A stretch of 64,000 bases of DNA, taken from Leptotrichia wadei. GTDB lineage: Bacteria; Fusobacteriota; Fusobacteriia; Fusobacteriales; Leptotrichiaceae. A model generated the notes under the pieces. That model made no database searches, was not told the origin of the DNA, and saw nothing but the letters and a program-made list of their open reading frames with translations. A program made the position numbers and the translations under genes. The DNA is taken from positions 1,178,001 through 1,242,000 of the forward strand of contig NZ_AP019841.1 in NCBI RefSeq assembly GCF_007990445.1. The letters run 5' to 3'. Numbering within the stretch: position 1 is the first letter of the stretch; every line of letters begins with the position of its first letter. Of this stretch, positions 1 through 64,000 are shown piece by piece.

Positions 1-1732
1 CACTCCCTTCTGTCTGAGATTCGTAAACTTCACGATATACGTTGCTCATTTTAATTAGTTCATCGTGTGTTCCTGCAGCTGTAATAACTCCATCCTCCAA
101 AACTAATATTTTATCAGAATCCTTTATTGATGAGATTCTTTGACCAATAATAATTTTTGTAATATGTGGCAATTCATTTTTAAAGGCTTCTCTTATTAGT
201 TTATCTGTTTTTGTGTCAACTGCACTGGTTGAATCATCTAAAATTAATATTTTTGGAGATTTTAGCAAAGCTCTTGCAATACATAGCCTTTGTCTTTGCC
301 CTCCAGACACATTTGCTCCGCCACGTTCAATACGAGTATCGTACTTTTTAGGAAATTTTTGGATAAATTCATCAGCCTGTGCCAATTTACAGGCATGTTC
401 CATTTCCTCATCAGTCGCATTCTCATTTCCCCAACGTAAATTGTCCTTTATACTTCCTGAAAACAGCACATTTTTTTGAAGAACCATCGCCACATTGTCA
501 CGAAGCGTCTTTATATCGTAATCTTTAACATTAACTCCTCCAACTAAAAGTTCTCCATCTAAAACATCATACAGTCTTGGAATTAACTGAACAAGAGCCG
601 ATTTTGCACTTCCAGTTCCACCGATAATCCCAATAGTTTCTCCAGATTTTATTTCCAGATTTATTTTTGTCAAATTTAGCACTTCAGGATTATTGCTGTA
701 ACTAAAGTCAACATTTTTAAATAAAATCGAACCATCTTTTACTTCAGTTATTCCATTTTCAGGGTTTTTAATGCTAGGCTCTTCATTTAAAACCATTGCG
801 ATTCTATCTCCTGATGCTCTTGAAAATACAATGTTTACAAGCATCATTGCGAGCATAAGAAGACTCATAAGAATATTTGTTGTATAGGCAAATAAACTTG
901 TCAATTCTCCAGTTGTCAATTCACGCACGACAATCATCTTTGCACCAAACCAGGAAAGCAGCAAAATACATGAAAATACAGTCAGCTGCATTACTGGAGA
1001 TACAAAAATTATAATGTTTTCTCCCTTTAATAGCATATTCTTCAAATTTTCCGTTGCCTTTTTAAATTTTCCTGTTTCATATTTTTCACGGATATATGCT
1101 TTTACAACACGGATTCCGTTAATGTTTTCCTGCAAACTGGCATTAATGTCGTCATATTTTCTAATTGCTGCAGTAAATATTGGATGAACTTTAAAAATGA
1201 TAAAAGCTAGAAAAGTTCCTAAAAATAAAACTGCAACAACAAATATCATTGACAGTCCTGGATTTATCATAAAGGACATAAATATTGCAACACACATCAT
1301 AAGCGGAGCCCTTACAAATCCTCTTATTAATAGTTGAAATGAATTTTGGATATTATTAACATCTGTTGTAAATCTTGTAATAAGTCCAGCTGTAGAAAAT
1401 CTATCAATATTTGTAAACGAAAATGACTGTATTTTAGAAAACAAATCCTTTCTCAAATTTTTAGCAAATCCAGCCGAAGCATAAGAAGCATATTTACTGG
1501 CTTGTATTCCCGATAACAGCGACAACATCGCCACTCCCAGCGTTATAAGGCCCATAACGATAATAAAATTCATATCACCTTTTCCGTTATTTCCGTTAAG
1601 CCCATTGTCTATAATCATTGCCATAAGCGTCGGAATAAGCATTTCAAAAATAACTTCTATTCCAATGAATATAGGCGAAATCAATGCACTTTTTTTATAT
1701 TCCCTAAGACTGGAAAATAATTTTTTTAACAT
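1..1732 (-). CDS. ABC multidrug-type exporter half-transporter, degenerate-site subunit (3' end off window)
   Basis: Reading left from an ATG at 1732, the frame is open to the window edge, giving about 577 residues. An N-terminal six-helix transmembrane domain is followed by a nucleotide-binding domain. Walker A is GGTGSAKS (about residues 365-372), the signature is SGGQRQR (about 477) and Walker B ends LILDD. The residue after the Walker B aspartate is Asp, not the catalytic Glu, and the H-loop reads GQRISSI with Gln in place of His. That pattern is known for the degenerate half of heterodimeric exporters such as TM287/288 or BmrCD, so a partner with a canonical site is expected just downstream, outside the window. 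The visible end is close to the usual C-terminus. The substrate cannot be told. Confidence 0.88.
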   Translation of the reverse strand, partial: MLKKLFSSLREYKKSALISPIFIGIEVIFEMLIPTLMAMIIDNGLNGNNGKGDMNFIIVMGLITLGVAMLSLLSGIQASKYASYASAGFAKNLRKDLFSKIQSFSFTNIDRFSTAGLITRFTTDVNNIQNSFQLLIRGFVRAPLMMCVAIFMSFMINPGLSMIFVVAVLFLGTFLAFIIFKVHPIFTAAIRKYDDINASLQENINGIRVVKAYIREKYETGKFKKATENLKNMLLKGENIIIFVSPVMQLTVFSCILLLSWFGAKMIVVRELTTGELTSLFAYTTNILMSLLMLAMMLVNIVFSRASGDRIAMVLNEEPSIKNPENGITEVKDGSILFKNVDFSYSNNPEVLNLTKINLEIKSGETIGIIGGTGSAKSALVQLIPRLYDVLDGELLVGGVNVKDYDIKTLRDNVAMVLQKNVLFSGSIKDNLRWGNENATDEEMEHACKLAQADEFIQKFPKKYDTRIERGGANVSGGQRQRLCIARALLKSPKILILDDSTSAVDTKTDKLIREAFKNELPHITKIIIGQRISSIKDSDKILVLEDGVITAAGTHDELIKMSNVYREVYESQTEGS

Positions 1733-1881
1733 TTAAATAAACACCTTTCCTTTCTTTTGATTTTTTTTATTAGAATAAATTAACTTATACTATTTCCATT
1801 TATTAACCAGCGAACTGGATATAAATTTCTTTTTTTATATTATATTACTCTCAATTTTAGTAGAATAATCAATATAAATTT

Positions 1882-1927
1882 AAAAGCACGAAACTTATTT
1901 TTTAATTAATAAATCTCAGTGCTTTTT
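1882..1927 (-). terminator. Rho-independent terminator after the esterase gene
   Basis: The arms AAAAGCAC (1882-1889) and GTGCTTTT (1919-1926) pair, and the inner flanks GAAACTTATT and GAGATTTATT-type sequence extend the stem to about 19 bp. U-rich tracts occur on both sides, so it may work in both directions. It lies 41 bases past the esterase stop codon. Confidence 0.6.
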
Positions 1928-1967
1928 TATTTAGTTATTTAAAAATTTTAATATTTATGATTCAAAC

Positions 1968-2705
1968 TTAAATATCCAAATGTTCCATAAAATATCTTAT
2001 TTGCAATCTCCACCAGTCCCAGTCGTGGGCTACATCATAACCCCAGAAATCTGTCCATGCTGGAACTTGTTTTTCATAAAGAATGTGTGCTAATTCCCTA
2101 TTACTTGGAAGCAGTTCACCTTCCCATGCACCTTGCCCAATACATATAATGATATTTTTTTGTCTATACAAATCTAAATAATAATGATCCCAAGGCATAT
2201 TTCTCAAGAAATCAACAACAGAGTTGTTATAAACTAAATCATCCTTATAATCTCCAAAGAACATTGACGCATCAAACATTCCGCTTAGTGAAATTAATGT
2301 GTCAAATAAGTCAGGTCTACGGAAAAATAAAATTCCCGCATGTGCTCCACCCATACTGCACCCTGTCACAATAATGTCACTTCTCCAAGAAATATCCTGA
2401 ATTCTAGGTACAAATTCATTTGCAATATAATTAAACCATCTTTCCTGCATTTCTATTCTGTATCTTGGGTCACCGTTAATGTCTGACCAGCTTTCCCTGT
2501 CAACACTTCCCACACAGAATAATTGCAATCTTCCTTGCTCAATATAGTCTGATAAGACATCTACCATCCCAAATTCTTCATATTGATTGCAATCTCCATC
2601 TTGTGAAGGAAATACTAAAACTGGCTTCCCAGCATGTCCATATCTTTTAAATTCCATTTCTCTTCCAAGATTATGACTATATTCTTTTCTGTATTCTACT
2701 TGCAT
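1968..2705 (-). CDS. Putative alpha/beta-hydrolase esterase (esterase D/PF00756 type)
   Basis: This is a 245-residue soluble protein. The nucleophile elbow GCSMGG places the catalytic serine at residue 117, and a late histidine in DVAHDWDWW (about residue 225) fits the catalytic His. Its length is normal for small PF00756 esterases. The ATG follows a GGGAG ribosome site. It begins 21 bases after the ATP-grasp gene and should be co-transcribed with it, so both may act on the same small molecule or peptide. The substrate is unknown. The family assignment is fairly secure and the pathway is open. Confidence 0.75.
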   Translation of the reverse strand: MQVEYRKEYSHNLGREMEFKRYGHAGKPVLVFPSQDGDCNQYEEFGMVDVLSDYIEQGRLQLFCVGSVDRESWSDINGDPRYRIEMQERWFNYIANEFVPRIQDISWRSDIIVTGCSMGGAHAGILFFRRPDLFDTLISLSGMFDASMFFGDYKDDLVYNNSVVDFLRNMPWDHYYLDLYRQKNIIICIGQGAWEGELLPSNRELAHILYEKQVPAWTDFWGYDVAHDWDWWRLQIRYFMEHLDI

Positions 2706-2726
2706 TTTTTCTCCCTATAATTTTTT

Positions 2727-3926
2727 TTATGCCTTTTCATGTATAAAGTTTATAAACTCTTCCATTTCCTCTTTTGTAGCAAATTTTGCTGTATACATAT
2801 AATTTCCCATAGCTTCTGAAAAAATATCAGGCATTCTTTCATCCATTACAATCGCATTTCCATATTTTTGCTTAATTTCATCATGTGAATGAACATAATT
2901 GTTATTATCACGACGGCTGGCATAAACACAGTAATTTTTTTCTAAGTCTTCATTCAAGTTTGCATTTCTAATTTCATCAAAAGCTACCATATCAGCCCAA
3001 ATTTGATAAACATCTGTATTATTGGCATAGTTGTACATATCAGGAGTATACCCGCCTGCAGGACGCATATTTGCTTCCAGCCCAATATAATCACCTTTTT
3101 TACCTAATCCATCCTTATCTTCATTAAGTTTAAAAAATTCCAAGTGAACAAATCTGCTTTTCACTCCAAATCCTTTTATAGATTTTCTTCCTGCATCCAG
3201 CAATTTTTCAGGCATTTTCTTTTGCACATAATAAAAAACATCAAGCCCGTCATTTACAACATCCATAATTGCAGGTTCAAATATACCAGTTTCAAAAAGA
3301 GGATTACCATTAGAGTCAATAATGGCATCGTAAGATACAAGATCTCCATCAACATACTCTTCCATAATATATTTTACATCTTTATTACGATTTTCAAAAA
3401 ATGCCTTTAACTCTTCTTCATTTTTAATTTTATGAGTATCGCTCGCTCCAACTCCATTGTCAGGCTTGGTTACAACTGGATACCCGACTTTTTCAATAAA
3501 TTTTTTCGCTTTTGTAGGTGTTGTCACTAATGAAAAATCGGCAAACGGCACTTTTGCCTTCTTATACGCTTTTTTCATTTTCGATTTTTCTTTAATATTA
3601 GCAATCTTGTCAGCTTTTATTCCTGTTGTAATATTAAAATCAGAACGAAGCTGTGCATCTTGTGCAAGCCAGTATTCATTATTAGATTCAAGCCAGTCTA
3701 TTTTTCCATATTTATGAGTAAAAAAAGCCACTGCCTTCAATACTTCATCATAATTTTCAAGACTAGAAACCTTATAATATTCAGTCAAGCTGTCCTTTAA
3801 TTTTTGATCCAGCTGATCATATTCTACATCTGCTATCCCTAATATATTTACTCCATTTTTTTTCAATCTATCACAAAATTCCCAGTTTGTTTTTGGAAAT
3901 TGTGGTGAAATATAAACGAAATTCAT
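2727..3926 (-). CDS. ATP-grasp family ligase-like protein
   Basis: A 399-residue protein with a pre-ATP-grasp Rossmann-like N-terminus (starting MNFVYISPQFPKTN) and an ATP-grasp core at about residues 105-310. The core carries the segments YPVVTKPDNGVGASDT and IMEEYVDGDLVSYDA, and later LEANMRPAGG, which fits the metal-binding strand. ATP-grasp enzymes join a carboxylate to an amine or similar nucleophile through an acyl-phosphate. The start is supported by AAGGAGATG upstream and by a promoter at 3984-4013. It leads a two-gene unit with the esterase. It is often annotated as a carbamoyl-phosphate-synthase-like protein, but no glutaminase or second synthase half is present. Confidence 0.75.
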   Translation of the reverse strand: MNFVYISPQFPKTNWEFCDRLKKNGVNILGIADVEYDQLDQKLKDSLTEYYKVSSLENYDEVLKAVAFFTHKYGKIDWLESNNEYWLAQDAQLRSDFNITTGIKADKIANIKEKSKMKKAYKKAKVPFADFSLVTTPTKAKKFIEKVGYPVVTKPDNGVGASDTHKIKNEEELKAFFENRNKDVKYIMEEYVDGDLVSYDAIIDSNGNPLFETGIFEPAIMDVVNDGLDVFYYVQKKMPEKLLDAGRKSIKGFGVKSRFVHLEFFKLNEDKDGLGKKGDYIGLEANMRPAGGYTPDMYNYANNTDVYQIWADMVAFDEIRNANLNEDLEKNYCVYASRRDNNNYVHSHDEIKQKYGNAIVMDERMPDIFSEAMGNYMYTAKFATKEEMEEFINFIHEKA

Positions 3927-3983
3927 TTTCTATTCATCTCCTTAATTTATTTATAAATGATTTAATTAAATTAACTGTATTTC

Positions 3984-4013
3984 ATTATATCATAAAAAAT
4001 ATATATTTTACAA
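3984..4013 (-). promoter_or_regulatory. Sigma-70-type promoter for the ATP-grasp/esterase unit
   Basis: On the minus strand TTGTAA (4008-4013) is followed after 18 bases by TATAAT (3984-3989). The expected start lies near 3977, giving a leader of about 50 bases. Confidence 0.55.
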
Positions 4014-4325
4014 GTCGATTATGATACAAATTTCTCAATTTTTTAAATATAACTTTTTAATACTTGATTATTTTTTTCTAATATTTCTATATTTTCAAAC
4101 TTTCAACAATTCTAAAATTTTTAAATCCTAATCTTTAGGTCTCTTTATTCGTGCTATTATTACATATTTCTCTAATGAATCAAATATACTAAAATTGCTA
4201 TTGCTATTTTGCTATTTTAAAGTTCAATTTTTTTAATAAATATAATTGCAAATTTTATTCTCAAAAAAACTATTTAAAACTTGGTTAAAAGTGATTCCTT
4301 AAATATATTTCGTATACTTCAAAAA
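4014..4325. other. Gene-free AT-rich spacer
   Basis: No open frame with a ribosome site and no clear hairpin was found between the ATP-grasp promoter and the MITE. It is very AT-rich on both strands. Confidence 0.5.
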
Positions 4326-4416
4326 GGATGTGTAAAAATTTTTGTATAAATAGAACAGCAAAGTATTAAATTTACTGGATTTATCTATTAGTTTACACAA
4401 AATTATGAACACTCTC
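4326..4416. mobile_element. Small MITE with IS256-like terminal inverted repeats
   Basis: The left end GGATGTGTAAAAATTTTTGT and the right end, read on the other strand as GAGAGTGTTCATAATTTTGT, are imperfect inverted repeats (about 16 of 21 positions agree over the core GTGT...TTTTGTNTAAA). They enclose about 45 bases with no coding capacity. The inner TTTACACA and outer CACTC pattern recalls IS256-family ends. A related palindrome occurs at 48722-48772. The assignment is by eye. Confidence 0.45.
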
Positions 4417-4547
4417 TTCAAAAGGCAACGAACACTCCTTCAATTTATAATTTATAAAATTCAATATTCTCTCTGCATCTTTCTCATCCTCGATAATCAT
4501 TCCTCTGTTTTTAAAAATTTGCATGTCAAAAATTTATGTTTCGTCAT
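4393..4547 (-). pseudogene. Decayed small gene cut by the MITE
   Basis: An ATG at 4547 follows a good AGGAG site and encodes [16 protein letters not shown] before a stop. The -1 frame then continues as [15 protein letters not shown] to ESVHNFV, where translation runs into the terminal repeat of the MITE and stops at 4393. This looks like a small gene that lost its 3' end to the element and later gained a frameshift. The product is not recognised. It lies just beyond the terminator of the DUF697 gene. Confidence 0.35.
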
Positions 4548-4565
4548 TATAATAATTTCTCCTAT

Positions 4566-4618
4566 AAAAAAGCCCTGCGTAGGCATACTAACCTTGTATT
4601 ATTTAAAATACTGCAGGG
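4566..4618 (-). terminator. Terminator of the phosphatase/DUF697 cassette
   Basis: On the minus strand CCCTGC (4613-4618) pairs with GCAGGG (4573-4578) and is followed directly by a run of six T. A small inner hairpin GTATTTTAAATAATAC lies in the loop. Confidence 0.65.
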
Positions 4619-4673
4619 GGTTTGATATATTTTATTTTATATTATTTTTTTGAAAATGTCAATTGGGAATTTT

Positions 4674-5261
4674 TTATTTCTTAGGTGGTTTAAAATTATT
4701 TTTAAATTCCTCAACAATATCATCCATATCAAGATAGTTAGTTGGTCTTCCTTCTTTAATATATCTAATACACAAATTTTTCAATGTTATTATGTAAGCT
4801 TCTCCCATAGCTTTTGTTATAGCAGCGGCTGTTCCGATTGAAGCCACTGAACCAACAATAGGAATAAATTTTAATAGATTAGAAGCTACTGTTCTTCCAA
4901 TCATAGAAGCACCAATAACAGTTCCTAGTCCACTAACAATCATTTTAGCTTCTGTTTCAACATTAAATTTTTCATTTATTTGATAGATCATATTTAACTG
5001 TATTCCTGAAATAGGAATCGCATCTGCAAAAGGTATTGGTATAACTCCTACTCCACCTGCTGCTACAGAACTCATATCAACAATTTCTCTCGCTTTCTTT
5101 TCTTGATACTCTACTTCTTCAATTTCTTCTTCTTGCTTTCTTTTTTTCTCTATTCTTTCATTCTCTTGATCTATTTCCTCGTCTTTTCCTGCTTCCTTTT
5201 TTAAATTGTTTAATTCTTTTTTAAGTTTTTCAAATTCATCATCATAATAATTTCCACTCAT
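4674..5261 (-). CDS. DUF697-like membrane-associated protein with N-terminal coiled coil
   Basis: 195 residues. Residues 1-60 are highly charged (KK/EE-rich) and should form a coiled coil. Residues 65-165 match the DUF697 pattern: a Gly/Ala-rich hairpin containing IPIPFADAIPISGIQLNMIYQI, a second hydrophobic stretch, LLKFIPIVGS, then an Ala-rich helix ending in a YI/IRYI segment. DUF697 domains usually sit behind a GTPase domain (YcjF and Era-like proteins); here there is no GTPase on the same chain or nearby. The start has a GGAGATACTGAAA-ATG ribosome site. It is the last gene of a four-gene unit, 29 bases after the previous one. The function is unknown. Confidence 0.6.
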   Translation of the reverse strand: MSGNYYDDEFEKLKKELNNLKKEAGKDEEIDQENERIEKKRKQEEEIEEVEYQEKKAREIVDMSSVAAGGVGVIPIPFADAIPISGIQLNMIYQINEKFNVETEAKMIVSGLGTVIGASMIGRTVASNLLKFIPIVGSVASIGTAAAITKAMGEAYIITLKNLCIRYIKEGRPTNYLDMDDIVEEFKNNFKPPKK

Positions 5262-5290
5262 TTTCAGTATCTCCTATTTTTTATTTAATA

Positions 5291-6631
5291 TTATTTTTTT
5301 AATAACTCATCTAATTCTTCTACAGAATAAATGATTTTTTCTTTTGAAACTCCCATTATTTTAGCATATTCAACACTATAAATCATTTGTTGAGTCGCAT
5401 TATTTTTTTTTGAAAAAGATTCAATTAATAATTTTTGTCTTTGTTTATATTCTTCTTGTACCTGTTGAATAAATTCATACAAAGTCTTTGTTATCTCTCT
5501 ATCGATTTTTTGTATTCTTTCGTAGAATTCTTTTATCAATTTTTGTTCATTTAAATTTTTAATTGTATTAAATATAGAATATAAAAACTTATCTAAATAT
5601 TCCTTTATGTAAGGACCATAACGTATAATTAATTCTTTAAATACTAACATTATTAATCTTACCCAAGCGACATAATTTAAATGGAGAATAAATTGTACCA
5701 TATTGCCACCTGAACGAAGTCCTGCATCAATACCATCTATTAAACAAAAAGTTGTATATCCTATAAGTAACATTAATCTCAGATCTCCGTGTTTTTCAGT
5801 TGGAATACATTCTTTCCAATCTTTCTTTTCAAAATATCTTTTTTTAATCACCCATAAACTTCTAATCATTAATTCTTGTATTAAAACAGGAATTGACATT
5901 GTTACTCCGAAACGGGCATCGTATCCTTCTTGAAAAACTCTTGTCATTGTTACAGCTAATGTTTGTCTATCATTTCCATTTTGAAATTTACCAAAATCAC
6001 ACATCAAAAATAATTCCATGAAAGGAATCGGTATTCCTGAACCTCTTCCAGCATTTATTTTTCCTCTTCCACCTGAACTTCCAGATAGATCAGACATTAT
6101 GTGTCCAATCCAATTACAGAATCCGCAAAATAATTTTTCAATAAAATTATTCCCTTTCAATTCAAATTTTCCATCTGATGTATCAATATTAAATATTTTC
6201 CCTTCACTAACAAATGTTGCAGTAGATGTAAATTGATTTAATATTGAAAAAAATAATCCAATGATATCAGGTGAATGGCTTAGTGATTTTATATGATGAT
6301 TTTTAGTTCCCATTTTAAATAATTTGTTTACATCGGTTGTATTTCTTTGATCATAGTTCACTCTAAACTTACCTTCAAGAAATCCTATCGCAGAAGCTAC
6401 ATTATTCTCATTATCTATTTTAGGTTTCCAACCACTCACTTTAGCAAATTTTTTTACTAATTCATCTGCTCCATCATCTGTCAAACTTCCTAATTTACTT
6501 AAACTAGGATTTCCAACAAAAAAGACATCAATAATTCCTGCAATAGCTCCACTAAAGCCAGCAATCATGAAATCATATCTATCACAGGTCGACAACTTCC
6601 ATTCTTTTTCTTTTAATTCGTACTTATTCAT
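5291..6631 (-). CDS. Conserved protein of unknown function with hydrophobic segments
   Basis: 446 residues from the ATG at 6631; a TTG at 6640 is also possible but sits too close to the AGGAG. The first codons overlap the stop of the preceding gene by 8 bases, so translation is coupled. Features visible are an N-terminal hydrophobic Gly/Ala stretch (FMIAGFSGAIAGIIDVFFVG), a His/Ser segment (NHHIKSLSHSPD), a Gly-rich turn (SGSSGGRGKINAGRGSGIPI), hydrophobic helices at about 225-335 and a C-terminal coiled coil (about 345-446). I do not recognise a named family. The order of motifs suggests a membrane-bound or membrane-inserting protein rather than a soluble enzyme. Confidence 0.55.
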   Translation of the reverse strand: MNKYELKEKEWKLSTCDRYDFMIAGFSGAIAGIIDVFFVGNPSLSKLGSLTDDGADELVKKFAKVSGWKPKIDNENNVASAIGFLEGKFRVNYDQRNTTDVNKLFKMGTKNHHIKSLSHSPDIIGLFFSILNQFTSTATFVSEGKIFNIDTSDGKFELKGNNFIEKLFCGFCNWIGHIMSDLSGSSGGRGKINAGRGSGIPIPFMELFLMCDFGKFQNGNDRQTLAVTMTRVFQEGYDARFGVTMSIPVLIQELMIRSLWVIKKRYFEKKDWKECIPTEKHGDLRLMLLIGYTTFCLIDGIDAGLRSGGNMVQFILHLNYVAWVRLIMLVFKELIIRYGPYIKEYLDKFLYSIFNTIKNLNEQKLIKEFYERIQKIDREITKTLYEFIQQVQEEYKQRQKLLIESFSKKNNATQQMIYSVEYAKIMGVSKEKIIYSVEELDELLKK

Positions 6632-7469
6632 TTGACACAAATTCTCCTATTTTAGTCGATAACGATTCAGAAATATTCATTAATGTTGCTAATTTTTCTT
6701 TATTTTCTATCGAAAATTGATTATAATCATTTTTATATTTTATTAATTCAAATCCATTTTCAATATTATTAGAAATTTCTTTTATTTCTTTTTCAGACAT
6801 TAAAACTTTAATATCTAATTTCATTATTTTCATCATTTCTTTTTTTATTTCTAATATTTGTTCTTCAATTTTATCAGCAGCTTCTTTATTTTTACCATTT
6901 AAGATCAATCCAGCACCTAATAATGCACTTCCTCCTATAGCCCAACCTATTGGTCCTGCTAATGCTAGAAGCGCTTCCCCACCTACAATTCCACCTCCTC
7001 CTGCAGCTAATGCTCCTCCACCAAGCCAGGCTAATGCAGCATTTGTTGCAGCAGCACCTGATAAACTTGCTATTGCTGTTCCAGTAGAAGCCGTTCCAAA
7101 CGTTGTTGCTATTGCCATCGCCGCCGTTGGAGCAAATGCAGCGACTCCTGCACCAGCTAATGCTCCTGCACCAGCCACAGCTGTTGGAACTACTTTTGCT
7201 TGATTAACCTCTTTTGCTACTTCTTCAATTTTATTGTCAAATTTTTTTATATTCATCTCTATTTTACCTAAAATAGTTTCAAACTCTATTGGTTTATTTG
7301 ACAACTTCTGAATATAACTACTAAAATTTTTAAGTATTTCAACAGCATATACTTTTTTCTCATATAATGATTCAGAGTGATTTACAGTATTAGCTAATGT
7401 TCTTTTGTAATCTTCATATACTTCCTCTAAATCTTTTTTTGCTCTTTCTTTCAATTCTGCGTTAAACAT
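6624..7469 (-). CDS. Coiled-coil protein with a long glycine-zipper hydrophobic core
   Basis: 281 residues: charged helices at 1-90, a continuous Gly/Ala-rich hydrophobic block of about 100 residues (95-195, including AWLGGGALAAGGGGIVGGEA and LAGPIGWAIGGSALLGAG), then another charged helical region to the end. This coil/hydrophobic hairpin/coil plan is seen in alpha-helical pore formers and in membrane-anchoring parts of dynamin-like proteins, but no GTPase is present. An AGGAG site precedes the ATG by 8 bases. It lies 11 bases after the phosphatase gene and overlaps the next. The family name is not known to me, and any pore or membrane-remodelling role is an inference from composition. Confidence 0.55.
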   Translation of the reverse strand: MFNAELKERAKKDLEEVYEDYKRTLANTVNHSESLYEKKVYAVEILKNFSSYIQKLSNKPIEFETILGKIEMNIKKFDNKIEEVAKEVNQAKVVPTAVAGAGALAGAGVAAFAPTAAMAIATTFGTASTGTAIASLSGAAATNAALAWLGGGALAAGGGGIVGGEALLALAGPIGWAIGGSALLGAGLILNGKNKEAADKIEEQILEIKKEMMKIMKLDIKVLMSEKEIKEISNNIENGFELIKYKNDYNQFSIENKEKLATLMNISESLSTKIGEFVSNE

Positions 7470-7480
7470 ATTTTATTCTC

Positions 7481-8397
7481 CTACTTTTCCAATATTCTTT
7501 TTAATCCAATTAATTTTTTTAGATTTTCTTTAACTTCTAATAAATTTTGTTCATCTTTTTTTGTTTTATCTGTTTTATTTTCTAAATCTATTATATATTC
7601 TTTATAATCCTCAATCAATTTTTCATATTCTTTTTTTCTTTCTTCAGTTAATTTCTTTTTTATTTGTTTTATATCAAATTTTTCTATTTTAATATTATTG
7701 TTTTTTAAAACAAATAATTTCTTTTCCTTTAACTCAACACATCTTAAAACATCAGTAAAAAAACATCCTGAATCTAAATTTATACAATTATTTTTAATGC
7801 TAATATCTTTTTGTGGGGTATGACCATAATATACGATTTTTCCTGTATTATTTTTTTATACCAATCATCTCGAGTCCATAATAAATATTTAATTTCTTGA
7901 TCTTCCAAATTTTTAGAAAAATCAATTCCTGCATGAACAAATAAATGATTTTCACTCTCAACGATATGAGGCATTTTTTCAATAAAATTAAATAACCATT
8001 TTTCTTCATAGAATTTATTATTTTTCCAATATTCATCTATTGTTTTTTTCTTCTGTTTGATGTTCAAAAAAGATTTTACAGTAACATTTCCACCATTATA
8101 TAACCAATTTAAACGAGAATTTTCATCATTTATTGATTCAAAAAGCATATTTTCGTGATTTCCCATTAAGTGAATAATATTGTAACCTTTTTGAATCATT
8201 TCTTCATACCAATTATATAACTCAAAAGAAAATTTCCCTCTATCACAACTATCTCCAAGAATCAGTAGTAAATCTTCTTTTTTCAAATCTATTTTTTCTA
8301 TTAGTTTTTCAAACAAATCGAATCTTCCATGAATATCTGTCAAAACAAAAATTTTTTGATAATCATCTTCTTTAATTTTTCTTATATTTAGTCCCAT
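7481..8397 (-). pseudogene. Calcineurin-like (PP1/PP2A-type) phosphatase split by a -1 frameshift
   Basis: Motifs in order: LTDIHGRFD (metal ligands), LILGDSCDRG, MGNHE and HLFVHAGID, as in bacterial serine/threonine or Ap4A-type phosphatases. The frame breaks at a run of seven A (7851-7857 on the plus strand). Re-reading one A restores VYYGHTPQKD, the conserved GHTP motif, then LDSGCF and a charged coiled-coil tail to a TAG at 7481, for about 305 residues in total. Without the shift the protein ends at 7780 with a meaningless tail and lacks GHTP. Slippage on the A7 tract, true decay and an assembly error are all possible. The start is taken as the ATG at 8397; a TTG at 8415 is in frame. It heads the four-gene cassette. 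Confidence 0.7.
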
Positions 8398-8458
8398 TTT
8401 TCCATCATCTTCCAAAGTATTAAAATTAATTTTTATTTATAATTTAAGCTTTGTTAAT

Positions 8459-8487
8459 ATTATACCTCAAATAAAAGATTTTTACAA
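8459..8487 (-). promoter_or_regulatory. Promoter of the phosphatase cassette
   Basis: Minus strand TTGTAA (8482-8487), 17-base spacer, TATAAT (8459-8464). The start is predicted near 8452, about 55 bases before the phosphatase ATG. It gives the cassette its own transcription start, separate from queH. Confidence 0.6.
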
Positions 8488-8504
8488 TTTATTTTATAAA
8501 AATC

Positions 8505-9221
8505 TTACTTATACTCATTCAAGTCAATCCCCTGATCCAATGCTGCAAAAATGCACCCACAATAGCATTGACGATAAACATCATATTCTGCGCACATATC
8601 GACTGAACGCTTGTAACCATTATTTTTCTTAAAATCTGATGGCAAATAATTTACATCAAAAATTTCTTGAATTTCTAATCCAAGAGTGTTTATTAATTGG
8701 CTATTTTTATGAGGACTTAATGTTAATGCGCTTCCAAAATAATCAAATCCTAACTCTTGGGCCTTTTTTGCAACAATATCTAATCTCATTTGAAAGCAAA
8801 CAGTACATCTCTCTCCACCTTCTTTTTCGTTTTCTAATCCTTTCACAGCTCGATAAAAGTCAGCTGGTTTGTACTCATCTTCAATAAATCCAACATTATT
8901 TCCTGTTCGTTCGTTAAATTTATTTATAAACTCTTCTTGTACTAAGGCTCTTTTCTTATATTCAGCTTTAGGATGAATATTATTATTTGCGAACAACACT
9001 GTCACATCAGCATATTGTGTAAGAAACTCCAAAGTATACGTGCTACAAGGTGCACAACAGCTATGAATCATTATTTTAGGACGAATATTTTTACTTTTCC
9101 AATCTGAAATTAATTTCGTCAAAATTGTATGATAATTGATTTTTTGATTTGGATTCATTCTCTCTAAAATTTCTTTTGCATTTTTTATGTCTTTTTCAAT
9201 AAAATTTTCTTTATTTTCCAT
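8505..9221 (-). CDS. queH: Epoxyqueuosine reductase QueH
   Basis: 238 residues of the DUF208/QueH family, which reduces epoxyqueuosine to queuosine in tRNA as a non-cobalamin alternative to QueG. The cysteine motifs are all visible: HSCCAPCS near residue 55, ERCTVCFQMR near 138 and YCGCIFA near the C-terminus, together with the family signature SALTLSPHKN. These cysteines and an Asp hold the Fe-S cluster and adjacent metal in the family. A GAGGAG site precedes the ATG. It stands alone, with a terminator-bearing spacer upstream and the phosphatase cassette downstream. Confidence 0.93.
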   Translation of the reverse strand: MENKENFIEKDIKNAKEILERMNPNQKINYHTILTKLISDWKSKNIRPKIMIHSCCAPCSTYTLEFLTQYADVTVLFANNNIHPKAEYKKRALVQEEFINKFNERTGNNVGFIEDEYKPADFYRAVKGLENEKEGGERCTVCFQMRLDIVAKKAQELGFDYFGSALTLSPHKNSQLINTLGLEIQEIFDVNYLPSDFKKNNGYKRSVDMCAEYDVYRQCYCGCIFAALDQGIDLNEYK

Positions 9222-9364
9222 AAAAATTATTTTCTCCTCTTTATTTCTGCTAGTTTTTATTATATTTTGTTTAAAAGGTGGAATTATATTTAATCGTTTT
9301 TTAATTATAAATTGTTTGTTTCTACGAAATTATATACTTAAAATTTTTTAAACTTTTGATTTAT

Positions 9365-9425
9365 AAAAAATTAGACTTGCTCAAATAATTGCAAAAATTA
9401 ATTTTGAATTACTAAACAAGTCTAA
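9365..9425 (-). terminator. Terminator after the aminotransferase gene
   Basis: TTAGACTTG and CAAGTCTAA (9371-9379 and 9417-9425) form a 9-bp stem with a long AT loop, followed on the minus strand by TTTTTT. Confidence 0.6.
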
Positions 9426-9435
9426 AGAAATCTAT

Positions 9436-10647
9436 TTATTTATTTATTTTATTATATTCTTCCAACGCTTTTTTCAATACTTTCATTCCATTTTCAATTT
9501 CAATTAAGTTATGTGTACAGAATGAGAATCTGGCTTCCTTTATACCTTTTCCAGGTGTTGTATAAAATCCAGGCCCAGGTGCAAATGATAATGTTTGATT
9601 TTCATATCTAAATTCTGTTAATAGCCAAATTGCAAATTTTTCAATATCATCTACAGGCAATTCAGCAATTAAATACAATGAACTACTTGGCTTGTATGTT
9701 ACAACACCAGGTATTTTAGTAATATTGTTGTAGATCATATCCCGTCTAACTTTATACTCCAACTTTGTATTATCAATGTATGTATCCAGCGTATTTATCA
9801 AGTTTGTACTAGCATATTGTTCAATTGTTGAAACTGATAATCTAGCCTGACAAAATTTCAATGCTTGTGCCATAAAATCTTTATTTTTAGAAGCAATAAC
9901 ACCAATTCTTGCTCCAGTTGCACTATAGTGCTTAGAAATACTATCCACAAGAATTACTCTATCTTCAATTTCTGGAATTGACATGAATGATTGATAACTT
10001 TTTGCAATTTCTTCATCATAAATAAATTGTCTGTAAACTTCATCTGTAACTATGTATAAGTCATATTTTATCGCAATTTCTTTTATTAATTCTGTTTCCT
10101 CTGGTCTAAAAACAATCCCTGTCGGATTACTTGGATTAGAAAACATAATTGCCTTAGTTTTTGGGGTAATTAATTTTTCAATTTCTTCTCTTGCTGGTAA
10201 ATGATAATGATTTTCAATTGAAGTTTCAATTGGAACTAATTTTGCATCTGCAATTCTCAAAAAACTGTCATAATTAGTATAATATGGCTCAGGCACTAAA
10301 ACTTCATCCCCAGGATTACAAAGAGTTTGAAGTGTAATTTGAATTGCTTCACTTCCACCTTGAGTAACCAAAATTTCTTCTGGTAAAAGATCAATTTCAA
10401 CTTTTTTATAAGATTTAGAAAATGACTCTCTAAGTTCTATTATTCCAGCTGAATTTGTATATTTTACAATTTTTTCTTTGTAGTTATTCAATCCTTCAAA
10501 AAATGTATCTGGCGTCTCCACATCAGGTTGACCAATATGTAACTGATACACTTTTACTCCATTTCTTTTAGCCTCATCAATGTATGGAACTAATTTTCTA
10601 ATCGGTGAATAGTGCATATTTAAAGCTCTATTTGAAAACTTTTTCAT
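9436..10647 (-). CDS. Class I/II PLP-dependent aminotransferase
   Basis: 403 residues, fold type I. SNPSNPTG, the TDEVYRQF segment and the PLP-lysine motif SISKHYSATGARIG are all present, as is the C-terminal ARFSFCTHN that supplies the carboxylate-binding arginine. The family includes aspartate, alanine and aromatic aminotransferases; the substrate cannot be fixed from sequence alone, though the overall pattern is nearest the broad aspartate-type group. An AAAGGA site precedes the ATG. It is monocistronic, with a terminator at 9365-9425. Confidence 0.88.
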   Translation of the reverse strand: MKKFSNRALNMHYSPIRKLVPYIDEAKRNGVKVYQLHIGQPDVETPDTFFEGLNNYKEKIVKYTNSAGIIELRESFSKSYKKVEIDLLPEEILVTQGGSEAIQITLQTLCNPGDEVLVPEPYYTNYDSFLRIADAKLVPIETSIENHYHLPAREEIEKLITPKTKAIMFSNPSNPTGIVFRPEETELIKEIAIKYDLYIVTDEVYRQFIYDEEIAKSYQSFMSIPEIEDRVILVDSISKHYSATGARIGVIASKNKDFMAQALKFCQARLSVSTIEQYASTNLINTLDTYIDNTKLEYKVRRDMIYNNITKIPGVVTYKPSSSLYLIAELPVDDIEKFAIWLLTEFRYENQTLSFAPGPGFYTTPGKGIKEARFSFCTHNLIEIENGMKVLKKALEEYNKINK

Positions 10648-10750
10648 TTTATAATTTTTCCTTTCTTCTTCTTAAATTATCTGTTTGCTAAAAAGCTCTA
10701 CTGTCTGTAATAATGTTTTTCTTTTGCTATAATAAACTTTTTGCAAAATA

Positions 10751-11731
10751 CTATTTTTTATTATATTTTTCATTCAATGCTTTTAAAATAGCAAATGTTT
10801 CAACATCCATTTCTCCACTATAATTTGATGGTCTAAAATGGTGTTGGAATACTTTTATTACATTTTTAGTTTGTTTATCCCAAGCTCCAGTTATACTTAT
10901 ACCGTATCCAAATTTATTTAATTCTTTTTGAATTTCAGCAACAGGTATCATACTCAATTTAGTCGAATATTCTCTTTCATAATTATTTTTTGTATCGTTA
11001 TCATACCACATTCCAATATTGTATTTTGTGTACAATTCTCTCCAAGGGAATAATGGACCTGGATCAGATTTTCTTTGTGGCGCAATATCTGAATGTCCTA
11101 AAATATTCGTTGCAGGAATTTCATATTTATCAGCTAAATATTTAACTAAAACAGCAACCTCTTTTATTTGGAAATCTTTATATGGCACAAATGTTCCACT
11201 GACATCTCCACCATTTACAATTTCAATTCCAATTGAAGTATCATTTAAATTGTTTCTTCCTTTCCAATCACTAACTCCAGCATGCCAGGCTCTCTTATTT
11301 TCATCTACCAATGAATAAACTGGTTCTGATTTGTCATCTGAAACCATGTAATGCGCACTTACTTCATTTTTTGTCAAAGTTTTTAATGACGAATCTCTAT
11401 TTCCTGCCGTATAATGCAAGATTATGAATTTCTGTCTATAATCTTGACCTTGAGAACTATACGAAGTATCTACTCTGATTGTTCCTGCTGAATTTGATAT
11501 TGTTTCAGTTCCGCCTCTTTGGGCATCTGTGCTTATACGGGTGTTTTGTCCGTTATTATTGTCATTTCTGCCGTAACCAGACTGATCCCTGATTACTTGC
11601 CCGTTATTATCAATACGTATTTCTATTGGTTTTTTTACATCTTTTGAAACATTTTGATTATGTGCATTTAATATATTTCCAACAGATAATATTGATGCTA
11701 AAAATAATAAATTTGCTATATTTTTTTTCAT
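10751..11731 (-). CDS. Secreted N-acetylmuramoyl-L-alanine amidase (Amidase_2 plus PG-binding domain)
   Basis: 326 residues with a signal peptide (1-23, MKKNIANLLFLASILSVGN). After a low-complexity Asn/Gly linker comes an Amidase_2 domain (about 95-225) with zinc ligands in IILHYTAGN, SAHYMVSD, WHAGVSDW and GHSDIAPQRKSDPGPLFPW, matching the AmiD/AmpD class that cuts the amide bond between MurNAc and the stem peptide. The last 60 residues resemble a peptidoglycan-binding domain (IQKELNKFGYGI...FQHHFRP). Predicted role: cell-wall turnover in the periplasm. CAGGAGG precedes the ATG. Confidence 0.88.
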   Translation of the reverse strand: MKKNIANLLFLASILSVGNILNAHNQNVSKDVKKPIEIRIDNNGQVIRDQSGYGRNDNNNGQNTRISTDAQRGGTETISNSAGTIRVDTSYSSQGQDYRQKFIILHYTAGNRDSSLKTLTKNEVSAHYMVSDDKSEPVYSLVDENKRAWHAGVSDWKGRNNLNDTSIGIEIVNGGDVSGTFVPYKDFQIKEVAVLVKYLADKYEIPATNILGHSDIAPQRKSDPGPLFPWRELYTKYNIGMWYDNDTKNNYEREYSTKLSMIPVAEIQKELNKFGYGISITGAWDKQTKNVIKVFQHHFRPSNYSGEMDVETFAILKALNEKYNKK

Positions 11732-11814
11732 TTAGTTATTATCCTCCTGTTTTAATTTTTATTGTATTAATAAACTTAATTTTTAACTTATGGTGAATTA
11801 TCCAGAAATTTAAT

Positions 11815-12480
11815 TTATTGATTATTTCCAATTTGCTTTTTACTGCTTTTTATTTTATATTTTTTATTTGCATTAACAGTATTTCCATCTTTTAATTGGA
11901 AATAGTAAATGATTGCTAATATTGCAATGAAAATTCTCATAATTGCAGTGACATTTGCGTCAAAATCTAGCCATATCATTATAGAAATTATAAAATTTAT
12001 TGCTGAAATTATTATTAACAGTGCATTTTTTCTGCTTACTGCAATGAAAATAAGCATTATTGATGAAAAAATAAATAATACTCTTGTGCCGCCAATAAAC
12101 ATAGTGTAGGAACTTGCAGTTGAAGCTATGTCATTTATATAGGGTGAACTTGTCAGAATTACACGGGAAATATTTATGCAGATAAGGCTCGCTATAAATA
12201 TAAGGAAGCAAATTGTCAGATCTCTCGCATCTTTTTTACCTTCCTTTTCTTTTTCTGCCCTAGTTTTATCACCCTTTTTTTTAGTTTCCATATTTTCAAG
12301 CTGAAATACTGAAAGAAATAGCATGATAAAGAAAACCAGTTCTACAATGCCCAAATATGTTGTTGTATGAAACAGCCTGTCATTTGTATATTCATGAAAA
12401 ATTGAGTTATAAAAATCATAATTTACAAATATGTAAAGGACAGATGTCACTATTGCCGCTATTTTTTTGTAAGAAAACAT
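11815..12480 (-). CDS. Multi-spanning membrane protein of unknown function
   Basis: 221 residues with about six hydrophobic helices, separated after the second by a charged loop (METKKKGDKTRAEKEKEGKK, about 65-85), and a basic C-terminus (KKYKIKSSKKQIGNNQ). No family was recognised. Its ribosome site GGAGGAG is formed by the last codons of the TPR gene, whose stop codon lies 3 bases upstream of the ATG, so the two genes are translationally linked and probably work together. Confidence 0.6.
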   Translation of the reverse strand: MFSYKKIAAIVTSVLYIFVNYDFYNSIFHEYTNDRLFHTTTYLGIVELVFFIMLFLSVFQLENMETKKKGDKTRAEKEKEGKKDARDLTICFLIFIASLICINISRVILTSSPYINDIASTASSYTMFIGGTRVLFIFSSIMLIFIAVSRKNALLIIISAINFIISIMIWLDFDANVTAIMRIFIAILAIIYYFQLKDGNTVNANKKYKIKSSKKQIGNNQ

Positions 12481-12483
12481 AAT

Positions 12484-14469
12484 CTACTCCTCCGAAAATC
12501 TATTTATCCAGCTTAAATAATTTGAATCTGTAATATTCAGGGCCTCTATATTTGCCTGAAAATTAACATCATCATCATATATCTTGAATATAATTGGCGC
12601 AAGTATCTTCAATGTCTGCGTTTCAAATATTCCGTGAATATTCATGCTGTAAATAATAGGTTTTTGAAATTTTAAAAGTTGGCTGTTTGTCTGTTTTATC
12701 TCATATAAAAGCGCCAGAAGATTTATTTTCTTAAGATCATTGTTTCTATCTTCAAGCACTACGTCAATCTGGTCTGAAAGAAGCTTTTTATATCTCCAGG
12801 ACTGATGTTCCTTATGAATTTTGCTTTGTATCAAAAATTTTAATTTAGGCGAGAATAAAATCAAGTTATGTAAATTTCTTTCATATTTTATAGAAAAATC
12901 CCTTTCAAAGAAAGTGCTCACAGCTTTTAGCAGGTCGTTCTGAACGCTATAAATATTATTTTCATCATAAATTTTATTAACTAAAATTGATTTCTGCTCA
13001 TTAAATGTATCGTAAAGATAAATTTCAATCTCATATTTTTCCACATTCGGCATTTTTAAAATATTTCCTGCTAAAACAAAGTTCAAGTTATTATTCTGCT
13101 GTCTTATCAGTTTCATATAATCTATGCTGTAACGTTTTTTAGATACAAATAAACTTTCTTTGTTATAGGCTACTGCCAGCTGATAATTTAAGTTTGTCTT
13201 ATAATGCAAATTCTCGTTTAAGTACAATGGCAGCGAAACAGCCAGATTTTCAGCTAATTCTGATTTTTCTCCTATCGAAGTAAATGTCAGTATAAGGACA
13301 TTTGGCTTTACCCTTCTGCTTTGATTTAACATAAACTCTGGATGATTGAACTCATAATACCAAATTGGCTTATTTGTTGAAAAAAAGTGATTTGAAGCAC
13401 TTTCATCGTTATTTAAACTTTCAGAATTTACTTTCATTTTCCAAAAATAATCTTCATAATACATAAATTTCTTATAATGCTCAATCCAAGGGAACTTAGA
13501 TGTAAATTTACATAATTCCAGCCCTTCCTTATACAAGTTTCTCACCTTATAGTATTTTAGAACATTTAAGGCAGTATATGCATTATGCTTTTCTGGATTA
13601 TAGTATGCAAGCACATATTGCTTAAATTCGTCGTAAAGTTCATTAAGAATATAAATGCTTGATGTAATATACATAACTTCTGAATTGTATCCAGATTCCT
13701 TTAATGCATTTATTAAAAAGAAATTTCCGCTTTCCTTGTCGCCTTTTTTAAAGAAAACCATCGCTCTCATCATTTTAGCGCGCCAGTTCCCGCTTATTTC
13801 AGACAACTTCTCAAGTTTGCTTTCATATTCCTTAACATTTCTCCGTTTAACAATGTCAAAGTACTTTTTAAATGCCGTTGCTGAATTTGGATTAATCTCA
13901 AGCGCATCGTAGTATTTTCTTTCAGCTTCAGGAACTTTTCCACAAAGCTCCAAAACTTCTGCATATGCTATACAAAGCCCTTCTGTAATATTGTCAATAT
14001 TCAAATTTTTTTCATATAGCTCAAGTGCATTTTGATAAGCTCCAGTTTTTGTATGATAAGTTCCAAGTAAAATCATTTTTCTTTCAAAATTTTCATCTGC
14101 CGCATAAAATCTTAACACAGCTTCCTTTACTTCCGTATAAACTCCCTTGGAAAAAGCGTCCTGGATTATCGGGTACAGCCCATCCATATTATTCCAGTTT
14201 TTTCTTATAGATGGATACAATTTTTTATCAAGCCAGTCTTTTTTTGGCATCTTAAATTCTTTCCCAAAATCATCATAATAGGAAACTTCCGTAAAGTCAT
14301 CTGAATAATTGCCATTCTCCATCATTTCAGACTCATTATTTGCAATATCGTAAATTTGCCTTCTGATTTGAGCATTTTTAGCGGCATTATTATTTCCGCT
14401 GCCAGCTGTTTCCTTTTCCTTTTCTTTCTCCTTCTTTTCGGAAGATTTAAAAAAATCAAAAATCCCCAT
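12484..14469 (-). CDS. TPR-repeat protein of unknown function
   Basis: 661 residues, no signal peptide. It begins MGIFDFFKSS followed by a KE-rich stretch. TPR-like helices are visible at about 115-240 (TGAYQNALELYEKNL, CGKVPEAERKYYDALEINPN, then FKKYFDIVKRR). The C-terminal 300 residues are mixed alpha/beta with no motif I recognise. TPRs mediate protein-protein contact, so it may be the cytoplasmic partner of the membrane protein encoded 3 bases downstream. AGGAGG precedes the ATG. A palindrome over a possible -10 element lies about 240 bases upstream. Confidence 0.6.
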   Translation of the reverse strand: MGIFDFFKSSEKKEKEKEKETAGSGNNNAAKNAQIRRQIYDIANNESEMMENGNYSDDFTEVSYYDDFGKEFKMPKKDWLDKKLYPSIRKNWNNMDGLYPIIQDAFSKGVYTEVKEAVLRFYAADENFERKMILLGTYHTKTGAYQNALELYEKNLNIDNITEGLCIAYAEVLELCGKVPEAERKYYDALEINPNSATAFKKYFDIVKRRNVKEYESKLEKLSEISGNWRAKMMRAMVFFKKGDKESGNFFLINALKESGYNSEVMYITSSIYILNELYDEFKQYVLAYYNPEKHNAYTALNVLKYYKVRNLYKEGLELCKFTSKFPWIEHYKKFMYYEDYFWKMKVNSESLNNDESASNHFFSTNKPIWYYEFNHPEFMLNQSRRVKPNVLILTFTSIGEKSELAENLAVSLPLYLNENLHYKTNLNYQLAVAYNKESLFVSKKRYSIDYMKLIRQQNNNLNFVLAGNILKMPNVEKYEIEIYLYDTFNEQKSILVNKIYDENNIYSVQNDLLKAVSTFFERDFSIKYERNLHNLILFSPKLKFLIQSKIHKEHQSWRYKKLLSDQIDVVLEDRNNDLKKINLLALLYEIKQTNSQLLKFQKPIIYSMNIHGIFETQTLKILAPIIFKIYDDDVNFQANIEALNITDSNYLSWINRFSEE

Positions 14470-14472
14470 ACA

Positions 14473-14833
14473 TCCTCCTAACTAATATAATATTTATACA
14501 GTTATTTAAAAAATCTAAAAATTCAATAAGCATAATATTTTTACTTGACAAGGTGACAAGATGAAAAATTCATTTTTTTTATTTCCTGCCATTATAATAT
14601 ATGTTATTCAATTTTTATGACTTTTACAAATACCTAAATATAATATTTATAGCGATTATTTTTCTTTTTTAAAAATTTAAAATGTAATCACTATATTATT
14701 GTTACGCTATAAATAGTATAGCACAATTTTTTAAATAATACATCTTTTTTAAATAAAATAATACTTTATTATTTTATCACAAATATTTTGAAAACACAAC
14801 GTACTCAAAATGAAAAATATTTATTTTTTTTAT
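14473..14833. other. Leader/control region upstream of the TPR gene
   Basis: No gene is visible. The stretch holds the extended -10 plus palindrome at 14706-14722 and is otherwise plain AT-rich sequence. If that promoter is used, the TPR mRNA has a leader of about 230 bases. Confidence 0.4.
14706..14722 (-). promoter_or_regulatory. Palindromic operator-like site over an extended -10
   Basis: GCTATAAATAGTATAGC is a dyad with 6-bp arms and a 5-base centre. Read on the minus strand, one arm and the base before it give TGCTATACT, an extended -10 sequence. A clear -35 is lacking. A repressor site is an inference. Confidence 0.35.
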
Positions 14834-14865
14834 TAAAAAAAGTGGAACTGTCAAAAATTCCACTT
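14834..14865 (-). terminator. Terminator of the paired membrane-protein genes
   Basis: AAGTGGAA (14840-14847) and TTCCACTT (14858-14865) form a tight 8-bp stem followed on the minus strand by TTTTTT. Confidence 0.75.
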
Positions 14866-14878
14866 CAATTATTTATAT

Positions 14879-15811
14879 TTATTCTGATTTTAATTCCAAA
14901 TCATCATTATTTTCATTCTTTATTTCAGCTTGCTTTTTTAAATAATCGTATTCAACGTTTAAAAATACTACAATATTCATTATTATTCCAGCAACTCCCA
15001 AAATTCCTGAAAAAAATCCACATATAACAGAAGCTGCAAATCCTACATAAATTGGCATAAAATCAAATACTGAAAAAACAAAAGGAACTACAAATATTAA
15101 ACTTGCCAGTACAATTATAATTACTGGAACAATTATTCTAAGTCTATTTTTTTTAGACAATTTCAAATTGTATTTAAATGAATCCCATATTTTCATATTT
15201 CTAATATAAAATATTTGAAAAAAGTAAAGAACATTCAATATAAATGCAAGTATAATTGCAACATAAGCTATTAATGGTATTGCAATTAAAATATATCTGA
15301 CAAAATTTGAATGAATCCCTCTAGTGGCAACAGTAGTGGCAACAGCAAGAATGGCCACAAGCAGAAATAAGATCATTATTATGACTGCAATTGCAATTAC
15401 AAATAACAAGTACATCCCAATATACTTCAAATATTTAATAAAAGCATTTTCAAACCGATATTCCTTTTCCTTTCCTTCAATTTTATAACCTGACTTCATA
15501 TAAATTATTACTTTTAAAAGTCCTAATCCAAGTGATACTATAACAATGCCAAAAAGTACTAAAAGATTTGAAAAAAGTGCTCCAATAATACCACGGTTAT
15601 ATCCAGTACTTTCTGCAATTTTTAAACTTATTCCAATATGCTGCATCAATATATTTGAAAAAAGCAGCCAAGCATTTCCAAGTGCAAGCAAAATAAACCA
15701 TAACTTATTTTCTTTCAGAAACACTTTTAAAAGTTCAAATGTTTTTGCAAAATATTCTCCTAAATTAAGTTTTCTTTCAAATAGATCTTTTTGTAGATTT
15801 TCAAAATTCAT
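14879..15811 (-). CDS. Multi-spanning membrane protein, paralogue of the next gene upstream
   Basis: 310 residues, about six transmembrane helices, with a soluble N-terminus (about 30 residues) and a charged C-terminal tail. It shares layout and short segments with the protein at 15827-16720: an N-terminal EYFAKTFELLKVFLKEN region against EYLNNGFEIFKMFVKKH, a mid-protein LYFFQIFYIRNMKIWDSFKYNL against LYLQQIYYLRDVNLVEAFRYNL, and a shared VYFNVEY/VFLNVEYDYL end. The two clearly come from one duplication. AAAGGAGAG precedes the ATG. The function is unknown; the general look is that of DUF975-type membrane proteins. Confidence 0.6.
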   Translation of the reverse strand: MNFENLQKDLFERKLNLGEYFAKTFELLKVFLKENKLWFILLALGNAWLLFSNILMQHIGISLKIAESTGYNRGIIGALFSNLLVLFGIVIVSLGLGLLKVIIYMKSGYKIEGKEKEYRFENAFIKYLKYIGMYLLFVIAIAVIIMILFLLVAILAVATTVATRGIHSNFVRYILIAIPLIAYVAIILAFILNVLYFFQIFYIRNMKIWDSFKYNLKLSKKNRLRIIVPVIIIVLASLIFVVPFVFSVFDFMPIYVGFAASVICGFFSGILGVAGIIMNIVVFLNVEYDYLKKQAEIKNENNDDLELKSE

Positions 15812-15826
15812 AGTTCTCTCCTTTTT

Positions 15827-16720
15827 TTATTTTAATCCCTTCAAATCCATATATTCCACATTAAAATATACAAGATTTTCTGCTATTATTGTATATAAAA
15901 CTGAAAAAGTCTTAACAATACCGCCAGTTGCTGATGTAACTATTCCTAATATTTGTAAATTTTGTAATTTTCCAATTGTTATTCCAGTAAAATAATTTAA
16001 AGCATAATTGATAAAAAAAGTAATCAGTGCAATCATTATTATTGGAAGCAATATTCTTAATCTTTTTCCTTTGCTTAAATATAAGTTATATCTGAACGCT
16101 TCTACTAAATTGACATCCCTTAAATAATATATTTGCTGTAAATATAGCACATTAAAAAATAAAGTGAAATATATGACAGATACTATAAATAATGCTGAAG
16201 AACTGTCTAAAACTAATGAAAATACGACAATAAGCATCATTAAAGCCAATCCGATAATTAAGTATACAGCCATCATAATTATAAATTTAAGTGTAATTTT
16301 CCCCAATTTAAATTTATCTTTTTTTATTTTCTCTTTTTCAGCATCTTCTTCCATCTCAATTTCCAGGCCTGCCTTTTTTCGTATAATTACTGCCACAAAC
16401 TGAAGAATCAGTGAAATTAAAGCATATAGCAAAAGCATGGAAAATAGGCTGGATAAAAGGGAAGCATATTCATTTATATTTATATTTTTCTGCATCTTTG
16501 TATTATTCACTTTTTTTGCAAATTCATACATTTTTACTGCCTGTTCTGTAAATGGAAATGTAATAAAAAGTACCATGACAGTTGAAAATACAAAATGTGA
16601 AAAAACTAATAAAGGATGCTTTTTCACAAACATTTTAAAAATTTCAAATCCATTATTCAAATATTCCAGCATTGAAAAATATCTGCTTCTCATATTATTT
16701 CTCAAATTATATAAATCCAT
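15827..16720 (-). CDS. Multi-spanning membrane protein, first of a paralogous pair
   Basis: 297 residues from the ATG at 16720, chosen because AGGAGAGGAG lies directly upstream; a longer frame from a TTG at 16777 would place that site inside the gene. About six transmembrane helices are seen, with a charged KEKIKKDKFKLGK loop near the middle. It precedes its paralogue by 15 bases and shares a terminator at 14834. No enzyme motif is visible; a heteromeric membrane complex of the two is plausible. Confidence 0.6.
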   Translation of the reverse strand: MDLYNLRNNMRSRYFSMLEYLNNGFEIFKMFVKKHPLLVFSHFVFSTVMVLFITFPFTEQAVKMYEFAKKVNNTKMQKNININEYASLLSSLFSMLLLYALISLILQFVAVIIRKKAGLEIEMEEDAEKEKIKKDKFKLGKITLKFIIMMAVYLIIGLALMMLIVVFSLVLDSSSALFIVSVIYFTLFFNVLYLQQIYYLRDVNLVEAFRYNLYLSKGKRLRILLPIIMIALITFFINYALNYFTGITIGKLQNLQILGIVTSATGGIVKTFSVLYTIIAENLVYFNVEYMDLKGLK

Positions 16721-16862
16721 TAAATCTCTCCTCTCCTTTTTTATTTTATTTACTAAAGTTGCAATGTGTTCTAACAATCAGTAAAATTATAGCACACTTT
16801 ATTTATTTTTTAAAATTTTTTTATAACCACATTTTTTCTAAGACAAATCTAATTTATTATTG

Positions 16863-16868
16863 GTATAA
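16863..16868 (+). promoter_or_regulatory. -10 element of the YwqK-like gene
   Basis: TATAAT 36 bases before the start codon, with AAGACA-like sequence 18 bases further upstream as a weak -35. Confidence 0.45.
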
Positions 16869-16903
16869 TAAAAATAATGCTTAAAAAAGGAGGAAAATTT
16901 ATT

Positions 16904-17806
16904 ATGTTAAAAAAATCAATAATAGTATTATTTTCATGTTTATCTATAAATATCTTGTCATCAGCGGCAGCAGTTCCAAAAGTTTATGCTAAAAGAAGCA
17001 GTGAATATTCAGCCCAGTCTTCACGTGCATTAACTTCATACTATAGCACAGTTGACAATGTTGCAATTGCCGGAAATTTTGCTACAGTAAAAGAAACTGG
17101 ACAGCCGTTTACTGGAGTATACGTTGAATTTGACAAAACTGGAAATGCTCAGGCTGTTAGAAATTATCAAAACGGTGCATTAAATGGGCCTATGTTTTTA
17201 TACTATCAAAATGGTAATTTGCAAAAAGTTGTAAATTATGCAAATGGTGTAAGAGAAGGTGAAGATATCGACTTTTACGGAAATGGTAATTCTAAAACTA
17301 TAAGAAATTACAAAAATGGAATGTTAAATGGTGCAAGTTACGATTTTGATGAATTTGGACGTTTAACTTCATCGCTTGAATATGCAAACAATATAAAGAA
17401 CGGAAAAGAAGTAAAAGTTTCAAATGGAATTGTCACAAATGAAAATACTTATGCAAATGGACAATTAAACGGAGAAACAAAATCATACTATTCCAACGGT
17501 ATTGTACGTTCAAATGGAAATTATTCCCGTAATTACAGAAATGGGCAATGGACTTGGAACTATGAAAATGGTACAAAAAAATTAATCGAAAATTATCAAA
17601 ATGGTATTATTACCGACATTTTAGGCTATTCAAGAAACGGTTCAAAGGAACGTGAAATGAAATTAGTAAATGGAAACGGTAACTTCACTCAATATTATGA
17701 CAACGGAAAAGTCAAAGCACAAGGAGCTTTGAGAAATTACAAGGCTTATGGAAACTGGACTTTTTATAACAAAGATGGTTATGTGACAGATACACAAGCA
17801 TTTTAG
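16904..17806 (+). CDS. Exported MORN_2/YwqK-type repeat protein
   Basis: 300 residues from the ATG at 16904, which has AAAGGAGG 10 bases upstream; an in-frame ATG at 16877 lacks a site. A signal peptide (MLKKSIIVLFSCLSINILSS) is followed by about nine 20-25-residue repeats of the type YQNGALNGPMFLYYQNGNLQ (YxNGxxxGxxxxYYxNGxxK). Such repeats form beta-hairpin sheets. In databases they are often named YwqK-family antitoxins, but the signal peptide argues for an envelope role here. An IS605-type element begins at the last base of the TAG stop; by my reconstruction the stop codon would be unchanged if the element were removed. Confidence 0.7.
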   Translation: MLKKSIIVLFSCLSINILSSAAAVPKVYAKRSSEYSAQSSRALTSYYSTVDNVAIAGNFATVKETGQPFTGVYVEFDKTGNAQAVRNYQNGALNGPMFLYYQNGNLQKVVNYANGVREGEDIDFYGNGNSKTIRNYKNGMLNGASYDFDEFGRLTSSLEYANNIKNGKEVKVSNGIVTNENTYANGQLNGETKSYYSNGIVRSNGNYSRNYRNGQWTWNYENGTKKLIENYQNGIITDILGYSRNGSKEREMKLVNGNGNFTQYYDNGKVKAQGALRNYKAYGNWTFYNKDGYVTDTQAF

Positions 17807-17940
17807 TGAACTACTCCCGCTTTTAGAAGCGGGAGCTTCTTGGGAAGTATCTGCTTTTGCTAGCCAAATATATTTACCAAGCTCTTCGGGCAGTCCCTGC
17901 CCTGTTTTCTTTTATTTTCTTAATATTCCAACATCGCTTT
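17806..17940 (-). ncRNA. Predicted omega-RNA (reRNA) of TnpB copy 1
   Basis: In IS605-type elements the RNA guiding TnpB spans the 3' end of tnpB to the right end, with the guide coming from flanking DNA. Here the conserved right-end region holds two potential hairpins: GGGCAGGGACTGCCC-type sequence near 17889-17905 and the end hairpin at 17814-17835. The guide would begin TAAAATGCTTGTGTAT, which lies in the 3' end of the YwqK-like gene. The 5' boundary is a guess. Confidence 0.5.
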
Positions 17941-19017
17941 TCCAATGTTTTTTATATTCAATGCCGCATTGTAATCTCTATCAATTTCAATCCCGCAGCA
18001 CTCACATTTATAACTTCTTTCTGATAATTCCAGTTTCTCTTTAACATTTCCACATTTACTACAAGTTTTCGACGATGGAAACCACTTATCTATCTTCAAA
18101 AATTGCTTTCCTAAAAACATCAGTTTATACTCAAGCATTCTCAAAAACATTCCCCATCCATTATCTCCTACACTTTTTCCAAAATTTAATGCCTGGCTCA
18201 TCCCTTTCATATTCAAATCTTCAACAACCACAGCATTATAATCTTCAGACAATTTTTTCGATAATTTATGCAAAAAATCTCTTCGGCAATTTTTAATATA
18301 CTCATGCAATTTTGATATTTTCGCTTTTTGCTTATACCAATTTTTAGAAAACTTCACTTTTCTCGATAATGATTTCTGTAATTTTTTCAATTCTTCTTCC
18401 AACATTCTAAAATATTTTGGATAATCAGCCCTTTGGTTTTCAGAACTGATAAATAGTTCAGACATCGAAAAATCAAGTCCAATCACTTTATTATTACTTG
18501 GATTTTTTTGAATTTCTTTTTCAAATTCCGTCAAAATAGAAACATAGTAATTTCCATTACAGTTTGTCAATGTTACCGACTTTATTCTATAATTCTTTGG
18601 TATTTCTCTATGATATTTTAATTTTATTCTTTTCAATTTTGGCAAGACCAAATATTTATTTTCCTCAATTCGTATCGAATTATTCACACAATTTGTTGTA
18701 TAACTTTTAACATTATTCTTTTTAGATTTGAACCTTGGAAATTTTGCTCTCTTCTGAAAAAAATTCGTAAATGATCGTCTCACATTTAATTGAGCATTTG
18801 AAAGTGCAAGACTGTCCACTTCTTTCAAAAATTGATTTTCACTTTTCAAACTGGCAGGTGTAATTATTTTATTTTTTCCAGTTTCTTCATAAATTTTATT
18901 CGCAGTGTACAAAATTGTATTGTAAACAAAACGAACACATCCAAAAGTCTTATTTATCAATAATTCCTGCTCTTTATTTGGATAAATTCTGTATTTGAAT
19001 ACCAAATTATATTTCAT
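17920..19017 (-). CDS. tnpB: TnpB, RNA-guided endonuclease of an IS605-type element
   Basis: 365 residues, full length. RuvC residues are visible: Asp in VIGLDFSMSEL, Glu in VVVEDLNMKGMSQ and the last Asp in DRDYNAALNI. The zinc ribbon CSKCG...CECCG (about 310-330) is intact. The N-terminal helix-turn-helix region begins MKYNLVFKYRIYPNKEQE. AGGAGGTG precedes the ATG. Family members use an RNA made from the element's right end to cut targets next to the insertion-site motif, which helps the element persist. Copy 2 (49898-50995) is about 95% alike in the aligned parts but carries a stop. Confidence 0.92.
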   Translation of the reverse strand: MKYNLVFKYRIYPNKEQELLINKTFGCVRFVYNTILYTANKIYEETGKNKIITPASLKSENQFLKEVDSLALSNAQLNVRRSFTNFFQKRAKFPRFKSKKNNVKSYTTNCVNNSIRIEENKYLVLPKLKRIKLKYHREIPKNYRIKSVTLTNCNGNYYVSILTEFEKEIQKNPSNNKVIGLDFSMSELFISSENQRADYPKYFRMLEEELKKLQKSLSRKVKFSKNWYKQKAKISKLHEYIKNCRRDFLHKLSKKLSEDYNAVVVEDLNMKGMSQALNFGKSVGDNGWGMFLRMLEYKLMFLGKQFLKIDKWFPSSKTCSKCGNVKEKLELSERSYKCECCGIEIDRDYNAALNIKNIGKAMLEY

Positions 19018-19200
19018 AAAATTACACCTCCTTTTGATTTTGAATATTATTTTTAATTATTTCTTTAGAGATTTTATCATTATTTATATAAAAATTGTAT
19101 CATAAGAGTATCCTTTTTTCAATTTTTTTTACAACAAAAGCAATTCATCTCCCACTTATAGAAGTCGGAGACTTCTTGCTATCTTTTTGTTAAAAAATGA

Positions 19201-19228
19201 TTGATTTTTTTAAGAAATAGTGTATAAT
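19201..19228 (+). promoter_or_regulatory. Promoter of the small FMN-binding-like gene
   Basis: TTGATT (19201-19206), 16-base spacer, TATAAT (19223-19228). It lies just outside the left end of the IS element, so the insertion left it intact. Confidence 0.6.
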
Positions 19229-19282
19229 ATATTAGAGGGAGATTTTAGAAAAAAATTTTTATTTAGAAAAGTGGTGGTAAAT

Positions 19283-19651
19283 ATGAAAAAATTTTTAGTT
19301 ATCTTAATATTTTTATTAAATGCTTTAGGATTTTCAGCATTAAAAAACGGTATTTATTCTGTTGAAAAAAGATACGATGGAAATTGGAATTCATTTGTAA
19401 AATTAACAGTTAGAGATGGGAAAATAATCGGTGCTCAATATGATAGAAAAAACCAAAATGGTGAATTATTTTCAATGAGCCAGAATTCATTCAGAGATAT
19501 AGCTCTTGAAATCTCAAGAAGCCTTATAAATTCACAAAGCGTAAGTTCTGTAACAGGAAAAGATGCAAAAGCAGTATCAGAATTTAAAGAAATGTCAAAC
19601 TTTTTGATAGATAAAGCCAATAATGGCGAAACTGGAGATTTTCAAATGTAG
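19283..19651 (+). CDS. Small exported FMN-binding-like protein
   Basis: 122 residues from the ATG at 19283; a frame open from 19220 lacks a good start. Signal peptide MKKFLVILIFLLNALGFSA, then GIYSVEKRYDGNWNSFVKLT and VRDGKIIGAQYDRKNQNG, the strand pattern of FMN_bind-type domains such as those in RnfG/NqrC-like and Treponema membrane-immunogen proteins. The threonine for covalent flavin attachment is not obvious (SSVTGKDA might serve). It is monocistronic with a strong terminator. The fold is a moderate-confidence guess and the role is unknown. Confidence 0.55.
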   Translation: MKKFLVILIFLLNALGFSALKNGIYSVEKRYDGNWNSFVKLTVRDGKIIGAQYDRKNQNGELFSMSQNSFRDIALEISRSLINSQSVSSVTGKDAKAVSEFKEMSNFLIDKANNGETGDFQM

Positions 19652-19687
19652 TTAGGCAATTAAAATTTTTCATTTTTATAAAAAACT

Positions 19688-19734
19688 AAAAAGGAGTTCT
19701 CTCATAGTTAATCTGTGAGGTTGCTCCTTTTTTT
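19688..19734. terminator. Bidirectional terminator between convergent genes
   Basis: AAAAAGGAG and CTCCTTTTTTT pair across a loop that itself contains CTCA/TGAG. U-rich tails exist on both strands, serving the plus-strand gene ending at 19651 and the minus-strand gene ending at 19736. Confidence 0.75.
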
Positions 19735-19735
19735 C

Positions 19736-20281
19736 TTAATTATTTTCTTCTAAAAATTTTAAAAATTTCCGTATTTTTCTATCTTTTTCATCTTCCACTA
19801 ATTTTACTTCAAGAATTTTTCCAATATTTTTATAATCTATAGCTTCTTTTTCAAATTCTTTTGAATAATCAACTTTTTTCAAATACAATATCTGTCTTTC
19901 TGGAACATAAAAGTATTTTCTATTATACGGCAATATAAAAACATAAAATACATCTTTACTTCCTATCTTCCATTTCCATCCAACTAAATGCCTTTTAAAA
20001 TTAAAATTATATAGCCTAACTGTCTCATTAAGTGAAAATCCATAATTCATTGCGTAAAGTTTTCTTTTGAAATCAAATTCATGAACATACCAAAAATCAT
20101 ATTCCCCCCGATTCTCTTTTACAAGTTTAATTCTCTCATCTTTTAGAAAATAAATTAAACTTCCTGCATAAATTGAAATTATAAAAATAAAAATACTTAT
20201 AACTATACTTTTTCTTTTCCTGTAGTAAGCTCTTACTTTCCAAAATAACTCTTCTAAAAAATCTAATATGTCATATATCAT
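19736..20281 (-). CDS. Single-pass membrane protein of unknown function
   Basis: 181 residues with one transmembrane helix at about 27-46 (IVISIFIFIISIYAGSLIYF) after a basic segment (RAYYRKRKS), so the N-terminus is probably cytoplasmic. The rest is rich in Lys, Tyr and Phe with no motif recognised. The ribosome site is weak. It lies 45 bases after nox and shares the bidirectional terminator. Confidence 0.5.
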   Translation of the reverse strand: MIYDILDFLEELFWKVRAYYRKRKSIVISIFIFIISIYAGSLIYFLKDERIKLVKENRGEYDFWYVHEFDFKRKLYAMNYGFSLNETVRLYNFNFKRHLVGWKWKIGSKDVFYVFILPYNRKYFYVPERQILYLKKVDYSKEFEKEAIDYKNIGKILEVKLVEDEKDRKIRKFLKFLEENN

Positions 20282-20326
20282 TTTTCTCTCACCTATATAC
20301 AGTTTTAATTTTCAATATCTTAAATT

Positions 20327-21658
20327 TTATTTTAAAGCATTCAATCCTGCCAAATTTAAGAAATTCCAAGGTTTATTATAATGAGGCTGGAAGAAAAAGT
20401 CAACAAATGCCAATTCTTCTATTGTCATTTTATTTTGAATACATACTGACAATGTATTAATTGATTGTGTCAGATCAATCTTAGAAGTTAATTGTGCCCC
20501 TAAAATTACTCTGCTGTTTTTGTCATAAATTACTTTTAATGTTACTTTTTCATAAGTTGGCATAAATTCAGGACGGTAATTATCGACAGCAATTACGCTT
20601 TCCACTTCTATTCCTTCTTCTTTTGCACTTTCTTCTGTTAATCCAGTTGCTGCCATATTATTTTCATAAATTTTTATTCCAGAAGTCCCTTGTGTCCCAA
20701 TATGTCTAATTTTATTTTCAAATAAATTTATACCTGCCAATGTTCCCATTCTCACAGCATTTGTCGCAAGCGGAATATATACTTCCTTTTGTAAAGGATT
20801 ATAAAATACCGAACAGCAATCTCCTGCCGCCATAACATCCTTATTACTTGTTCGCATATACTCATCAACTTTAATCGCTCCATTTGGCAACATTTCCAGC
20901 TGTCCTTTAAATAGTGAAGTACTTGGCAAGAATCCAACACACATAATTACCATATCAGCTTCATATTCATTTTTGTCAGTAATTACTTTTGCCACATTTC
21001 CATTACTTCCTTCAAATTTCAAAACCTTTTCCCCAGTTGCAAGTACAATTCCCCTTTGTTTAATTGATTCTTCAGCAACATCTGTAAATTCCTTATCAAA
21101 ATATTTACTCAAAATTCTTTCTTCAGCATCTACCAGCACAACTTCTTTCCCATTATCCCTAAATGCTTCCACAAGTTCCACTCCAATATACCCAGCACCA
21201 ACAACAACAATTTTTTGAGAATTTTTTGCCCTTTCAATAATTTCATTTGAATGATTATAATTCTTACAAAGCAAAATATTATTTAGATCAATTCCTTCAA
21301 TTGGCGGAATAATCGGCCAAGAACCTGATGTAATAATCAATTTATCAAAAGTTTCATCAAATTCATTTCCATTTTCAAGATTTACAACATGAATTTTTTT
21401 ACCTTCAATATCAACATTTTTAACTTCATGTTTCATCTTTGTATCAACATTCAATTCCTTTAATTTTTCAGGAGAAGAATAAAACAACCCTTTAGGATCC
21501 TTCACTATTCCTCCAACATACAAAGCAATCCCGCAAGAAAGGAACGAAATATTATCATTTCTTTCAAATACAGTTACCTCCGCTTCAGGATTCATCTTTC
21601 TCAAATTCAAAATTGCCGCCGTCCCAGCATGCGTACATCCAATTACCACAATTTTCAT
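20327..21658 (-). CDS. nox: NADH oxidase (CoA-disulfide reductase family)
   Basis: 443 residues of the flavoprotein disulfide reductase family with a single redox cysteine in LSCGIALYVGG (Cys42). FAD-binding begins MKIVVIGCTHAGTAAI; the NADH site is VVVGAGYIGVELVEAF; the second FAD motif is MAAGDCCSVF. The C-terminal dimer domain ends FFFQPHYNKPWNFLNLAG. Water-forming NADH oxidases of this type remove oxygen and regenerate NAD+ in anaerobes and lactic bacteria; CoA-disulfide reductase is the alternative, and sequence reading cannot fully separate them. Confidence 0.85.
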   Translation of the reverse strand: MKIVVIGCTHAGTAAILNLRKMNPEAEVTVFERNDNISFLSCGIALYVGGIVKDPKGLFYSSPEKLKELNVDTKMKHEVKNVDIEGKKIHVVNLENGNEFDETFDKLIITSGSWPIIPPIEGIDLNNILLCKNYNHSNEIIERAKNSQKIVVVGAGYIGVELVEAFRDNGKEVVLVDAEERILSKYFDKEFTDVAEESIKQRGIVLATGEKVLKFEGSNGNVAKVITDKNEYEADMVIMCVGFLPSTSLFKGQLEMLPNGAIKVDEYMRTSNKDVMAAGDCCSVFYNPLQKEVYIPLATNAVRMGTLAGINLFENKIRHIGTQGTSGIKIYENNMAATGLTEESAKEEGIEVESVIAVDNYRPEFMPTYEKVTLKVIYDKNSRVILGAQLTSKIDLTQSINTLSVCIQNKMTIEELAFVDFFFQPHYNKPWNFLNLAGLNALK

Positions 21659-21829
21659 CTAGTTTTCCTTTCCCTTCAAATTATTGTTAAATCATTTAAT
21701 ATTAAACAATCAATAATTAGTATATCAAATTATTTTTTTCTCAATCTATTTAATTATACTATATTTTAGAAAAAAATCAATAGTTTTTTGTAATTTTTAC
21801 AAATTTATATTTAAATAATATTTTAAAAT

Positions 21830-22411
21830 CTAATCATTCAAAATATATTTTTTCTCTTGAGGAAGCATAGATTCTGAAAAAGTTCCATTTTGAATACTGT
21901 TTCTCATCTCAATAACTTTATCTGTTATATCCGTTATATTTACAATCCATTCATTTATATATTTTCTCACTGTTTCTCCCTTTATACCTAACTGTATCGC
22001 TCTTCTTTCTATTGGATTGCCGTAAATATCCCTATCAGGATCCCATTGACATCTTACTTCTGAATTTTCCAATTTTTCTTTCCATTCCTCCTTAGATAAA
22101 TCAGAAACTTCTCTAAAAGATGAAAGTACAGAATTTTTCACTATTTCATCAAATCCTTCCCTTTTCAAGTCTATTGCCAGTATTCTTTCCTGTCCTTGCT
22201 TGCTAGCCCAACTACTTCTGTACATCATCCAAAGAAATGATGGCTTTATCCAAGTCATTCTGTTTAAACTGAACTTACTTCCAAACCTTCCTAATTTTAA
22301 AGCCTCGTCTGCTATTTCATTGTTATATGCCTGATAAACTCTTATTGTTTTATCATCAAATACAGCATAAATATTTCTTTCCTCTTCTTTTCTCATAACT
22401 AATCCTTTCAT
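21830..22411 (-). CDS. DUF4291-like protein
   Basis: 193 residues. The family hallmark is visible as RMTWIKPSFLWMMYRSSWA, preceded by IRVYQAYNNEIADEAL and followed by QERILAIDLKREGFDEI. DUF4291 proteins are soluble and of unknown function. The ATG at 22411 overlaps the TGA of the HEAT-like gene (ATGA), which supports this start and coupled expression; an ATG at 22396 also has an AAAGGA site. The neighbourhood is a run of small orphan genes. Confidence 0.75.
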   Translation of the reverse strand: MKGLVMRKEEERNIYAVFDDKTIRVYQAYNNEIADEALKLGRFGSKFSLNRMTWIKPSFLWMMYRSSWASKQGQERILAIDLKREGFDEIVKNSVLSSFREVSDLSKEEWKEKLENSEVRCQWDPDRDIYGNPIERRAIQLGIKGETVRKYINEWIVNITDITDKVIEMRNSIQNGTFSESMLPQEKKYILND

Positions 22412-22977
22412 TCAATATCCTTATTTGTAAAATCACATCTCTTCAACTGCTCCATTGCATGTTCTCTTATAGTCTCTTCTTCACTTTGTAATAATAATTC
22501 CAATTTTTCTTTCGCCTTAGGAGTATTAATATCCCCCAAAGCAAAACAGCATTTTCTCACTAATGCAAAATTATCATCCTATTGATATTTTTCAAAATTC
22601 GAGGTTGCTAGTTCGTATACCGTGTCTATTGTTTGAGGTAAATGTAAACTTTGAAAATAACTAGCAATATCTTCATGTTCTTCATGAAATTCCTCTCTTG
22701 ATAATTCGCTGAAACTCTTAACAAAATTTAATGAATATTTTGGAAATAAACCAAAAATCCCAATGGAATACATTAAGTACGCTATCTCATCTGAATTTTT
22801 TTTATAGTATGCTTGTTTTATTCCTTCTTTAATCATATCTATTTTTTCTTCATCTGTAACATCAGAGAAATTTGAAATTAATTCCTCATTTCTCAGTTGA
22901 AAATTTACAACATGAGTTTTTTTACTTAATTCAAATAATTTCTTTAATTTATTTTCATATTTTGCTGATATTTTCAT
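22408..22977 (-). pseudogene. Helical-repeat (HEAT-like) protein interrupted by an in-frame TAG
   Basis: The 132-residue frame from 22977 ends at a TAG (22579-22581), but the same frame stays open for 56 more codons: DDNFALVRKCCFALGDINTP, then AKEKLELLLQSEEETIREHA and on to a TGA at 22408. The second part has the amphipathic helix-pair look of HEAT repeats. One nonsense change (for example CAG to TAG) explains the break. Such proteins occur as immunity-like genes in small-gene islands, but the function here is unknown. It overlaps the DUF4291 start by 4 bases. Confidence 0.65.
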
Positions 22978-23077
22978 TATTTGTTCTCCTTTATAAATTC
23001 ATAATTACTAATTTTACTTTCTTCAGCCGTCATTCGTGCAACAGAATATTTAGTTTAAAAGTTTTGCTATTTGTTAT

Positions 23078-23422
23078 TCATTCCTTGCCTTTAATAATAA
23101 CAATCATTAATAAAAAATGTTGATTATTATTCATTATAAGCAACTGAAATTTCTTTTTTATTGTAGCTGTTTTACCTTCATTTTCTATTACAAACTCTAA
23201 ATCAAATCCTTTTTCCATATAGATAGATGTGGTAATTTTATATTTTTCGTTTTTTGAACCTAAAATGTGAGTTATTTCTTTATCTATTGAATAAATAAAT
23301 TCTTTTTTATCAACATCAATATATTTGGCATCTTTTAAACTATCAATTCCTAATCTTTCATTTACAATAATTTTACCAGTTTTTTTATCTTTATAATACA
23401 CTATTATTTTTTTTAATTCCAT
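23078..23422 (-). CDS. Small orphan protein, possibly the 3' part of a split gene
   Basis: 114 residues, not recognised. It overlaps the preceding 69-residue frame by 10 bases and has no ribosome site of its own. The Lys/Tyr-rich style matches that frame (ELKKIIVYYKDKKTGKIIVN follows IIIKLKKYTIKWN), so the two could be one exported protein broken by a frameshift near 23415. Otherwise it depends on translational coupling. Confidence 0.4.
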   Translation of the reverse strand: MELKKIIVYYKDKKTGKIIVNERLGIDSLKDAKYIDVDKKEFIYSIDKEITHILGSKNEKYKITTSIYMEKGFDLEFVIENEGKTATIKKKFQLLIMNNNQHFLLMIVIIKGKE

Positions 23423-23622
23423 TTTATTGTATATTTTTTTAACTTTATAATAATATTTTTAAAATAATCAATTTCAATATTTTCAACTTGAAAAATCTTT
23501 TCTTTATTGTCAGAATAAAAAAATGAAACTGAGTAAAATCCTTCTTTTTTTACTTCTCTTGAATTATTAAAATAAAGAAATATAACTAATATAATTAATA
23601 ATAATACAATAATTTTTTTCAT
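23413..23622 (-). CDS. Small protein with N-terminal signal/anchor helix
   Basis: 69 residues. Residues 3-18 (KIIVLLLIILVIFLYF) form a membrane anchor or uncleaved signal; the rest is short and strand-like. The ATG follows the stop of the 146-residue gene by one base, so they are coupled. It may be the 5' part of a longer gene continuing in the overlapping 114-residue frame. Confidence 0.45.
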   Translation of the reverse strand: MKKIIVLLLIILVIFLYFNNSREVKKEGFYSVSFFYSDNKEKIFQVENIEIDYFKNIIIKLKKYTIKWN

Positions 23623-23623
23623 T

Positions 23624-24055
23624 TTATTTTCTCAAACTTTCTATCCAACTTTCAAAAAATTCTTCTTGTTCCTTAACACTGCCAATTTTTAATTCACTAT
23701 CGTAATCAAAAATATCTACTACATCAGATAAAGTTGCTTGTTTTCCCATTTGTAATTTATACGCCTTTGTCCCTCCAAATTCTTTTTGCATTCCAGAAGG
23801 ATAAACATTAATAACCGAAGCATTACAAAGTAAATAAATGTTTTTTAATTCTAATTTTTTTCGTAATTCTACAACAGAATCAAATATATTATCACTTTTT
23901 GAAAAATATACCATATTTTCAATTTCTATTTTCAAATTAATTTCATCTTCAATTTCTAATAAAAATAGTTTACTTTTTTCTATTTTTCCATTGTTTAAAA
24001 TTTCAATATTTTGTATTTCTATATTGTTTTCTTCTTTTTTCTGAAAACCTTCCAT
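23624..24055 (-). CDS. Small protein of immunity-like type
   Basis: 143 residues from the ATG at 24055, which has AAAGGGTG 8 bases upstream; a GTG at 24064 is in frame. The middle reads YLLCNASVINVYPSGMQ, then EFGGTKAYKLQMGKQA and DVVDIFDYD, ending in a W/E-rich helix. I associate this YPSGM...AYKLxxG...VDIFDYD pattern with small cytosolic proteins found beside polymorphic toxins (Rhs/T6SS loci), but no toxin gene is visible here. The function is not established. Confidence 0.5.
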   Translation of the reverse strand: MEGFQKKEENNIEIQNIEILNNGKIEKSKLFLLEIEDEINLKIEIENMVYFSKSDNIFDSVVELRKKLELKNIYLLCNASVINVYPSGMQKEFGGTKAYKLQMGKQATLSDVVDIFDYDSELKIGSVKEQEEFFESWIESLRK

Positions 24056-24183
24056 TGTAATCACCCTTTATTCTAAAAGTCTTTTAGCTCATCATAAATA
24101 ATTTCTATTTTCACTCTAATATTTTAACATAAAATTATTATAAATTTCTATAATATATAGAAATTTTCAATATTTAAATTTAA

Positions 24184-24228
24184 ATAAAAAAACTGTACTT
24201 TCTATTATTCAAAAACCAAGTACAGTTC
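24184..24228 (-). terminator. Terminator after the small acidic gene
   Basis: AACTGTACTT (24191-24200) and AAGTACAGTT (24218-24227) form a perfect 10-bp stem followed on the minus strand by TTTTTTT. Confidence 0.75.
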
Positions 24229-24248
24229 AAATTTATTATTTTTATAAG

Positions 24249-24401
24249 TTAATCTTTATTACAATCATCATTATCCTTATCTTGATGTTCTTCATACTCA
24301 TCATATTCGTCATATTCATTAACTTCACTAGGATCTTCACCATGATAATCTTTTTTGTTAAAATCATTTTTTAATTTTTTATATTTATCCATCCAAGACA
24401 T
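24249..24401 (-). CDS. Very small acidic protein (50 residues)
   Basis: A 50-codon frame runs MSWMDKYKKLKNDFNKKDYH then a strongly acidic tail with repeated DEYDEYEEH and DKDNDD. The first 20 residues could form an amphipathic basic helix and the rest is disordered and negative. A GAAGTGATT stretch precedes the ATG and a perfect terminator lies 21 bases after the stop, which supports a real gene. The function is unknown. It sits just downstream of the asr operon. Confidence 0.5.
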   Translation of the reverse strand: MSWMDKYKKLKNDFNKKDYHGEDPSEVNEYDEYDEYEEHQDKDNDDCNKD

Positions 24402-24431
24402 TCAAATCACTTCTTTCATATTTAAAATATT

Positions 24432-25409
24432 TTACAATATTCCTTGATATTTTATACCATTTCCCCAATAAATATTATTTACCATAACAGTTTCTTCAGG
24501 TAAATTTACACCTTTTAAAGCCCATTTTTTAAATTCTTCAAATCCAGTTCTGTCAACAATATAACCGATATGCTCTTTTGGAAGGCTTCTATCAATATAT
24601 TTGTCAACGTATTCATAAGTATTTTTCATAATTTTTATAATTGATTCTTCATCTGCCCAAAATAGCCAATCTTCAGCAAGTCTTGGATTTTGTTTTCCAC
24701 TTCTTCCCATTATTGCAAGTTTATAATATTTTTTAGGTGATCTTGTCCATGCACCTGTTGGACAGTTTAAAACACATTCACCACAGCCAATACATCTTTG
24801 ATGATCTCTCACAGGTTTATAATTTTTATATGAAATTGCTCCTGTTGACAATTTTTTACATTTTCTTTCACACATTCCACACGAAACACATCTTGATTCA
24901 TCTAGTTCAGGCTTTGCCATTCCGATTATTCCAAAATCGTGCATTCTCACTTTTTGACAGTCGTTTGGACAACCAGTTAGAGCTACTTTGAAGTGAAAAT
25001 CATTTGGGAAAATTACTTTTTCTATTTTTTTTGCAAGTTCAGTTGTATTGTAGGCCCCTTTTGGACAAACTTTGTTTCCAATACAAGCTGCCACATTTCT
25101 TGTCCCTGCAGCCGCATATCCCTTATCTTTATCCTTGTAATTAATATCCAATTTTTCCATAATTGGCTGAACCATTTTGTTGACTTTTTCAATGTCCTTC
25201 CAATTGATTCCCAAAACTTCAAATCCTTGACGAGTTGTAATATGCACATTTCCATCTCCGTAAGTATTTGCTATGTCTGCAACTAAGCCCATTATTTCCG
25301 CTGTAACTGCTCCGCCTGGGACTCTTACACGAAGTGCAGTTTTTGATCTGTCTTTTGTCACTCTATATGCATTTTTTGTAACAACTTTTCTATTTAAATC
25401 AATACTCAT
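24432..25409 (-). CDS. asrC: Anaerobic sulfite reductase subunit C
   Basis: 325 residues. An N-terminal nitrite/sulfite reductase half-domain is followed by the sirohaem/4Fe-4S cysteines (ACIGNKVCPKG...ALTGCPNDCQ) and then two ferredoxin clusters, CVSCGMCERKC and CIGCGECVLNCPTGAW. AsrC holds the catalytic sirohaem that reduces sulfite to sulfide with electrons passed from NADH through AsrB and AsrA. It is the last gene of asrA-asrB-asrC, 41 bases after asrB. Confidence 0.93.
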   Translation of the reverse strand: MSIDLNRKVVTKNAYRVTKDRSKTALRVRVPGGAVTAEIMGLVADIANTYGDGNVHITTRQGFEVLGINWKDIEKVNKMVQPIMEKLDINYKDKDKGYAAAGTRNVAACIGNKVCPKGAYNTTELAKKIEKVIFPNDFHFKVALTGCPNDCQKVRMHDFGIIGMAKPELDESRCVSCGMCERKCKKLSTGAISYKNYKPVRDHQRCIGCGECVLNCPTGAWTRSPKKYYKLAIMGRSGKQNPRLAEDWLFWADEESIIKIMKNTYEYVDKYIDRSLPKEHIGYIVDRTGFEEFKKWALKGVNLPEETVMVNNIYWGNGIKYQGIL

Positions 25410-25450
25410 TTTATTGCCTTCTTTCTTAAATTCAAATTTCTAAAAATTTT

Positions 25451-26323
25451 TTAATCCAACAATTTTTGTGCCTTGTCATACTTAAATACAGGCCCTTCTA
25501 AGCAGATGTATGTTTCATCAATCTTGCAGTGCCCACATTTTCCAACCGCACACGACATTTTTCTCTCAAATGAAACCCATATTTTTTCAACTGGTACATT
25601 TAATTTCAAAATTTCAAGACAAGCAAAATGCATCATTATTGGCGGTCCCACTACGATAAATTCAGTTTCATCCATATTTTCAATTTTCAAATCTGGGATA
25701 TATTTAGTCACCATTCCTTCGTGAAACTCATTTTCCGTTTTTCCTAAATTTCTCGCACTTTCAGCATTATCCAAAGTGACTAAAATCTCAATATTTTCTC
25801 TCCAACGTGAAAATTCTTTTTCAAAAATAACGCTTTCATAATTTTTATAACCTACAATTATTTTAAAAGACTTCATTTCTTCAGGATGTTTTGTAAAATA
25901 TTCAATAATCGGACGAACTGGTGCAATTCCACTTCCTCCAACGACCATTACAATATGTTTATTTTTATATTCCTCAATTGGAAAACCATTTCCATAAGGA
26001 CCTCTTAAAAAAATTCTATCTCCTGCCTTTAATTCAAAAATCTTATCTGTAACTTTCCCAACTTTTCTAATCAAAAAATCAAGATATCCTTCCTCCAAGT
26101 CAAAATTGGCAACAGAAATAGGAGATTCTCCAACTCCTGGCAACGAAACTTGCATAAATTGCCCAGCATTTACTTTTCCATTTTTATATTCTACACGAAA
26201 TAGCCATTCCAGCTCTGTAACCTTTTCAATGAATAAAAGTTTGTGAACAGTTGGAAAGTATATATTCATATCTATTATATCTTGCTCATCCATATTTATG
26301 GTATTTAATGTATTAGTATTCAT
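25451..26323 (-). CDS. asrB: Anaerobic sulfite reductase subunit B
   Basis: 290 residues, ferredoxin-NADP reductase-like. A FAD-binding barrel (GQFMQVSLPGVGESPISVAN) leads to the nucleotide site VVGGSGIAPVRPIIEYF, and the C-terminal 2Fe-2S cysteines appear in MSCAVGKCGHCKIDETYICLEGPVF. It takes electrons from NADH and passes them to AsrA/AsrC. The ATG overlaps the asrA stop by 4 bases; an ATG 30 bases further in is possible. Confidence 0.92.
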   Translation of the reverse strand: MNTNTLNTINMDEQDIIDMNIYFPTVHKLLFIEKVTELEWLFRVEYKNGKVNAGQFMQVSLPGVGESPISVANFDLEEGYLDFLIRKVGKVTDKIFELKAGDRIFLRGPYGNGFPIEEYKNKHIVMVVGGSGIAPVRPIIEYFTKHPEEMKSFKIIVGYKNYESVIFEKEFSRWRENIEILVTLDNAESARNLGKTENEFHEGMVTKYIPDLKIENMDETEFIVVGPPIMMHFACLEILKLNVPVEKIWVSFERKMSCAVGKCGHCKIDETYICLEGPVFKYDKAQKLLD

Positions 26324-27384
26324 TCTGACTTTTCACCTCTTTTTTCAGCTGAAATTCTTTTTAATTCCGCACTTAGTTTGTTTATACAATTTGAAAATGA
26401 AATATATTCAGGACAAGCATCATCACATCGTCCACATCCCGTACACATTTGATAGCCAAATCTCTTTTTAAAGTCAGAAATTTTATGCATAACTTTAAAT
26501 CTCATTCTATCTCCATGTCTTTGTCTAAACGAATGACCGCCAGCCATATCAGTAAATCCGTTTACATGGCATGAAGCCCACACTCTTCTTCGCTCTCCAT
26601 TATTGTCATTTTCACTGTAAAACACATCTTGCGTTGTCGTACAAGTACAAGTTGGACAAACGAAATTACATTTTCCACAAGCTATGCAACGGCTGTCATA
26701 TTCACGCCATAAATCTAAATTTATAATATCAGAAAGTTCAATGTTATCTGGAATATCTACGTGAATTTCATTATCTTCCACAAATTCCATTTCAAATTCT
26801 ACATTTTCATTTATTTTATTATTTTCTTTATTTTCAGAAATAACTTCATCAAAATAGGCCTTTAATTCATCATCTCTTATATCAGCAAATACTTTATCAT
26901 CTGTAACTTTTATTCCAATATTATATTCATCAGTCTTATTAGTCTTCATATCCACACAAAAACAGTTTTCAAACGAATTTGGACATCCAAATACTACAAA
27001 TTTTACTTTATCTCTTACTCTTTTATAGTAAATATCCAAAAATTTGTTATTTAAATAAACTTCATCGACTCTTTTCACAGAATGCAAATCACAGCTTCTA
27101 AGAAATATAAGATATTTTTTATCTTCTTCTTTAGGCATTGTACATCCATCTTCTGTAAAATAAAACATTGTCTGTGTTATTGGCAGCATTACTTCCTTTG
27201 CTGAAAAATGAGATTTTTTATCAAAGCATATCTCTTCAATCTTATCAATTTCAGAATATCTAATTACAGAAGTATCTGAAAATGTCCCACGAAATGGTAT
27301 TTCAATTGGGGCATATATTTTATACTCCCTTTTCAGCTTTTCAAGTGCTGAATTAAAATTTTCACGATTTAAGCTAATTTTCAT
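26320..27384 (-). CDS. asrA: Anaerobic sulfite reductase subunit A
   Basis: 354 residues from the ATG at 27384, which follows TTAGGAGGAGTA; an upstream in-frame start at 27411 has no site. Two ferredoxin motifs, CIACGKCNFVCPTCTC and CTGCGRCDDACPEY, and a histidine-rich HVNGFTDMAGGHSFRQRHG stretch match AsrA, the electron-transfer subunit of the NADH-linked sulfite reductase. An acidic insert (about 190-225) is longer than I would expect. It is the first asr gene, after the FNT channel. Confidence 0.9.
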   Translation of the reverse strand: MKISLNRENFNSALEKLKREYKIYAPIEIPFRGTFSDTSVIRYSEIDKIEEICFDKKSHFSAKEVMLPITQTMFYFTEDGCTMPKEEDKKYLIFLRSCDLHSVKRVDEVYLNNKFLDIYYKRVRDKVKFVVFGCPNSFENCFCVDMKTNKTDEYNIGIKVTDDKVFADIRDDELKAYFDEVISENKENNKINENVEFEMEFVEDNEIHVDIPDNIELSDIINLDLWREYDSRCIACGKCNFVCPTCTCTTTQDVFYSENDNNGERRRVWASCHVNGFTDMAGGHSFRQRHGDRMRFKVMHKISDFKKRFGYQMCTGCGRCDDACPEYISFSNCINKLSAELKRISAEKRGEKSE

Positions 27385-27461
27385 TACTCCTCCTAAATTT
27401 TTCATAAACAAAGGATTAAGCCCCTTGTTATATTCTCTCCAATTATTTCAATTTTTTATTC

Positions 27462-28223
27462 TTATTTTTTTATTTCCTTTCTTCCCAAATAATAACAGGC
27501 ATACCCAATAAAGCCTCCACCAACAATATTTCCCAATGTTACAAACAGCAAATTATAGAAATATCCATTCAAAGTAATTCCCTTATACATGATTCCCATC
27601 ATTAAAAGCGTCATATTAGCAACACTATGTTCAAATCCAGCAGTGATAAATGCAAAAAGACACCAAAAAACCATTATTAGCCTAGCAGTTTCTTCCTTTA
27701 ACTTTATTCCAGCCAAAACAGCAAGACATACTAAAATATTACATAAAATTCCTTTAAAAAACAATTCTTGCGGTAGAGCTGCAACTTTAGCCTTTGAAAC
27801 TTTCACAATAAAATCTACAACAGGCTTTGAAGCAGAATTTGAAAAAACATATATAATGGCAAGTACAACTGATCCAACAACATTTCCAATATAAGCCGCT
27901 ATCCACATAAAAATCATATCTTTAAAAGTTATTGTCTTATTTAACATTCCTGTTACTCCAACCATATTATTTCCCGTAAAAAGCTCCATTCCAAACACAA
28001 CTACAAGACTAAGTGCTATCCCAAAACTGACTCCCATAAGAATTTTATTAGTTGGCAATCCACTGCTAACTCCTCCAACCGTAAACGTCAATAAAATTCC
28101 CAATCCAATAAACATCCCTGCCATAAATGCCGATAAAAAATATTTTCCCTTAGAATTTTTTAGCAACTGAACCTTACTTTCCGCAGCATTTGACACTTGT
28201 TCCAAAGTTTGATTATTTCTCAT
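27462..28223 (-). CDS. Formate/nitrite-transporter family channel, likely hydrosulfide channel
   Basis: 253 residues, six transmembrane helices with the FNT repeat pattern (GMFIGLGILLTFTVGG; ELFTGNNMVG; WIAAYIGNVVGS; GFEHSVANM; LGNIVGGGFIG). FNT channels pass small monovalent anions. The position directly upstream of asrABC matches the known FNT/asr pairing in Clostridioides difficile, where the channel (HSC, FNT3) exports hydrosulfide made from sulfite. Specificity is inferred from context. The start lacks a close ribosome site: GAAAGGAG lies 40 bases upstream, with an in-frame TAA just before the ATG. Confidence 0.85.
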   Translation of the reverse strand: MRNNQTLEQVSNAAESKVQLLKNSKGKYFLSAFMAGMFIGLGILLTFTVGGVSSGLPTNKILMGVSFGIALSLVVVFGMELFTGNNMVGVTGMLNKTITFKDMIFMWIAAYIGNVVGSVVLAIIYVFSNSASKPVVDFIVKVSKAKVAALPQELFFKGILCNILVCLAVLAGIKLKEETARLIMVFWCLFAFITAGFEHSVANMTLLMMGIMYKGITLNGYFYNLLFVTLGNIVGGGFIGYACYYLGRKEIKK

Positions 28224-28372
28224 TTTTTATATCGTGATAAGATAACTTACCACATCTCCTTTCTAATTTTTTTTGTCTTTATAAAAGTTTCTTTTTTAAA
28301 TCAAATTTATTTGTGAAAAAATTCATAATTTGTTTTCATTAAATTATTACATAATTATAATAAAAAGTCCAC
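28224..28372 (-). promoter_or_regulatory. Promoter and unusual leader of the FNT-asr operon
   Basis: Minus-strand TTGTGG/TGGACT-like -35 and TAATAA-like -10 sequences lie around 28338-28372. The leader then carries AGAAAGGAG too far from the ATG of the channel gene, and a GATAAGATAA direct repeat on the plus strand between them. The promoter call is weak; the misplaced ribosome site is plain to see. Confidence 0.35.
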
Positions 28373-28435
28373 AAAAAAAATATTTTTTTTATATTTGTAT
28401 TTAGAATATTTTGATTCGCTAATTATTAATTTTTA

Positions 28436-28466
28436 AAAACAAAAATCGCTGTTTTTCAACAACGAT
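28436..28466 (-). terminator. Terminator after dusA
   Basis: ATCGCTGTT and AACAACGAT (28444-28466) pair apart from one mismatch around a short loop, then a T-rich tail on the minus strand. Confidence 0.6.
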
Positions 28467-28519
28467 CAAATAATTTAAATTTATGCTAAACCTATTAAGA
28501 CTTTTTGCTATCTAAAATT

Positions 28520-29500
28520 TTACATTTTTTTTAACAATTTTCTTAATGTTTCAGAATTTGTATTTGTTTCATTAATTGCTCTTTTCCAAGCCTTGCTGCC
28601 ACGTACATTATAAAATAATCCGTGAGTATGCATTAAAAATAAATGTGGACGAAGATTCTGCTTTTCCATATTTTCAACATAATGAATCATCTTTTCAATA
28701 ATTTCTTTACGTGTAATATTTATTTTTTCTTCACTTCCATAATATTTTCCAAATTCAGTCAAAATCATAGGATTGTCATAAATTTCACGACCTAGCATTA
28801 CAGAATCCACGTGTTTTAGATGCTCATCAACTTCCTCAACTGTTTTTACTCCACCATTAATTTCTATATGCAAATTAGGATTTTCTTTTTTCACACGATA
28901 AACTTCATCATATCTAAGTGGCGGTATGCTTCTGTTTTGTTTTGGATCAAGTCCTGCCAATATTGCTATTCGTGCGTGAATAATATATTTATTTACTCCA
29001 GATTTTTCAGTAATATGAATAAAATTCATCATATCTTCATATTTGTCAAGCAATGTTCGTTCAAAAGTATCAGGTAATATATTTTTTCCATCAATTCCAA
29101 TTCTATGCTTTATAGAAATCGGTTTATCTGTTGCATCTTTCATTGCTTTTACAATATTTGCAACTTCTTCTGGAAATGCCATAAGATAAGCACCCATCAT
29201 ATTTCCTGAAACTTTATCCGAAGGACACCCAACATTCAGATTAATTTCATCATAAGCATATCTCTCAGCAATTTTTACAGCCTGATAAGCCTCTTTTGGA
29301 TTAGTTGCCGCAATTTGCAGCACAATTGGATGTTCCACTTCATCAAATCCCAAAATGTAGTCCAAATCTCCATTAAGAATTGCCTGTGCCGTTATCATTT
29401 CCGTATACAATAAAACATCTTTGTTTATCATTCTCACAAAATTTCTAAAATTTCTATCTGTCCTGTCAACCATCGGAGCTATACTTATCTTATTTTTCAC
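28520..29500 (-). CDS. dusA: tRNA-dihydrouridine synthase A
   Basis: 326 residues, FMN-dependent TIM barrel. APMVDRTDRNFR at the start, the catalytic cysteine motif INLNVGCPSDKV, SIKHRIGIDG, YIIHARIAILAGLDPKQNR and VMLGREIYDNP match DusA, which reduces U20/U20a in tRNA. The start is GTG with AAGGAAAT upstream. It is an ordinary housekeeping gene with its own terminator. Confidence 0.93.
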   Translation of the reverse strand: MKNKISIAPMVDRTDRNFRNFVRMINKDVLLYTEMITAQAILNGDLDYILGFDEVEHPIVLQIAATNPKEAYQAVKIAERYAYDEINLNVGCPSDKVSGNMMGAYLMAFPEEVANIVKAMKDATDKPISIKHRIGIDGKNILPDTFERTLLDKYEDMMNFIHITEKSGVNKYIIHARIAILAGLDPKQNRSIPPLRYDEVYRVKKENPNLHIEINGGVKTVEEVDEHLKHVDSVMLGREIYDNPMILTEFGKYYGSEEKINITRKEIIEKMIHYVENMEKQNLRPHLFLMHTHGLFYNVRGSKAWKRAINETNTNSETLRKLLKKM

Positions 29501-29542
29501 TGCATTTCCTTTCGTATTTGATTTTCACATTTTTTTTATTAT

Positions 29543-30337
29543 CTATTTTGCATTGTAATATTTCATTGCTTCAGGTAAAAATTTTCTAGCTGCTTCAATT
29601 CTGTTTTTTCCAGATGGATGTGTAGATAAAATTTCTGCACCTTGACTTCCACCTATCGAATCCATTCTTTCAAGAGTCGTAATTGCTTCAGATGGATTAT
29701 AGCCAGCCATTGCCATAAATATCATTCCGTATTTATCTGCTTCATATTCTTGAGTTCTATTAAATTTTAAAAGAGTAATAGAAAGTCCATCGGAAACTAA
29801 AGAAGATATAATATTTCCACCTGTCAATGCATCTGTCACACCTGCCGCAATTCCAGCAAGAGCATTATTACTTGAAGCTTCAGCATGATGTCCTCCAATA
29901 ACGTGTCCAATTTCATGCCCCATTACAAAGGCAATTCCAGAATCACTATTCAAGACTGGCATTATTCCAGTATAAAAAGCAATTTTTCCGCCTGGCATAG
30001 CAAATGCATTTATTTCTTTCGTTTTTATCAAATTAAATTCCCATTGTAAACCAGATATTTTTTTAGACATCCCATTTTCATTCAAATATTTTTCAACTGC
30101 CGCCGACATTCTTCCGCCAATTCTTCTCAACCGTTGTCCATCAGGAGTATTATTTGCCAATAGCCCTTTAGCTCCAGCCTGTTGAATAAGTTCTCTGTAT
30201 GAAGAAATTGAACTTTCTGCCACACTTTCATCACTAACCAATTTTAATTGTCTTCTTCCTGTAAGCGGTGCTACCGTACAACTGGAAATCATTGTTACCG
30301 CTGTAATTAAAAATAATATTTTTGAATATTTTTTCAT
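29543..30337 (-). CDS. M48-family metalloprotease lipoprotein
   Basis: 264 residues. A lipobox ends at Cys20 (MISSC), so the mature protein is lipid-anchored. The zinc motif is VMGHEIGHVIGGHH with the third ligand in EYEADKYGMIFMAMAGY. This matches periplasmic M48 proteases such as LoiP/YcaL or the catalytic half of BepA, which take part in outer-membrane protein quality control. No TPR domain follows. GGGAGGAATCT precedes the ATG. It is 42 bases upstream of dusA and may be co-transcribed. Confidence 0.88.
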   Translation of the reverse strand: MKKYSKILFLITAVTMISSCTVAPLTGRRQLKLVSDESVAESSISSYRELIQQAGAKGLLANNTPDGQRLRRIGGRMSAAVEKYLNENGMSKKISGLQWEFNLIKTKEINAFAMPGGKIAFYTGIMPVLNSDSGIAFVMGHEIGHVIGGHHAEASSNNALAGIAAGVTDALTGGNIISSLVSDGLSITLLKFNRTQEYEADKYGMIFMAMAGYNPSEAITTLERMDSIGGSQGAEILSTHPSGKNRIEAARKFLPEAMKYYNAK

Positions 30338-30656
30338 TTCTAGATTCCTCCCATTTATCTTTCATTTTCAAAAGTCTAAAAATATTAACAAAAATAATTT
30401 TTTTGAATTAATAAAATATCAAAACTCCTTCTTCCCATTATTAAATTTTTATAACTTCTGATTTTTAAATTCTTTTACTAAAAATTTTTATTTTGTCAAA
30501 CTTAAAATATATAATTTTAAAAAGTTTAATCTTTATTTCTACATACAGTAAAGTTTTCAAAAAGATTGATTTAACAATTTAAACTTTTCTATTTTTCAAT
30601 TTTACACTTTTTTATTATACCACACAAAATAAAATGTTTCAATTTTTCAATTTTTA
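30338..30656. other. AT-rich spacer between folP and the M48 gene
   Basis: It should hold the promoter of the M48 gene, but no unambiguous -35/-10 pair, hairpin or open frame stands out. Confidence 0.4.
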
Positions 30657-31739
30657 TTAAAATTTATTATAAACTTCCAGCATATTCAAAATATCCCTAG
30701 TTTCCTTCACATCATGTACTCTCAAAATTCTTCCCCCGTCCTGCACCATTAAACTTTCAAATATCAACGTTCCCATCAGTCTTTCTTCCAATGTCAATCC
30801 AAATATCTTTTCATTGAAACTCTTTCTTGAAATTGCAACCATCATTGGCAGCTTCATATCCCGCAAATATTTTACCGATTTAATTCTTTCCATATCTTCA
30901 GGAGTATTCATACTATTATTCGAAGAATACCCAACTCCTGGATCTATCGAAATTTTTTCCTTTTCAATCCCAGTTTCCAAAATTGCCTTTACTCTCTTGT
31001 CAAAATAATCTTCCAAATAATTCTTCAAATTTGGAATTTTATCAAATCTTCCATTATTCATAACAACTAATGCAGGCTTATATTTTTCAACTAATTTCAA
31101 TTTTCCTTCTGAAGTAAACCCATTAAAATCATTAATAATATCAATTCCAGTATTCAATCCTTTTTCAATAACTTCTTCAGTATCACTGTCCAAAGCCAGT
31201 ACAATACCTGGAAACTCCTTTTTCACAGCTTCAATATATTTTTCAATCCGATTCCATTCTTCCTGTGCCGAAATATCATCAAAATTAGGCTTCGATGATT
31301 TTCCCCCAAACTCAAATATCTTAGCCCCATTTCTAATATCTTCTTCGATTCTCTTCAAAACCTTATCTATGCTCGAATTTCTCCCACCATCATAAAATGA
31401 ATCTGGAGTAATATTCAAAATTGAATAAATAACCGACTCAGTTGTCAAATCAAACTCAAAATTATTCCCCTTCCAAATCAGCCTATCCCTTTGCAAAATA
31501 TCTTCCAATTTATTAATCCCATTTTCAAACTCAAAATTATTTTCCTTTTTCAAGATTTCAGACAACTGCTTTAACTCAGAATATTTAAAAATTCCCACAA
31601 TCTTTTTATCTTGATTAAAAGAAAATACATTTTTATCTTCCAAAAAATTTCCAAATTTATTCAATTCATTTTTTTCCCCATCAAATTCAATAACAATATT
31701 TTTAGAATCTCTATTTTTTATTTCATTAATTTTAATCAT
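30657..31739 (-). CDS. folP: Dihydropteroate synthase with N-terminal extension
   Basis: 360 residues. The DHPS core begins near residue 105 with YSILNITPDSFYDGG, then FEFGGKSSKPN where most DHPS have DVGGESTRPG, then DSDTEEVIEKG, ISIDPGVGYSS, ISRKSF and the closing ILRVHDVKET. The enzyme joins p-aminobenzoate to the pterin pyrophosphate. The first 100 residues (an alpha/beta segment ending LEDILQRDRLIWKG) are not part of the standard 270-280-residue enzyme. It is the last of folE-folC-folP, 265 bases after folC. Confidence 0.85.
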   Translation of the reverse strand: MIKINEIKNRDSKNIVIEFDGEKNELNKFGNFLEDKNVFSFNQDKKIVGIFKYSELKQLSEILKKENNFEFENGINKLEDILQRDRLIWKGNNFEFDLTTESVIYSILNITPDSFYDGGRNSSIDKVLKRIEEDIRNGAKIFEFGGKSSKPNFDDISAQEEWNRIEKYIEAVKKEFPGIVLALDSDTEEVIEKGLNTGIDIINDFNGFTSEGKLKLVEKYKPALVVMNNGRFDKIPNLKNYLEDYFDKRVKAILETGIEKEKISIDPGVGYSSNNSMNTPEDMERIKSVKYLRDMKLPMMVAISRKSFNEKIFGLTLEERLMGTLIFESLMVQDGGRILRVHDVKETRDILNMLEVYNKF

Positions 31740-32004
31740 TTCAACATTTTCCCTTTCTCTGTATATATTTTTTATTTTTCACTTTTTAACTTATTATTTT
31801 ATAATCATTCATAAAAATCAAAAAATTTAATACCTTTCAGATAATTAAGAAGATAAAAATTGTTGTTATCTTTTTTCTAGATTTTAAACAATATAGAATT
31901 TTAATTAATTTAACTTTTCTTATTTATTCTATTATAGTAAACATATTATATTTATTTAATAACTTGTAAAAAAATAATTATAAATTCAAAACAAGTTTAT
32001 TACA

Positions 32005-33387
32005 TTAAAAATAACTCTTAATTACTCGTTTCACTTCCCCAAGCAAATAAAACGATCCCACCACAAAAATACATTCATCCTCATTTTTTCTTAATTCCAA
32101 TGCTTTTAAAAAAGCCTTTTCAATGTTTTTTTCAGAAATTATTATATTTTCAGGATTTTCAGCTTTTTTATCTTCAAAATATTTTTTCAAAATTTGTGAA
32201 TCCAGTTTTCTCTCTTCATTTTTAGGTTCTGTCAATATAAAATTATCTCCAGCTTTTTTCAAAAAATTAGCACATTTTTCCACTTCCTTATCCTTCAAAA
32301 ATCCCACCACAAAAATTTTTTTCCTATCCTGAAAATTTCCCCCAACATAATTCACAAAAGCCTCAACACTGTCCTCATTATGTGCCACATCCAAATAAAC
32401 ATTCTTAATTTTTCCAACTTTTTCCATTCGTCCTGGTATTTTCAACGTTCCTAAAGCCTTATCCAATATTTCTTCAGATTTCCTATTTTCCAAATTCTCA
32501 AAAAATCTAAAATACCAAGTCAAAACTGTAGCCAAATTTTCCAGTTGCTGTTTTCCTCTTAAACCAAATCTAAAAAAATATTTATTTTTTAAATTTTTCT
32601 CAAAATTACAATTTCCAATTATTTCAGCTTCCACTTCTGTATAATCTGCAAAATCAGAATTTTCATTTTCAGTAATTTTCTTTCCACTATTTTCAACAAT
32701 TTTTTCTTCTTCATTCATCAATTCATAAACTTTTATATTTTTATCCGCCAAAAAAATATTACAATTTTTATTTTGAGCTTCCTTTTTCAAAATTTCATAA
32801 ACAACATTTCTCTGATTTGGAGCAACTATCACATTGCTATCTTTTCGCATAATTTTAGACTTAGTTCGACAAATTTCCTCAATCGTATTTCCCAAAAAAT
32901 TCTTATGATCAATCCCAATCCTTGTAAAAATAGTATAATCAATCCTACGAACCGCATTAGTCGCATCCAGTTCACCACCAAGTCCACATTCTAAAATCAA
33001 CATTTCCACATCCTTATTTTTAAAATGTATCATTGCAATCAAAAATACCATTTCAAAATATGACAAATCACTTTCTAAATCCAAATCCAATTCTCTTAAA
33101 ACTTTTTCCAGTACACCTTTACAATTTTCAAATTCTAACTTTGTAATTTCAGTTCCATTAACTTTGATTAATTCATAAACTGTTAATATTTGCGGACTTG
33201 TAAATAATCCAACCTTATACCCCATTTCACATAAAATACTGTTAATCATATAACAAGTAGAACCTTTTCCATTTGTTCCGCTAACATGAATAACCTTAAC
33301 ATCATTAACTGGATTATCCATTTTTTTCAAAATTTCCGCAAGCAGTCTTACCCTTTCCTTTTCTCCATACAATGATTCTTTCATCAT
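32005..33387 (-). CDS. folC: Folylpolyglutamate/dihydrofolate synthase
   Basis: 460 residues from the ATG at 33387, placed by the GGGAGAAG just upstream; an ATG at 33399 would lack a site. Mur-ligase fold: P-loop HVSGTNGKGSTCYMINSIL, LFTSPQILTVYELIKVNG, ILECGLGGELDATNAV, FTRIGIDHKNFLG and LDVAHNEDS. It adds glutamate to dihydropteroate and folates. It is slightly longer than usual owing to charged inserts near residue 230 (VENSGKKITENENSD). Confidence 0.9.
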   Translation of the reverse strand: MMKESLYGEKERVRLLAEILKKMDNPVNDVKVIHVSGTNGKGSTCYMINSILCEMGYKVGLFTSPQILTVYELIKVNGTEITKLEFENCKGVLEKVLRELDLDLESDLSYFEMVFLIAMIHFKNKDVEMLILECGLGGELDATNAVRRIDYTIFTRIGIDHKNFLGNTIEEICRTKSKIMRKDSNVIVAPNQRNVVYEILKKEAQNKNCNIFLADKNIKVYELMNEEEKIVENSGKKITENENSDFADYTEVEAEIIGNCNFEKNLKNKYFFRFGLRGKQQLENLATVLTWYFRFFENLENRKSEEILDKALGTLKIPGRMEKVGKIKNVYLDVAHNEDSVEAFVNYVGGNFQDRKKIFVVGFLKDKEVEKCANFLKKAGDNFILTEPKNEERKLDSQILKKYFEDKKAENPENIIISEKNIEKAFLKALELRKNEDECIFVVGSFYLLGEVKRVIKSYF

Positions 33388-33572
33388 TTCTTCTCCCATT
33401 TTTATAAAAATTTATTAAATCTATTTGACAGACAGCTTAATTTTTTTATTTAATACTATTCCCCGTTCAAAAAGCGAATATTTATTTTAATTATTTGAAA
33501 ATAATATCAACTAAAAAGATTTACAATATATCTGTTTATTCAAATGGGGTTTAGTATAAATTTAACAATAAA

Positions 33573-34178
33573 CTAAAATTTCCCATCTCTTATACCATCC
33601 AAAAACTCTCTCTTCCTGTCTGCATTTTCCTTAAACTCCCCACTATAAAATGAAGTCCTAGTAACAGATCCAATCTTATTAACCCCTCTCATCTCAATAC
33701 ACATATGCCGTGCCTCAACTACAACCGCAACTCCTAGCGGATTCAATATCTCTATCAGTTTCTTAGCCACGTTTACAGTAATCTCTTCCTGAACACTCAA
33801 TTTTCTAGAAACAAATTCCACTAATCTAGGAATCTTACTAAGCCCAATAACCCTATTATCCTGTGGAATATAAGCAACATGCACTTTCCCAAAAAATGGC
33901 AACATATGATGTTCACACATTGAAAAAAACGGAATCTCTTTCACAAGCACCATCTCCTGCGAATCCCCCAAATCTACATCGAATAATTTATAATTCTTAA
34001 AGTCATCTACATTTTTTGTACTCAAAATTTCCTCATACATTTTGGCAACTCTTTTTGGTGTTTCAATAAGCCCTTCCCTATCCACATCTTCTCCAACATT
34101 TATTAAAATCTCACGCACCGCATTTTCTATATTTTTTAGCCTTGTTTTTTTATCTAAATTATTTTTATTTTTCTCCAT
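33573..34178 (-). CDS. folE: GTP cyclohydrolase I
   Basis: 201 residues. Zinc and active-site motifs MCEHHMLPFFGKVHVAYIP and EARHMCIEMRGV are intact, with KIPRLVEFVSRKLSVQE between them. It converts GTP to dihydroneopterin triphosphate, the first step of folate synthesis. AAGGAAAA precedes the ATG. It begins a unit with folC and folP, separated from folK by a 574-base AT-rich gap. Confidence 0.93.
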   Translation of the reverse strand: MEKNKNNLDKKTRLKNIENAVREILINVGEDVDREGLIETPKRVAKMYEEILSTKNVDDFKNYKLFDVDLGDSQEMVLVKEIPFFSMCEHHMLPFFGKVHVAYIPQDNRVIGLSKIPRLVEFVSRKLSVQEEITVNVAKKLIEILNPLGVAVVVEARHMCIEMRGVNKIGSVTRTSFYSGEFKENADRKREFLDGIRDGKF

Positions 34179-34752
34179 TGCATTTTTTCCTTTCTTTTGT
34201 TTTAAATAAATTAAGTTTGGTTTCTAATTTTTTATTCTTTTAAAAAAATTCAATTTTATTAAATCCTAAATTTGTATAAGTTTATATAATTTATAATGTA
34301 ATTATTAATTAAATTAGTTTAATTAAACGCTTACTAATTAATATAACATTCCATTATTTATGTTTTATTTATTTTTTTATATTGTACCAATCAATTACTA
34401 TATTATTATAATATTTATGTTACAATTACTTTTTATATTTTATAAGTGAATATATTAATAGATAATATAGTTAAGAAGTTAATTAAGTTTAAGAAAAAGT
34501 AAAGTTAGTGAAAAACGTTAAATAATATAATAATAAATATTAATAGTATAAATAGTGTATAAAAAAATATAACGTCAAAAAATATAACGTCCGATAATAA
34601 AAATATAAAATTTAAAAAATATAAGAATTACAACACAACACTATATTTCTTTTTTTTTCATATTATATTACTAACAACTAACACAACTACTAAAAAAATA
34701 TATTATGTATATGTAATTCTTTTCAAATCATTTTTTTAAATTAATTTTCAAA
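34179..34752. other. Long AT-rich leader/promoter region of folE
   Basis: 574 bases without a gene. It contains tandem ATATAACGTC (34567-34576 and 34582-34591), the second followed by CGATAATAAA. A similar block occurs at 35870-35907 upstream of folB. No certain promoter or riboswitch fold was recognised. Confidence 0.4.
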
Positions 34753-35250
34753 TTATCCTTCTACTTTTTGTATTTTCTGATCTCCTATTTTAAGCAGTTC
34801 ATCTATTCTTTTAGCAATTACTTCTTTTCCAAAATAATCTCCATCGTAAATTTCAATTAATGGAACTAAAACAAATAGTCGATTTAACATTTCTTTATGT
34901 GGAATTATTAAGTCAGTTTCATCTATTTTTTTATTTGAAAAAATCAAAATATCAATATCAATTGTTCTCGGTCCCCATCTAATTTCACGCTTTCTATCCA
35001 GTTCAATTTCAATTTTATTTATAATTTTCAAAATATCCCTTGCTGAAAATTCAGTTTCAATTTTAATTACTCCATTCAGAAACAAATCCTGCTCCAAATA
35101 TCCAACCGGAGTCGTTTCATACAATCCAGACTTTTCTAATATCTTAATTCCATCAATTTCTCCAATCATGTCAACAGCTTTTTGAATATACTCTTTCCTG
35201 TCTCCAATATTTCCACCTAAACTTAAATAAACTTTATTTTTTTGCTCCAT
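34753..35250 (-). CDS. folK: HPPK, 6-hydroxymethyl-dihydropterin pyrophosphokinase
   Basis: 165 residues, standard length. VYLSLGGNIGDRKEYIQ at the start, YETTPVGYLEQDLFLNG and the signature RWGPRTIDIDILIF are all present. It adds pyrophosphate to hydroxymethyl-dihydropterin, feeding FolP. It starts 14 bases after folB, with GGCGGGAG upstream of the ATG. Confidence 0.93.
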   Translation of the reverse strand: MEQKNKVYLSLGGNIGDRKEYIQKAVDMIGEIDGIKILEKSGLYETTPVGYLEQDLFLNGVIKIETEFSARDILKIINKIEIELDRKREIRWGPRTIDIDILIFSNKKIDETDLIIPHKEMLNRLFVLVPLIEIYDGDYFGKEVIAKRIDELLKIGDQKIQKVEG

Positions 35251-35264
35251 TTTTTCACTCCCGC

Positions 35265-35615
35265 CTAATCCTTTATCTGAATTTCCACACTATCAAAAAT
35301 CCCATTAATTGGAACTGCCAATTTTCTAATATTTACCTGAACATCTTCAATATTCTCATTCAATTTCTTTATTTCCTTAATAATATCCAAAGCCAACGTC
35401 TCCAGCAAATCAACATTACTTTCTTCTACAATCTTTTTAATTTTCCTATAACAGTCACCATAACTTAACGTACTATTTATATCATCATTTTTAATAATTT
35501 CTTTTGAAAGCGATATAATTAAGTCAATTTCAATGTTCTGCCCAATTTTTTTCTCTTCTTCGTAAACACCTATATACGAATGAAATTTCATATTATTAAT
35601 TTTTATTTTATACAA
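35265..35615 (-). CDS. folB: Dihydroneopterin aldolase
   Basis: 116 residues, standard for FolB. The opening MKFHSYIGVYEEEKKIGQNI and the SYGDCYRKI segment match the family; the lysine in the C-terminal KLAVPINGIFD region is present. It splits dihydroneopterin to hydroxymethyl-dihydropterin and glycolaldehyde. The start is a TTG at 35615, 7 bases after GGAGA; an ATG eight codons in is the alternative. Confidence 0.9.
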   Translation of the reverse strand: MYKIKINNMKFHSYIGVYEEEKKIGQNIEIDLIISLSKEIIKNDDINSTLSYGDCYRKIKKIVEESNVDLLETLALDIIKEIKKLNENIEDVQVNIRKLAVPINGIFDSVEIQIKD

Positions 35616-35869
35616 TTAAATCTCCTTCACTTTTATTTATTATTATAATTCTAAAAACCTAACGATAAACACAGTATTTTTTACATTTGATTTTTTTGCT
35701 TTCTATTTAATTAAATATACTATTATTATTTTAACACATAAAACTTTAAAAATAAATAGTATCTATATAAAAAGAAATTTAATCAGATTTATCGAGATTG
35801 ATTAGTTACAATTTTTTCTTATAATTAATATTATATGTATATTGAAGTGTATATTAATGATATCAATAT

Positions 35870-35907
35870 CAAAAAAAATAGCGTCCAATAATAAATATCG
35901 AATTTAT
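35870..35907. repeat. Block shared by the folB and folE leaders
   Basis: The core GCGTCCAATAATAAA here corresponds to ACGTCCGATAATAAA at 34587-34601, with A-rich sequence before and AT-rich sequence after in both. It lies upstream of folB here and of folE there, in the same orientation relative to the genes. Confidence 0.35.
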
Positions 35908-35929
35908 AATTTTTTTTGGTACTAAAAAA

Positions 35930-36058
35930 TATGATGACTAATTTTTATTCTCCTATCTTAATCTATTTTAATTTAAAGAAATCTACAAAAATACAATTAA
36001 GATATAAATAATCTTTTTTTGAGCAAGGGGATTAATCCCCTCGCTGTCAGTCATCATA
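35930..36058. repeat. Inverted-repeat structure with a central perfect hairpin
   Basis: TATGATGACT (35930-35939) is repeated inverted as AGTCATCATA (36049-36058). Between them AGCAAGGGGATTAATCCCCT with CGCT forms a GC-rich hairpin (36022-36045), unusual in this AT-rich setting. A T-run precedes it on the plus strand, so it is not a normal terminator for the adhesin. It may be a small MITE remnant. Confidence 0.4.
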
Positions 36059-39000
36059 AATAATTTTATAGTTATAATTATTTCTATATTTTTTAGTTTA
36101 ATTTTTATCTGCAATATAAAAAATATAATTTATCTAACTTCTATTGCTTCTATTACTCACATTGCTCTTGCTCTTCAACTCTTGAACTTCTTGCATTAAT
36201 TGTCTAATAAGTTCTGAATTTTCCTGATTTTTCCTAGATTCTTGCTCAAGCTGCTGTTTCAATTGTCGACTGTAGCTATCTTTCTGCTCTTCAATAAGTG
36301 CAACCATAGATTTCATTCTGTCAAGTTCATTCGGCATAACATCTCTTTTACCAAATTGATACCCAACTCCTAAACCTACCGCCACATCTCGTTTATTGTT
36401 CAAACTTGCACTAGCTCTGTAAACAAATCTTCCGCCATCAGAAACTCCACTAAATCCTAAAGCCATAGCTCTACCATTTTTATATGCTCCTCCAGCCACT
36501 GCTATATTAAATCTATTTGAAGCCGAGTCATTGATTTGCGGTAAATTAGCCATCGCCGCAACTCCTGCAATTCCAGCTGTCAAGTTATTATTTACTCCTG
36601 CCAGTTCTGCTCTTGTCGCTTTGTCGGCAGCACCAGCACTTATAGCATTGTAAACTTGTCGTCCTGTTACTGCGTCGTTACTTGTTGGACTTATATCACC
36701 TTCAGCAATATTCGTAACTTTTTTTCCTCCAGCATCAATTCCTGACGATGTCACGCTTGGTCCACCTGTAATTTTAATTCCGTCATCATTAACAACGGTT
36801 TTTCCCATAGTAACTCTTCCATTTGGTCCTAAATCAACATTTTCAGCCAGTCTCAATTCCAATGTATCTGGTCCAGCTGCTACAACTCCAATATTTCCAG
36901 TAGTAAGCGGTCCTGTTGCTCTACCCATAATATTTAAATTTTGTCCTAAATTACGAGTAACTATCGTTCCATTATCATCTGTATAAGTCAAAGGATTATT
37001 TTGAATGTAATTATGCACTGTAGAACCTGTTACTGTATTATTGTCTCCTGCAGCAATATTTCCAGTTCCAATACTGTTTAATTTGTCTTTTGTTCCTTGT
37101 GCCAGGTCAACCTTGTAATCAGTTATATTATTTGCATCTTTTGTTCCCTGAGTTACAGAAACAAAGCTGCTTCCACCTGAAACTGTTGTTCCATCAGCAT
37201 CAACCTTATAAACTATCTGTCCATTTGAACCTGTTGAACTAGTCACATTTGTGTTTGTTCCGCCAATTACTTCCGATTTTGAAGCGTTAATAGCTGTTGT
37301 TAAATTATTTACAGCATTTCCTAATTGACTAACATTTACTGCATCTGTCGGAGCAACTCCTGCAGCAATATTTGTAATTCTATTTCCACCATTGTCAAGT
37401 CCGCTATTTGTAAGTGAAACTGACTTGCTAGGATCCGCTGCTGACTTATTAATTGTCACTCCAGAAGAATTTACGGTCGTTGTATTTCCTGCTGCATTTG
37501 TGTAAGTGTTTCCTGCCGCAGTTGCCACATTTTTATTTCCTGCTGCATCAGTAATGGTTGTACCTTGTCCATTAGTTACAGTTGTATTTCCTGCTCCATC
37601 ATCCGCCGTAAATGTCTTAGCTTTTACAGAATTAAATTCTGGATTTTCAGTTATTCCAACTATAATTTTACCATTTCCTGCTCCATCTGACACATATGAT
37701 GTTTCAAGATTTTGTCCTTTATAATTTACTCCGCCACTTGCAAAATCTCCGCTCTCAACAGTCAATCTGCTTCCCAATTGCTGTCTAGTTCCAGCCGTAT
37801 TATTATCAGCACCATAAATTATTCCTTCATTTACTTTAGCTATCGTTTGATCAACAGCATCTTTAAATGTTGTCGGCGCTGCTCCAGTCGAACCATTTAC
37901 ATTTTTTAGTCCAGCAAATGTTGGATTTGAAAACCCAGTTCCAGACAGATCAACTGTCAATCCCAATTGAGTTCCCAAATTATTCAACTGGCTTCCATTT
38001 ATGGCCTCTTTTGAAGATGAAGAAATCTTTCCTTTTCCTACATTATCTAATGTACTTGGATTTGTAGTACTTCCATCAGCATTTAATAAACTATGTTGAA
38101 TATCACTTGGATTAATTGCTACTGCACCTGGCAATAGATTTCCATTTACATCAACATCCGATGCTTTATAGTAATTTCCGTTTACTTTAACAATTTTTTC
38201 TCCAGCAGCATTTGTATAAACTACAGGTCCATTATAAGTTGATTTATTTATAGCTTTATCCAATTGACTAACATTTACTGCATCCGTTGGATTTACTCCT
38301 GCCGCAACATTTGTAATTTTATTTCCACCGTTATCAAGTCCGTTATCTGTAAGTGAAACAGACTTGCTAGGATCTGCTGCTGATTTATTGATCACTACTC
38401 CTGTAGGATTTATAACAGTTGTATTTCCTGCCGCATTTGTATAAGTAGTTCCTGATGGTGTAGTTATCGCTTTATTTCCAGCCGCATCACTAATTATCAA
38501 TCCTGATGTATCAAACTTATTATTTCCAGCAGTTATACTATTAACATTAATATCATTTTTCAAGCTATATGTAAATGTTCCACCTGACTGGTCTACATTT
38601 AAATTATCTCCAGCCTGTAATTTTACTGTTTCTCCTGGCGTTACCAATTTATTTGATACACTTCCAGATGTTGTTCCTGTTCCTGTACTTCCTGCTACTG
38701 CATTCCATCCCGAATTATTTACAGCATTTTGAATTGCAGTTGCTACATCTCCTGCTGTTGCATAAGTATTTCCGCTTGTTACTGGTGTTACTGTCGTTTT
38801 CCCGCCTGTTGTCGATGTATTCAGTCCAGACTGCGCAATTGTAATATTTATCGTATCTCCACTTGCCGTTGTTGTTATCCCATTGCTTCCTGTTATGTTA
38901 AATTCTAGTCCCCCATCTTTATTCAATGACTGTTTTGTCGTTATATTTCCATCTGAAGCCTTTAAATTTATTGTATTATCCCCAAGTTTATTTATCGCAT

Positions 39001-39456
39001 TTGCAACTGTCTGTCCTGTTACCGCTTGATTTCCTGTTCCAGCTGGTACAGTAACTTTTCCACCTGTCGAAGAAGTTAGCGGTGTTGAATTTGTCAATGT
39101 CAATGACGGTGTTGTAACTCCATTATCGTTAATTACCGTATTTCCACCATTTGTCGTAATACTATTAATTCCTGCAACTGTCGGGTTCAAGCTGTATTTC
39201 ACTTCTCCATTCGGTCCAACTGTTACTACCGTATTATCTCCATCTTTAAAATCCAGTCCGTTTGCCAGTGTCGTTGTTAAACCTGTTCCGCTGTTTGCCT
39301 TGTAAGTTAGGTTTGTATTTGCAGCCACTTTACTTGTATCTACCGACAAATCATAATTTACATGTCCATCTCCTGAATCCACCTTTGAAACTACAGTTAC
39401 TGAACTGTCATTTGAAGTTACTGTCGTTTTCGATGCTTTCCCTACATTTGTTATCG

Positions 39457-39841
39457 CCGTTGCCACATCTCCTGCTTTCGCATAACTGTTATTATCCCCT
39501 GCTGTTACTGTCGTTGAGCCTGGCGCCGCTGTCAATGTCGTATTTTTTACTGACACTGTGTAATCTGTAATATTGTTTGAACCTGGCGTACCTGTCGCCA
39601 CTGTCACTCCATCTCCTGCTACTACTCTCGCTCCATTCGCATTTATTGTATATGTAGTCGTTGTTGTTCCATCTGAATTTTGAACATCATTTTTAACTAT
39701 ATCTTTTATATTTGTTCCTGCTACTACATCTATTGATTTTCTTGCAATATTACTTATTACTTTATTTCCATCATTATTGATATTGCTTAAACTTTTGTTT
39801 GCCGCATCCAGTTTTGTAACATCTACCGACAAATCATACAC
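39457..39841 (-). repeat. In-frame direct repeat inside the adhesin stalk (copy 1)
   Basis: Nearly identical to 40423-40807; the two copies lie 966 bases (322 codons) apart. Encoded segments include ARVVAGDGVTVATGTPGSNN and AAPGSTTVTAGDNNSYAKAG. Confidence 0.85.
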
Positions 39842-40422
39842 GTCTTGATTTCCGCTTGTTGTTTTATTTATTACAACCGAACTGTCATTCGATGTCACTT
39901 TTGTTTTCGTGCTGTCTACATAATCTTTATTTGTTGCATCTGTTCCCACTGTTGGTGCATTATTTATTGTAACTTTTGGTGTTGTAATTCCATTGTCGTT
40001 AATTACCGTATTTCCACCATTTGTTGAGATGTTGTCCAATCCAGTTAAATTTTTTGCTAATTGAATATTTAAAGTATTATTTCCATCTGCTATAACAGCT
40101 ATATTCCCTGATGTTGTTGCTCCTGTTGCTCCGCCTTTTATATCCAGCTGATCTCCCAATTTTCTAGTTACAACTGTTCCGCTATCTCCTCCAAATTTTA
40201 AAGGATTATTGTTGATTAAGTCTGTTTTTGCATTAGTTATTGCTGTATTTACAGTATCTCCTGTCACTAATTTAGTGTCTCCTGCCGCTACTTTCCCTGA
40301 CTTATCTATTGTAATATTGTAAATTGTATGTCCGTCTGGTGATGTATTATCAGTAGCTACATTTATTGAACTGTCTGGCGATTTTACTTCTGTTTTTGCT
40401 GCTTTTGCCGCATTAGTTATTG

Positions 40423-40807
40423 CAGTTGCCACATCTCCTGCTTTCGCATAACTGTTATTATCCCCTGCTGTTACTGTCGTTGAGCCTGGCGCCGCTGTCA
40501 ATGTCGTATTTTTTACTGACACTGTGTAATCTGTAATATTGTTTGAACCTGGCGTACCTGTCGCCACTGTCACTCCATCTCCTGCTACTACTCTCGCTCC
40601 ATTCACATTTATTGTATATGTAGTCGTTGTTGTTCCATCTGAATTTTGAACATCATTTTTAACTATATTCTTTATATTCGTTCCTGCTACTACATCTACT
40701 GATTTTCTTGCAATGCCGCTTATTACTTTGTTTCCATCATTATTGATATTGCTTAAACTTTTGTTTGCCGCATCCAGTTTTGTAACATCTACTGACAGGT
40801 CATAGTT
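40423..40807 (-). repeat. In-frame direct repeat inside the adhesin stalk (copy 2)
   Basis: Second copy of the repeat at 39457-39841. Only a few scattered base differences are visible, most of them near the ends. Confidence 0.85.
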
Positions 40808-41050
40808 TTTATGTCCATCTGGCTTTGTAGTTTCTGTCACTGTTATTGAATTATCATCTGAAGATACTGTTGTTTTTGCTGCTTTTACTTGGCTCACATT
40901 TGCTGCATCCGTATCAGCCGTTCCAGGAGCGACATTTGTTATTTTTTTGTTTCCAGCATCAATTCCGTTGTTATTTATTGTCACAGGCCCTACTTTTAAG
41001 CTTCCAGTTGACCCTAAATCCACATCTTTTTTCAATGAATATGTATATTT

Positions 41051-43162
41051 TTACGAACCTGTCGCCAAATTTTGCTCTACTTCCAAATTTTTACCCGCAA
41101 CAAATTGAACTTCATCTCCAGGCATAACCTGTGTTGATGTTGCGGAACCGCTTAAATTTCCACCAGCATTTGCCTTCCAAGTTTTCCCAAGTTCATTTGC
41201 TACTGCAAATAATTGTGAACCATTGATTGCATCTGTACTTGTTGCTGTTACTCTACCAGCTGCAACATTTTGAATTTGTCTTTCTCTTCCAGCCGATCCA
41301 ACTGAAAATGCAGCATCAGGATTACTTCCTGCAAAAGTTCCATAAGTAATGCTCTTTCCAGTTCCAGGTACTGTTATTGTCGCTTTTGAAACACCTGTTG
41401 TCGCTGATGTAGAAGAATCTGAACCGATTGCAACATCTTTCACCGCATTAACTGTTGATCTGTTTCCAATAGCCATTGAATTATCCTTGCTTGCATTTGA
41501 ACCTTGACCAATTGCTATCGCTGCATTTCCTGTTGCTTTCGAGTATGAACCAACAGCCACCGAGTTATTAGTAGAAGCAGTAGAATTTGTACCGATACTT
41601 ACAACATTATCTACTGTCACTTTTTTAGTTGCATTTGTTCCAACTATGATATTATTTCCTCCAACTATTTCTTGTCCTGCCTGAAATCCTATTATAGTGT
41701 TAGAACCTCCATTTAAACCTTTAGCAGATTGATATCCCATAGAAATATTATGTCCGCCAGTTACTTTTTGTCCTGCTTGATATCCTATGGCTGTATTACC
41801 TACTCCATCAGTATTCTGTCCTGAATCTGATCCTATCGATACATTACTGCTGCTTTTTACTCCAATTCCTGCATTAATCCCCATAGATGTATTGTTGTCA
41901 CCAACTACATTTTGTCCTGAACCTGACCCAAATGCAACGTTATTAGTCCCAATTATATTTTGACCAGCACTATGTCCTACGGCTGTATTATGTCCTATAG
42001 ATGATGTTACATTTCTTCCAGCATTTGTTCCTATAGCAATGTTATCTCCACCACCTGAACTTGTTGTTGTTACATTTTGACCAGCATTTGTTCCTATGGC
42101 TACATTACTTCCACCTCCATTTGCAATTACATTTTGTCCGGCATTTAACCCTATGGCCGTGTTAGATGACGCTTCAACATTTTGTCCCGAATTCATTCCT
42201 ATTGCTGTATTAGTATTTCCAGTAACAGTTTTTCCTGCTCTAAGTCCAAATGCTGAATTCCCATCTCCTTTGCTATCTTGACCTGCATTAGTTCCCAGAT
42301 AGCTGTTAAATTGACCATTCATTCCTTTTCCAGCTTCGTAACCTATTGAAATATTTTTAATATCATAATTACTTACAGTTAAATCACGGCCTGTTTCTGC
42401 AGAATTACCTATTGCTATATTACTATCATGATTAGCCTGCGTTCCCTTTCCTATTGCAACTGCTTTATCTCCTCTTGCACTAGAATTTGTACCAATCGCT
42501 ATTGCATCTTTTGCTAATCCAAAAGTAGCTCCTGAACCATTTCCAGCTTTTGAATTTAATCCAAATGCAATTGATCCTTCTGAAGTTGAAGCTGAGTTTT
42601 CACCAATTGCTATACCATTTGCCGCACTTACGCCAGCATTATTACCAAAAATAAGAGCATTGTTTGCAGTCACCTCTACTGTATTGTTATTCCCTATAAC
42701 ACGGTTTCCTGAAGTTGCTCCTTTTATGTTATTGTTATTACCAAATACTCCTAAATTACTTGCTGCAATAGTTCCATTATCATTCCCTAATGAATAAGTT
42801 CCAGCTCCTGTAATTGTAGTCGGATCTCCAATCGCTCCTGAACCAACCCCGCTTACAACATTTCCTGTCCCAATTGAAATAGTATTTTTAGCTATTGCCT
42901 TTGCACCTGTTCCTATTGCTACTGCATTTATCCCGTTAGCACCAGCTGTACCTGTTGCAGCATTTCCATCTCCAGCTCTTGAATCCAGTCCAATTGCTAC
43001 AGCCCCTTTGCTGTTGGCTTCCGCACCATATCCCATTGATGTTGCAGATTCTCCAACTGTCTTTACTTTTGTTCCTATGGCAATTGATGTTTTTCCTTTA
43101 GAACTTGCTGCTCCTCCTAATGCTATAGAGCCCTCTCCTTCTGAACTCGCACCTACTCCCAA
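41051..43162 (-). pseudogene. Trimeric autotransporter adhesin: head-repeat part
   Basis: 703 codons almost wholly made of Hep/Hag-type 14-residue repeats, such as NTAIGMNSGQNVEASS and NVAFGSGSGQNVVGDN, each giving one turn of a left-handed beta-roll head in the trimer. The last 90 residues (AAGRVTATSTDAINGSQLFA) are a neck leading to the stalk. It joins the N-terminal part through a one-base frameshift near 43240 and the stalk part through an in-frame TAA at 41051-41053. It has neither start region nor anchor of its own. Confidence 0.8.
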
Positions 43163-43869
43163 TGCTGTTGAATATGCTCCTGATGCCTTTGTTTTTGTCC
43201 CGAATGCAGTTGACAGGTGTCCTGATGAAGTAGATTTGCTATAGATCCCGCTCCGCCTGATTCTGTTTTTACATATGTAGTTGTCCCTATCAAATCTACT
43301 CCTGTTAAATTCTTAAAAACTACTCCAGCTATACTGTTTGCCTGATTCAAGTCATCTCCACCAATTGCTATTGAAGAAGATCCGCTTGCAATTGTGTCTC
43401 CACCTATACTTATAGATTGGTCTCCCGTTGCCTGCGCTCCTCCAGCATTTTGAATATTTCCACCAATTGCTACCGCTTGACCACCTGAAGCTTTAGAATT
43501 ATAACCCACGGCCACTCCTGAAGATGCTAGCGACTGGGCATCCTTACCAATCGATATTGCACCATTTCCAGTAGATGTTGTATCTCCTCCTATTGCTATT
43601 GCAAATGCTGATCCAGAATTTGAGGCATTTGCATTATTACCTATCGCTATCGCAGTAGATACCGCTGCCGCACTTGTTTTTTTTACAGACTGGTTATTAG
43701 GTGATCCGGCAGTTTCACCTATTGTTATTGATGCTTCTGCTTTCTCGCTTGTCAATATTTCACTAGCAACTACAGTCGTAGCCAGTGATGCCACTCTCGC
43801 CACTTTACTAAATAATACTTTTGAAATTTTTTTCTTATTTTTCTTTTTCGTTTTCGTTTTCGTTTTCAT
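43153..43869 (-). pseudogene. Trimeric autotransporter adhesin: signal peptide and first head repeats
   Basis: The gene starts at the ATG at 43869 after GGAGGTCAA. An unusually Lys/Thr-rich N-terminus (KTKTKTKKKNKKK) leads to a hydrophobic signal segment ending about residue 45 (SEKAEAS). Hep/Hag repeats follow (AIAIGNNANASNS; SIAIGGDD). Near 43240 the frame slips: this frame continues with nonsense (LLHQDTCQLHSGQ) and stops at 43153, while adding one base gives STSSGHLSTAFGTKTKASGA and joins the next segment. Taken together the gene would be about 2,580 residues. Confidence 0.8.
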
Positions 43870-44252
43870 TTGACCTCCAAATCAATTCCTTTTTTATAAA
43901 GATTACATAATTTTCTGTTATTAATAACTTTTTTATTTCCATTTATTGCTTTTTTTAAATTTCACATATTAAATTTTATAAATTATTTAGAAATCTCTTT
44001 TTATTTCTCTTATTTTAGAATATATTATACTTTACTTTTTAAGATTTAACAAGTTTTTTTTTTATATAACACCTGTTTTTTTTATTATTTTTTATTTTCC
44101 ATTTAATTATCGTCAGAATATAAATCTTAATATTTCTAAAAAAGGTCAAAAAATCTCAAAAATAAAAAAACTTTAGGCTTATATCACACTTTTTATAACT
44201 GATATTCACTTAATTATTTGTTATTATTGATTTCTTTTGACCTTATTAATAT
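43870..44252. other. Adhesin leader and spacer
   Basis: 383 bases without a gene. They hold the adhesin promoter (44024-44052) and, beyond it, plain AT-rich sequence up to the end of the 230-codon frame. Confidence 0.45.
44024..44052 (-). promoter_or_regulatory. Promoter of the adhesin gene
   Basis: Minus-strand TTGTTA (44047-44052), 17-base spacer, TATAAT (44024-44029). The start near 44017 gives a leader of about 148 bases, long enough for post-transcriptional control. Confidence 0.6.
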
Positions 44253-44906
44253 TTATCTTTTTTCAATATTCGCTTCCTCTAATGTCATTCCATATTTTTT
44301 TCCATACTGCTCTTCAAATTTTTGATGGAATAAATCTCTCAATTCCTTTTGAACAACATTCTTTGGCTCCAAATATCTTCTCTTTATTTCTGCCTCTTTT
44401 TCTGGCCTTGTATATTTTGCATAAGCTGTATAAGGCAAATCGCTGTAAACCTTATCTGACGGATCCAACTTTTTGTCTTCTATCAATTTTTTCCAAACAT
44501 ATTTATTTTCGGTATTTGCCACATAATACTGAATTTCATCAACTTCCATTTTCGAACCTTCCACTCTGGCACCTGGCGTATCAAGCCTGCACAATCTCAC
44601 CATTTCCCCAGTAATGCTGTCCTCTCTCAAAATCGAATGACCTCTTTTCTTTCTGCAATGTTTCGCCGGAGCATCATCCAAATCTGAATAGACTATTATT
44701 TCATTGCTTTTATCTCTTTCATTCAAAAATTTTGTTCTATACTGCTTCCCGTCTGACCCCATCTTAGGAAATCTATTACTTTCCCTAGAATATGGCACTA
44801 CATATCTCTTTCCTTCAATTTCACGAGATTCCCCCACAATCCCTGTCGAATACAAGTTTATTACAATTAAAGCCATTCCTGCAATTATTAATCCTTTTTT
44901 CTTCAC
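44253..44906 (-). CDS. Exported or membrane-anchored protein of unknown function
   Basis: 217 residues if started at the GTG at 44906, which lies 8 bases after GGAG; an ATG at 44912 is too close to that site and a TTG at 44945 is less likely. A basic start (KKKGLIIAGMALIVINLYST) forms a signal or anchor helix. The rest is charged, with no domain recognised; it holds one pair of cysteines (KHCRKKRG and RLCRLD). It lies between the adhesin and galU and is transcribed in the same direction. Confidence 0.5.
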   Translation of the reverse strand: MKKKGLIIAGMALIVINLYSTGIVGESREIEGKRYVVPYSRESNRFPKMGSDGKQYRTKFLNERDKSNEIIVYSDLDDAPAKHCRKKRGHSILREDSITGEMVRLCRLDTPGARVEGSKMEVDEIQYYVANTENKYVWKKLIEDKKLDPSDKVYSDLPYTAYAKYTRPEKEAEIKRRYLEPKNVVQKELRDLFHQKFEEQYGKKYGMTLEEANIEKR

Positions 44907-44945
44907 TTCCATTTCTCCTTTTCTATTTACTGTAGTTACTTGCAA

Positions 44946-45172
44946 AAGTCTATTTTATTTCAACAAAAATTCAACTTTCGAGACATTGCTTTTCCTCTTT
45001 AAAACCCCTAAAATTAATTTCTCAAAAAATTCTATCATAATTTACATATTTGTGTCAATTACATTTACTAAACTTTTATTATACTTGTTAATTTTACTAA
45101 CAAAATACCTTTCCCCCTTACAAAGAAATTCACAACAGTTCTGTCACTCAATGGAAAACGATATAGAATAAA
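44946..45172. other. Spacer upstream of the 230-codon gene
   Basis: AT-rich with no gene or strong structure seen. It should hold the promoter of the exported protein gene. Confidence 0.35.
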
Positions 45173-45213
45173 TAAAAAAAGACTAACTTCTGTTTTTATG
45201 CAGAAATTAATCT
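45173..45213 (-). terminator. Terminator of galU
   Basis: On the minus strand GATTAATTTCTG pairs (with G-U pairs) with CAGAAGTTAGTC around CATAAAAA, followed by TTTTTTTATTT. Confidence 0.65.
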
Positions 45214-45230
45214 TTATTAATCAGGTTCCA

Positions 45231-45312
45231 GCGAACTGCTCCTACTTTTAGAAACGGAAGCTTCTTGGGAAGTATCTGCTTTTACTACCAATCTCTTCAG
45301 GCAATCCCTGCA
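45231..45312 (-). repeat. Solo right end of an IS605-type element (omega-RNA remnant)
   Basis: About 80 bases match the right ends at 17806 and 49784: the central AGCTTCTTGGGAAGTATCTGC is identical, and CTCTTCAGGCAATCCCTGC matches the next block with a 9-base deletion between. The end hairpin is weakened (CTCCTAC against ACGGAAG). No tnpB or left end is present nearby. It sits between the galU stop codon and the galU terminator, so it is probably transcribed. Confidence 0.7.
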
Positions 45313-45317
45313 AAGAA

Positions 45318-46220
45318 CTATAATTTTTCTATTAAGCCTTTTAAATATTCTTTTACTCTATCCTTTAGTTCTTCATGCCTAAGTCCAAATTCGACATTTG
45401 CAACAAACATTCCAAATTTATCTCCAGTATCGTATCTCAATCCATCAAAATTATATGCATATAATTTTTCACCATTATTTTTCATTGCCAAAATTGCATC
45501 TGTCAACTGTATTTCTCCACCTTTTCCAGGTTTTGTATTTTTTAAATATGAAAAAATTTCAGGCTCCAGCACATAACGTCCTAGTGCGGCAAGATTACTT
45601 GGCGCTTCATCAACAGACGGCTTTTCAATAAAATCTTCCACAGCCACTGTTTTTTCATCAATCTTTTTCAATGGCTTTATTATTCCATATTTTGAAACAT
45701 TTTTATGAGGAACTTCCTGAACTCCTAAAATTGTTCCGCCTTGCAGTTCCTTATATTTCTCCACAAGCTGTTTCGTAACAGGAAGCTGTCCTTTTTCCTT
45801 ATCTGTGTAAATAATGTCATCTCCCAGAAGCACAACAAATGGCTCATCTCCCACAAAGGCTTCAGCACAGCTTATCGCATGCCCTAATCCCAATGGCTTT
45901 TTCTGACGCACATAATAAATATTTGACATTTCAGAAATATGATTTACCACTTTCAAAAGATCTTTTTTCCCATTTTCTTCCAAAGTTCTTTCAAGTTCAT
46001 ACGAATAATCAAAATGATTTTCAATTGATCCCTTATTTCTTCCAGTAATAATTAAAATTTCTTCAATTCCGGCTGCCAAAAGCTCCTCCACAAGATACTG
46101 CAATGCCGGCTTATCCACAATTACAAGCATTTCCTTAGGCTGTGCCTTTGTCGCAGGCAATACTCTTGTTCCAAGTCCTGCTGCTGGAATAACGGCTTTC
46201 CTTATTTTTTTCACACCCAT
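45318..46220 (-). CDS. galU: UTP-glucose-1-phosphate uridylyltransferase
   Basis: 300 residues. VIPAAGLGTRVLPATKAQPK, the metal-binding VVLLGDDIIY, VEDFIEKP and the GALU-type YDTGDKFGMFVANVEF are all present. It makes UDP-glucose for polysaccharide, LPS or glycolipid synthesis. CAGGAGGTAG precedes the ATG. Its 3' untranslated region carries a solo IS605 right end before the terminator. Confidence 0.95.
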   Translation of the reverse strand: MGVKKIRKAVIPAAGLGTRVLPATKAQPKEMLVIVDKPALQYLVEELLAAGIEEILIITGRNKGSIENHFDYSYELERTLEENGKKDLLKVVNHISEMSNIYYVRQKKPLGLGHAISCAEAFVGDEPFVVLLGDDIIYTDKEKGQLPVTKQLVEKYKELQGGTILGVQEVPHKNVSKYGIIKPLKKIDEKTVAVEDFIEKPSVDEAPSNLAALGRYVLEPEIFSYLKNTKPGKGGEIQLTDAILAMKNNGEKLYAYNFDGLRYDTGDKFGMFVANVEFGLRHEELKDRVKEYLKGLIEKL

Positions 46221-46270
46221 AAACTACCTCCTGTTATATTTAATAAGAACATCTTTTTCAAATTAAAGAA

Positions 46271-46813
46271 CTAAAATATATGACCTTCATCAGAATAACT
46301 AACTTTTACTGCCAATGGCTCAAATAAGTTTAATTTATCAAAATATTCTTTTGCCTTTGAATTGGCTATCATCTGATATTCCTTTGTTTTCAAGTCGTAT
46401 TCATATTTTCCAATTATAATAATACTTTTTTCATCTGGAAACTGTACATAAAATCGTACAATTTCTTTGTCAGGCAACGGATCTTTTCCAAGATTTTTTG
46501 TATCGATTTTTGTAAAAAAATTCTTATATTCGTTAAATTTTTTGTAAAATTCCTTTTTAAATTCATCATTTGTAGTCGTTGGGGTTGCTTTTATCGTAAC
46601 TCCTATATTAGCATTATAATCCTCATCTTCAATTGTATAATAAGCCATTTTAACATTGTCACTATCACAAAAAATATCATTCGTTCTTTTTTCAGCTTGA
46701 ATTTTTTTAATAACTCTATCTAAAAAAGTGTCAGGATTATTTGCAAAACTGCAGGTGTTGCTAAATCCCTGTATTCCCAATAAAAACAAAAGTGATGATA
46801 CTATTTTTTTCAT
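46271..46813 (-). CDS. Exported protein of unknown function
   Basis: 180 residues with a signal peptide (MKKIVSSLLFLLGIQGFS) followed by NTCSFANNPDTFLDRVIKKI. The mature part is a mixed alpha/beta protein with a central strand run (VRFYVQFPDEKSIIIIGKYE). No family was recognised. GGAAGGAAG precedes the ATG. It is 50 bases upstream of galU in the same direction. Confidence 0.5.
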   Translation of the reverse strand: MKKIVSSLLFLLGIQGFSNTCSFANNPDTFLDRVIKKIQAEKRTNDIFCDSDNVKMAYYTIEDEDYNANIGVTIKATPTTTNDEFKKEFYKKFNEYKNFFTKIDTKNLGKDPLPDKEIVRFYVQFPDEKSIIIIGKYEYDLKTKEYQMIANSKAKEYFDKLNLFEPLAVKVSYSDEGHIF

Positions 46814-46946
46814 CTTATCTACTTCCTTCCAAATATAATCAAATTAATAATATGTTTTAATTATACCATAATTTTTAAAATTAATGAAATATTTTTAATC
46901 TGTCATTTTTTTATTTTTTATACACCCTTTAAAATCATTCAAAATG

Positions 46947-47456
46947 CTATTTTAAAAGTTCATTTTTTTTCTTTTCAAACTCATTCCTTGTTATAACTCC
47001 TTCATCCATCAATTTTTTCAATTTTATAATCTCATCAGCAACAGAAGATCCAGAAGACTTTTGCGATTTTTCAAATTCTCCTATCGTTTCATTTACAGCG
47101 TTCACAAATGGAATAAGCGTTTTTTTCAAAATATTCTTCACTTTAAACATCGAAGCCCCATCCCATATCTCCACTTCTCCCATAAACAGCCCCTTTTTAT
47201 ACTTCACCGCATTTACCTTCCCAAGCGGAATTTCAATCTGATTTACTCCAAACAGCATCCCCTTATCCAAAAGAATAATCCTTTTAGTCGTAGAAACAAC
47301 AAGCCAAGTATGCCCATCATACCATCCCGAAGTAGCATAAGTAATAATTTCATCATTTTTAATAATTCTTGTCAATTCCTTAACTTCCTTCTTTGTTCCG
47401 ACAATAAAAGCCCCGCAATCTGACAACATCTGTCGTATATCCTTTAAATTTCTCAT
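46947..47456 (-). CDS. bPH domain plus SHOCT protein
   Basis: 169 residues from the ATG at 47456, which has AAAGGAGA 11 bases upstream; an earlier start at 47483 has none. A bacterial PH-like domain (about 30-125; EIITYATSGWYDGHTWLVVS then KRIILLDKGMLFG and VEIWDGASMFKVKN) is followed by a linker and a C-terminal SHOCT motif (IIKLKKLMDEGVITRNEFEK). Such proteins are small and cytosolic; SHOCT is thought to mediate oligomerisation or contact with partners. The precise role is unknown. Confidence 0.75.
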   Translation of the reverse strand: MRNLKDIRQMLSDCGAFIVGTKKEVKELTRIIKNDEIITYATSGWYDGHTWLVVSTTKRIILLDKGMLFGVNQIEIPLGKVNAVKYKKGLFMGEVEIWDGASMFKVKNILKKTLIPFVNAVNETIGEFEKSQKSSGSSVADEIIKLKKLMDEGVITRNEFEKKKNELLK

Positions 47457-47595
47457 ATTTAATAATCTCCTTTTTAATAACATTATTTGTCTAATTAATT
47501 GTACTATATTTTTTTAAATTATTCAATTCCATAATTTTCAGAACTTAAATAAAGCCATTATAATTTTTTCTTTGAAAAGGCATAAAATAAAAAGG

Positions 47596-47624
47596 TTGCA
47601 ATTTTTGAAAAAATACATTATAAT
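47596..47624 (+). promoter_or_regulatory. Promoter of mscL
   Basis: TTGCAA (47596-47601), 17-base spacer, TATAAT (47619-47624), followed by AAAGGAG at 47641 and the ATG at 47659. Confidence 0.75.
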
Positions 47625-47658
47625 TAACGATATATATTTGAAAGGAGAGTTATTTTTA

Positions 47659-48054
47659 ATGTTTAAGGAATTTAAGGAATTTATATCAAGAGGAAATGTA
47701 ATGGATCTTGCAGTTGGGGTTATAATTGGAGCCGCTTTCGGGAAAATAGTAACTTCGTTAGTTGATGACATAATTATGCCTGTTATTGGAATAATTTTAG
47801 GAAAAATTGACTTTTCAAATTTAAAATTAGTTATTACGCCTGCTAGCGGTTCAACTCCAGAAGCTGCAGTAAAATACGGATTATTTATTCAAAATGTAGT
47901 TAATTTCTTTATTATGGCTTTTGTTATCTTTCTTATGGTAAAATTTGTAAATAAATTAAGAAAACCTGCTCCAGTTGAAAAACCAGCTGAACCAGCTCCA
48001 ACAAAAGAAGAAGTATTATTATCTGAAATCAGAGATATTTTAAAAAATAAATAA
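47659..48054 (+). CDS. mscL: Large-conductance mechanosensitive channel
   Basis: 131 residues from the ATG at 47659, after AAAGGAG; the frame is open further upstream but only through the promoter. [20 protein letters not shown] and [20 protein letters not shown] form the N-terminal helix and gate helix, the periplasmic loop is short, the second helix is [20 protein letters not shown], and a Pro/Glu linker leads to the C-terminal helix. Homopentameric safety valve of the inner membrane under osmotic downshock. Confidence 0.96.
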
Positions 48055-48070
48055 TCAGAGTTATAATTTA

Positions 48071-48107
48071 TAGACGGAATTAAAAAATATTCCGTCTAAT
48101 CTTTTTT
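48071..48107 (+). terminator. Terminator of mscL
   Basis: TAGACGGAAT (48071-48080) and ATTCCGTCTA (48089-48098) form a perfect 10-bp stem followed by ATCTTTTTT. Confidence 0.85.
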
Positions 48108-48170
48108 AAAAAAATTTATAACTATTTCGCTATGGAAAACGATATTAAGTTAAATATTATGGAGGTTATT

Positions 48171-48680
48171 ATGGAGTTTGAAAATAATAAAAATAATGAT
48201 AGCAATGAACAGCATCATTCAAATTACAATATGGAAGAACTGGATAAAATAAGAAATGAAGTAATTAATGATTCCAGCAATTCAAGTTCAAATGATTCTT
48301 GTTTTAGTTCTGAAGATAATGCAAATGGCTCAATCACCTTGACTTTAGATGATCTGACTGTAAAAAATATGAGATTTATAGCAACGGTAATAAAAGTTCT
48401 ATCAGTTTTAGGAATTATTGTAGGAGTCTTTCAAATATTAATATTATTTCTTGGAATTTTTACTATTATAATTTCAATTAAATTTTTTAAATCGGCAAAT
48501 GCTCTGGAAGATACTCTTATTACAAAAAATGGGGAACAATTAAAAATATACTTCGACGAACAGTCTAAAGCCTTAAAATTATATATTATCTTTATAATAG
48601 TCAGCATTATTATAGTTATCCTTCTTTACGGATTTCTTATGGCATTTGCAATAGGTGCTTTAGCCAGCGATTCATTATAA
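48171..48680 (+). CDS. DUF5362-like two-helix membrane protein
   Basis: 169 residues from the ATG at 48171, placed by GGAGG 5 bases upstream. A disordered Asn/Ser-rich N-terminus (about 1-50) leads to LTLDDLTVKNMRFIATVIKV, the start of the DUF5362 pattern, then two hydrophobic regions at about 75-105 and 140-165 separated by a charged helix (SANALEDTLITKNGEQLKIY). The function is unknown. The gene ends at a palindrome related to the MITE at 4326, which also acts as its terminator. Confidence 0.6.
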   Translation: MEFENNKNNDSNEQHHSNYNMEELDKIRNEVINDSSNSSSNDSCFSSEDNANGSITLTLDDLTVKNMRFIATVIKVLSVLGIIVGVFQILILFLGIFTIIISIKFFKSANALEDTLITKNGEQLKIYFDEQSKALKLYIIFIIVSIIIVILLYGFLMAFAIGALASDSL

Positions 48681-48721
48681 CTTTTAAGTTAAATCTTTAA
48701 AATAGATTTACTATTTAAATT

Positions 48722-48780
48722 GAGAGCGCTCAAAATTTTGTGTAAATGTATATACAAAATGTCCACACTCTCATTTTTTT
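48722..48780 (+). terminator. MITE-derived palindrome acting as terminator
   Basis: GAGAGCGCTCAAAATTTTGT and its imperfect inverse ending ACACTCTC (48722-48772) form a long stem with a tiny loop, followed by TTTTTTT. The arms resemble the ends of the MITE at 4326-4416 (core GAGAG...TTTTGTGTAAA). Confidence 0.55.
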
Positions 48781-48793
48781 AATTTTATAAAAA

Positions 48794-49711
48794 TTATACG
48801 CTCGATATTACAACTGTTTTTATCTTATTAATCTCATCATAGCTTGGATTAATTACAACCCCCCATATTAAATTAACATTTTTATCCTTTACAATATCTG
48901 AAATTCTTTCTGTAATTTTTCCAATATCCACAAGAGAAACACTTGGTCCAGTCGTATAATTTATTAAAACTCTTTTAGCATTTTCCAATTTCCCTTCAAA
49001 CAAGTTATTTTCCATAAGCTGTTCAATTATTTTCTCAACAGCATTATCTCCCTTGCCTTCTCCAACCCTAATAATCGTATTTTTAGCATTATGAAGAACA
49101 GCTTTTACATCCAGAAAATCAATATTCATAAATCCGACTTCAGTCAAAATATTTACAATTCCTTCAATTCCTTCCTTTATAATTAAATTTACCGTATTAT
49201 AAACAGACTCAAGCGGCTCTTTCCTGTCAATATAGTTATACAGTTTTTCATTTGGAATAACAATTAAACTATCTGTAAGTTTCTCGATTTTCTTTATCCC
49301 TGTATTTGCAATTTTCAAAGTTTCAAACCCTTCCAAATAAAATGGACGAGCAACAATGCTAATTGTAAAAATCTTCAATTTCTTTGCAATTTCAAGAACA
49401 ACAGGCATTATTCCACTTCCAGTAGATCCACCAAGCCCAGAAATTAAAAATAGAATATTTGTCCCCAAAAGCAATTCCTGAAACTGATTTTCACATTGAA
49501 ATGCCACCCTTTCAGCCTGCTCCCTGCTACATTCCTTAACGCCAGTATCCAAAAAAATCTTCTTCTCCGCATGACTCAATCCAGAATTTTCACTATCTGT
49601 ATCAATCGTTATATATTCGACTTTCTTCACACCCGAAGCTATCATAAAGTTAACAAAATTTATCCCCATCCCGCCAATTCCAATAACTTTCATATTCATC
49701 TTATCTTTCAT
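48794..49711 (-). CDS. Divergent FtsZ-like GTPase
   Basis: 305 residues from the ATG at 49711, which has AGGATAACGGT upstream; an ATG at 49762 is in frame but has no site. Tubulin/FtsZ fold: MKVIGIGGMGINFVNFMI, the GTP-binding tubulin signature as GLGGSTGSG (canonical GGGTGTG), VIPNEKL, and the T7 loop MNIDFLDVKAVL with both acidic residues. The C-terminal FtsA/ZipA-binding tail is missing and the protein ends soon after the GTPase/activation domains. It is probably a paralogue rather than the main FtsZ. An IS605-type element lies 73 bases upstream. Confidence 0.75.
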   Translation of the reverse strand: MKDKMNMKVIGIGGMGINFVNFMIASGVKKVEYITIDTDSENSGLSHAEKKIFLDTGVKECSREQAERVAFQCENQFQELLLGTNILFLISGLGGSTGSGIMPVVLEIAKKLKIFTISIVARPFYLEGFETLKIANTGIKKIEKLTDSLIVIPNEKLYNYIDRKEPLESVYNTVNLIIKEGIEGIVNILTEVGFMNIDFLDVKAVLHNAKNTIIRVGEGKGDNAVEKIIEQLMENNLFEGKLENAKRVLINYTTGPSVSLVDIGKITERISDIVKDKNVNLIWGVVINPSYDEINKIKTVVISSV

Positions 49712-49783
49712 ACCGTTATCCTGCTCTTGCAAATACAAATTATATGCAAATCTCCCTTCCATTAAAGATTTTTAACATCAAAA

Positions 49784-49918
49784 GTGAACTACTCCCGCTT
49801 TTAGAAGTGGGAGCTTCTTGGGAAGTATCTGCTTTTGTTAGCCAAATATATTTACCAAGCTCTTCGGGTAGTTCCTACCCTGTCTTCTTTTATTTTCCTA
49901 ATATTCCAACATCAATTT
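49784..49918 (-). ncRNA. Predicted omega-RNA of copy 2
   Basis: The right-end region is nearly the same as in copy 1, with one paired change (CAGGGTAGGAACTACCC-type arms replace GGGCAGGGACTGCCC) that keeps the hairpin. The guide taken from the flank would begin TTTTGATGTTAAAAAT, just upstream of the FtsZ-like gene. The boundary is approximate. Confidence 0.45.
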
Positions 49919-50995
49919 TCCAATGTTTTTTATATTCAATGCCGCATTGTAATCTCTATCAATTTCAATCCCGCAGCACTCACATTTATAACTTCTTTCT
50001 GATAATTTCAGTTCATCTTTAACGTTTCCACATTTACTACAAGTTTTTGACGATGGAAACCACTTATCTATCTTCAAAAATTGCTTTCCTAAAAACATCA
50101 ACTTATACTCAAGCATCCTCAAAAACATTCCCCATCCATTATCTCCTACACTTTTCCCAAAATTTAATGCCTGGCTCATCCCTTTCATATTCAAATCCTC
50201 AACAACCACAGCATTGTATTCTTCAGACAATTTTTTCGATAATTTATGCAAAAAATCTCTTCGGCAATTTTTGATATACTCATGCAATTTTGATATTTTT
50301 GCTTTTTGATTATACCAATTTTTAGAAAACTTTACTTTTCTCGATAATGATTTCTGTAATTTCTTCAATTTTTCCTCCAACATCCTAAAATATCTTGGAT
50401 AATCAGCCCTTTGGTTTTCAGAGCTGACAAATAATTCAGACATTGAAAAATCAAGTCCGACTACTTTATCATCAATTGGGATTCTTTGAATTTCTTTTTC
50501 AAATTCCGTCAAAATAGAAACATAGTAATTTCCATTACTGTTTGTCAATGTTACCGACTTTATTCTGTAATCTTTTGGTATTTCTCTATGATATTTAAAT
50601 TTTACTTTTTTCAATTTTGGCAAAACTAAATATTTATTTTCCTCAATTCAGATTGAATTACTCACACAATTTGTCGTGTAACTTTTAACATTATTCTTTT
50701 TAGATTTGAACTTTGGAAACTTCGCTCTCTTCTGAAAAAAATTCGTAAACGATCGTTTTACATTCAATTGAGCATTTGAAAGTGCCAGACTATCTACTTC
50801 TTTTAAAAATTGATTTTCACTTTTCAAACTGGCAGGTGTAACTATTTTATTTTTTCCAGTTTCTTCATAAATTTTATTAGCGATATATAAAATCGTATTG
50901 TAGACAAAACGAACACATCCAAAAGTCTTGTTTATCAACAATTCTTGATTTTTATTTGGATAAATTCTATATTTGAATGCCAAATTATATTTCAT
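49898..50995 (-). pseudogene. tnpB: TnpB with one nonsense mutation
   Basis: The gene reads MKYNLAFKYRIYPNKNQE, and is open for 115 codons to NNVKSYTTNCVSNSI, then TGA at 50645-50647 where copy 1 has CGA (Arg), and continues in the same frame to the normal end. The catalytic and zinc-ribbon parts (GLDFSMSEL, VVVEDLNMKG, CSKCG, DRDYNAAL) are otherwise intact. A single C-to-T change therefore inactivated it, unless the stop is read through or translation restarts; a 241-codon frame from 50623 keeps all RuvC motifs but lacks the N-terminal domain. Confidence 0.88.
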
Positions 50996-51224
50996 AAAAT
51001 TACACCCCCTTTTGATTTTGAATATTATTTCTTTAGAAATTTTATCATTAATGATTTCTCTTCAATATTTTATACAAAAATTGTATCATAGGTGTATCCT
51101 TTTTTCAATTTTTTTACAAAAAAAGCGATTCATCTCCCACTTATAGAAGTCGGAGATTTCTTGCTATCTTTTGTTAAATTTTTTATAGTTATATTTTATC
51201 AAATTAAAGGTAGTATTTCAAGGA

Positions 51225-51265
51225 TAAAAAAATCACAGCTAAATTAATAACTGCAATTTTCATTC
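51225..51265 (-). terminator. Probable terminator of the membrane-protein gene
   Basis: AAATCACAG and CTGCAATTT (51230-51238 and 51251-51259) pair with a small internal loop; the minus strand then has TTTTTTT. Confidence 0.45.
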
Positions 51266-51281
51266 TTATTTTTTTATTTTA

Positions 51282-52238
51282 TTATTTTTTCCCAGTTCCG
51301 CTTAACTTCTCAAAAATAATAGATTTTGTAACCACATAAAGCAAAATTGCTATCAGCAACGGCAACACTATTGATGTCAGCAAAAGTATTCCAATAATAA
51401 CCGGCGCATCTTCAACTAAATCATTTGAAATAGTATTTATTTCCTTTGTAAAGTTATCAATTTTACCTTTTGCGCTGTCTATTTGACCTGGGATGTTAAA
51501 AATGCTCTTTGATTGATCAAGCGACAGCATTTCATCCTTTACTTTATTTAATCTGTTTAAATCTTGATTTAATTCAACAGTTGCGGGATATTGGTACTCT
51601 TTTTGGAAATATTTTGAAATTGCTGAATTTACATATATTGCACCTGGCAAAACTATGTAAATGTAAAGCAAGACAAAAAATGAATATTTTGAAATTTTTT
51701 TGAGAATTTTTGTAACTTTATTTTTATAGATAGTATATGGAAAAACTGTAATTAATGAAATAAATGTCAAGATTGTAGCTAATTTCACTTTAAAAATTTC
51801 ATAATAAATTGTTTCCAATTTTAATAGGACAACACTCGCAAGCGAAACTTTCCACAAAATATTTATCATATCATAAATAGGCTGAATAATATCTCCAATT
51901 TCAATTTCCATCCCAACAATCATACTTACATTAACTGTACTTCCTTCAATAATATCCGTAGTTCCCTTCAAAAGCGACAATGTCAAAAACATCTTTTTAG
52001 ATTCTTCATAAGTCTTTTCCAAATACGGCATTGTCAAATTTTTAAAAAAATTAAAAACCGTATGCTCAAAAATCTTATCCATTATTCCAAAAATACATAA
52101 AACCAATCCAACTACAATTAATATTTTTACTAAAAGATTCTTTTTCTCAGAATCCCATTTTGGAGAATTATCTTTCTGATTTTTCTCTAAATTTTTCTCG
52201 TTTCCCGCTGCCAAAACAGCCTCATTTTTTTCTGCCAA
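51282..52238 (-). CDS. Multi-spanning membrane protein of unknown function
   Basis: 318 residues from a TTG start after AAAGGAGTGAG. A charged cytoplasmic N-terminus (about 35 residues) is followed by helices at about 36-58, 115-140, 148-170 and 183-205. A long extracytoplasmic coiled-coil segment follows (NRLNKVKDEMLSLDQSKSIF to TKEINTISNDL), and a final helix lies near 280-305. No family was recognised. The last helix after a coiled-coil ectodomain recalls envelope-spanning proteins. It is 49 bases after tcdA. Confidence 0.5.
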   Translation of the reverse strand: MAEKNEAVLAAGNEKNLEKNQKDNSPKWDSEKKNLLVKILIVVGLVLCIFGIMDKIFEHTVFNFFKNLTMPYLEKTYEESKKMFLTLSLLKGTTDIIEGSTVNVSMIVGMEIEIGDIIQPIYDMINILWKVSLASVVLLKLETIYYEIFKVKLATILTFISLITVFPYTIYKNKVTKILKKISKYSFFVLLYIYIVLPGAIYVNSAISKYFQKEYQYPATVELNQDLNRLNKVKDEMLSLDQSKSIFNIPGQIDSAKGKIDNFTKEINTISNDLVEDAPVIIGILLLTSIVLPLLIAILLYVVTKSIIFEKLSGTGKK

Positions 52239-52287
52239 TTAATCTCACTCCTTTTTTCATTTTTCTTTTATTATTTTTTTATTTAAA

Positions 52288-53103
52288 TCAATCCCATTCT
52301 AAAATTTTTCTCACAACATAAGAAGCCAGCACAAGCCCAGCTGTTCCAGGCACAAATGAATTACTTCCAGGCGTAGTTTTTCTCGGAATTTCATTATTTT
52401 CCCTAAATTCAGTCGGCAATTCTTCCTTAAATAATTCCGATTTATCAGGTTTAACTGGAATTTCCCTTGAATATACAACTGGTACATTTATAATTTTTTT
52501 CTTTTTTAAAATACTTCTAATCGTTCTTGCCATCGGACAAACAGATGTATTTTTTATTTTTGCAATTTCTACCATTTCTGGATGCATCTTATTCCCAAAT
52601 CCCATCGAAGAAATAATATTTATTTTATTTTTTACACAATATTCGATCAAATTAACTTTACTCCCAATCACATCAATAGCATCCACCACAAAATCATATT
52701 TACAATTTTTCTTACTATTATCCAAATCTTTTGATTCTTCCAAATTTTCAACCTTCTCAAAATTTCCTAAAACTTCCTCAATATCATCGGCTATCAGCTT
52801 TTTCACAAGTTCAACTTCACATTCAGGATTAATATCCAAAATTCTATCCTTCATAATCTCAACTTTAGACTTCCCAATCGTGCTTCTAAGCGAATGAAGC
52901 TGTCTATTAATATTCGACTCTGAAATCTCATCAAAATCAACCATCGTAATATGCCCAACTCCAGCCCTTGCCAGAGCCTCCACAGTATAAGACCCAACTC
53001 CTCCAACTCCAAAAACTATAACTCTTGAATTATTCAACTTTTCAATCCCATCTTCTCCAACCATCATTGAAAATCTGGCAAATGTCTGATTCTTATTATC
53101 CAT
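52288..53103 (-). CDS. tcdA: tRNA threonylcarbamoyladenosine dehydratase
   Basis: 271 residues from the ATG at 53103 (AAAGGAGAA upstream; an in-frame TTG at 53130 is less likely). E1-like fold: VIVFGVGGVGSYTVEALARA, DFDEISESNINRQLHS, FVVDAIDVIGSKVNLIEYC and a PGSNSFVPGTAGLVLASYV end. TcdA (CsdL) uses ATP to cyclise t6A37 in tRNA. An insert near residue 120 (VENLEESKDLDNSKKNC) is longer than usual. The cysteine in TSVCPMARTIR is kept. Confidence 0.9.
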   Translation of the reverse strand: MDNKNQTFARFSMMVGEDGIEKLNNSRVIVFGVGGVGSYTVEALARAGVGHITMVDFDEISESNINRQLHSLRSTIGKSKVEIMKDRILDINPECEVELVKKLIADDIEEVLGNFEKVENLEESKDLDNSKKNCKYDFVVDAIDVIGSKVNLIEYCVKNKINIISSMGFGNKMHPEMVEIAKIKNTSVCPMARTIRSILKKKKIINVPVVYSREIPVKPDKSELFKEELPTEFRENNEIPRKTTPGSNSFVPGTAGLVLASYVVRKILEWD

Positions 53104-53382
53104 ATTTAAAATATTTCTCCTTTTCAACACTTATTTTTAATCATTTACAAAAGTATAAAAATCCCAATAAAAACAGCATCTTTAAATTTTTATCTTTTTT
53201 TTTCTCTCTATTTTTACTCTAATTAATTTTTTTAATTTTACATATACTTTTATTTACAAAAGCAAAATTTCAAATAGATTAGACTTCTACTCCTCTCATA
53301 TCTTTTAAATTTTAAAATTTTCGCCCCTATTATATCACAAATTTAAAAAATGTAAATAGCCAAAATATAAAAATTTTATTAT

Positions 53383-54564
53383 TTATTTTTTCTTGCTAAA
53401 CTCTTTCTCAAATGAACTCAAATCCATATTTTTCAACACTCTCTCAAGTAAAAGTGGCAAATTTTCAGGATTACAAGCAAAACATGGAATTCCAAGTGAA
53501 GCAATTTTTCCAGACATTTGTGAGTCATAATAAGGTTTTCCATCTCCAGATATTGCTAAAAGACAAACTACTATTACTCCCGAATCTTTCATTTCTTGTA
53601 ATCTTTTTAGCATTTCACCACGGTTTCCACCTTCAATTAAATCAGAAATTAGAAAAAATATTGTTTTTTTCGGATTTTCGATATATTTTGTACAATATTT
53701 GATTGATTTATTGATATTTGTTCCACCACCTAGTTGAAATCCGTACAATAAATCAACTGGATCATCTGATTTTTCTGTCAAATCTACAATTTCAGTATCA
53801 AAAGCTACCACACGTGTTTTCAGTGAAGCGATACTTGCTAAAATACACGCCATTACTGAAGAATAAATTACAGATTCTCCCATCGATCCACTTTGGTCAA
53901 TATCCAAAATGACTGTAAATTTACTTGTGGGATTAACGCTTGCCCTCTCAAAAAAATAATAATGTTCTGGAACAATTTTTTTTAATTCCCTGTTGTAATT
54001 TTTTATCCCTCTTCGTATCGTTGTTTTAAAATCCAAAGATGACGCAGATGGAATTGGCGAGTGTTGTTTCTTGTTAAGTGCTGCTCTAACTGCTCTTCTA
54101 ATATCACTTTCCAACAATTTATTAATTTCCTCTACAATTTTTTTTATAAAATTTCTAACACTTTCTTTACTTTTTTGCGGGATTTGCTCTTTCAAAAGCA
54201 TAATTGTTGAAGCAAGATTTATGTTAGGCTCTACTTGATCCAATATTTCAGGCTCAAAAAGCAATTGTTTCAATCCACATCTTTCCATCGCATCCGTCTG
54301 AATAATTTTCACCAATTCTTTATCAAACAAAGTTCTAACATCTCCAAGCCATCTACTAATTTGTGGATTAGACGGACCTCGCCCAGCAGAGTCTCCACCC
54401 ATAAATTGTCCTGTCGGATTATAAATCGCATCCAATGCCTTATCCATCAACCAATCTTCCTCTGTAAAACTTGGAATAGCTTCTGAATCCATAGACGAAA
54501 ATTCTTCTTCCGTATCTTTTCCAAGAATTAATCGCCAACGTTTTATATCTTCTTTATAGTCCAT
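53383..54564 (-). CDS. VWA-domain protein of the MoxR/SWIM cluster (YehP-like)
   Basis: 393 residues. A helical N-terminal region is followed by a von Willebrand A domain with an intact MIDAS: DIDQSGSMGES (about 218-228), the Thr in GGGTNINKS and the Asp in LISDLIEGG. In E. coli the corresponding set is yehL (MoxR ATPase), yehM, yehP (VWA) and yehQ (SWIM). VWA partners of MoxR ATPases are thought to be substrates or adaptors in metal- and ATP-dependent remodelling. AAGGAGGTG precedes the ATG. It is separated from the rest of the cluster by a terminator and so has its own transcript. Confidence 0.8.
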   Translation of the reverse strand: MDYKEDIKRWRLILGKDTEEEFSSMDSEAIPSFTEEDWLMDKALDAIYNPTGQFMGGDSAGRGPSNPQISRWLGDVRTLFDKELVKIIQTDAMERCGLKQLLFEPEILDQVEPNINLASTIMLLKEQIPQKSKESVRNFIKKIVEEINKLLESDIRRAVRAALNKKQHSPIPSASSLDFKTTIRRGIKNYNRELKKIVPEHYYFFERASVNPTSKFTVILDIDQSGSMGESVIYSSVMACILASIASLKTRVVAFDTEIVDLTEKSDDPVDLLYGFQLGGGTNINKSIKYCTKYIENPKKTIFFLISDLIEGGNRGEMLKRLQEMKDSGVIVVCLLAISGDGKPYYDSQMSGKIASLGIPCFACNPENLPLLLERVLKNMDLSSFEKEFSKKK

Positions 54565-54703
54565 TTTTACACCTCCTTAATATTTTAAAAACTAAATTTA
54601 TATATTAATGATTTAATTATTTTTTTGTTTTTTGTCTATTACTCTGTTGATTCTCTCTAAAAAATTCTCTGGAAGATTTGTAATTTTAGCAAAATTATTA
54701 AAT

Positions 54704-54737
54704 AAAAAAGTCTTGTTATAGAAAACTACAACAAGAC
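54704..54737 (-). terminator. Terminator between the DUF5682 and VWA genes
   Basis: GTCTTGTTATAG and CTACAACAAGAC pair (one mismatch) around AAAA, followed on the minus strand by TTTTTT. A second short hairpin (GGTC/GACC) lies next to it. Confidence 0.75.
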
Positions 54738-54840
54738 CGATGGTCTAAACGACCGATTCATCTTATTGTAAGAATACCATAAAAAATTATTTTTGTCAAT
54801 TACCTTATTTTCAATTTTTCTTTCAAAAAATTATTTTCAA

Positions 54841-57120
54841 TCAAATATCATCAAAATCAAATTCTTCTAATCCTGCAATTATTTCTTTCTCATTTTCTCC
54901 CAGATCATCATTTATTACAGCACTTACATCATTTTTATTCAAGCCCCATGTTTCTGCGATATTTTCGGCAATATCGTGCTTTTCATTTGAAGTAAAGTCA
55001 GCAAAAGCTCTTCTTAAAAATAATAATGCTCTTTTAAATTCTTCCTCATCTAAGTTTGAAATATAGTTTTGGAGTTTTTCCCAAAGTCCAAGTCTTGCAA
55101 TTAAGGTATAATGATTTTTCATCGATAGACCTTCAAACCAAGTTGCCCCTAAATCTGCGGGAACTCCTTTTGATAATCTTTTTTCGACTTCTTTTCCAAG
55201 TACTTCATTATCAATTTTTCCAGCTTCCAGTAATATAGCCATTGCAAGTCCTGAAATTTTTGTATTTAAATCATCTCTTTTTGAAATTTCTAAAAGAAGT
55301 GAGTACCATCTTTCTCTATCTAAAAAATCATGATTTTCAACTACAGTATGCATTATTATTATACTTTTAGCTAGTTCTACTGCTGCATTATTGTCGCAAA
55401 AAGACTCGCTCGGCAATATTAAGCAAACTCTTAAAAAAAGTTGCTCAAGAATAGGAATCAGAACTTTTGTATCTAATTTTCTGATATCGCCATAACGAAG
55501 CATTAGTGATAAAGTTGACATTGTCTTGGCTATTTCATCAATAGGGACGTCACCTGTTATAAAATTTTGTAACGCTTGAAATGCTTTTTCTAGTGCTTTT
55601 GGCATTCCGCAATAAAAGGCATCTTTCACTATTTCTGCCATTTCTGACAGTGTTTTTGCACCTTCTATTCTTTGCATCAATTCAAAAGCTGTTGCAAATT
55701 CAATTGTATCTCCTTTTAAGATTGTTTCCACAATTTCAATTTCTGTTTCTGGTTTCCATTGTAAAATCCATTCTTCTGCCCAAGTTGTATTTTCTTGGCG
55801 ATTCCCAATAAGTTTTGCAAACGAAATATTCAAAACTCTCAATTTATGAAAAAAGAATGAACGCTCCAAGTCCATAAATGCTAATTTTTCTGATTGAACC
55901 CTTAATTTTTCCCTCAAATCTAATTTTATTTCTGTCGCTGTTAATGAACGATATTTTTCAAGTTTCAATTCCTTCAATAAATTGTAAAAATCTGACTGTA
56001 TTGACGTTTGAATAGCTTCCTTTGGAATACTTCCTATTTTTTTCCCAACTTCAACATTCGCCATTGCTAAAACTAGTTCTGAGTAGCTTCCGTGTGCCAT
56101 ACAAGTAATCGCTGCATCTTTTATATCCTTCAACGTCGGTATTTTCCCATCGTGCAAATTTGCCAATGAAGTTGCTAGATGGACTGCCTCTATAATTTGA
56201 GCTGACGATACCATATTTCCATTTTCCCTTTGATATTCTGCAATTTTACTTAAATACATATATGTCGCAAAAAGTGGGTCTTCTTTTTCTAAACCATTCC
56301 ACAAAAATTCATAATACCCTGGCGCCTTATTTCCAGCTCCATAATTTGAATAAGTCGACAATTTATAGTAAGAATAAGGCATTAACGTTTTTTTAGATTC
56401 TAATTTTGGTAATTTTTTGATTTCCTTTTCAGTCAAAATCAATTTGCCACTTTCTATTCCTTCAACATGAAAAGCCCCAACAACCATAGCAATTTCATCT
56501 ATTTTGTAGCCTTCTTTACACACATCAGAAACGACTTTACACATGTACGACTCTCTAATAATATTTTTCGCATCAGACACCGTATTTGATAAAGTCAACT
56601 CCCTCAAATGTTTCCCATAATCTTTCGCTCCACTACGATATGCCTTATAATCAGAAGCCTGTTCCACTACTCTTTCCCAAAAGACTTCATCATCTGAATC
56701 TTCCGAATATTCATTAATTTTTCTATAAATGTAGGCATTCAAATTTTCCTCTGGATTCTCATCTAAATTTTTCTTTACACTTTCTACACCTAAAAAAATT
56801 GAAGATGGCAAATCACAAAATCTACACTCTACTCCATTTTCCTTTGCCCATAAAATAGCTTGATATTCTGGAGAAAACTCTGCAAATGGATATACTATTG
56901 TCTGGATAGGCGCTTCTAAAGTGTAAGCCATTACAGCAATTGGCGGAACAATATTTTTTCCAGTAATTTCGCTAATAAGTTCATTAAAATCAGAAGGCCC
57001 TTCTATCAAAACGATTTTTGGCTGTATTTCATCTAAATAATTTTTCAAATAATGTGCTCCAGCTGGTGAAAAATGCCTAACTCCGAATATATTCGGTTTT
57101 CCTTCATTTTGTTTTTTCAT
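54841..57120 (-). CDS. DUF5682-like protein of the MoxR/SWIM cluster (YehM-like)
   Basis: 759 residues, close to the length of E. coli YehM. The N-terminal part has GVRHFSPAGAHYLKNYLDEI and IVLIEGPSDFNELI, then PPIAVMAYTL and, later, VVGAFHVEGIESG: His and acidic residues that could form a hydrolase-like metal or catalytic site. The C-terminal half is alpha-helical. The function is not established. It follows the MoxR gene by 14 bases and ends at a strong terminator, so it is the last gene of the main operon. Confidence 0.75.
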   Translation of the reverse strand: MKKQNEGKPNIFGVRHFSPAGAHYLKNYLDEIQPKIVLIEGPSDFNELISEITGKNIVPPIAVMAYTLEAPIQTIVYPFAEFSPEYQAILWAKENGVECRFCDLPSSIFLGVESVKKNLDENPEENLNAYIYRKINEYSEDSDDEVFWERVVEQASDYKAYRSGAKDYGKHLRELTLSNTVSDAKNIIRESYMCKVVSDVCKEGYKIDEIAMVVGAFHVEGIESGKLILTEKEIKKLPKLESKKTLMPYSYYKLSTYSNYGAGNKAPGYYEFLWNGLEKEDPLFATYMYLSKIAEYQRENGNMVSSAQIIEAVHLATSLANLHDGKIPTLKDIKDAAITCMAHGSYSELVLAMANVEVGKKIGSIPKEAIQTSIQSDFYNLLKELKLEKYRSLTATEIKLDLREKLRVQSEKLAFMDLERSFFFHKLRVLNISFAKLIGNRQENTTWAEEWILQWKPETEIEIVETILKGDTIEFATAFELMQRIEGAKTLSEMAEIVKDAFYCGMPKALEKAFQALQNFITGDVPIDEIAKTMSTLSLMLRYGDIRKLDTKVLIPILEQLFLRVCLILPSESFCDNNAAVELAKSIIIMHTVVENHDFLDRERWYSLLLEISKRDDLNTKISGLAMAILLEAGKIDNEVLGKEVEKRLSKGVPADLGATWFEGLSMKNHYTLIARLGLWEKLQNYISNLDEEEFKRALLFLRRAFADFTSNEKHDIAENIAETWGLNKNDVSAVINDDLGENEKEIIAGLEEFDFDDI

Positions 57121-57134
57121 TTATTCCACCGCCT

Positions 57135-58235
57135 TTATTTAGTAGCTTTGTTAAGTGCCTTACATTCTTTGTAAAGATCCAGCCATTCTGAACCTCGTTT
57201 TTTCATAATATTTTCCAAATATTCTTCCCAAATTTGCCCATCTTTACTATCTTCTTTTACTACAGCTCCCTGCAATCCTGCCGCCAAGTCATAATCTGAT
57301 ATCTCTCCATCCCCAAAACTTCCAGCCAACGCCATACTATTCGCTAAAAGTGAAATAGCTTCTGCAGTCGATAACACATTTGCAGTCGGCTTTATCTTTT
57401 GTCTTCCATCTAACGTAACACCTTGACGCAATTCTCTAAATACCGTACAAACTTTTTCAATAACTTCCTCTTCAGGCAATTTCGCATTTAAATCCAAATT
57501 TCCTGCAAGTTGCGTAACTCTACTTCTAACAATATCTATCTCTGCTTCAAGTGTATTCGGACTTGGTAACACCACAATATTAAAACGTCTCTTTAACGCT
57601 GCCGACATTTCATTAACTCCCTTATCACGAGTATTCGCAGTTGCAATAATAGAGAACCCTTTTTTAGCTGGAATTTCTACATTCAATTCAGGTACACTCA
57701 TTCTTTTTTCTGACAACAAAGAAATCAACGCATCTTGCACTTCTGACGCACAACGAGAAATTTCTTCTACTCTAGCAATCGCCCCATCTTCCATCGCTTT
57801 ATAAATCGGACTTGGTATCAATGCATCTTTTGTAGGCCCTTCTGCAATCAACATCGCATAATTCCAAGAGTATCTAATTTGCTCTTCAGTCGTTCCCGCT
57901 GTCCCTTGAATAACTCGTGTCGAATCTCCATTTATCGCCGCCGTCAAATGCTCCGACAACCAAGATTTCGCAGTTCCTGGCTCCCCAATCAACAACAATG
58001 CCCTATCCGTAACCAAAGTCGAAATTGCAATCTCAACCAATCTTTTATTTCCAATATATTTAGGCGTTATCACTTTTCTTCCAGCTTTACCTCCACAAAT
58101 ATACGTCAACACTGATTTAGGTGACATTTTCCATCCAGTAGGTATTGGATTTTTTTCCGCCTTAATTAACGCATCAATTTCATCTTGAAACATCTGTTCT
58201 GCTGTTAATCTTTGTAATTCTTCTTTTTTAGCCAT
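57135..58235 (-). CDS. MoxR-family AAA+ ATPase (YehL-like)
   Basis: 366 residues. Walker A is GEPGTAKS (84-91); the Walker B position reads IARVEEISRC, with Glu-Glu rather than Asp-Glu; sensor 1 is FSIIATANTRDKGVNEMSAA and the arginine finger lies in ALKRRFN. The DALISLLSEKRM helix is typical of MoxR proteins. These form hexamers that remodel partners together with VWA proteins. AAGGAGTTG overlaps the stop of the preceding gene, which ends 3 bases upstream. Confidence 0.9.
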   Translation of the reverse strand: MAKKEELQRLTAEQMFQDEIDALIKAEKNPIPTGWKMSPKSVLTYICGGKAGRKVITPKYIGNKRLVEIAISTLVTDRALLLIGEPGTAKSWLSEHLTAAINGDSTRVIQGTAGTTEEQIRYSWNYAMLIAEGPTKDALIPSPIYKAMEDGAIARVEEISRCASEVQDALISLLSEKRMSVPELNVEIPAKKGFSIIATANTRDKGVNEMSAALKRRFNIVVLPSPNTLEAEIDIVRSRVTQLAGNLDLNAKLPEEEVIEKVCTVFRELRQGVTLDGRQKIKPTANVLSTAEAISLLANSMALAGSFGDGEISDYDLAAGLQGAVVKEDSKDGQIWEEYLENIMKKRGSEWLDLYKECKALNKATK

Positions 58236-58238
58236 TTT

Positions 58239-60155
58239 TTACAACTCCTTCACTTTCATTCCATTATTTAACTCTTCTAGCCATTTTTCACATAAATTTA
58301 TAGACATTCTTTTTGTTTTTTTATCCATTTCAAATAATTCTTCAATTTGCTTTATTAATTCACTTTCAGATATAGGAACTTCATTTAAAATGTATCCTAT
58401 TGATCTTACTCTATTATGTAATTTAGGTGCATTTTTTTCTATATCTATCTTTCCTTTAAGAAAATCCTTATAATCTGTCCATCCCAATTTATTTAAGAAT
58501 ACTATATCATCATTGTAAGGAATACGAGAAAGAATAATATTATAGTAAAATGCTCCGTATTTTTCTTTCATTCCCTTTATATCTGGATTATATAAGCTCT
58601 TTAAATCTCTATGATATGAACTGTAATAATTCCAATTTCCATAGAAATCATCTTCAATATTAAAGATTATATTATACCATTTTTTATCAAAACCATTTAA
58701 CTTTATTTTCATAACACTATAATCATTTATATTTTGCCAATATAAAATATATTCTTTATTTTCTTCATCATAGTGAATATGGAAAATTACATTAAATAAT
58801 GTACTAAAATCCTCTTGAACTTTAGCTTCTTCCTTATTTTTAGAAAGTTTATTATTAGCAAAGAATGTATGGAATAATTTTTTTATTCCTTTTTCATCTT
58901 TTTCTGCTCCTGCAAATTTAGAAAAATTCTTATATGTAGTTTCAGGTTTATCTTTAATAAGTGAAATTAAAAATTCTTGTTCTAAGAACTCTCCTTCATA
59001 TATCTTAGACAGTTTCTTTATTAAATTCGTAATTTCTTTATTTATTTCGGTTACTATGTAATGGCTTAAAATTCTTTTTACAGCAGCTTTATTATAAGGA
59101 TACAGTTCTTTGTATAATGATAAAGTTTTTTCTGTTCTTTTATTTGAACTAACTGAACACAATTCTGCAACCTCTTCTTGAACTTTTCTTCTTTCTTCTT
59201 TTGTTTTTAATGTTTTATTTTTTAAATCTTCTGTATATTCTTTAATATAATTATTAATATAATCTGATACCCATTGCTGCTCTGTTCTCGCCATATATTC
59301 CATATTTTCAAACGGTTTTTTTCTAAAAAATTTATCCCACTCTTTTTTGACTCTCTCATCATCCATATACGCAAGACTTTCAAAAACTTTATTCTTCAAT
59401 TTCCCACGTTCTTTTTTCATTAAATCTAAAAGATAATCAACGTTATCCTGATCATATACCAAAGCTCCAATTGCAACTTCTTTCACTTCTTTTCCACCAT
59501 TTTCAACACAATATTTATAAAATTCATTTTCCTCACCTTTACAAATATCCTCGATAATTTCCAATCGAGCAATCATTTCCTTTTTACCTTGAGGATTAAA
59601 TCCTTCTTTCAATAGCGGAACTATCTCTTTCCCCTGTTTCTTTAACATTTTAATCATTAAATCTATAATTCCAGAATAACTATCATTAAGTCCGTTTATC
59701 ATAAATTTTTTCACTCTAAAATCATTCACTATTTCAGGATTATCCCATCGCAATGTCGAATCAATAACTCTGAAACGACCACCACCAGTTCCTTTAAATG
59801 CAGCAATTAATTCACTCAACTCACTGTAATGAAGTTCTTGATAAAAATTTTCTTTTCCAGCAGTCGTTTCTATTTTTTGCAAATTATCACCAGTATAAGT
59901 TGTCGCTTGGGTACAAAGCACCGCATCAAGCAAAGCCAACAAATCTAAAAATAAATCACATTTATCTTCCTCATCGCCTTCAATCAATTTTTGCCCCATT
60001 TCATAAATTTGTTTAAATACTTTGGCAACCGAAGCATACCCCTTCATTTGATCAACAGCTCTTTGTAAACGAAAATCATCTTTCACCAAATTTATCCCAA
60101 CAATTGAAACATTTTCAAGCCTATTCTTCAATTCATATAACGGTTCTAAATTCAT
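58239..60155 (-). CDS. Helical-repeat protein of the MoxR/SWIM cluster, unknown function
   Basis: 638 residues, cytosolic. HEAT-like helix pairs are visible at about 180-290 (MIARLEIIEDICKGEENEFY; EVKEVAIGALVYDQDNVDYL; KLKNKVFESLAYMDDERVKK), then a Lys/Glu-rich coiled coil (about 290-345) and a C-terminal region rich in Tyr/Trp (YNIIFNIEDDFYGNWNYYSS). I recognise no named domain; it may stand in for the repeat protein (DUF5691-like or MolR/YehI-like) found in similar clusters. GGAAGGAG precedes the ATG. Confidence 0.6.
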   Translation of the reverse strand: MNLEPLYELKNRLENVSIVGINLVKDDFRLQRAVDQMKGYASVAKVFKQIYEMGQKLIEGDEEDKCDLFLDLLALLDAVLCTQATTYTGDNLQKIETTAGKENFYQELHYSELSELIAAFKGTGGGRFRVIDSTLRWDNPEIVNDFRVKKFMINGLNDSYSGIIDLMIKMLKKQGKEIVPLLKEGFNPQGKKEMIARLEIIEDICKGEENEFYKYCVENGGKEVKEVAIGALVYDQDNVDYLLDLMKKERGKLKNKVFESLAYMDDERVKKEWDKFFRKKPFENMEYMARTEQQWVSDYINNYIKEYTEDLKNKTLKTKEERRKVQEEVAELCSVSSNKRTEKTLSLYKELYPYNKAAVKRILSHYIVTEINKEITNLIKKLSKIYEGEFLEQEFLISLIKDKPETTYKNFSKFAGAEKDEKGIKKLFHTFFANNKLSKNKEEAKVQEDFSTLFNVIFHIHYDEENKEYILYWQNINDYSVMKIKLNGFDKKWYNIIFNIEDDFYGNWNYYSSYHRDLKSLYNPDIKGMKEKYGAFYYNIILSRIPYNDDIVFLNKLGWTDYKDFLKGKIDIEKNAPKLHNRVRSIGYILNEVPISESELIKQIEELFEMDKKTKRMSINLCEKWLEELNNGMKVKEL

Positions 60156-60179
60156 TTTTTCTCCTTCCTAAACTTCATT

Positions 60180-61619
60180 CTAAAATCCAAAACGAATAAT
60201 TTTATCATCAGTTATGATACTTTGTGCTTGGGCATAAATATTTCTACCTTCATAAAATAATTTTACAAACATCACTTGATTTTCCAAACATTCATTTGGC
60301 AAAAGTTCATAGAAATTTTCTGAAAATTCCTTATTTTTCTTATCTCTAAGCTCTATCATCTTTTGATTTTTATCAATTAAAATATATTTTTTCTTACCTT
60401 CTTCTTCAACAAACATAATTTTTTCAAATTCTAGTAATAAAGCCACTTCATTATTTGTCAAAATATTTTTTAATTCATTTTTAGCAATTTTTACAGCATG
60501 ATCTATATTTTGAGCATGTTTTTTTATCTCTTTGTAACAAGAACTTTCAATTTTATCAAAACTAGCAGCATCCCATCTTATTCTCTTATTAACTCCACCT
60601 GGATAAAAAGTTAATGTAGGCACCGTCAATAATGAAAAATTAGAATTTTCCTGCTTAATATATTTCATCGCCGAACGAGGTCTATAATTGGCAGTATATG
60701 ACACTTCCCCACTCTCTAAATCAATCCAGTATCCACAATCTGTAAAAATCTTACTAGCCTCATCATAATTCACTTCAAATGAAAGCTGCACCAATCTCGC
60801 ATTTTCCTTTTTTAACCCCAAATCATTCAACTGAGTTAACTTCCACACGCCTCCTAAATCCTCATACAACGTATTATCCGTCAATTCTGGATCATTTTTT
60901 TCAAGTTGCTCATTCAAAAACTCTCTACCTTTTTTCTCAATCGCCCTTAACTTTTTCAAACATTCTAAAGCTGTCTGATAATGTCCCTTATCTTGATCCT
61001 CTTTATACGCCTGAATTTCCAAAAGTAATCTTTGAAACAAAACTTGTGGTCCCGGCAAATAATAATCTCCCAATTGCTTTACAATATCTCTATACTCTGT
61101 AATCGAAATGCTTCCCATTGCAGAAAGTCCAACTTTCAATAATTGCGAACTTATTTTCTTTATCAAATCTAGCCCTTCAAATTGCTTTTTAATTTTCTTT
61201 GTTCTAGCTGCTTTAGATGTCTTTGAAGGAGATTTCTTTTTAGTTTCCTTTTCCTCGTTTGCCTTTTTAGCCTTCGATTTTTCCTTTTTTTCTCTCTTTG
61301 CTAAAATATCTTCTGGTATTTCACACTCCTCAAATTTTTCTTCTTTCAATATCTCAAATAACAAAGCTAATCCATGCTTACAAGGAAATTGTCTGCTTGG
61401 ACAAGTACATCGTGTAACAGGATTTTCCTCATCAATAAAATCTACTGAAACCGTATAATTCGATTTTCCACTTCCTTTACATTCACCCATATACAAAGTA
61501 TCATCAGCAGAACGCCATAATCTCAAAAATGCCCCTTTATCGCAAAGTTTTTTTGCATTTGAAATTGCCGAAGCATTCGGAGCCATAGCAATAATCCTGC
61601 TCTCTTCTAATTTCTTCAC
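60180..61619 (-). CDS. SWIM zinc-finger protein (YehQ-like)
   Basis: 479 residues from a GTG start after AAAGGAGGTT. The SWIM motif is complete, CTCPSRQFPCKHG (Cys71, Cys73, Cys80, His82). A basic low-complexity linker (about 110-145, Lys/Ser-rich) follows, then a helical region and an alpha/beta C-terminal half. SWIM domains bind nucleic acid or protein. It is the first gene of the SWIM, repeat protein, MoxR, DUF5682 operon. A direct role is unknown; the E. coli yehQ context is the closest guide. Confidence 0.8.
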   Translation of the reverse strand: MKKLEESRIIAMAPNASAISNAKKLCDKGAFLRLWRSADDTLYMGECKGSGKSNYTVSVDFIDEENPVTRCTCPSRQFPCKHGLALLFEILKEEKFEECEIPEDILAKREKKEKSKAKKANEEKETKKKSPSKTSKAARTKKIKKQFEGLDLIKKISSQLLKVGLSAMGSISITEYRDIVKQLGDYYLPGPQVLFQRLLLEIQAYKEDQDKGHYQTALECLKKLRAIEKKGREFLNEQLEKNDPELTDNTLYEDLGGVWKLTQLNDLGLKKENARLVQLSFEVNYDEASKIFTDCGYWIDLESGEVSYTANYRPRSAMKYIKQENSNFSLLTVPTLTFYPGGVNKRIRWDAASFDKIESSCYKEIKKHAQNIDHAVKIAKNELKNILTNNEVALLLEFEKIMFVEEEGKKKYILIDKNQKMIELRDKKNKEFSENFYELLPNECLENQVMFVKLFYEGRNIYAQAQSIITDDKIIRFGF

Positions 61620-61805
61620 AATATAAACCTCCTTTATTTTTGTTAAAAATTTACTCGATTTTTTATTCAGATTTTTAATTCGTTTAGGTTTATTATATCA
61701 TAATTTTTTTATAAACTAAACTCTATTTAAAATTATATTTTATAATATTCTCTGTTTAAAAAGCAAATATTTATTTTCATTAAGAACTTGAATATATTTT
61801 TGCTA

Positions 61806-61838
61806 AATAAAAAATCGTTGCTTTTTATCACAACGATT
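61806..61838 (-). terminator. Terminator of the ychF/YwqK-like unit
   Basis: AATCGTTG (61813-61820) and CAACGATT (61831-61838) pair perfectly; the minus strand continues TTTTATTT. Confidence 0.7.
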
Positions 61839-61855
61839 ATTTTAAATGTTTTATT

Positions 61856-62605
61856 TTAATAATTATATTCCTGAATTATTTTTCCATCTTCTCCATACTC
61901 TTTTTGCAAAAATATTTTTCCATTTTCTAAATGACTTTCCATTTCCAATTTTCCAGTCTTAGAATTATATCTCCAGATAATTCCCGTTTTATTAGCCAAA
62001 CTTTCTTTTTTTACAATTTCTCCTGTATTTATATCATATATTTCATAATATTCCACATAATCTTTAAAATCATCTGGATTACTAAATGGATGAAAATTAT
62101 TTTTCTTTCTCAAAGTAGATTTTCTATAAAGTTTTCCATTATCATAATATTCTTCCATTTCTCCAACTGGTTTACCGCTTTTATAATTTAATTTTAAAGA
62201 ATTTTCATTACCAAATCCAAAAGATTTATCAACATACATTTCCCCAACAGGTCCACTTTGATTATATTGTACAGAAAATTCTAATTTGCCAGTTTTTGAA
62301 TCTCTTGCTTCAAATTTTACCATTCTTCCATTTTTTATTTCAAAAGTTAGTGTTCCAGAAATATCCAAATCATCAACATAAAGATATCTCAATATAAATA
62401 CTCTAAATGAAACATTCGTGTTTTCACATTTGTAAATACCATTTTTAAAAGGAATATTTGTTTTTCCAGTATATGGATTAAATTTTTTCTTACTATCTCC
62501 ACCTTTAAAATATTTACAAACTTCTAAAGTCTGGTTATCTGTATTACCAAATATAACTATTGAACTAAATAAAAGAAGAAAAAGAAAAATTATTTTTTTC
62601 TTAAA
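61856..62605 (-). CDS. Exported YwqK-type repeat protein, coupled to ychF
   Basis: 249 residues from the ATG at 62605, which overlaps the ychF stop (5 bases). Signal peptide [20 protein letters not shown], then a divergent region and YwqK/MORN_2-like repeats: [40 protein letters not shown] and [15 protein letters not shown]. It is the second such exported repeat protein in the window (compare 16904-17806). No ribosome site is clear beyond the coupled position. Function unknown. Confidence 0.6.
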
Positions 62606-63704
62606 CATTAAATCTAAAGAACATAACATCCCCATCTTGCACAATATACTCTTTCCCTTCAAGCCTCATTGCACCTTTCTCTTTAGATCCATTCCATCCA
62701 TTTAGCTCAATAAATTTATCAAACGAAACAACTTCTGCCCGAATAAATCCTTTTTCAATATCCGTATGAATTTCACTAGCTGATTTTTGTGCATTTGTTC
62801 CTTGCTTAATTGTCCAAGCTCTGACTTCCTTCACTCCAGCCGTAAAATATGTAATTAATCCCAATAATTTAAATCCAGCACGAATTAATCTATTTAAACT
62901 TGGCTCTTTAATTCCAAGTTCATCAATGAACATTTGTCTTTCTTCTTCATCTTCAATTTCAATTAATTCAGCCTCCACTTTTGCTGAAAAAGTCACAACT
63001 TCGCTGTCATACTGTTTTGCAAATTCCCTAACTTTTTTTACATAGTCATTCTCAGTCCCGCTTGTCAAGTCATCTTCAGAAATATTTGCCGCAAACATCA
63101 TTGGTTTTACTGTCAAAAATTGATAAACTTTTATTAATTCTTCTTCTCTTTGAGTAAATTCTAAAGTTTTTAACAATTTAAATTCTTCCAAATGTGCCTT
63201 ACATCTTTCAAGAACTGCAAGTAATTCCTTTCCTTCAGCGTTTCCGCCACGAGCCAGTTTCTGGTTTTTCTGAATTGCTCTTTCAACAGTTTCCAAATCA
63301 GCAAAAATAAGTTCCGTATTGATTGTTTCAATATCTCTAATTGGATCAACGCTTCCTTCCACATGAATAATGTTGTCATCGTCAAAACATCTCACAACTT
63401 GGCAAATCGCAGCCGTGTTTCTAATATTTGACAAAAACTGATTACCAAGCCCTTCCCCTTTAGAAGCACCTTTTACAAGCCCTGCAATATCCACAAATTC
63501 AACTGTCGCTCCAACTGTTCTCTCTGGATTAATAATTTTTTCCAATTCTTTTAGTCGTGGATCTGGTACACTCACAAGACCCACATTTGGCTCAATTGTC
63601 GCAAACGGATAATTTGCTGCTTCTGCATTTTGTGTCTTTGTTATTGCATTAAATAATGTTGATTTTCCTACATTTGGTAATCCTACAATTCCTATTCCTA
63701 TCAT
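62601..63704 (-). CDS. ychF: Redox-regulated/ribosome-binding ATPase YchF
   Basis: 367 residues of the Obg-like family. [20 protein letters not shown] (P-loop), [20 protein letters not shown] (switch I), [20 protein letters not shown] (switch II), then a coiled coil and a TGS-like C-terminal domain ([19 protein letters not shown] to [20 protein letters not shown]). YchF proteins prefer ATP and bind ribosomes. GAGGAAAC precedes the ATG. Its 3' end overlaps the exported repeat gene. Confidence 0.95.
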
Positions 63705-63729
63705 TCTTTTTTGTTTCCTCTCTTCTTTT

Positions 63730-64000
63730 TTATAATTTTTCTAAAATTTTTATCAATTTCCACTTTTCCTTGTCTGTTGCCTTAAACAAATAGGAAATAT
63801 CATAAATCGGCACAATCTTAATTTCTCCGTAAAAATCAAATACTTTTCCAACTAAATCCTTTATATCCTCTTTTTCATCATTTTCCAAAAGCGATCTAGT
63901 CGCTCTTTCTCCAACTGTTACAATATATTTGGGATTTATCAAGGCAATTTGCGTTATCAAAAACTCATTGCATTGCGAAATGCTTTCCTGCTCGATTAAA
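63730..64000 (-). CDS. Uracil-DNA glycosylase superfamily protein, C-terminal part (5' end off window)
   Basis: The frame is open to the right edge, giving 89 residues before the stop: [20 protein letters not shown] then [20 protein letters not shown]. This matches family-4 UDGs, where the segment after CRPPxNR reads C..FL..QI.LINPK.I...G. The next family motif, normally HPAYLL or similar, here reads YDISYLF, so the catalytic histidine position is occupied by Asp. It may be a specialised or inactive member. It lies 25 bases upstream of ychF. Confidence 0.65.

Follow-up and report, generated by a model that had tools for sequence, protein, structure and literature searches.

The window analysed here, a 64,000-nucleotide stretch of Leptotrichia wadei DNA (G000:C1:1178001-1242000 of an AT-rich 2.40-Mb genome), carries four minus-strand genes in succession, running from position 8397 down to 4674: a phosphatase gene followed by genes A, B and D. 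The features of the locus are as follows.

4095..8504, no strand: accessory segment between an ATP-grasp gene (2727-3926) and queH (8505-9221), delimited by blastn against genome G003
7780..8397, minus: first frame of the phosphatase, with motifs DIHG, GDSCDRG, GNHE and HAG, stopping before GHTP (PF00149, E 2.6e-15)
7846..7858 (~7850), minus: frameshift site, A7 on the coding strand and A8 in genomes G002 and G004 (DNA alignment)
7481..7855, minus: remainder of the phosphatase in another frame, GHTP plus coiled-coil tail (intact homologues in G002 and G004)
6624..7469, minus: gene A, 281 aa, PDC-M09A family, a Gly/Ala hydrophobic block between two coiled coils (PADLOC E 4e-95)
5291..6631, minus: gene B, 446 aa, BnzB body, start at ATG 6631 with TTG 6640 also possible (PADLOC BnzB E 1.3e-136)
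5291..5608, minus: C-terminal tail of B, common to a PDC-M09B protein with an unrelated body (PADLOC profile match)
4674..5261, minus: gene D, 195 aa, with an acidic coil and a DUF697-like membrane-associating domain (PF05128, 21 bits; GTPase homology)
4682..7633, minus: unit present or absent at the phosphatase 3' end, made up of the phosphatase tail, A, B and almost the whole of D (blastn comparisons, G022 with the window and G012 with G004)
4573..4618 (about), minus: terminator-like hairpin followed by CUUUUUU (fold z -2.1; absent from the pattern-scan list)

An earlier note on this DNA had described a four-gene cassette, and its spacings are correct: a gap of 11 bases precedes A (7470-7480), A and B overlap by 8 bases if B starts at ATG 6631, and a gap of 29 bases lies between B and D (5262-5290). 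The phosphatase, however, is not one continuous frame with its coiled-coil tail. We rejected a chance gene order because the order is kept in G002, the nearest relative, and in G004, and the A-B pair is kept in other phyla. The promoter claimed for the cassette found no support in a scan that returned 32 sigma-70-like sites against 33.2 expected, which is no better than chance; despite this, TTGTAA-N17-TATAAT at 8487-8459 is well placed as a promoter. At the other end, the proposed terminator is plausible as a fold (MFE -17.3, z -2.1), but the pattern scan did not list the hairpin. The neighbours of the cassette in the window are queH, the ATP-grasp gene and an aminotransferase-like gene, none of which is a defence gene.

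The first gene encodes a PPP-type metallophosphatase, as the earlier note had recognised. Its homologues in G002 (318 aa) and G004 (305 aa) occupy a single frame with all PPP motifs complete, GHTP included; the intact homologue resembles the serine/threonine protein phosphatase 1g5b (E 2e-7) and the metallophosphoesterase 4j6o (E 2e-9) and differs from them by its coiled-coil tail. No single frame in the window holds the complete motif set. The frame from 8397 stops at 7780 (the ORF 8415-7780 ends ...KSYIMVIPHKKILALKIIV), and YYGHTPQKD and the tail are read in another frame. DNA alignment showed that the window gene differs from both G002 and G004 by three homopolymer indels: the two upstream ones compensate each other over a short distance, and it is the third (A8 to A7) that breaks the phosphatase. 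Location of all three indels in homopolymers would be expected if the frameshift were an assembly error and the phosphatase intact in the living strain. However, 29 of the 30 G002 proteins comparable across the window match it without interruption, the sole broken one being the phosphatase; a general error rate therefore does not account for three indels within this single gene, and we regard an assembly error as improbable. Phase variation or recoding, in which slippage at the A7 tract would switch or partly restore the full-length protein, could account for the frame-deciding indel sitting in an A7/A8 run, but A7 is short for strong slippage, the two further homopolymer indels in the gene fit decay better, and only a single allele of the strain has been seen; this too strikes us as quite unlikely. 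We favour the reading that the phosphatase is probably inactive in the present strain. Since the gene is frameshifted, its proposed role as a working signalling arm is unsupported in the window.

Neither A nor B has a convincing Pfam or NCBIfam match. PADLOC relates them to two systems: Bunzi, reportedly the BnzA plus BnzB pair of Millman et al. 2022 (PDLC03833 and PDLC03834), and PDC-M09, a PADLOC phage defence candidate composed of M09A and M09B that is itself unproven. The PDC-M09A profile covers residues 1-276 of the 281 in A (E 4.2e-95). The architecture previously described for this protein, a Gly/Ala-rich block of ~100 residues between two coils, was confirmed by its sequence and by an AlphaFold2 model in which the coils have pLDDT values >90 and the block values <50. 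The top Foldseek matches of the model were ClyA and other alpha-pore toxins (6mrt and 2wcd, E 0.21 and 0.53, TM 0.32); these are not significant, long helices match easily, and the hydrophobic block lies in the part of the model with pLDDT <50. A probably inserts in the membrane, as its hydrophobic block suggests. A tblastn search with A against plasmids and phages gave no match, which does not indicate absence because the low-complexity block was probably masked; the A gene is present on a plasmid (L051) and in a phage (L054).

The BnzB profile (PDLC03834) matches B over 331 residues, at profile positions 152-479 of 504 (E 1.3e-136), leaving the N-terminal 151 positions of the profile uncovered. 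The match to M09B is limited to the last 95 residues of B, which correspond to the M09B end (PADLOC E 1e-11), as a second comparison confirmed (E 4e-9). This tail occurs in 8 of 9 loci with the A-B arrangement and in 0 of 27 BnzB proteins paired with BnzA, counts that are not corrected for sequence relatedness. Since loci with a longer type of A have no detectable B tail, not every A-B pair requires one. Judging from the shared tails, the tail of B probably docks on A. In alignments of 16 diverse members (15-98% identity to the window protein, residues counted from ATG 6631), H112, H119, H177 and D181 are invariant and D94 is nearly so. The model of B, built from 49 sequences, has a mean pLDDT of 91.9; Foldseek searches of the PDB and BFVD returned no fold match for it at E <0.001, nor did any PDB entry match it by sequence. 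A phospholipase C or P1 nuclease fold was considered for BnzB and dropped, as nothing significant of this kind emerged from either database. Comparison of B with YdjM/DUF457 (PF04307) by hhalign gave a weak match (probability 7%, E 0.005, score 28 against 12-15 for controls) in which the motif residues are in register, and the His/Asp pattern of B resembles the paired His and HxxxD of that family; PF04307 was not reported by Pfam for B. The His/Asp cluster may bind metal.

Gene D had been assigned to DUF697. It scores 21.0 bits, below the Pfam cut-off of 27.7, but homology supports the assignment: D shares 33% identity (E 1e-18) with the DUF697 end of a G004 GTPase (L013:12170-13495). The accompanying remark that there is no GTPase is right for the window genome, where a search for a DUF697-bearing GTPase matched D only. 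In G004, however, a GTPase that has a DUF697 domain of its own precedes the cassette, together with a further small protein. GTPase-DUF697 modules occur in the same bacterial family (L013, L019, L047), and D is homologous to their DUF697 end; in G019 a phosphatase, a small DUF697-like gene and a GTPase lie together without A-B. One such neighbourhood also holds a 300-aa protein (L019:6712-7614) that starts with an HPr-type phosphocarrier domain (PF00381, E 2.5e-15) and ends in a region resembling D, with a GTPase-DUF697, a PDC-M40B-like protein containing an HNH-like stretch and an A fragment as neighbours. Outside the genus, a DUF697 gene directly adjoins a BnzB-type gene in L040. A stand-alone TerB, above the Pfam cut-off, follows B immediately in Clostridium acidisoli, Megasphaera and Oribacterium, and TerB precedes B in Lachnospiraceae loci. 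D occupies in the window the place where some relatives have TerB, and a search with PF05099 across the window genome gave no match, so that the idea of a TerB hidden elsewhere was dropped. In this position, which the TerB sensor takes in relatives, D may serve as a DUF697 membrane adaptor.

Set against Bunzi, the B protein keeps the motif NHHxKSLxHSP ... GHxxSDxSGSS, and BnzA also places coils after a Gly-rich hydrophobic stretch, with weak similarity to A (hhalign probability 41%, E 3e-4; M09A match, E 0.0014). The window differs in having A as a short protein of its own, in a B without the N-terminal part of BnzB and with another C-terminal tail, and in the added phosphatase and DUF697 genes. 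We did not file the cassette as Bunzi because BnzA and TerB were looked for and not found; the BnzA profile of PADLOC matched none of the four cassette proteins. Nor was it filed as PDC-M09, despite a full-length M09A: the M09B body (~380 residues) was looked for and not found, and the BnzB body stands in its place. Literature searches turned up nothing on the mechanism of Bunzi or on PDC-M09. The cassette probably works like both. More tentatively, and at rather less than even odds, A could be a common membrane-inserting partner for interchangeable effectors that share one C-terminal tail; the BnzB body would then be one of these effectors, acting as a metal-dependent membrane hydrolase, a distant relative of YdjM whose fold the PDB does not yet contain, and the TerB sensor would be replaceable by the phosphatase and DUF697.

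One scan of a species-genome collection yielded 79 scored loci: 27 with BnzA-BnzB, 9 with A-B as in the window, 36 with B-A and a longer A, and 7 others. The A-B pair thus recurs in other bacterial phyla, in the window order at 9 loci and reversed at 36. B-type proteins were found in 488 plasmid records and 3 phages. Partner genes in relatives include TerB, CxxCxxCC and WYL, with WYL regulators near B in 17 of the 79 loci. PADLOC analysis of 125 neighbour proteins, a set without matched controls, identified type I and II methyltransferases, GajB, MzaA, AbiEii and others. The complete four-gene cassette is much rarer: among 149 relatives, orthologues were seen in G002 (at the same site) and G004 (at another site) only. 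Co-occurrence of the four families, on which the earlier note had staked its reading, is therefore partial. A and B are widespread as a pair, DUF697 accompanies a BnzB-type gene once more outside the genus, and the phosphatase with A and B, like D with A-B, was seen only in three sister genomes.

Several further loci contain related parts. M09B-like, A-like and TerB-like genes lie together at L017:9554-12862 and L018:7660-12656, the latter also with a possible BnzB-like gene, so that PDC-M09 and Bunzi parts may share one locus. At L014:9987-16409 an M09A-M09B pair has a VWA gene and a kinase-Ppx fusion gene close by, as in TerY-type neighbourhoods. BnzA is split into two adjacent ORFs before BnzB in L143 and L156 (300+222 aa and 370+211 aa), by frameshift or as a natural split. 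A Streptococcus suis phage record has a BnzB-type gene between Tet(M) and EsxA/EssB-like secretion genes (L055:4797-12651), in a region that looks like an integrative element. G004 has a second, distant BnzB-type gene (L044:8062-9267, and L028, G004:C1:1244104-1245321) accompanied by a partner of 340 aa and another fragment; the scan reports stops within the wider match, so this locus looks partly decayed. Near it lies a TnpB/OrfB-like gene (L044:10737-11834) similar to one in the window (17920-19017, minus) that encodes a transposase-associated protein of 365 aa with a zinc ribbon; another copy, broken in two, lies beside the GTPase module of G006 (L045:7021-8119).

Comparison of the site among relatives showed that the cassette is accessory. 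A blastn alignment of the G003 region L188 to the window was collinear over 600 bases with window positions 4095-8504 missing between, so that the 4.4-kb segment is absent and the ATP-grasp gene and queH adjoin. At the same site, G022 has a tail-less phosphatase and an Abi_2 gene (PF07751, E 1e-36) and lacks the cassette. Relative to G022, the window contains an extra block of ~2.95 kb reaching from the phosphatase tail into D; a matching block of ~3.07 kb distinguishes G004, at another chromosomal site, from the tail-less phosphatase of G012. These alignments indicate that phosphatase tail, A, B and D are acquired, or deleted, all together at the phosphatase 3' end. The window and G004 share ~85% DNA identity within the phosphatase body and 97-99% across most of B; recent exchange fits this rise. 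The accessory nature of the cassette and its presence as a unit suggest that it moves horizontally.

Such alignments bear on whether the phosphatase is a component at all. A-B-D may simply have joined the 3' end of an accessory phosphatase gene already resident there, which serves only as a recombination site and promoter source, the tail being a by-product. Close tail-less phosphatases do stand without the cassette in G022 and G012, 0 of 80 distant A-B or BnzB loci have a phosphatase of the window family nearby, and the window gene is broken while A, B and D remain 94-100% identical to G002 at the DNA level. Against this, G002 and G004, at two different sites, have conserved the tail as an open frame whose length changes only in frame, and phosphatase and DUF697-type genes also lie together without A-B in G019. 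We consider this explanation a serious possibility, albeit a doubtful one.

Our main reading, to which we assign a probability of roughly 0.55, takes the cassette to be an anti-phage (or anti-mobile-element) module that moves horizontally and is of the Bunzi/PDC-M09 type, A and B being its core pair. The defence role is suggested by homology to Bunzi and by context. An abortive-infection module with a membrane-inserting part had been proposed before; BnzB/PDC-M09 homology, carriage by plasmids and phages and the Abi_2 gene at the same site in a relative argue for it, but its phosphatase arm finds no support in the window. In the mechanism we propose, A would insert in the membrane through the Gly/Ala block flanked by its two coiled coils, and B, a BnzB-type partner with an invariant His/Asp cluster, a possible metal site and no known fold, would dock on A through its C-terminal tail. 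D would act as a DUF697 membrane adaptor in place of a TerB sensor. The segment at the phosphatase 3' end gives the phosphatase its coiled-coil tail, and in relatives with an intact gene the phosphatase would control how active the complex is. During infection the membrane would be damaged by the complex, bringing the infected cell to a halt. We counted against an anti-phage role the absence of the Bunzi-defining BnzA and TerB, the restriction of phosphatase and D beside A-B to three sister genomes, the high E values (from 0.2) of the ClyA-like hits of A, which otherwise speak for a pore-forming part, the failure of B to match the PDB by fold or sequence, and neighbours that are not defence genes.

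Alternatively, the module might serve a stress response of the tellurite or envelope type, A, B and D repairing or remodelling the membrane and the phosphatase resetting signalling. The TerB, CxxCxxCC and WYL partners in relatives are in keeping with the Ter stress network that Anantharaman et al. 2012 proposed, as cited in PMC10250203. Bunzi, however, is listed as an anti-phage system (PMC10952713), and sporadic presence, plasmid and phage carriage and Abi_2 at the same site also speak for defence, which makes a stress module unlikely in our view.

Collectively, the cassette is best read as a variant form of an immune system that is still poorly understood, with three membrane-linked genes placed on the end of a phosphatase gene. 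Comparison sets the constant parts, the BnzB His/Asp motif and the Gly-rich coil protein, apart from the exchangeable ones, TerB, CxxCxxCC, DUF697 and the phosphatase, and joins Bunzi to the unproven candidate PDC-M09. Four or five residues of B are named as handles on a possible enzymatic role, and a single accessory site is seen with the cassette present, absent or replaced by Abi_2. If A is indeed a shared partner for interchangeable effectors, Bunzi and PDC-M09 would be two forms of one modular immune family.
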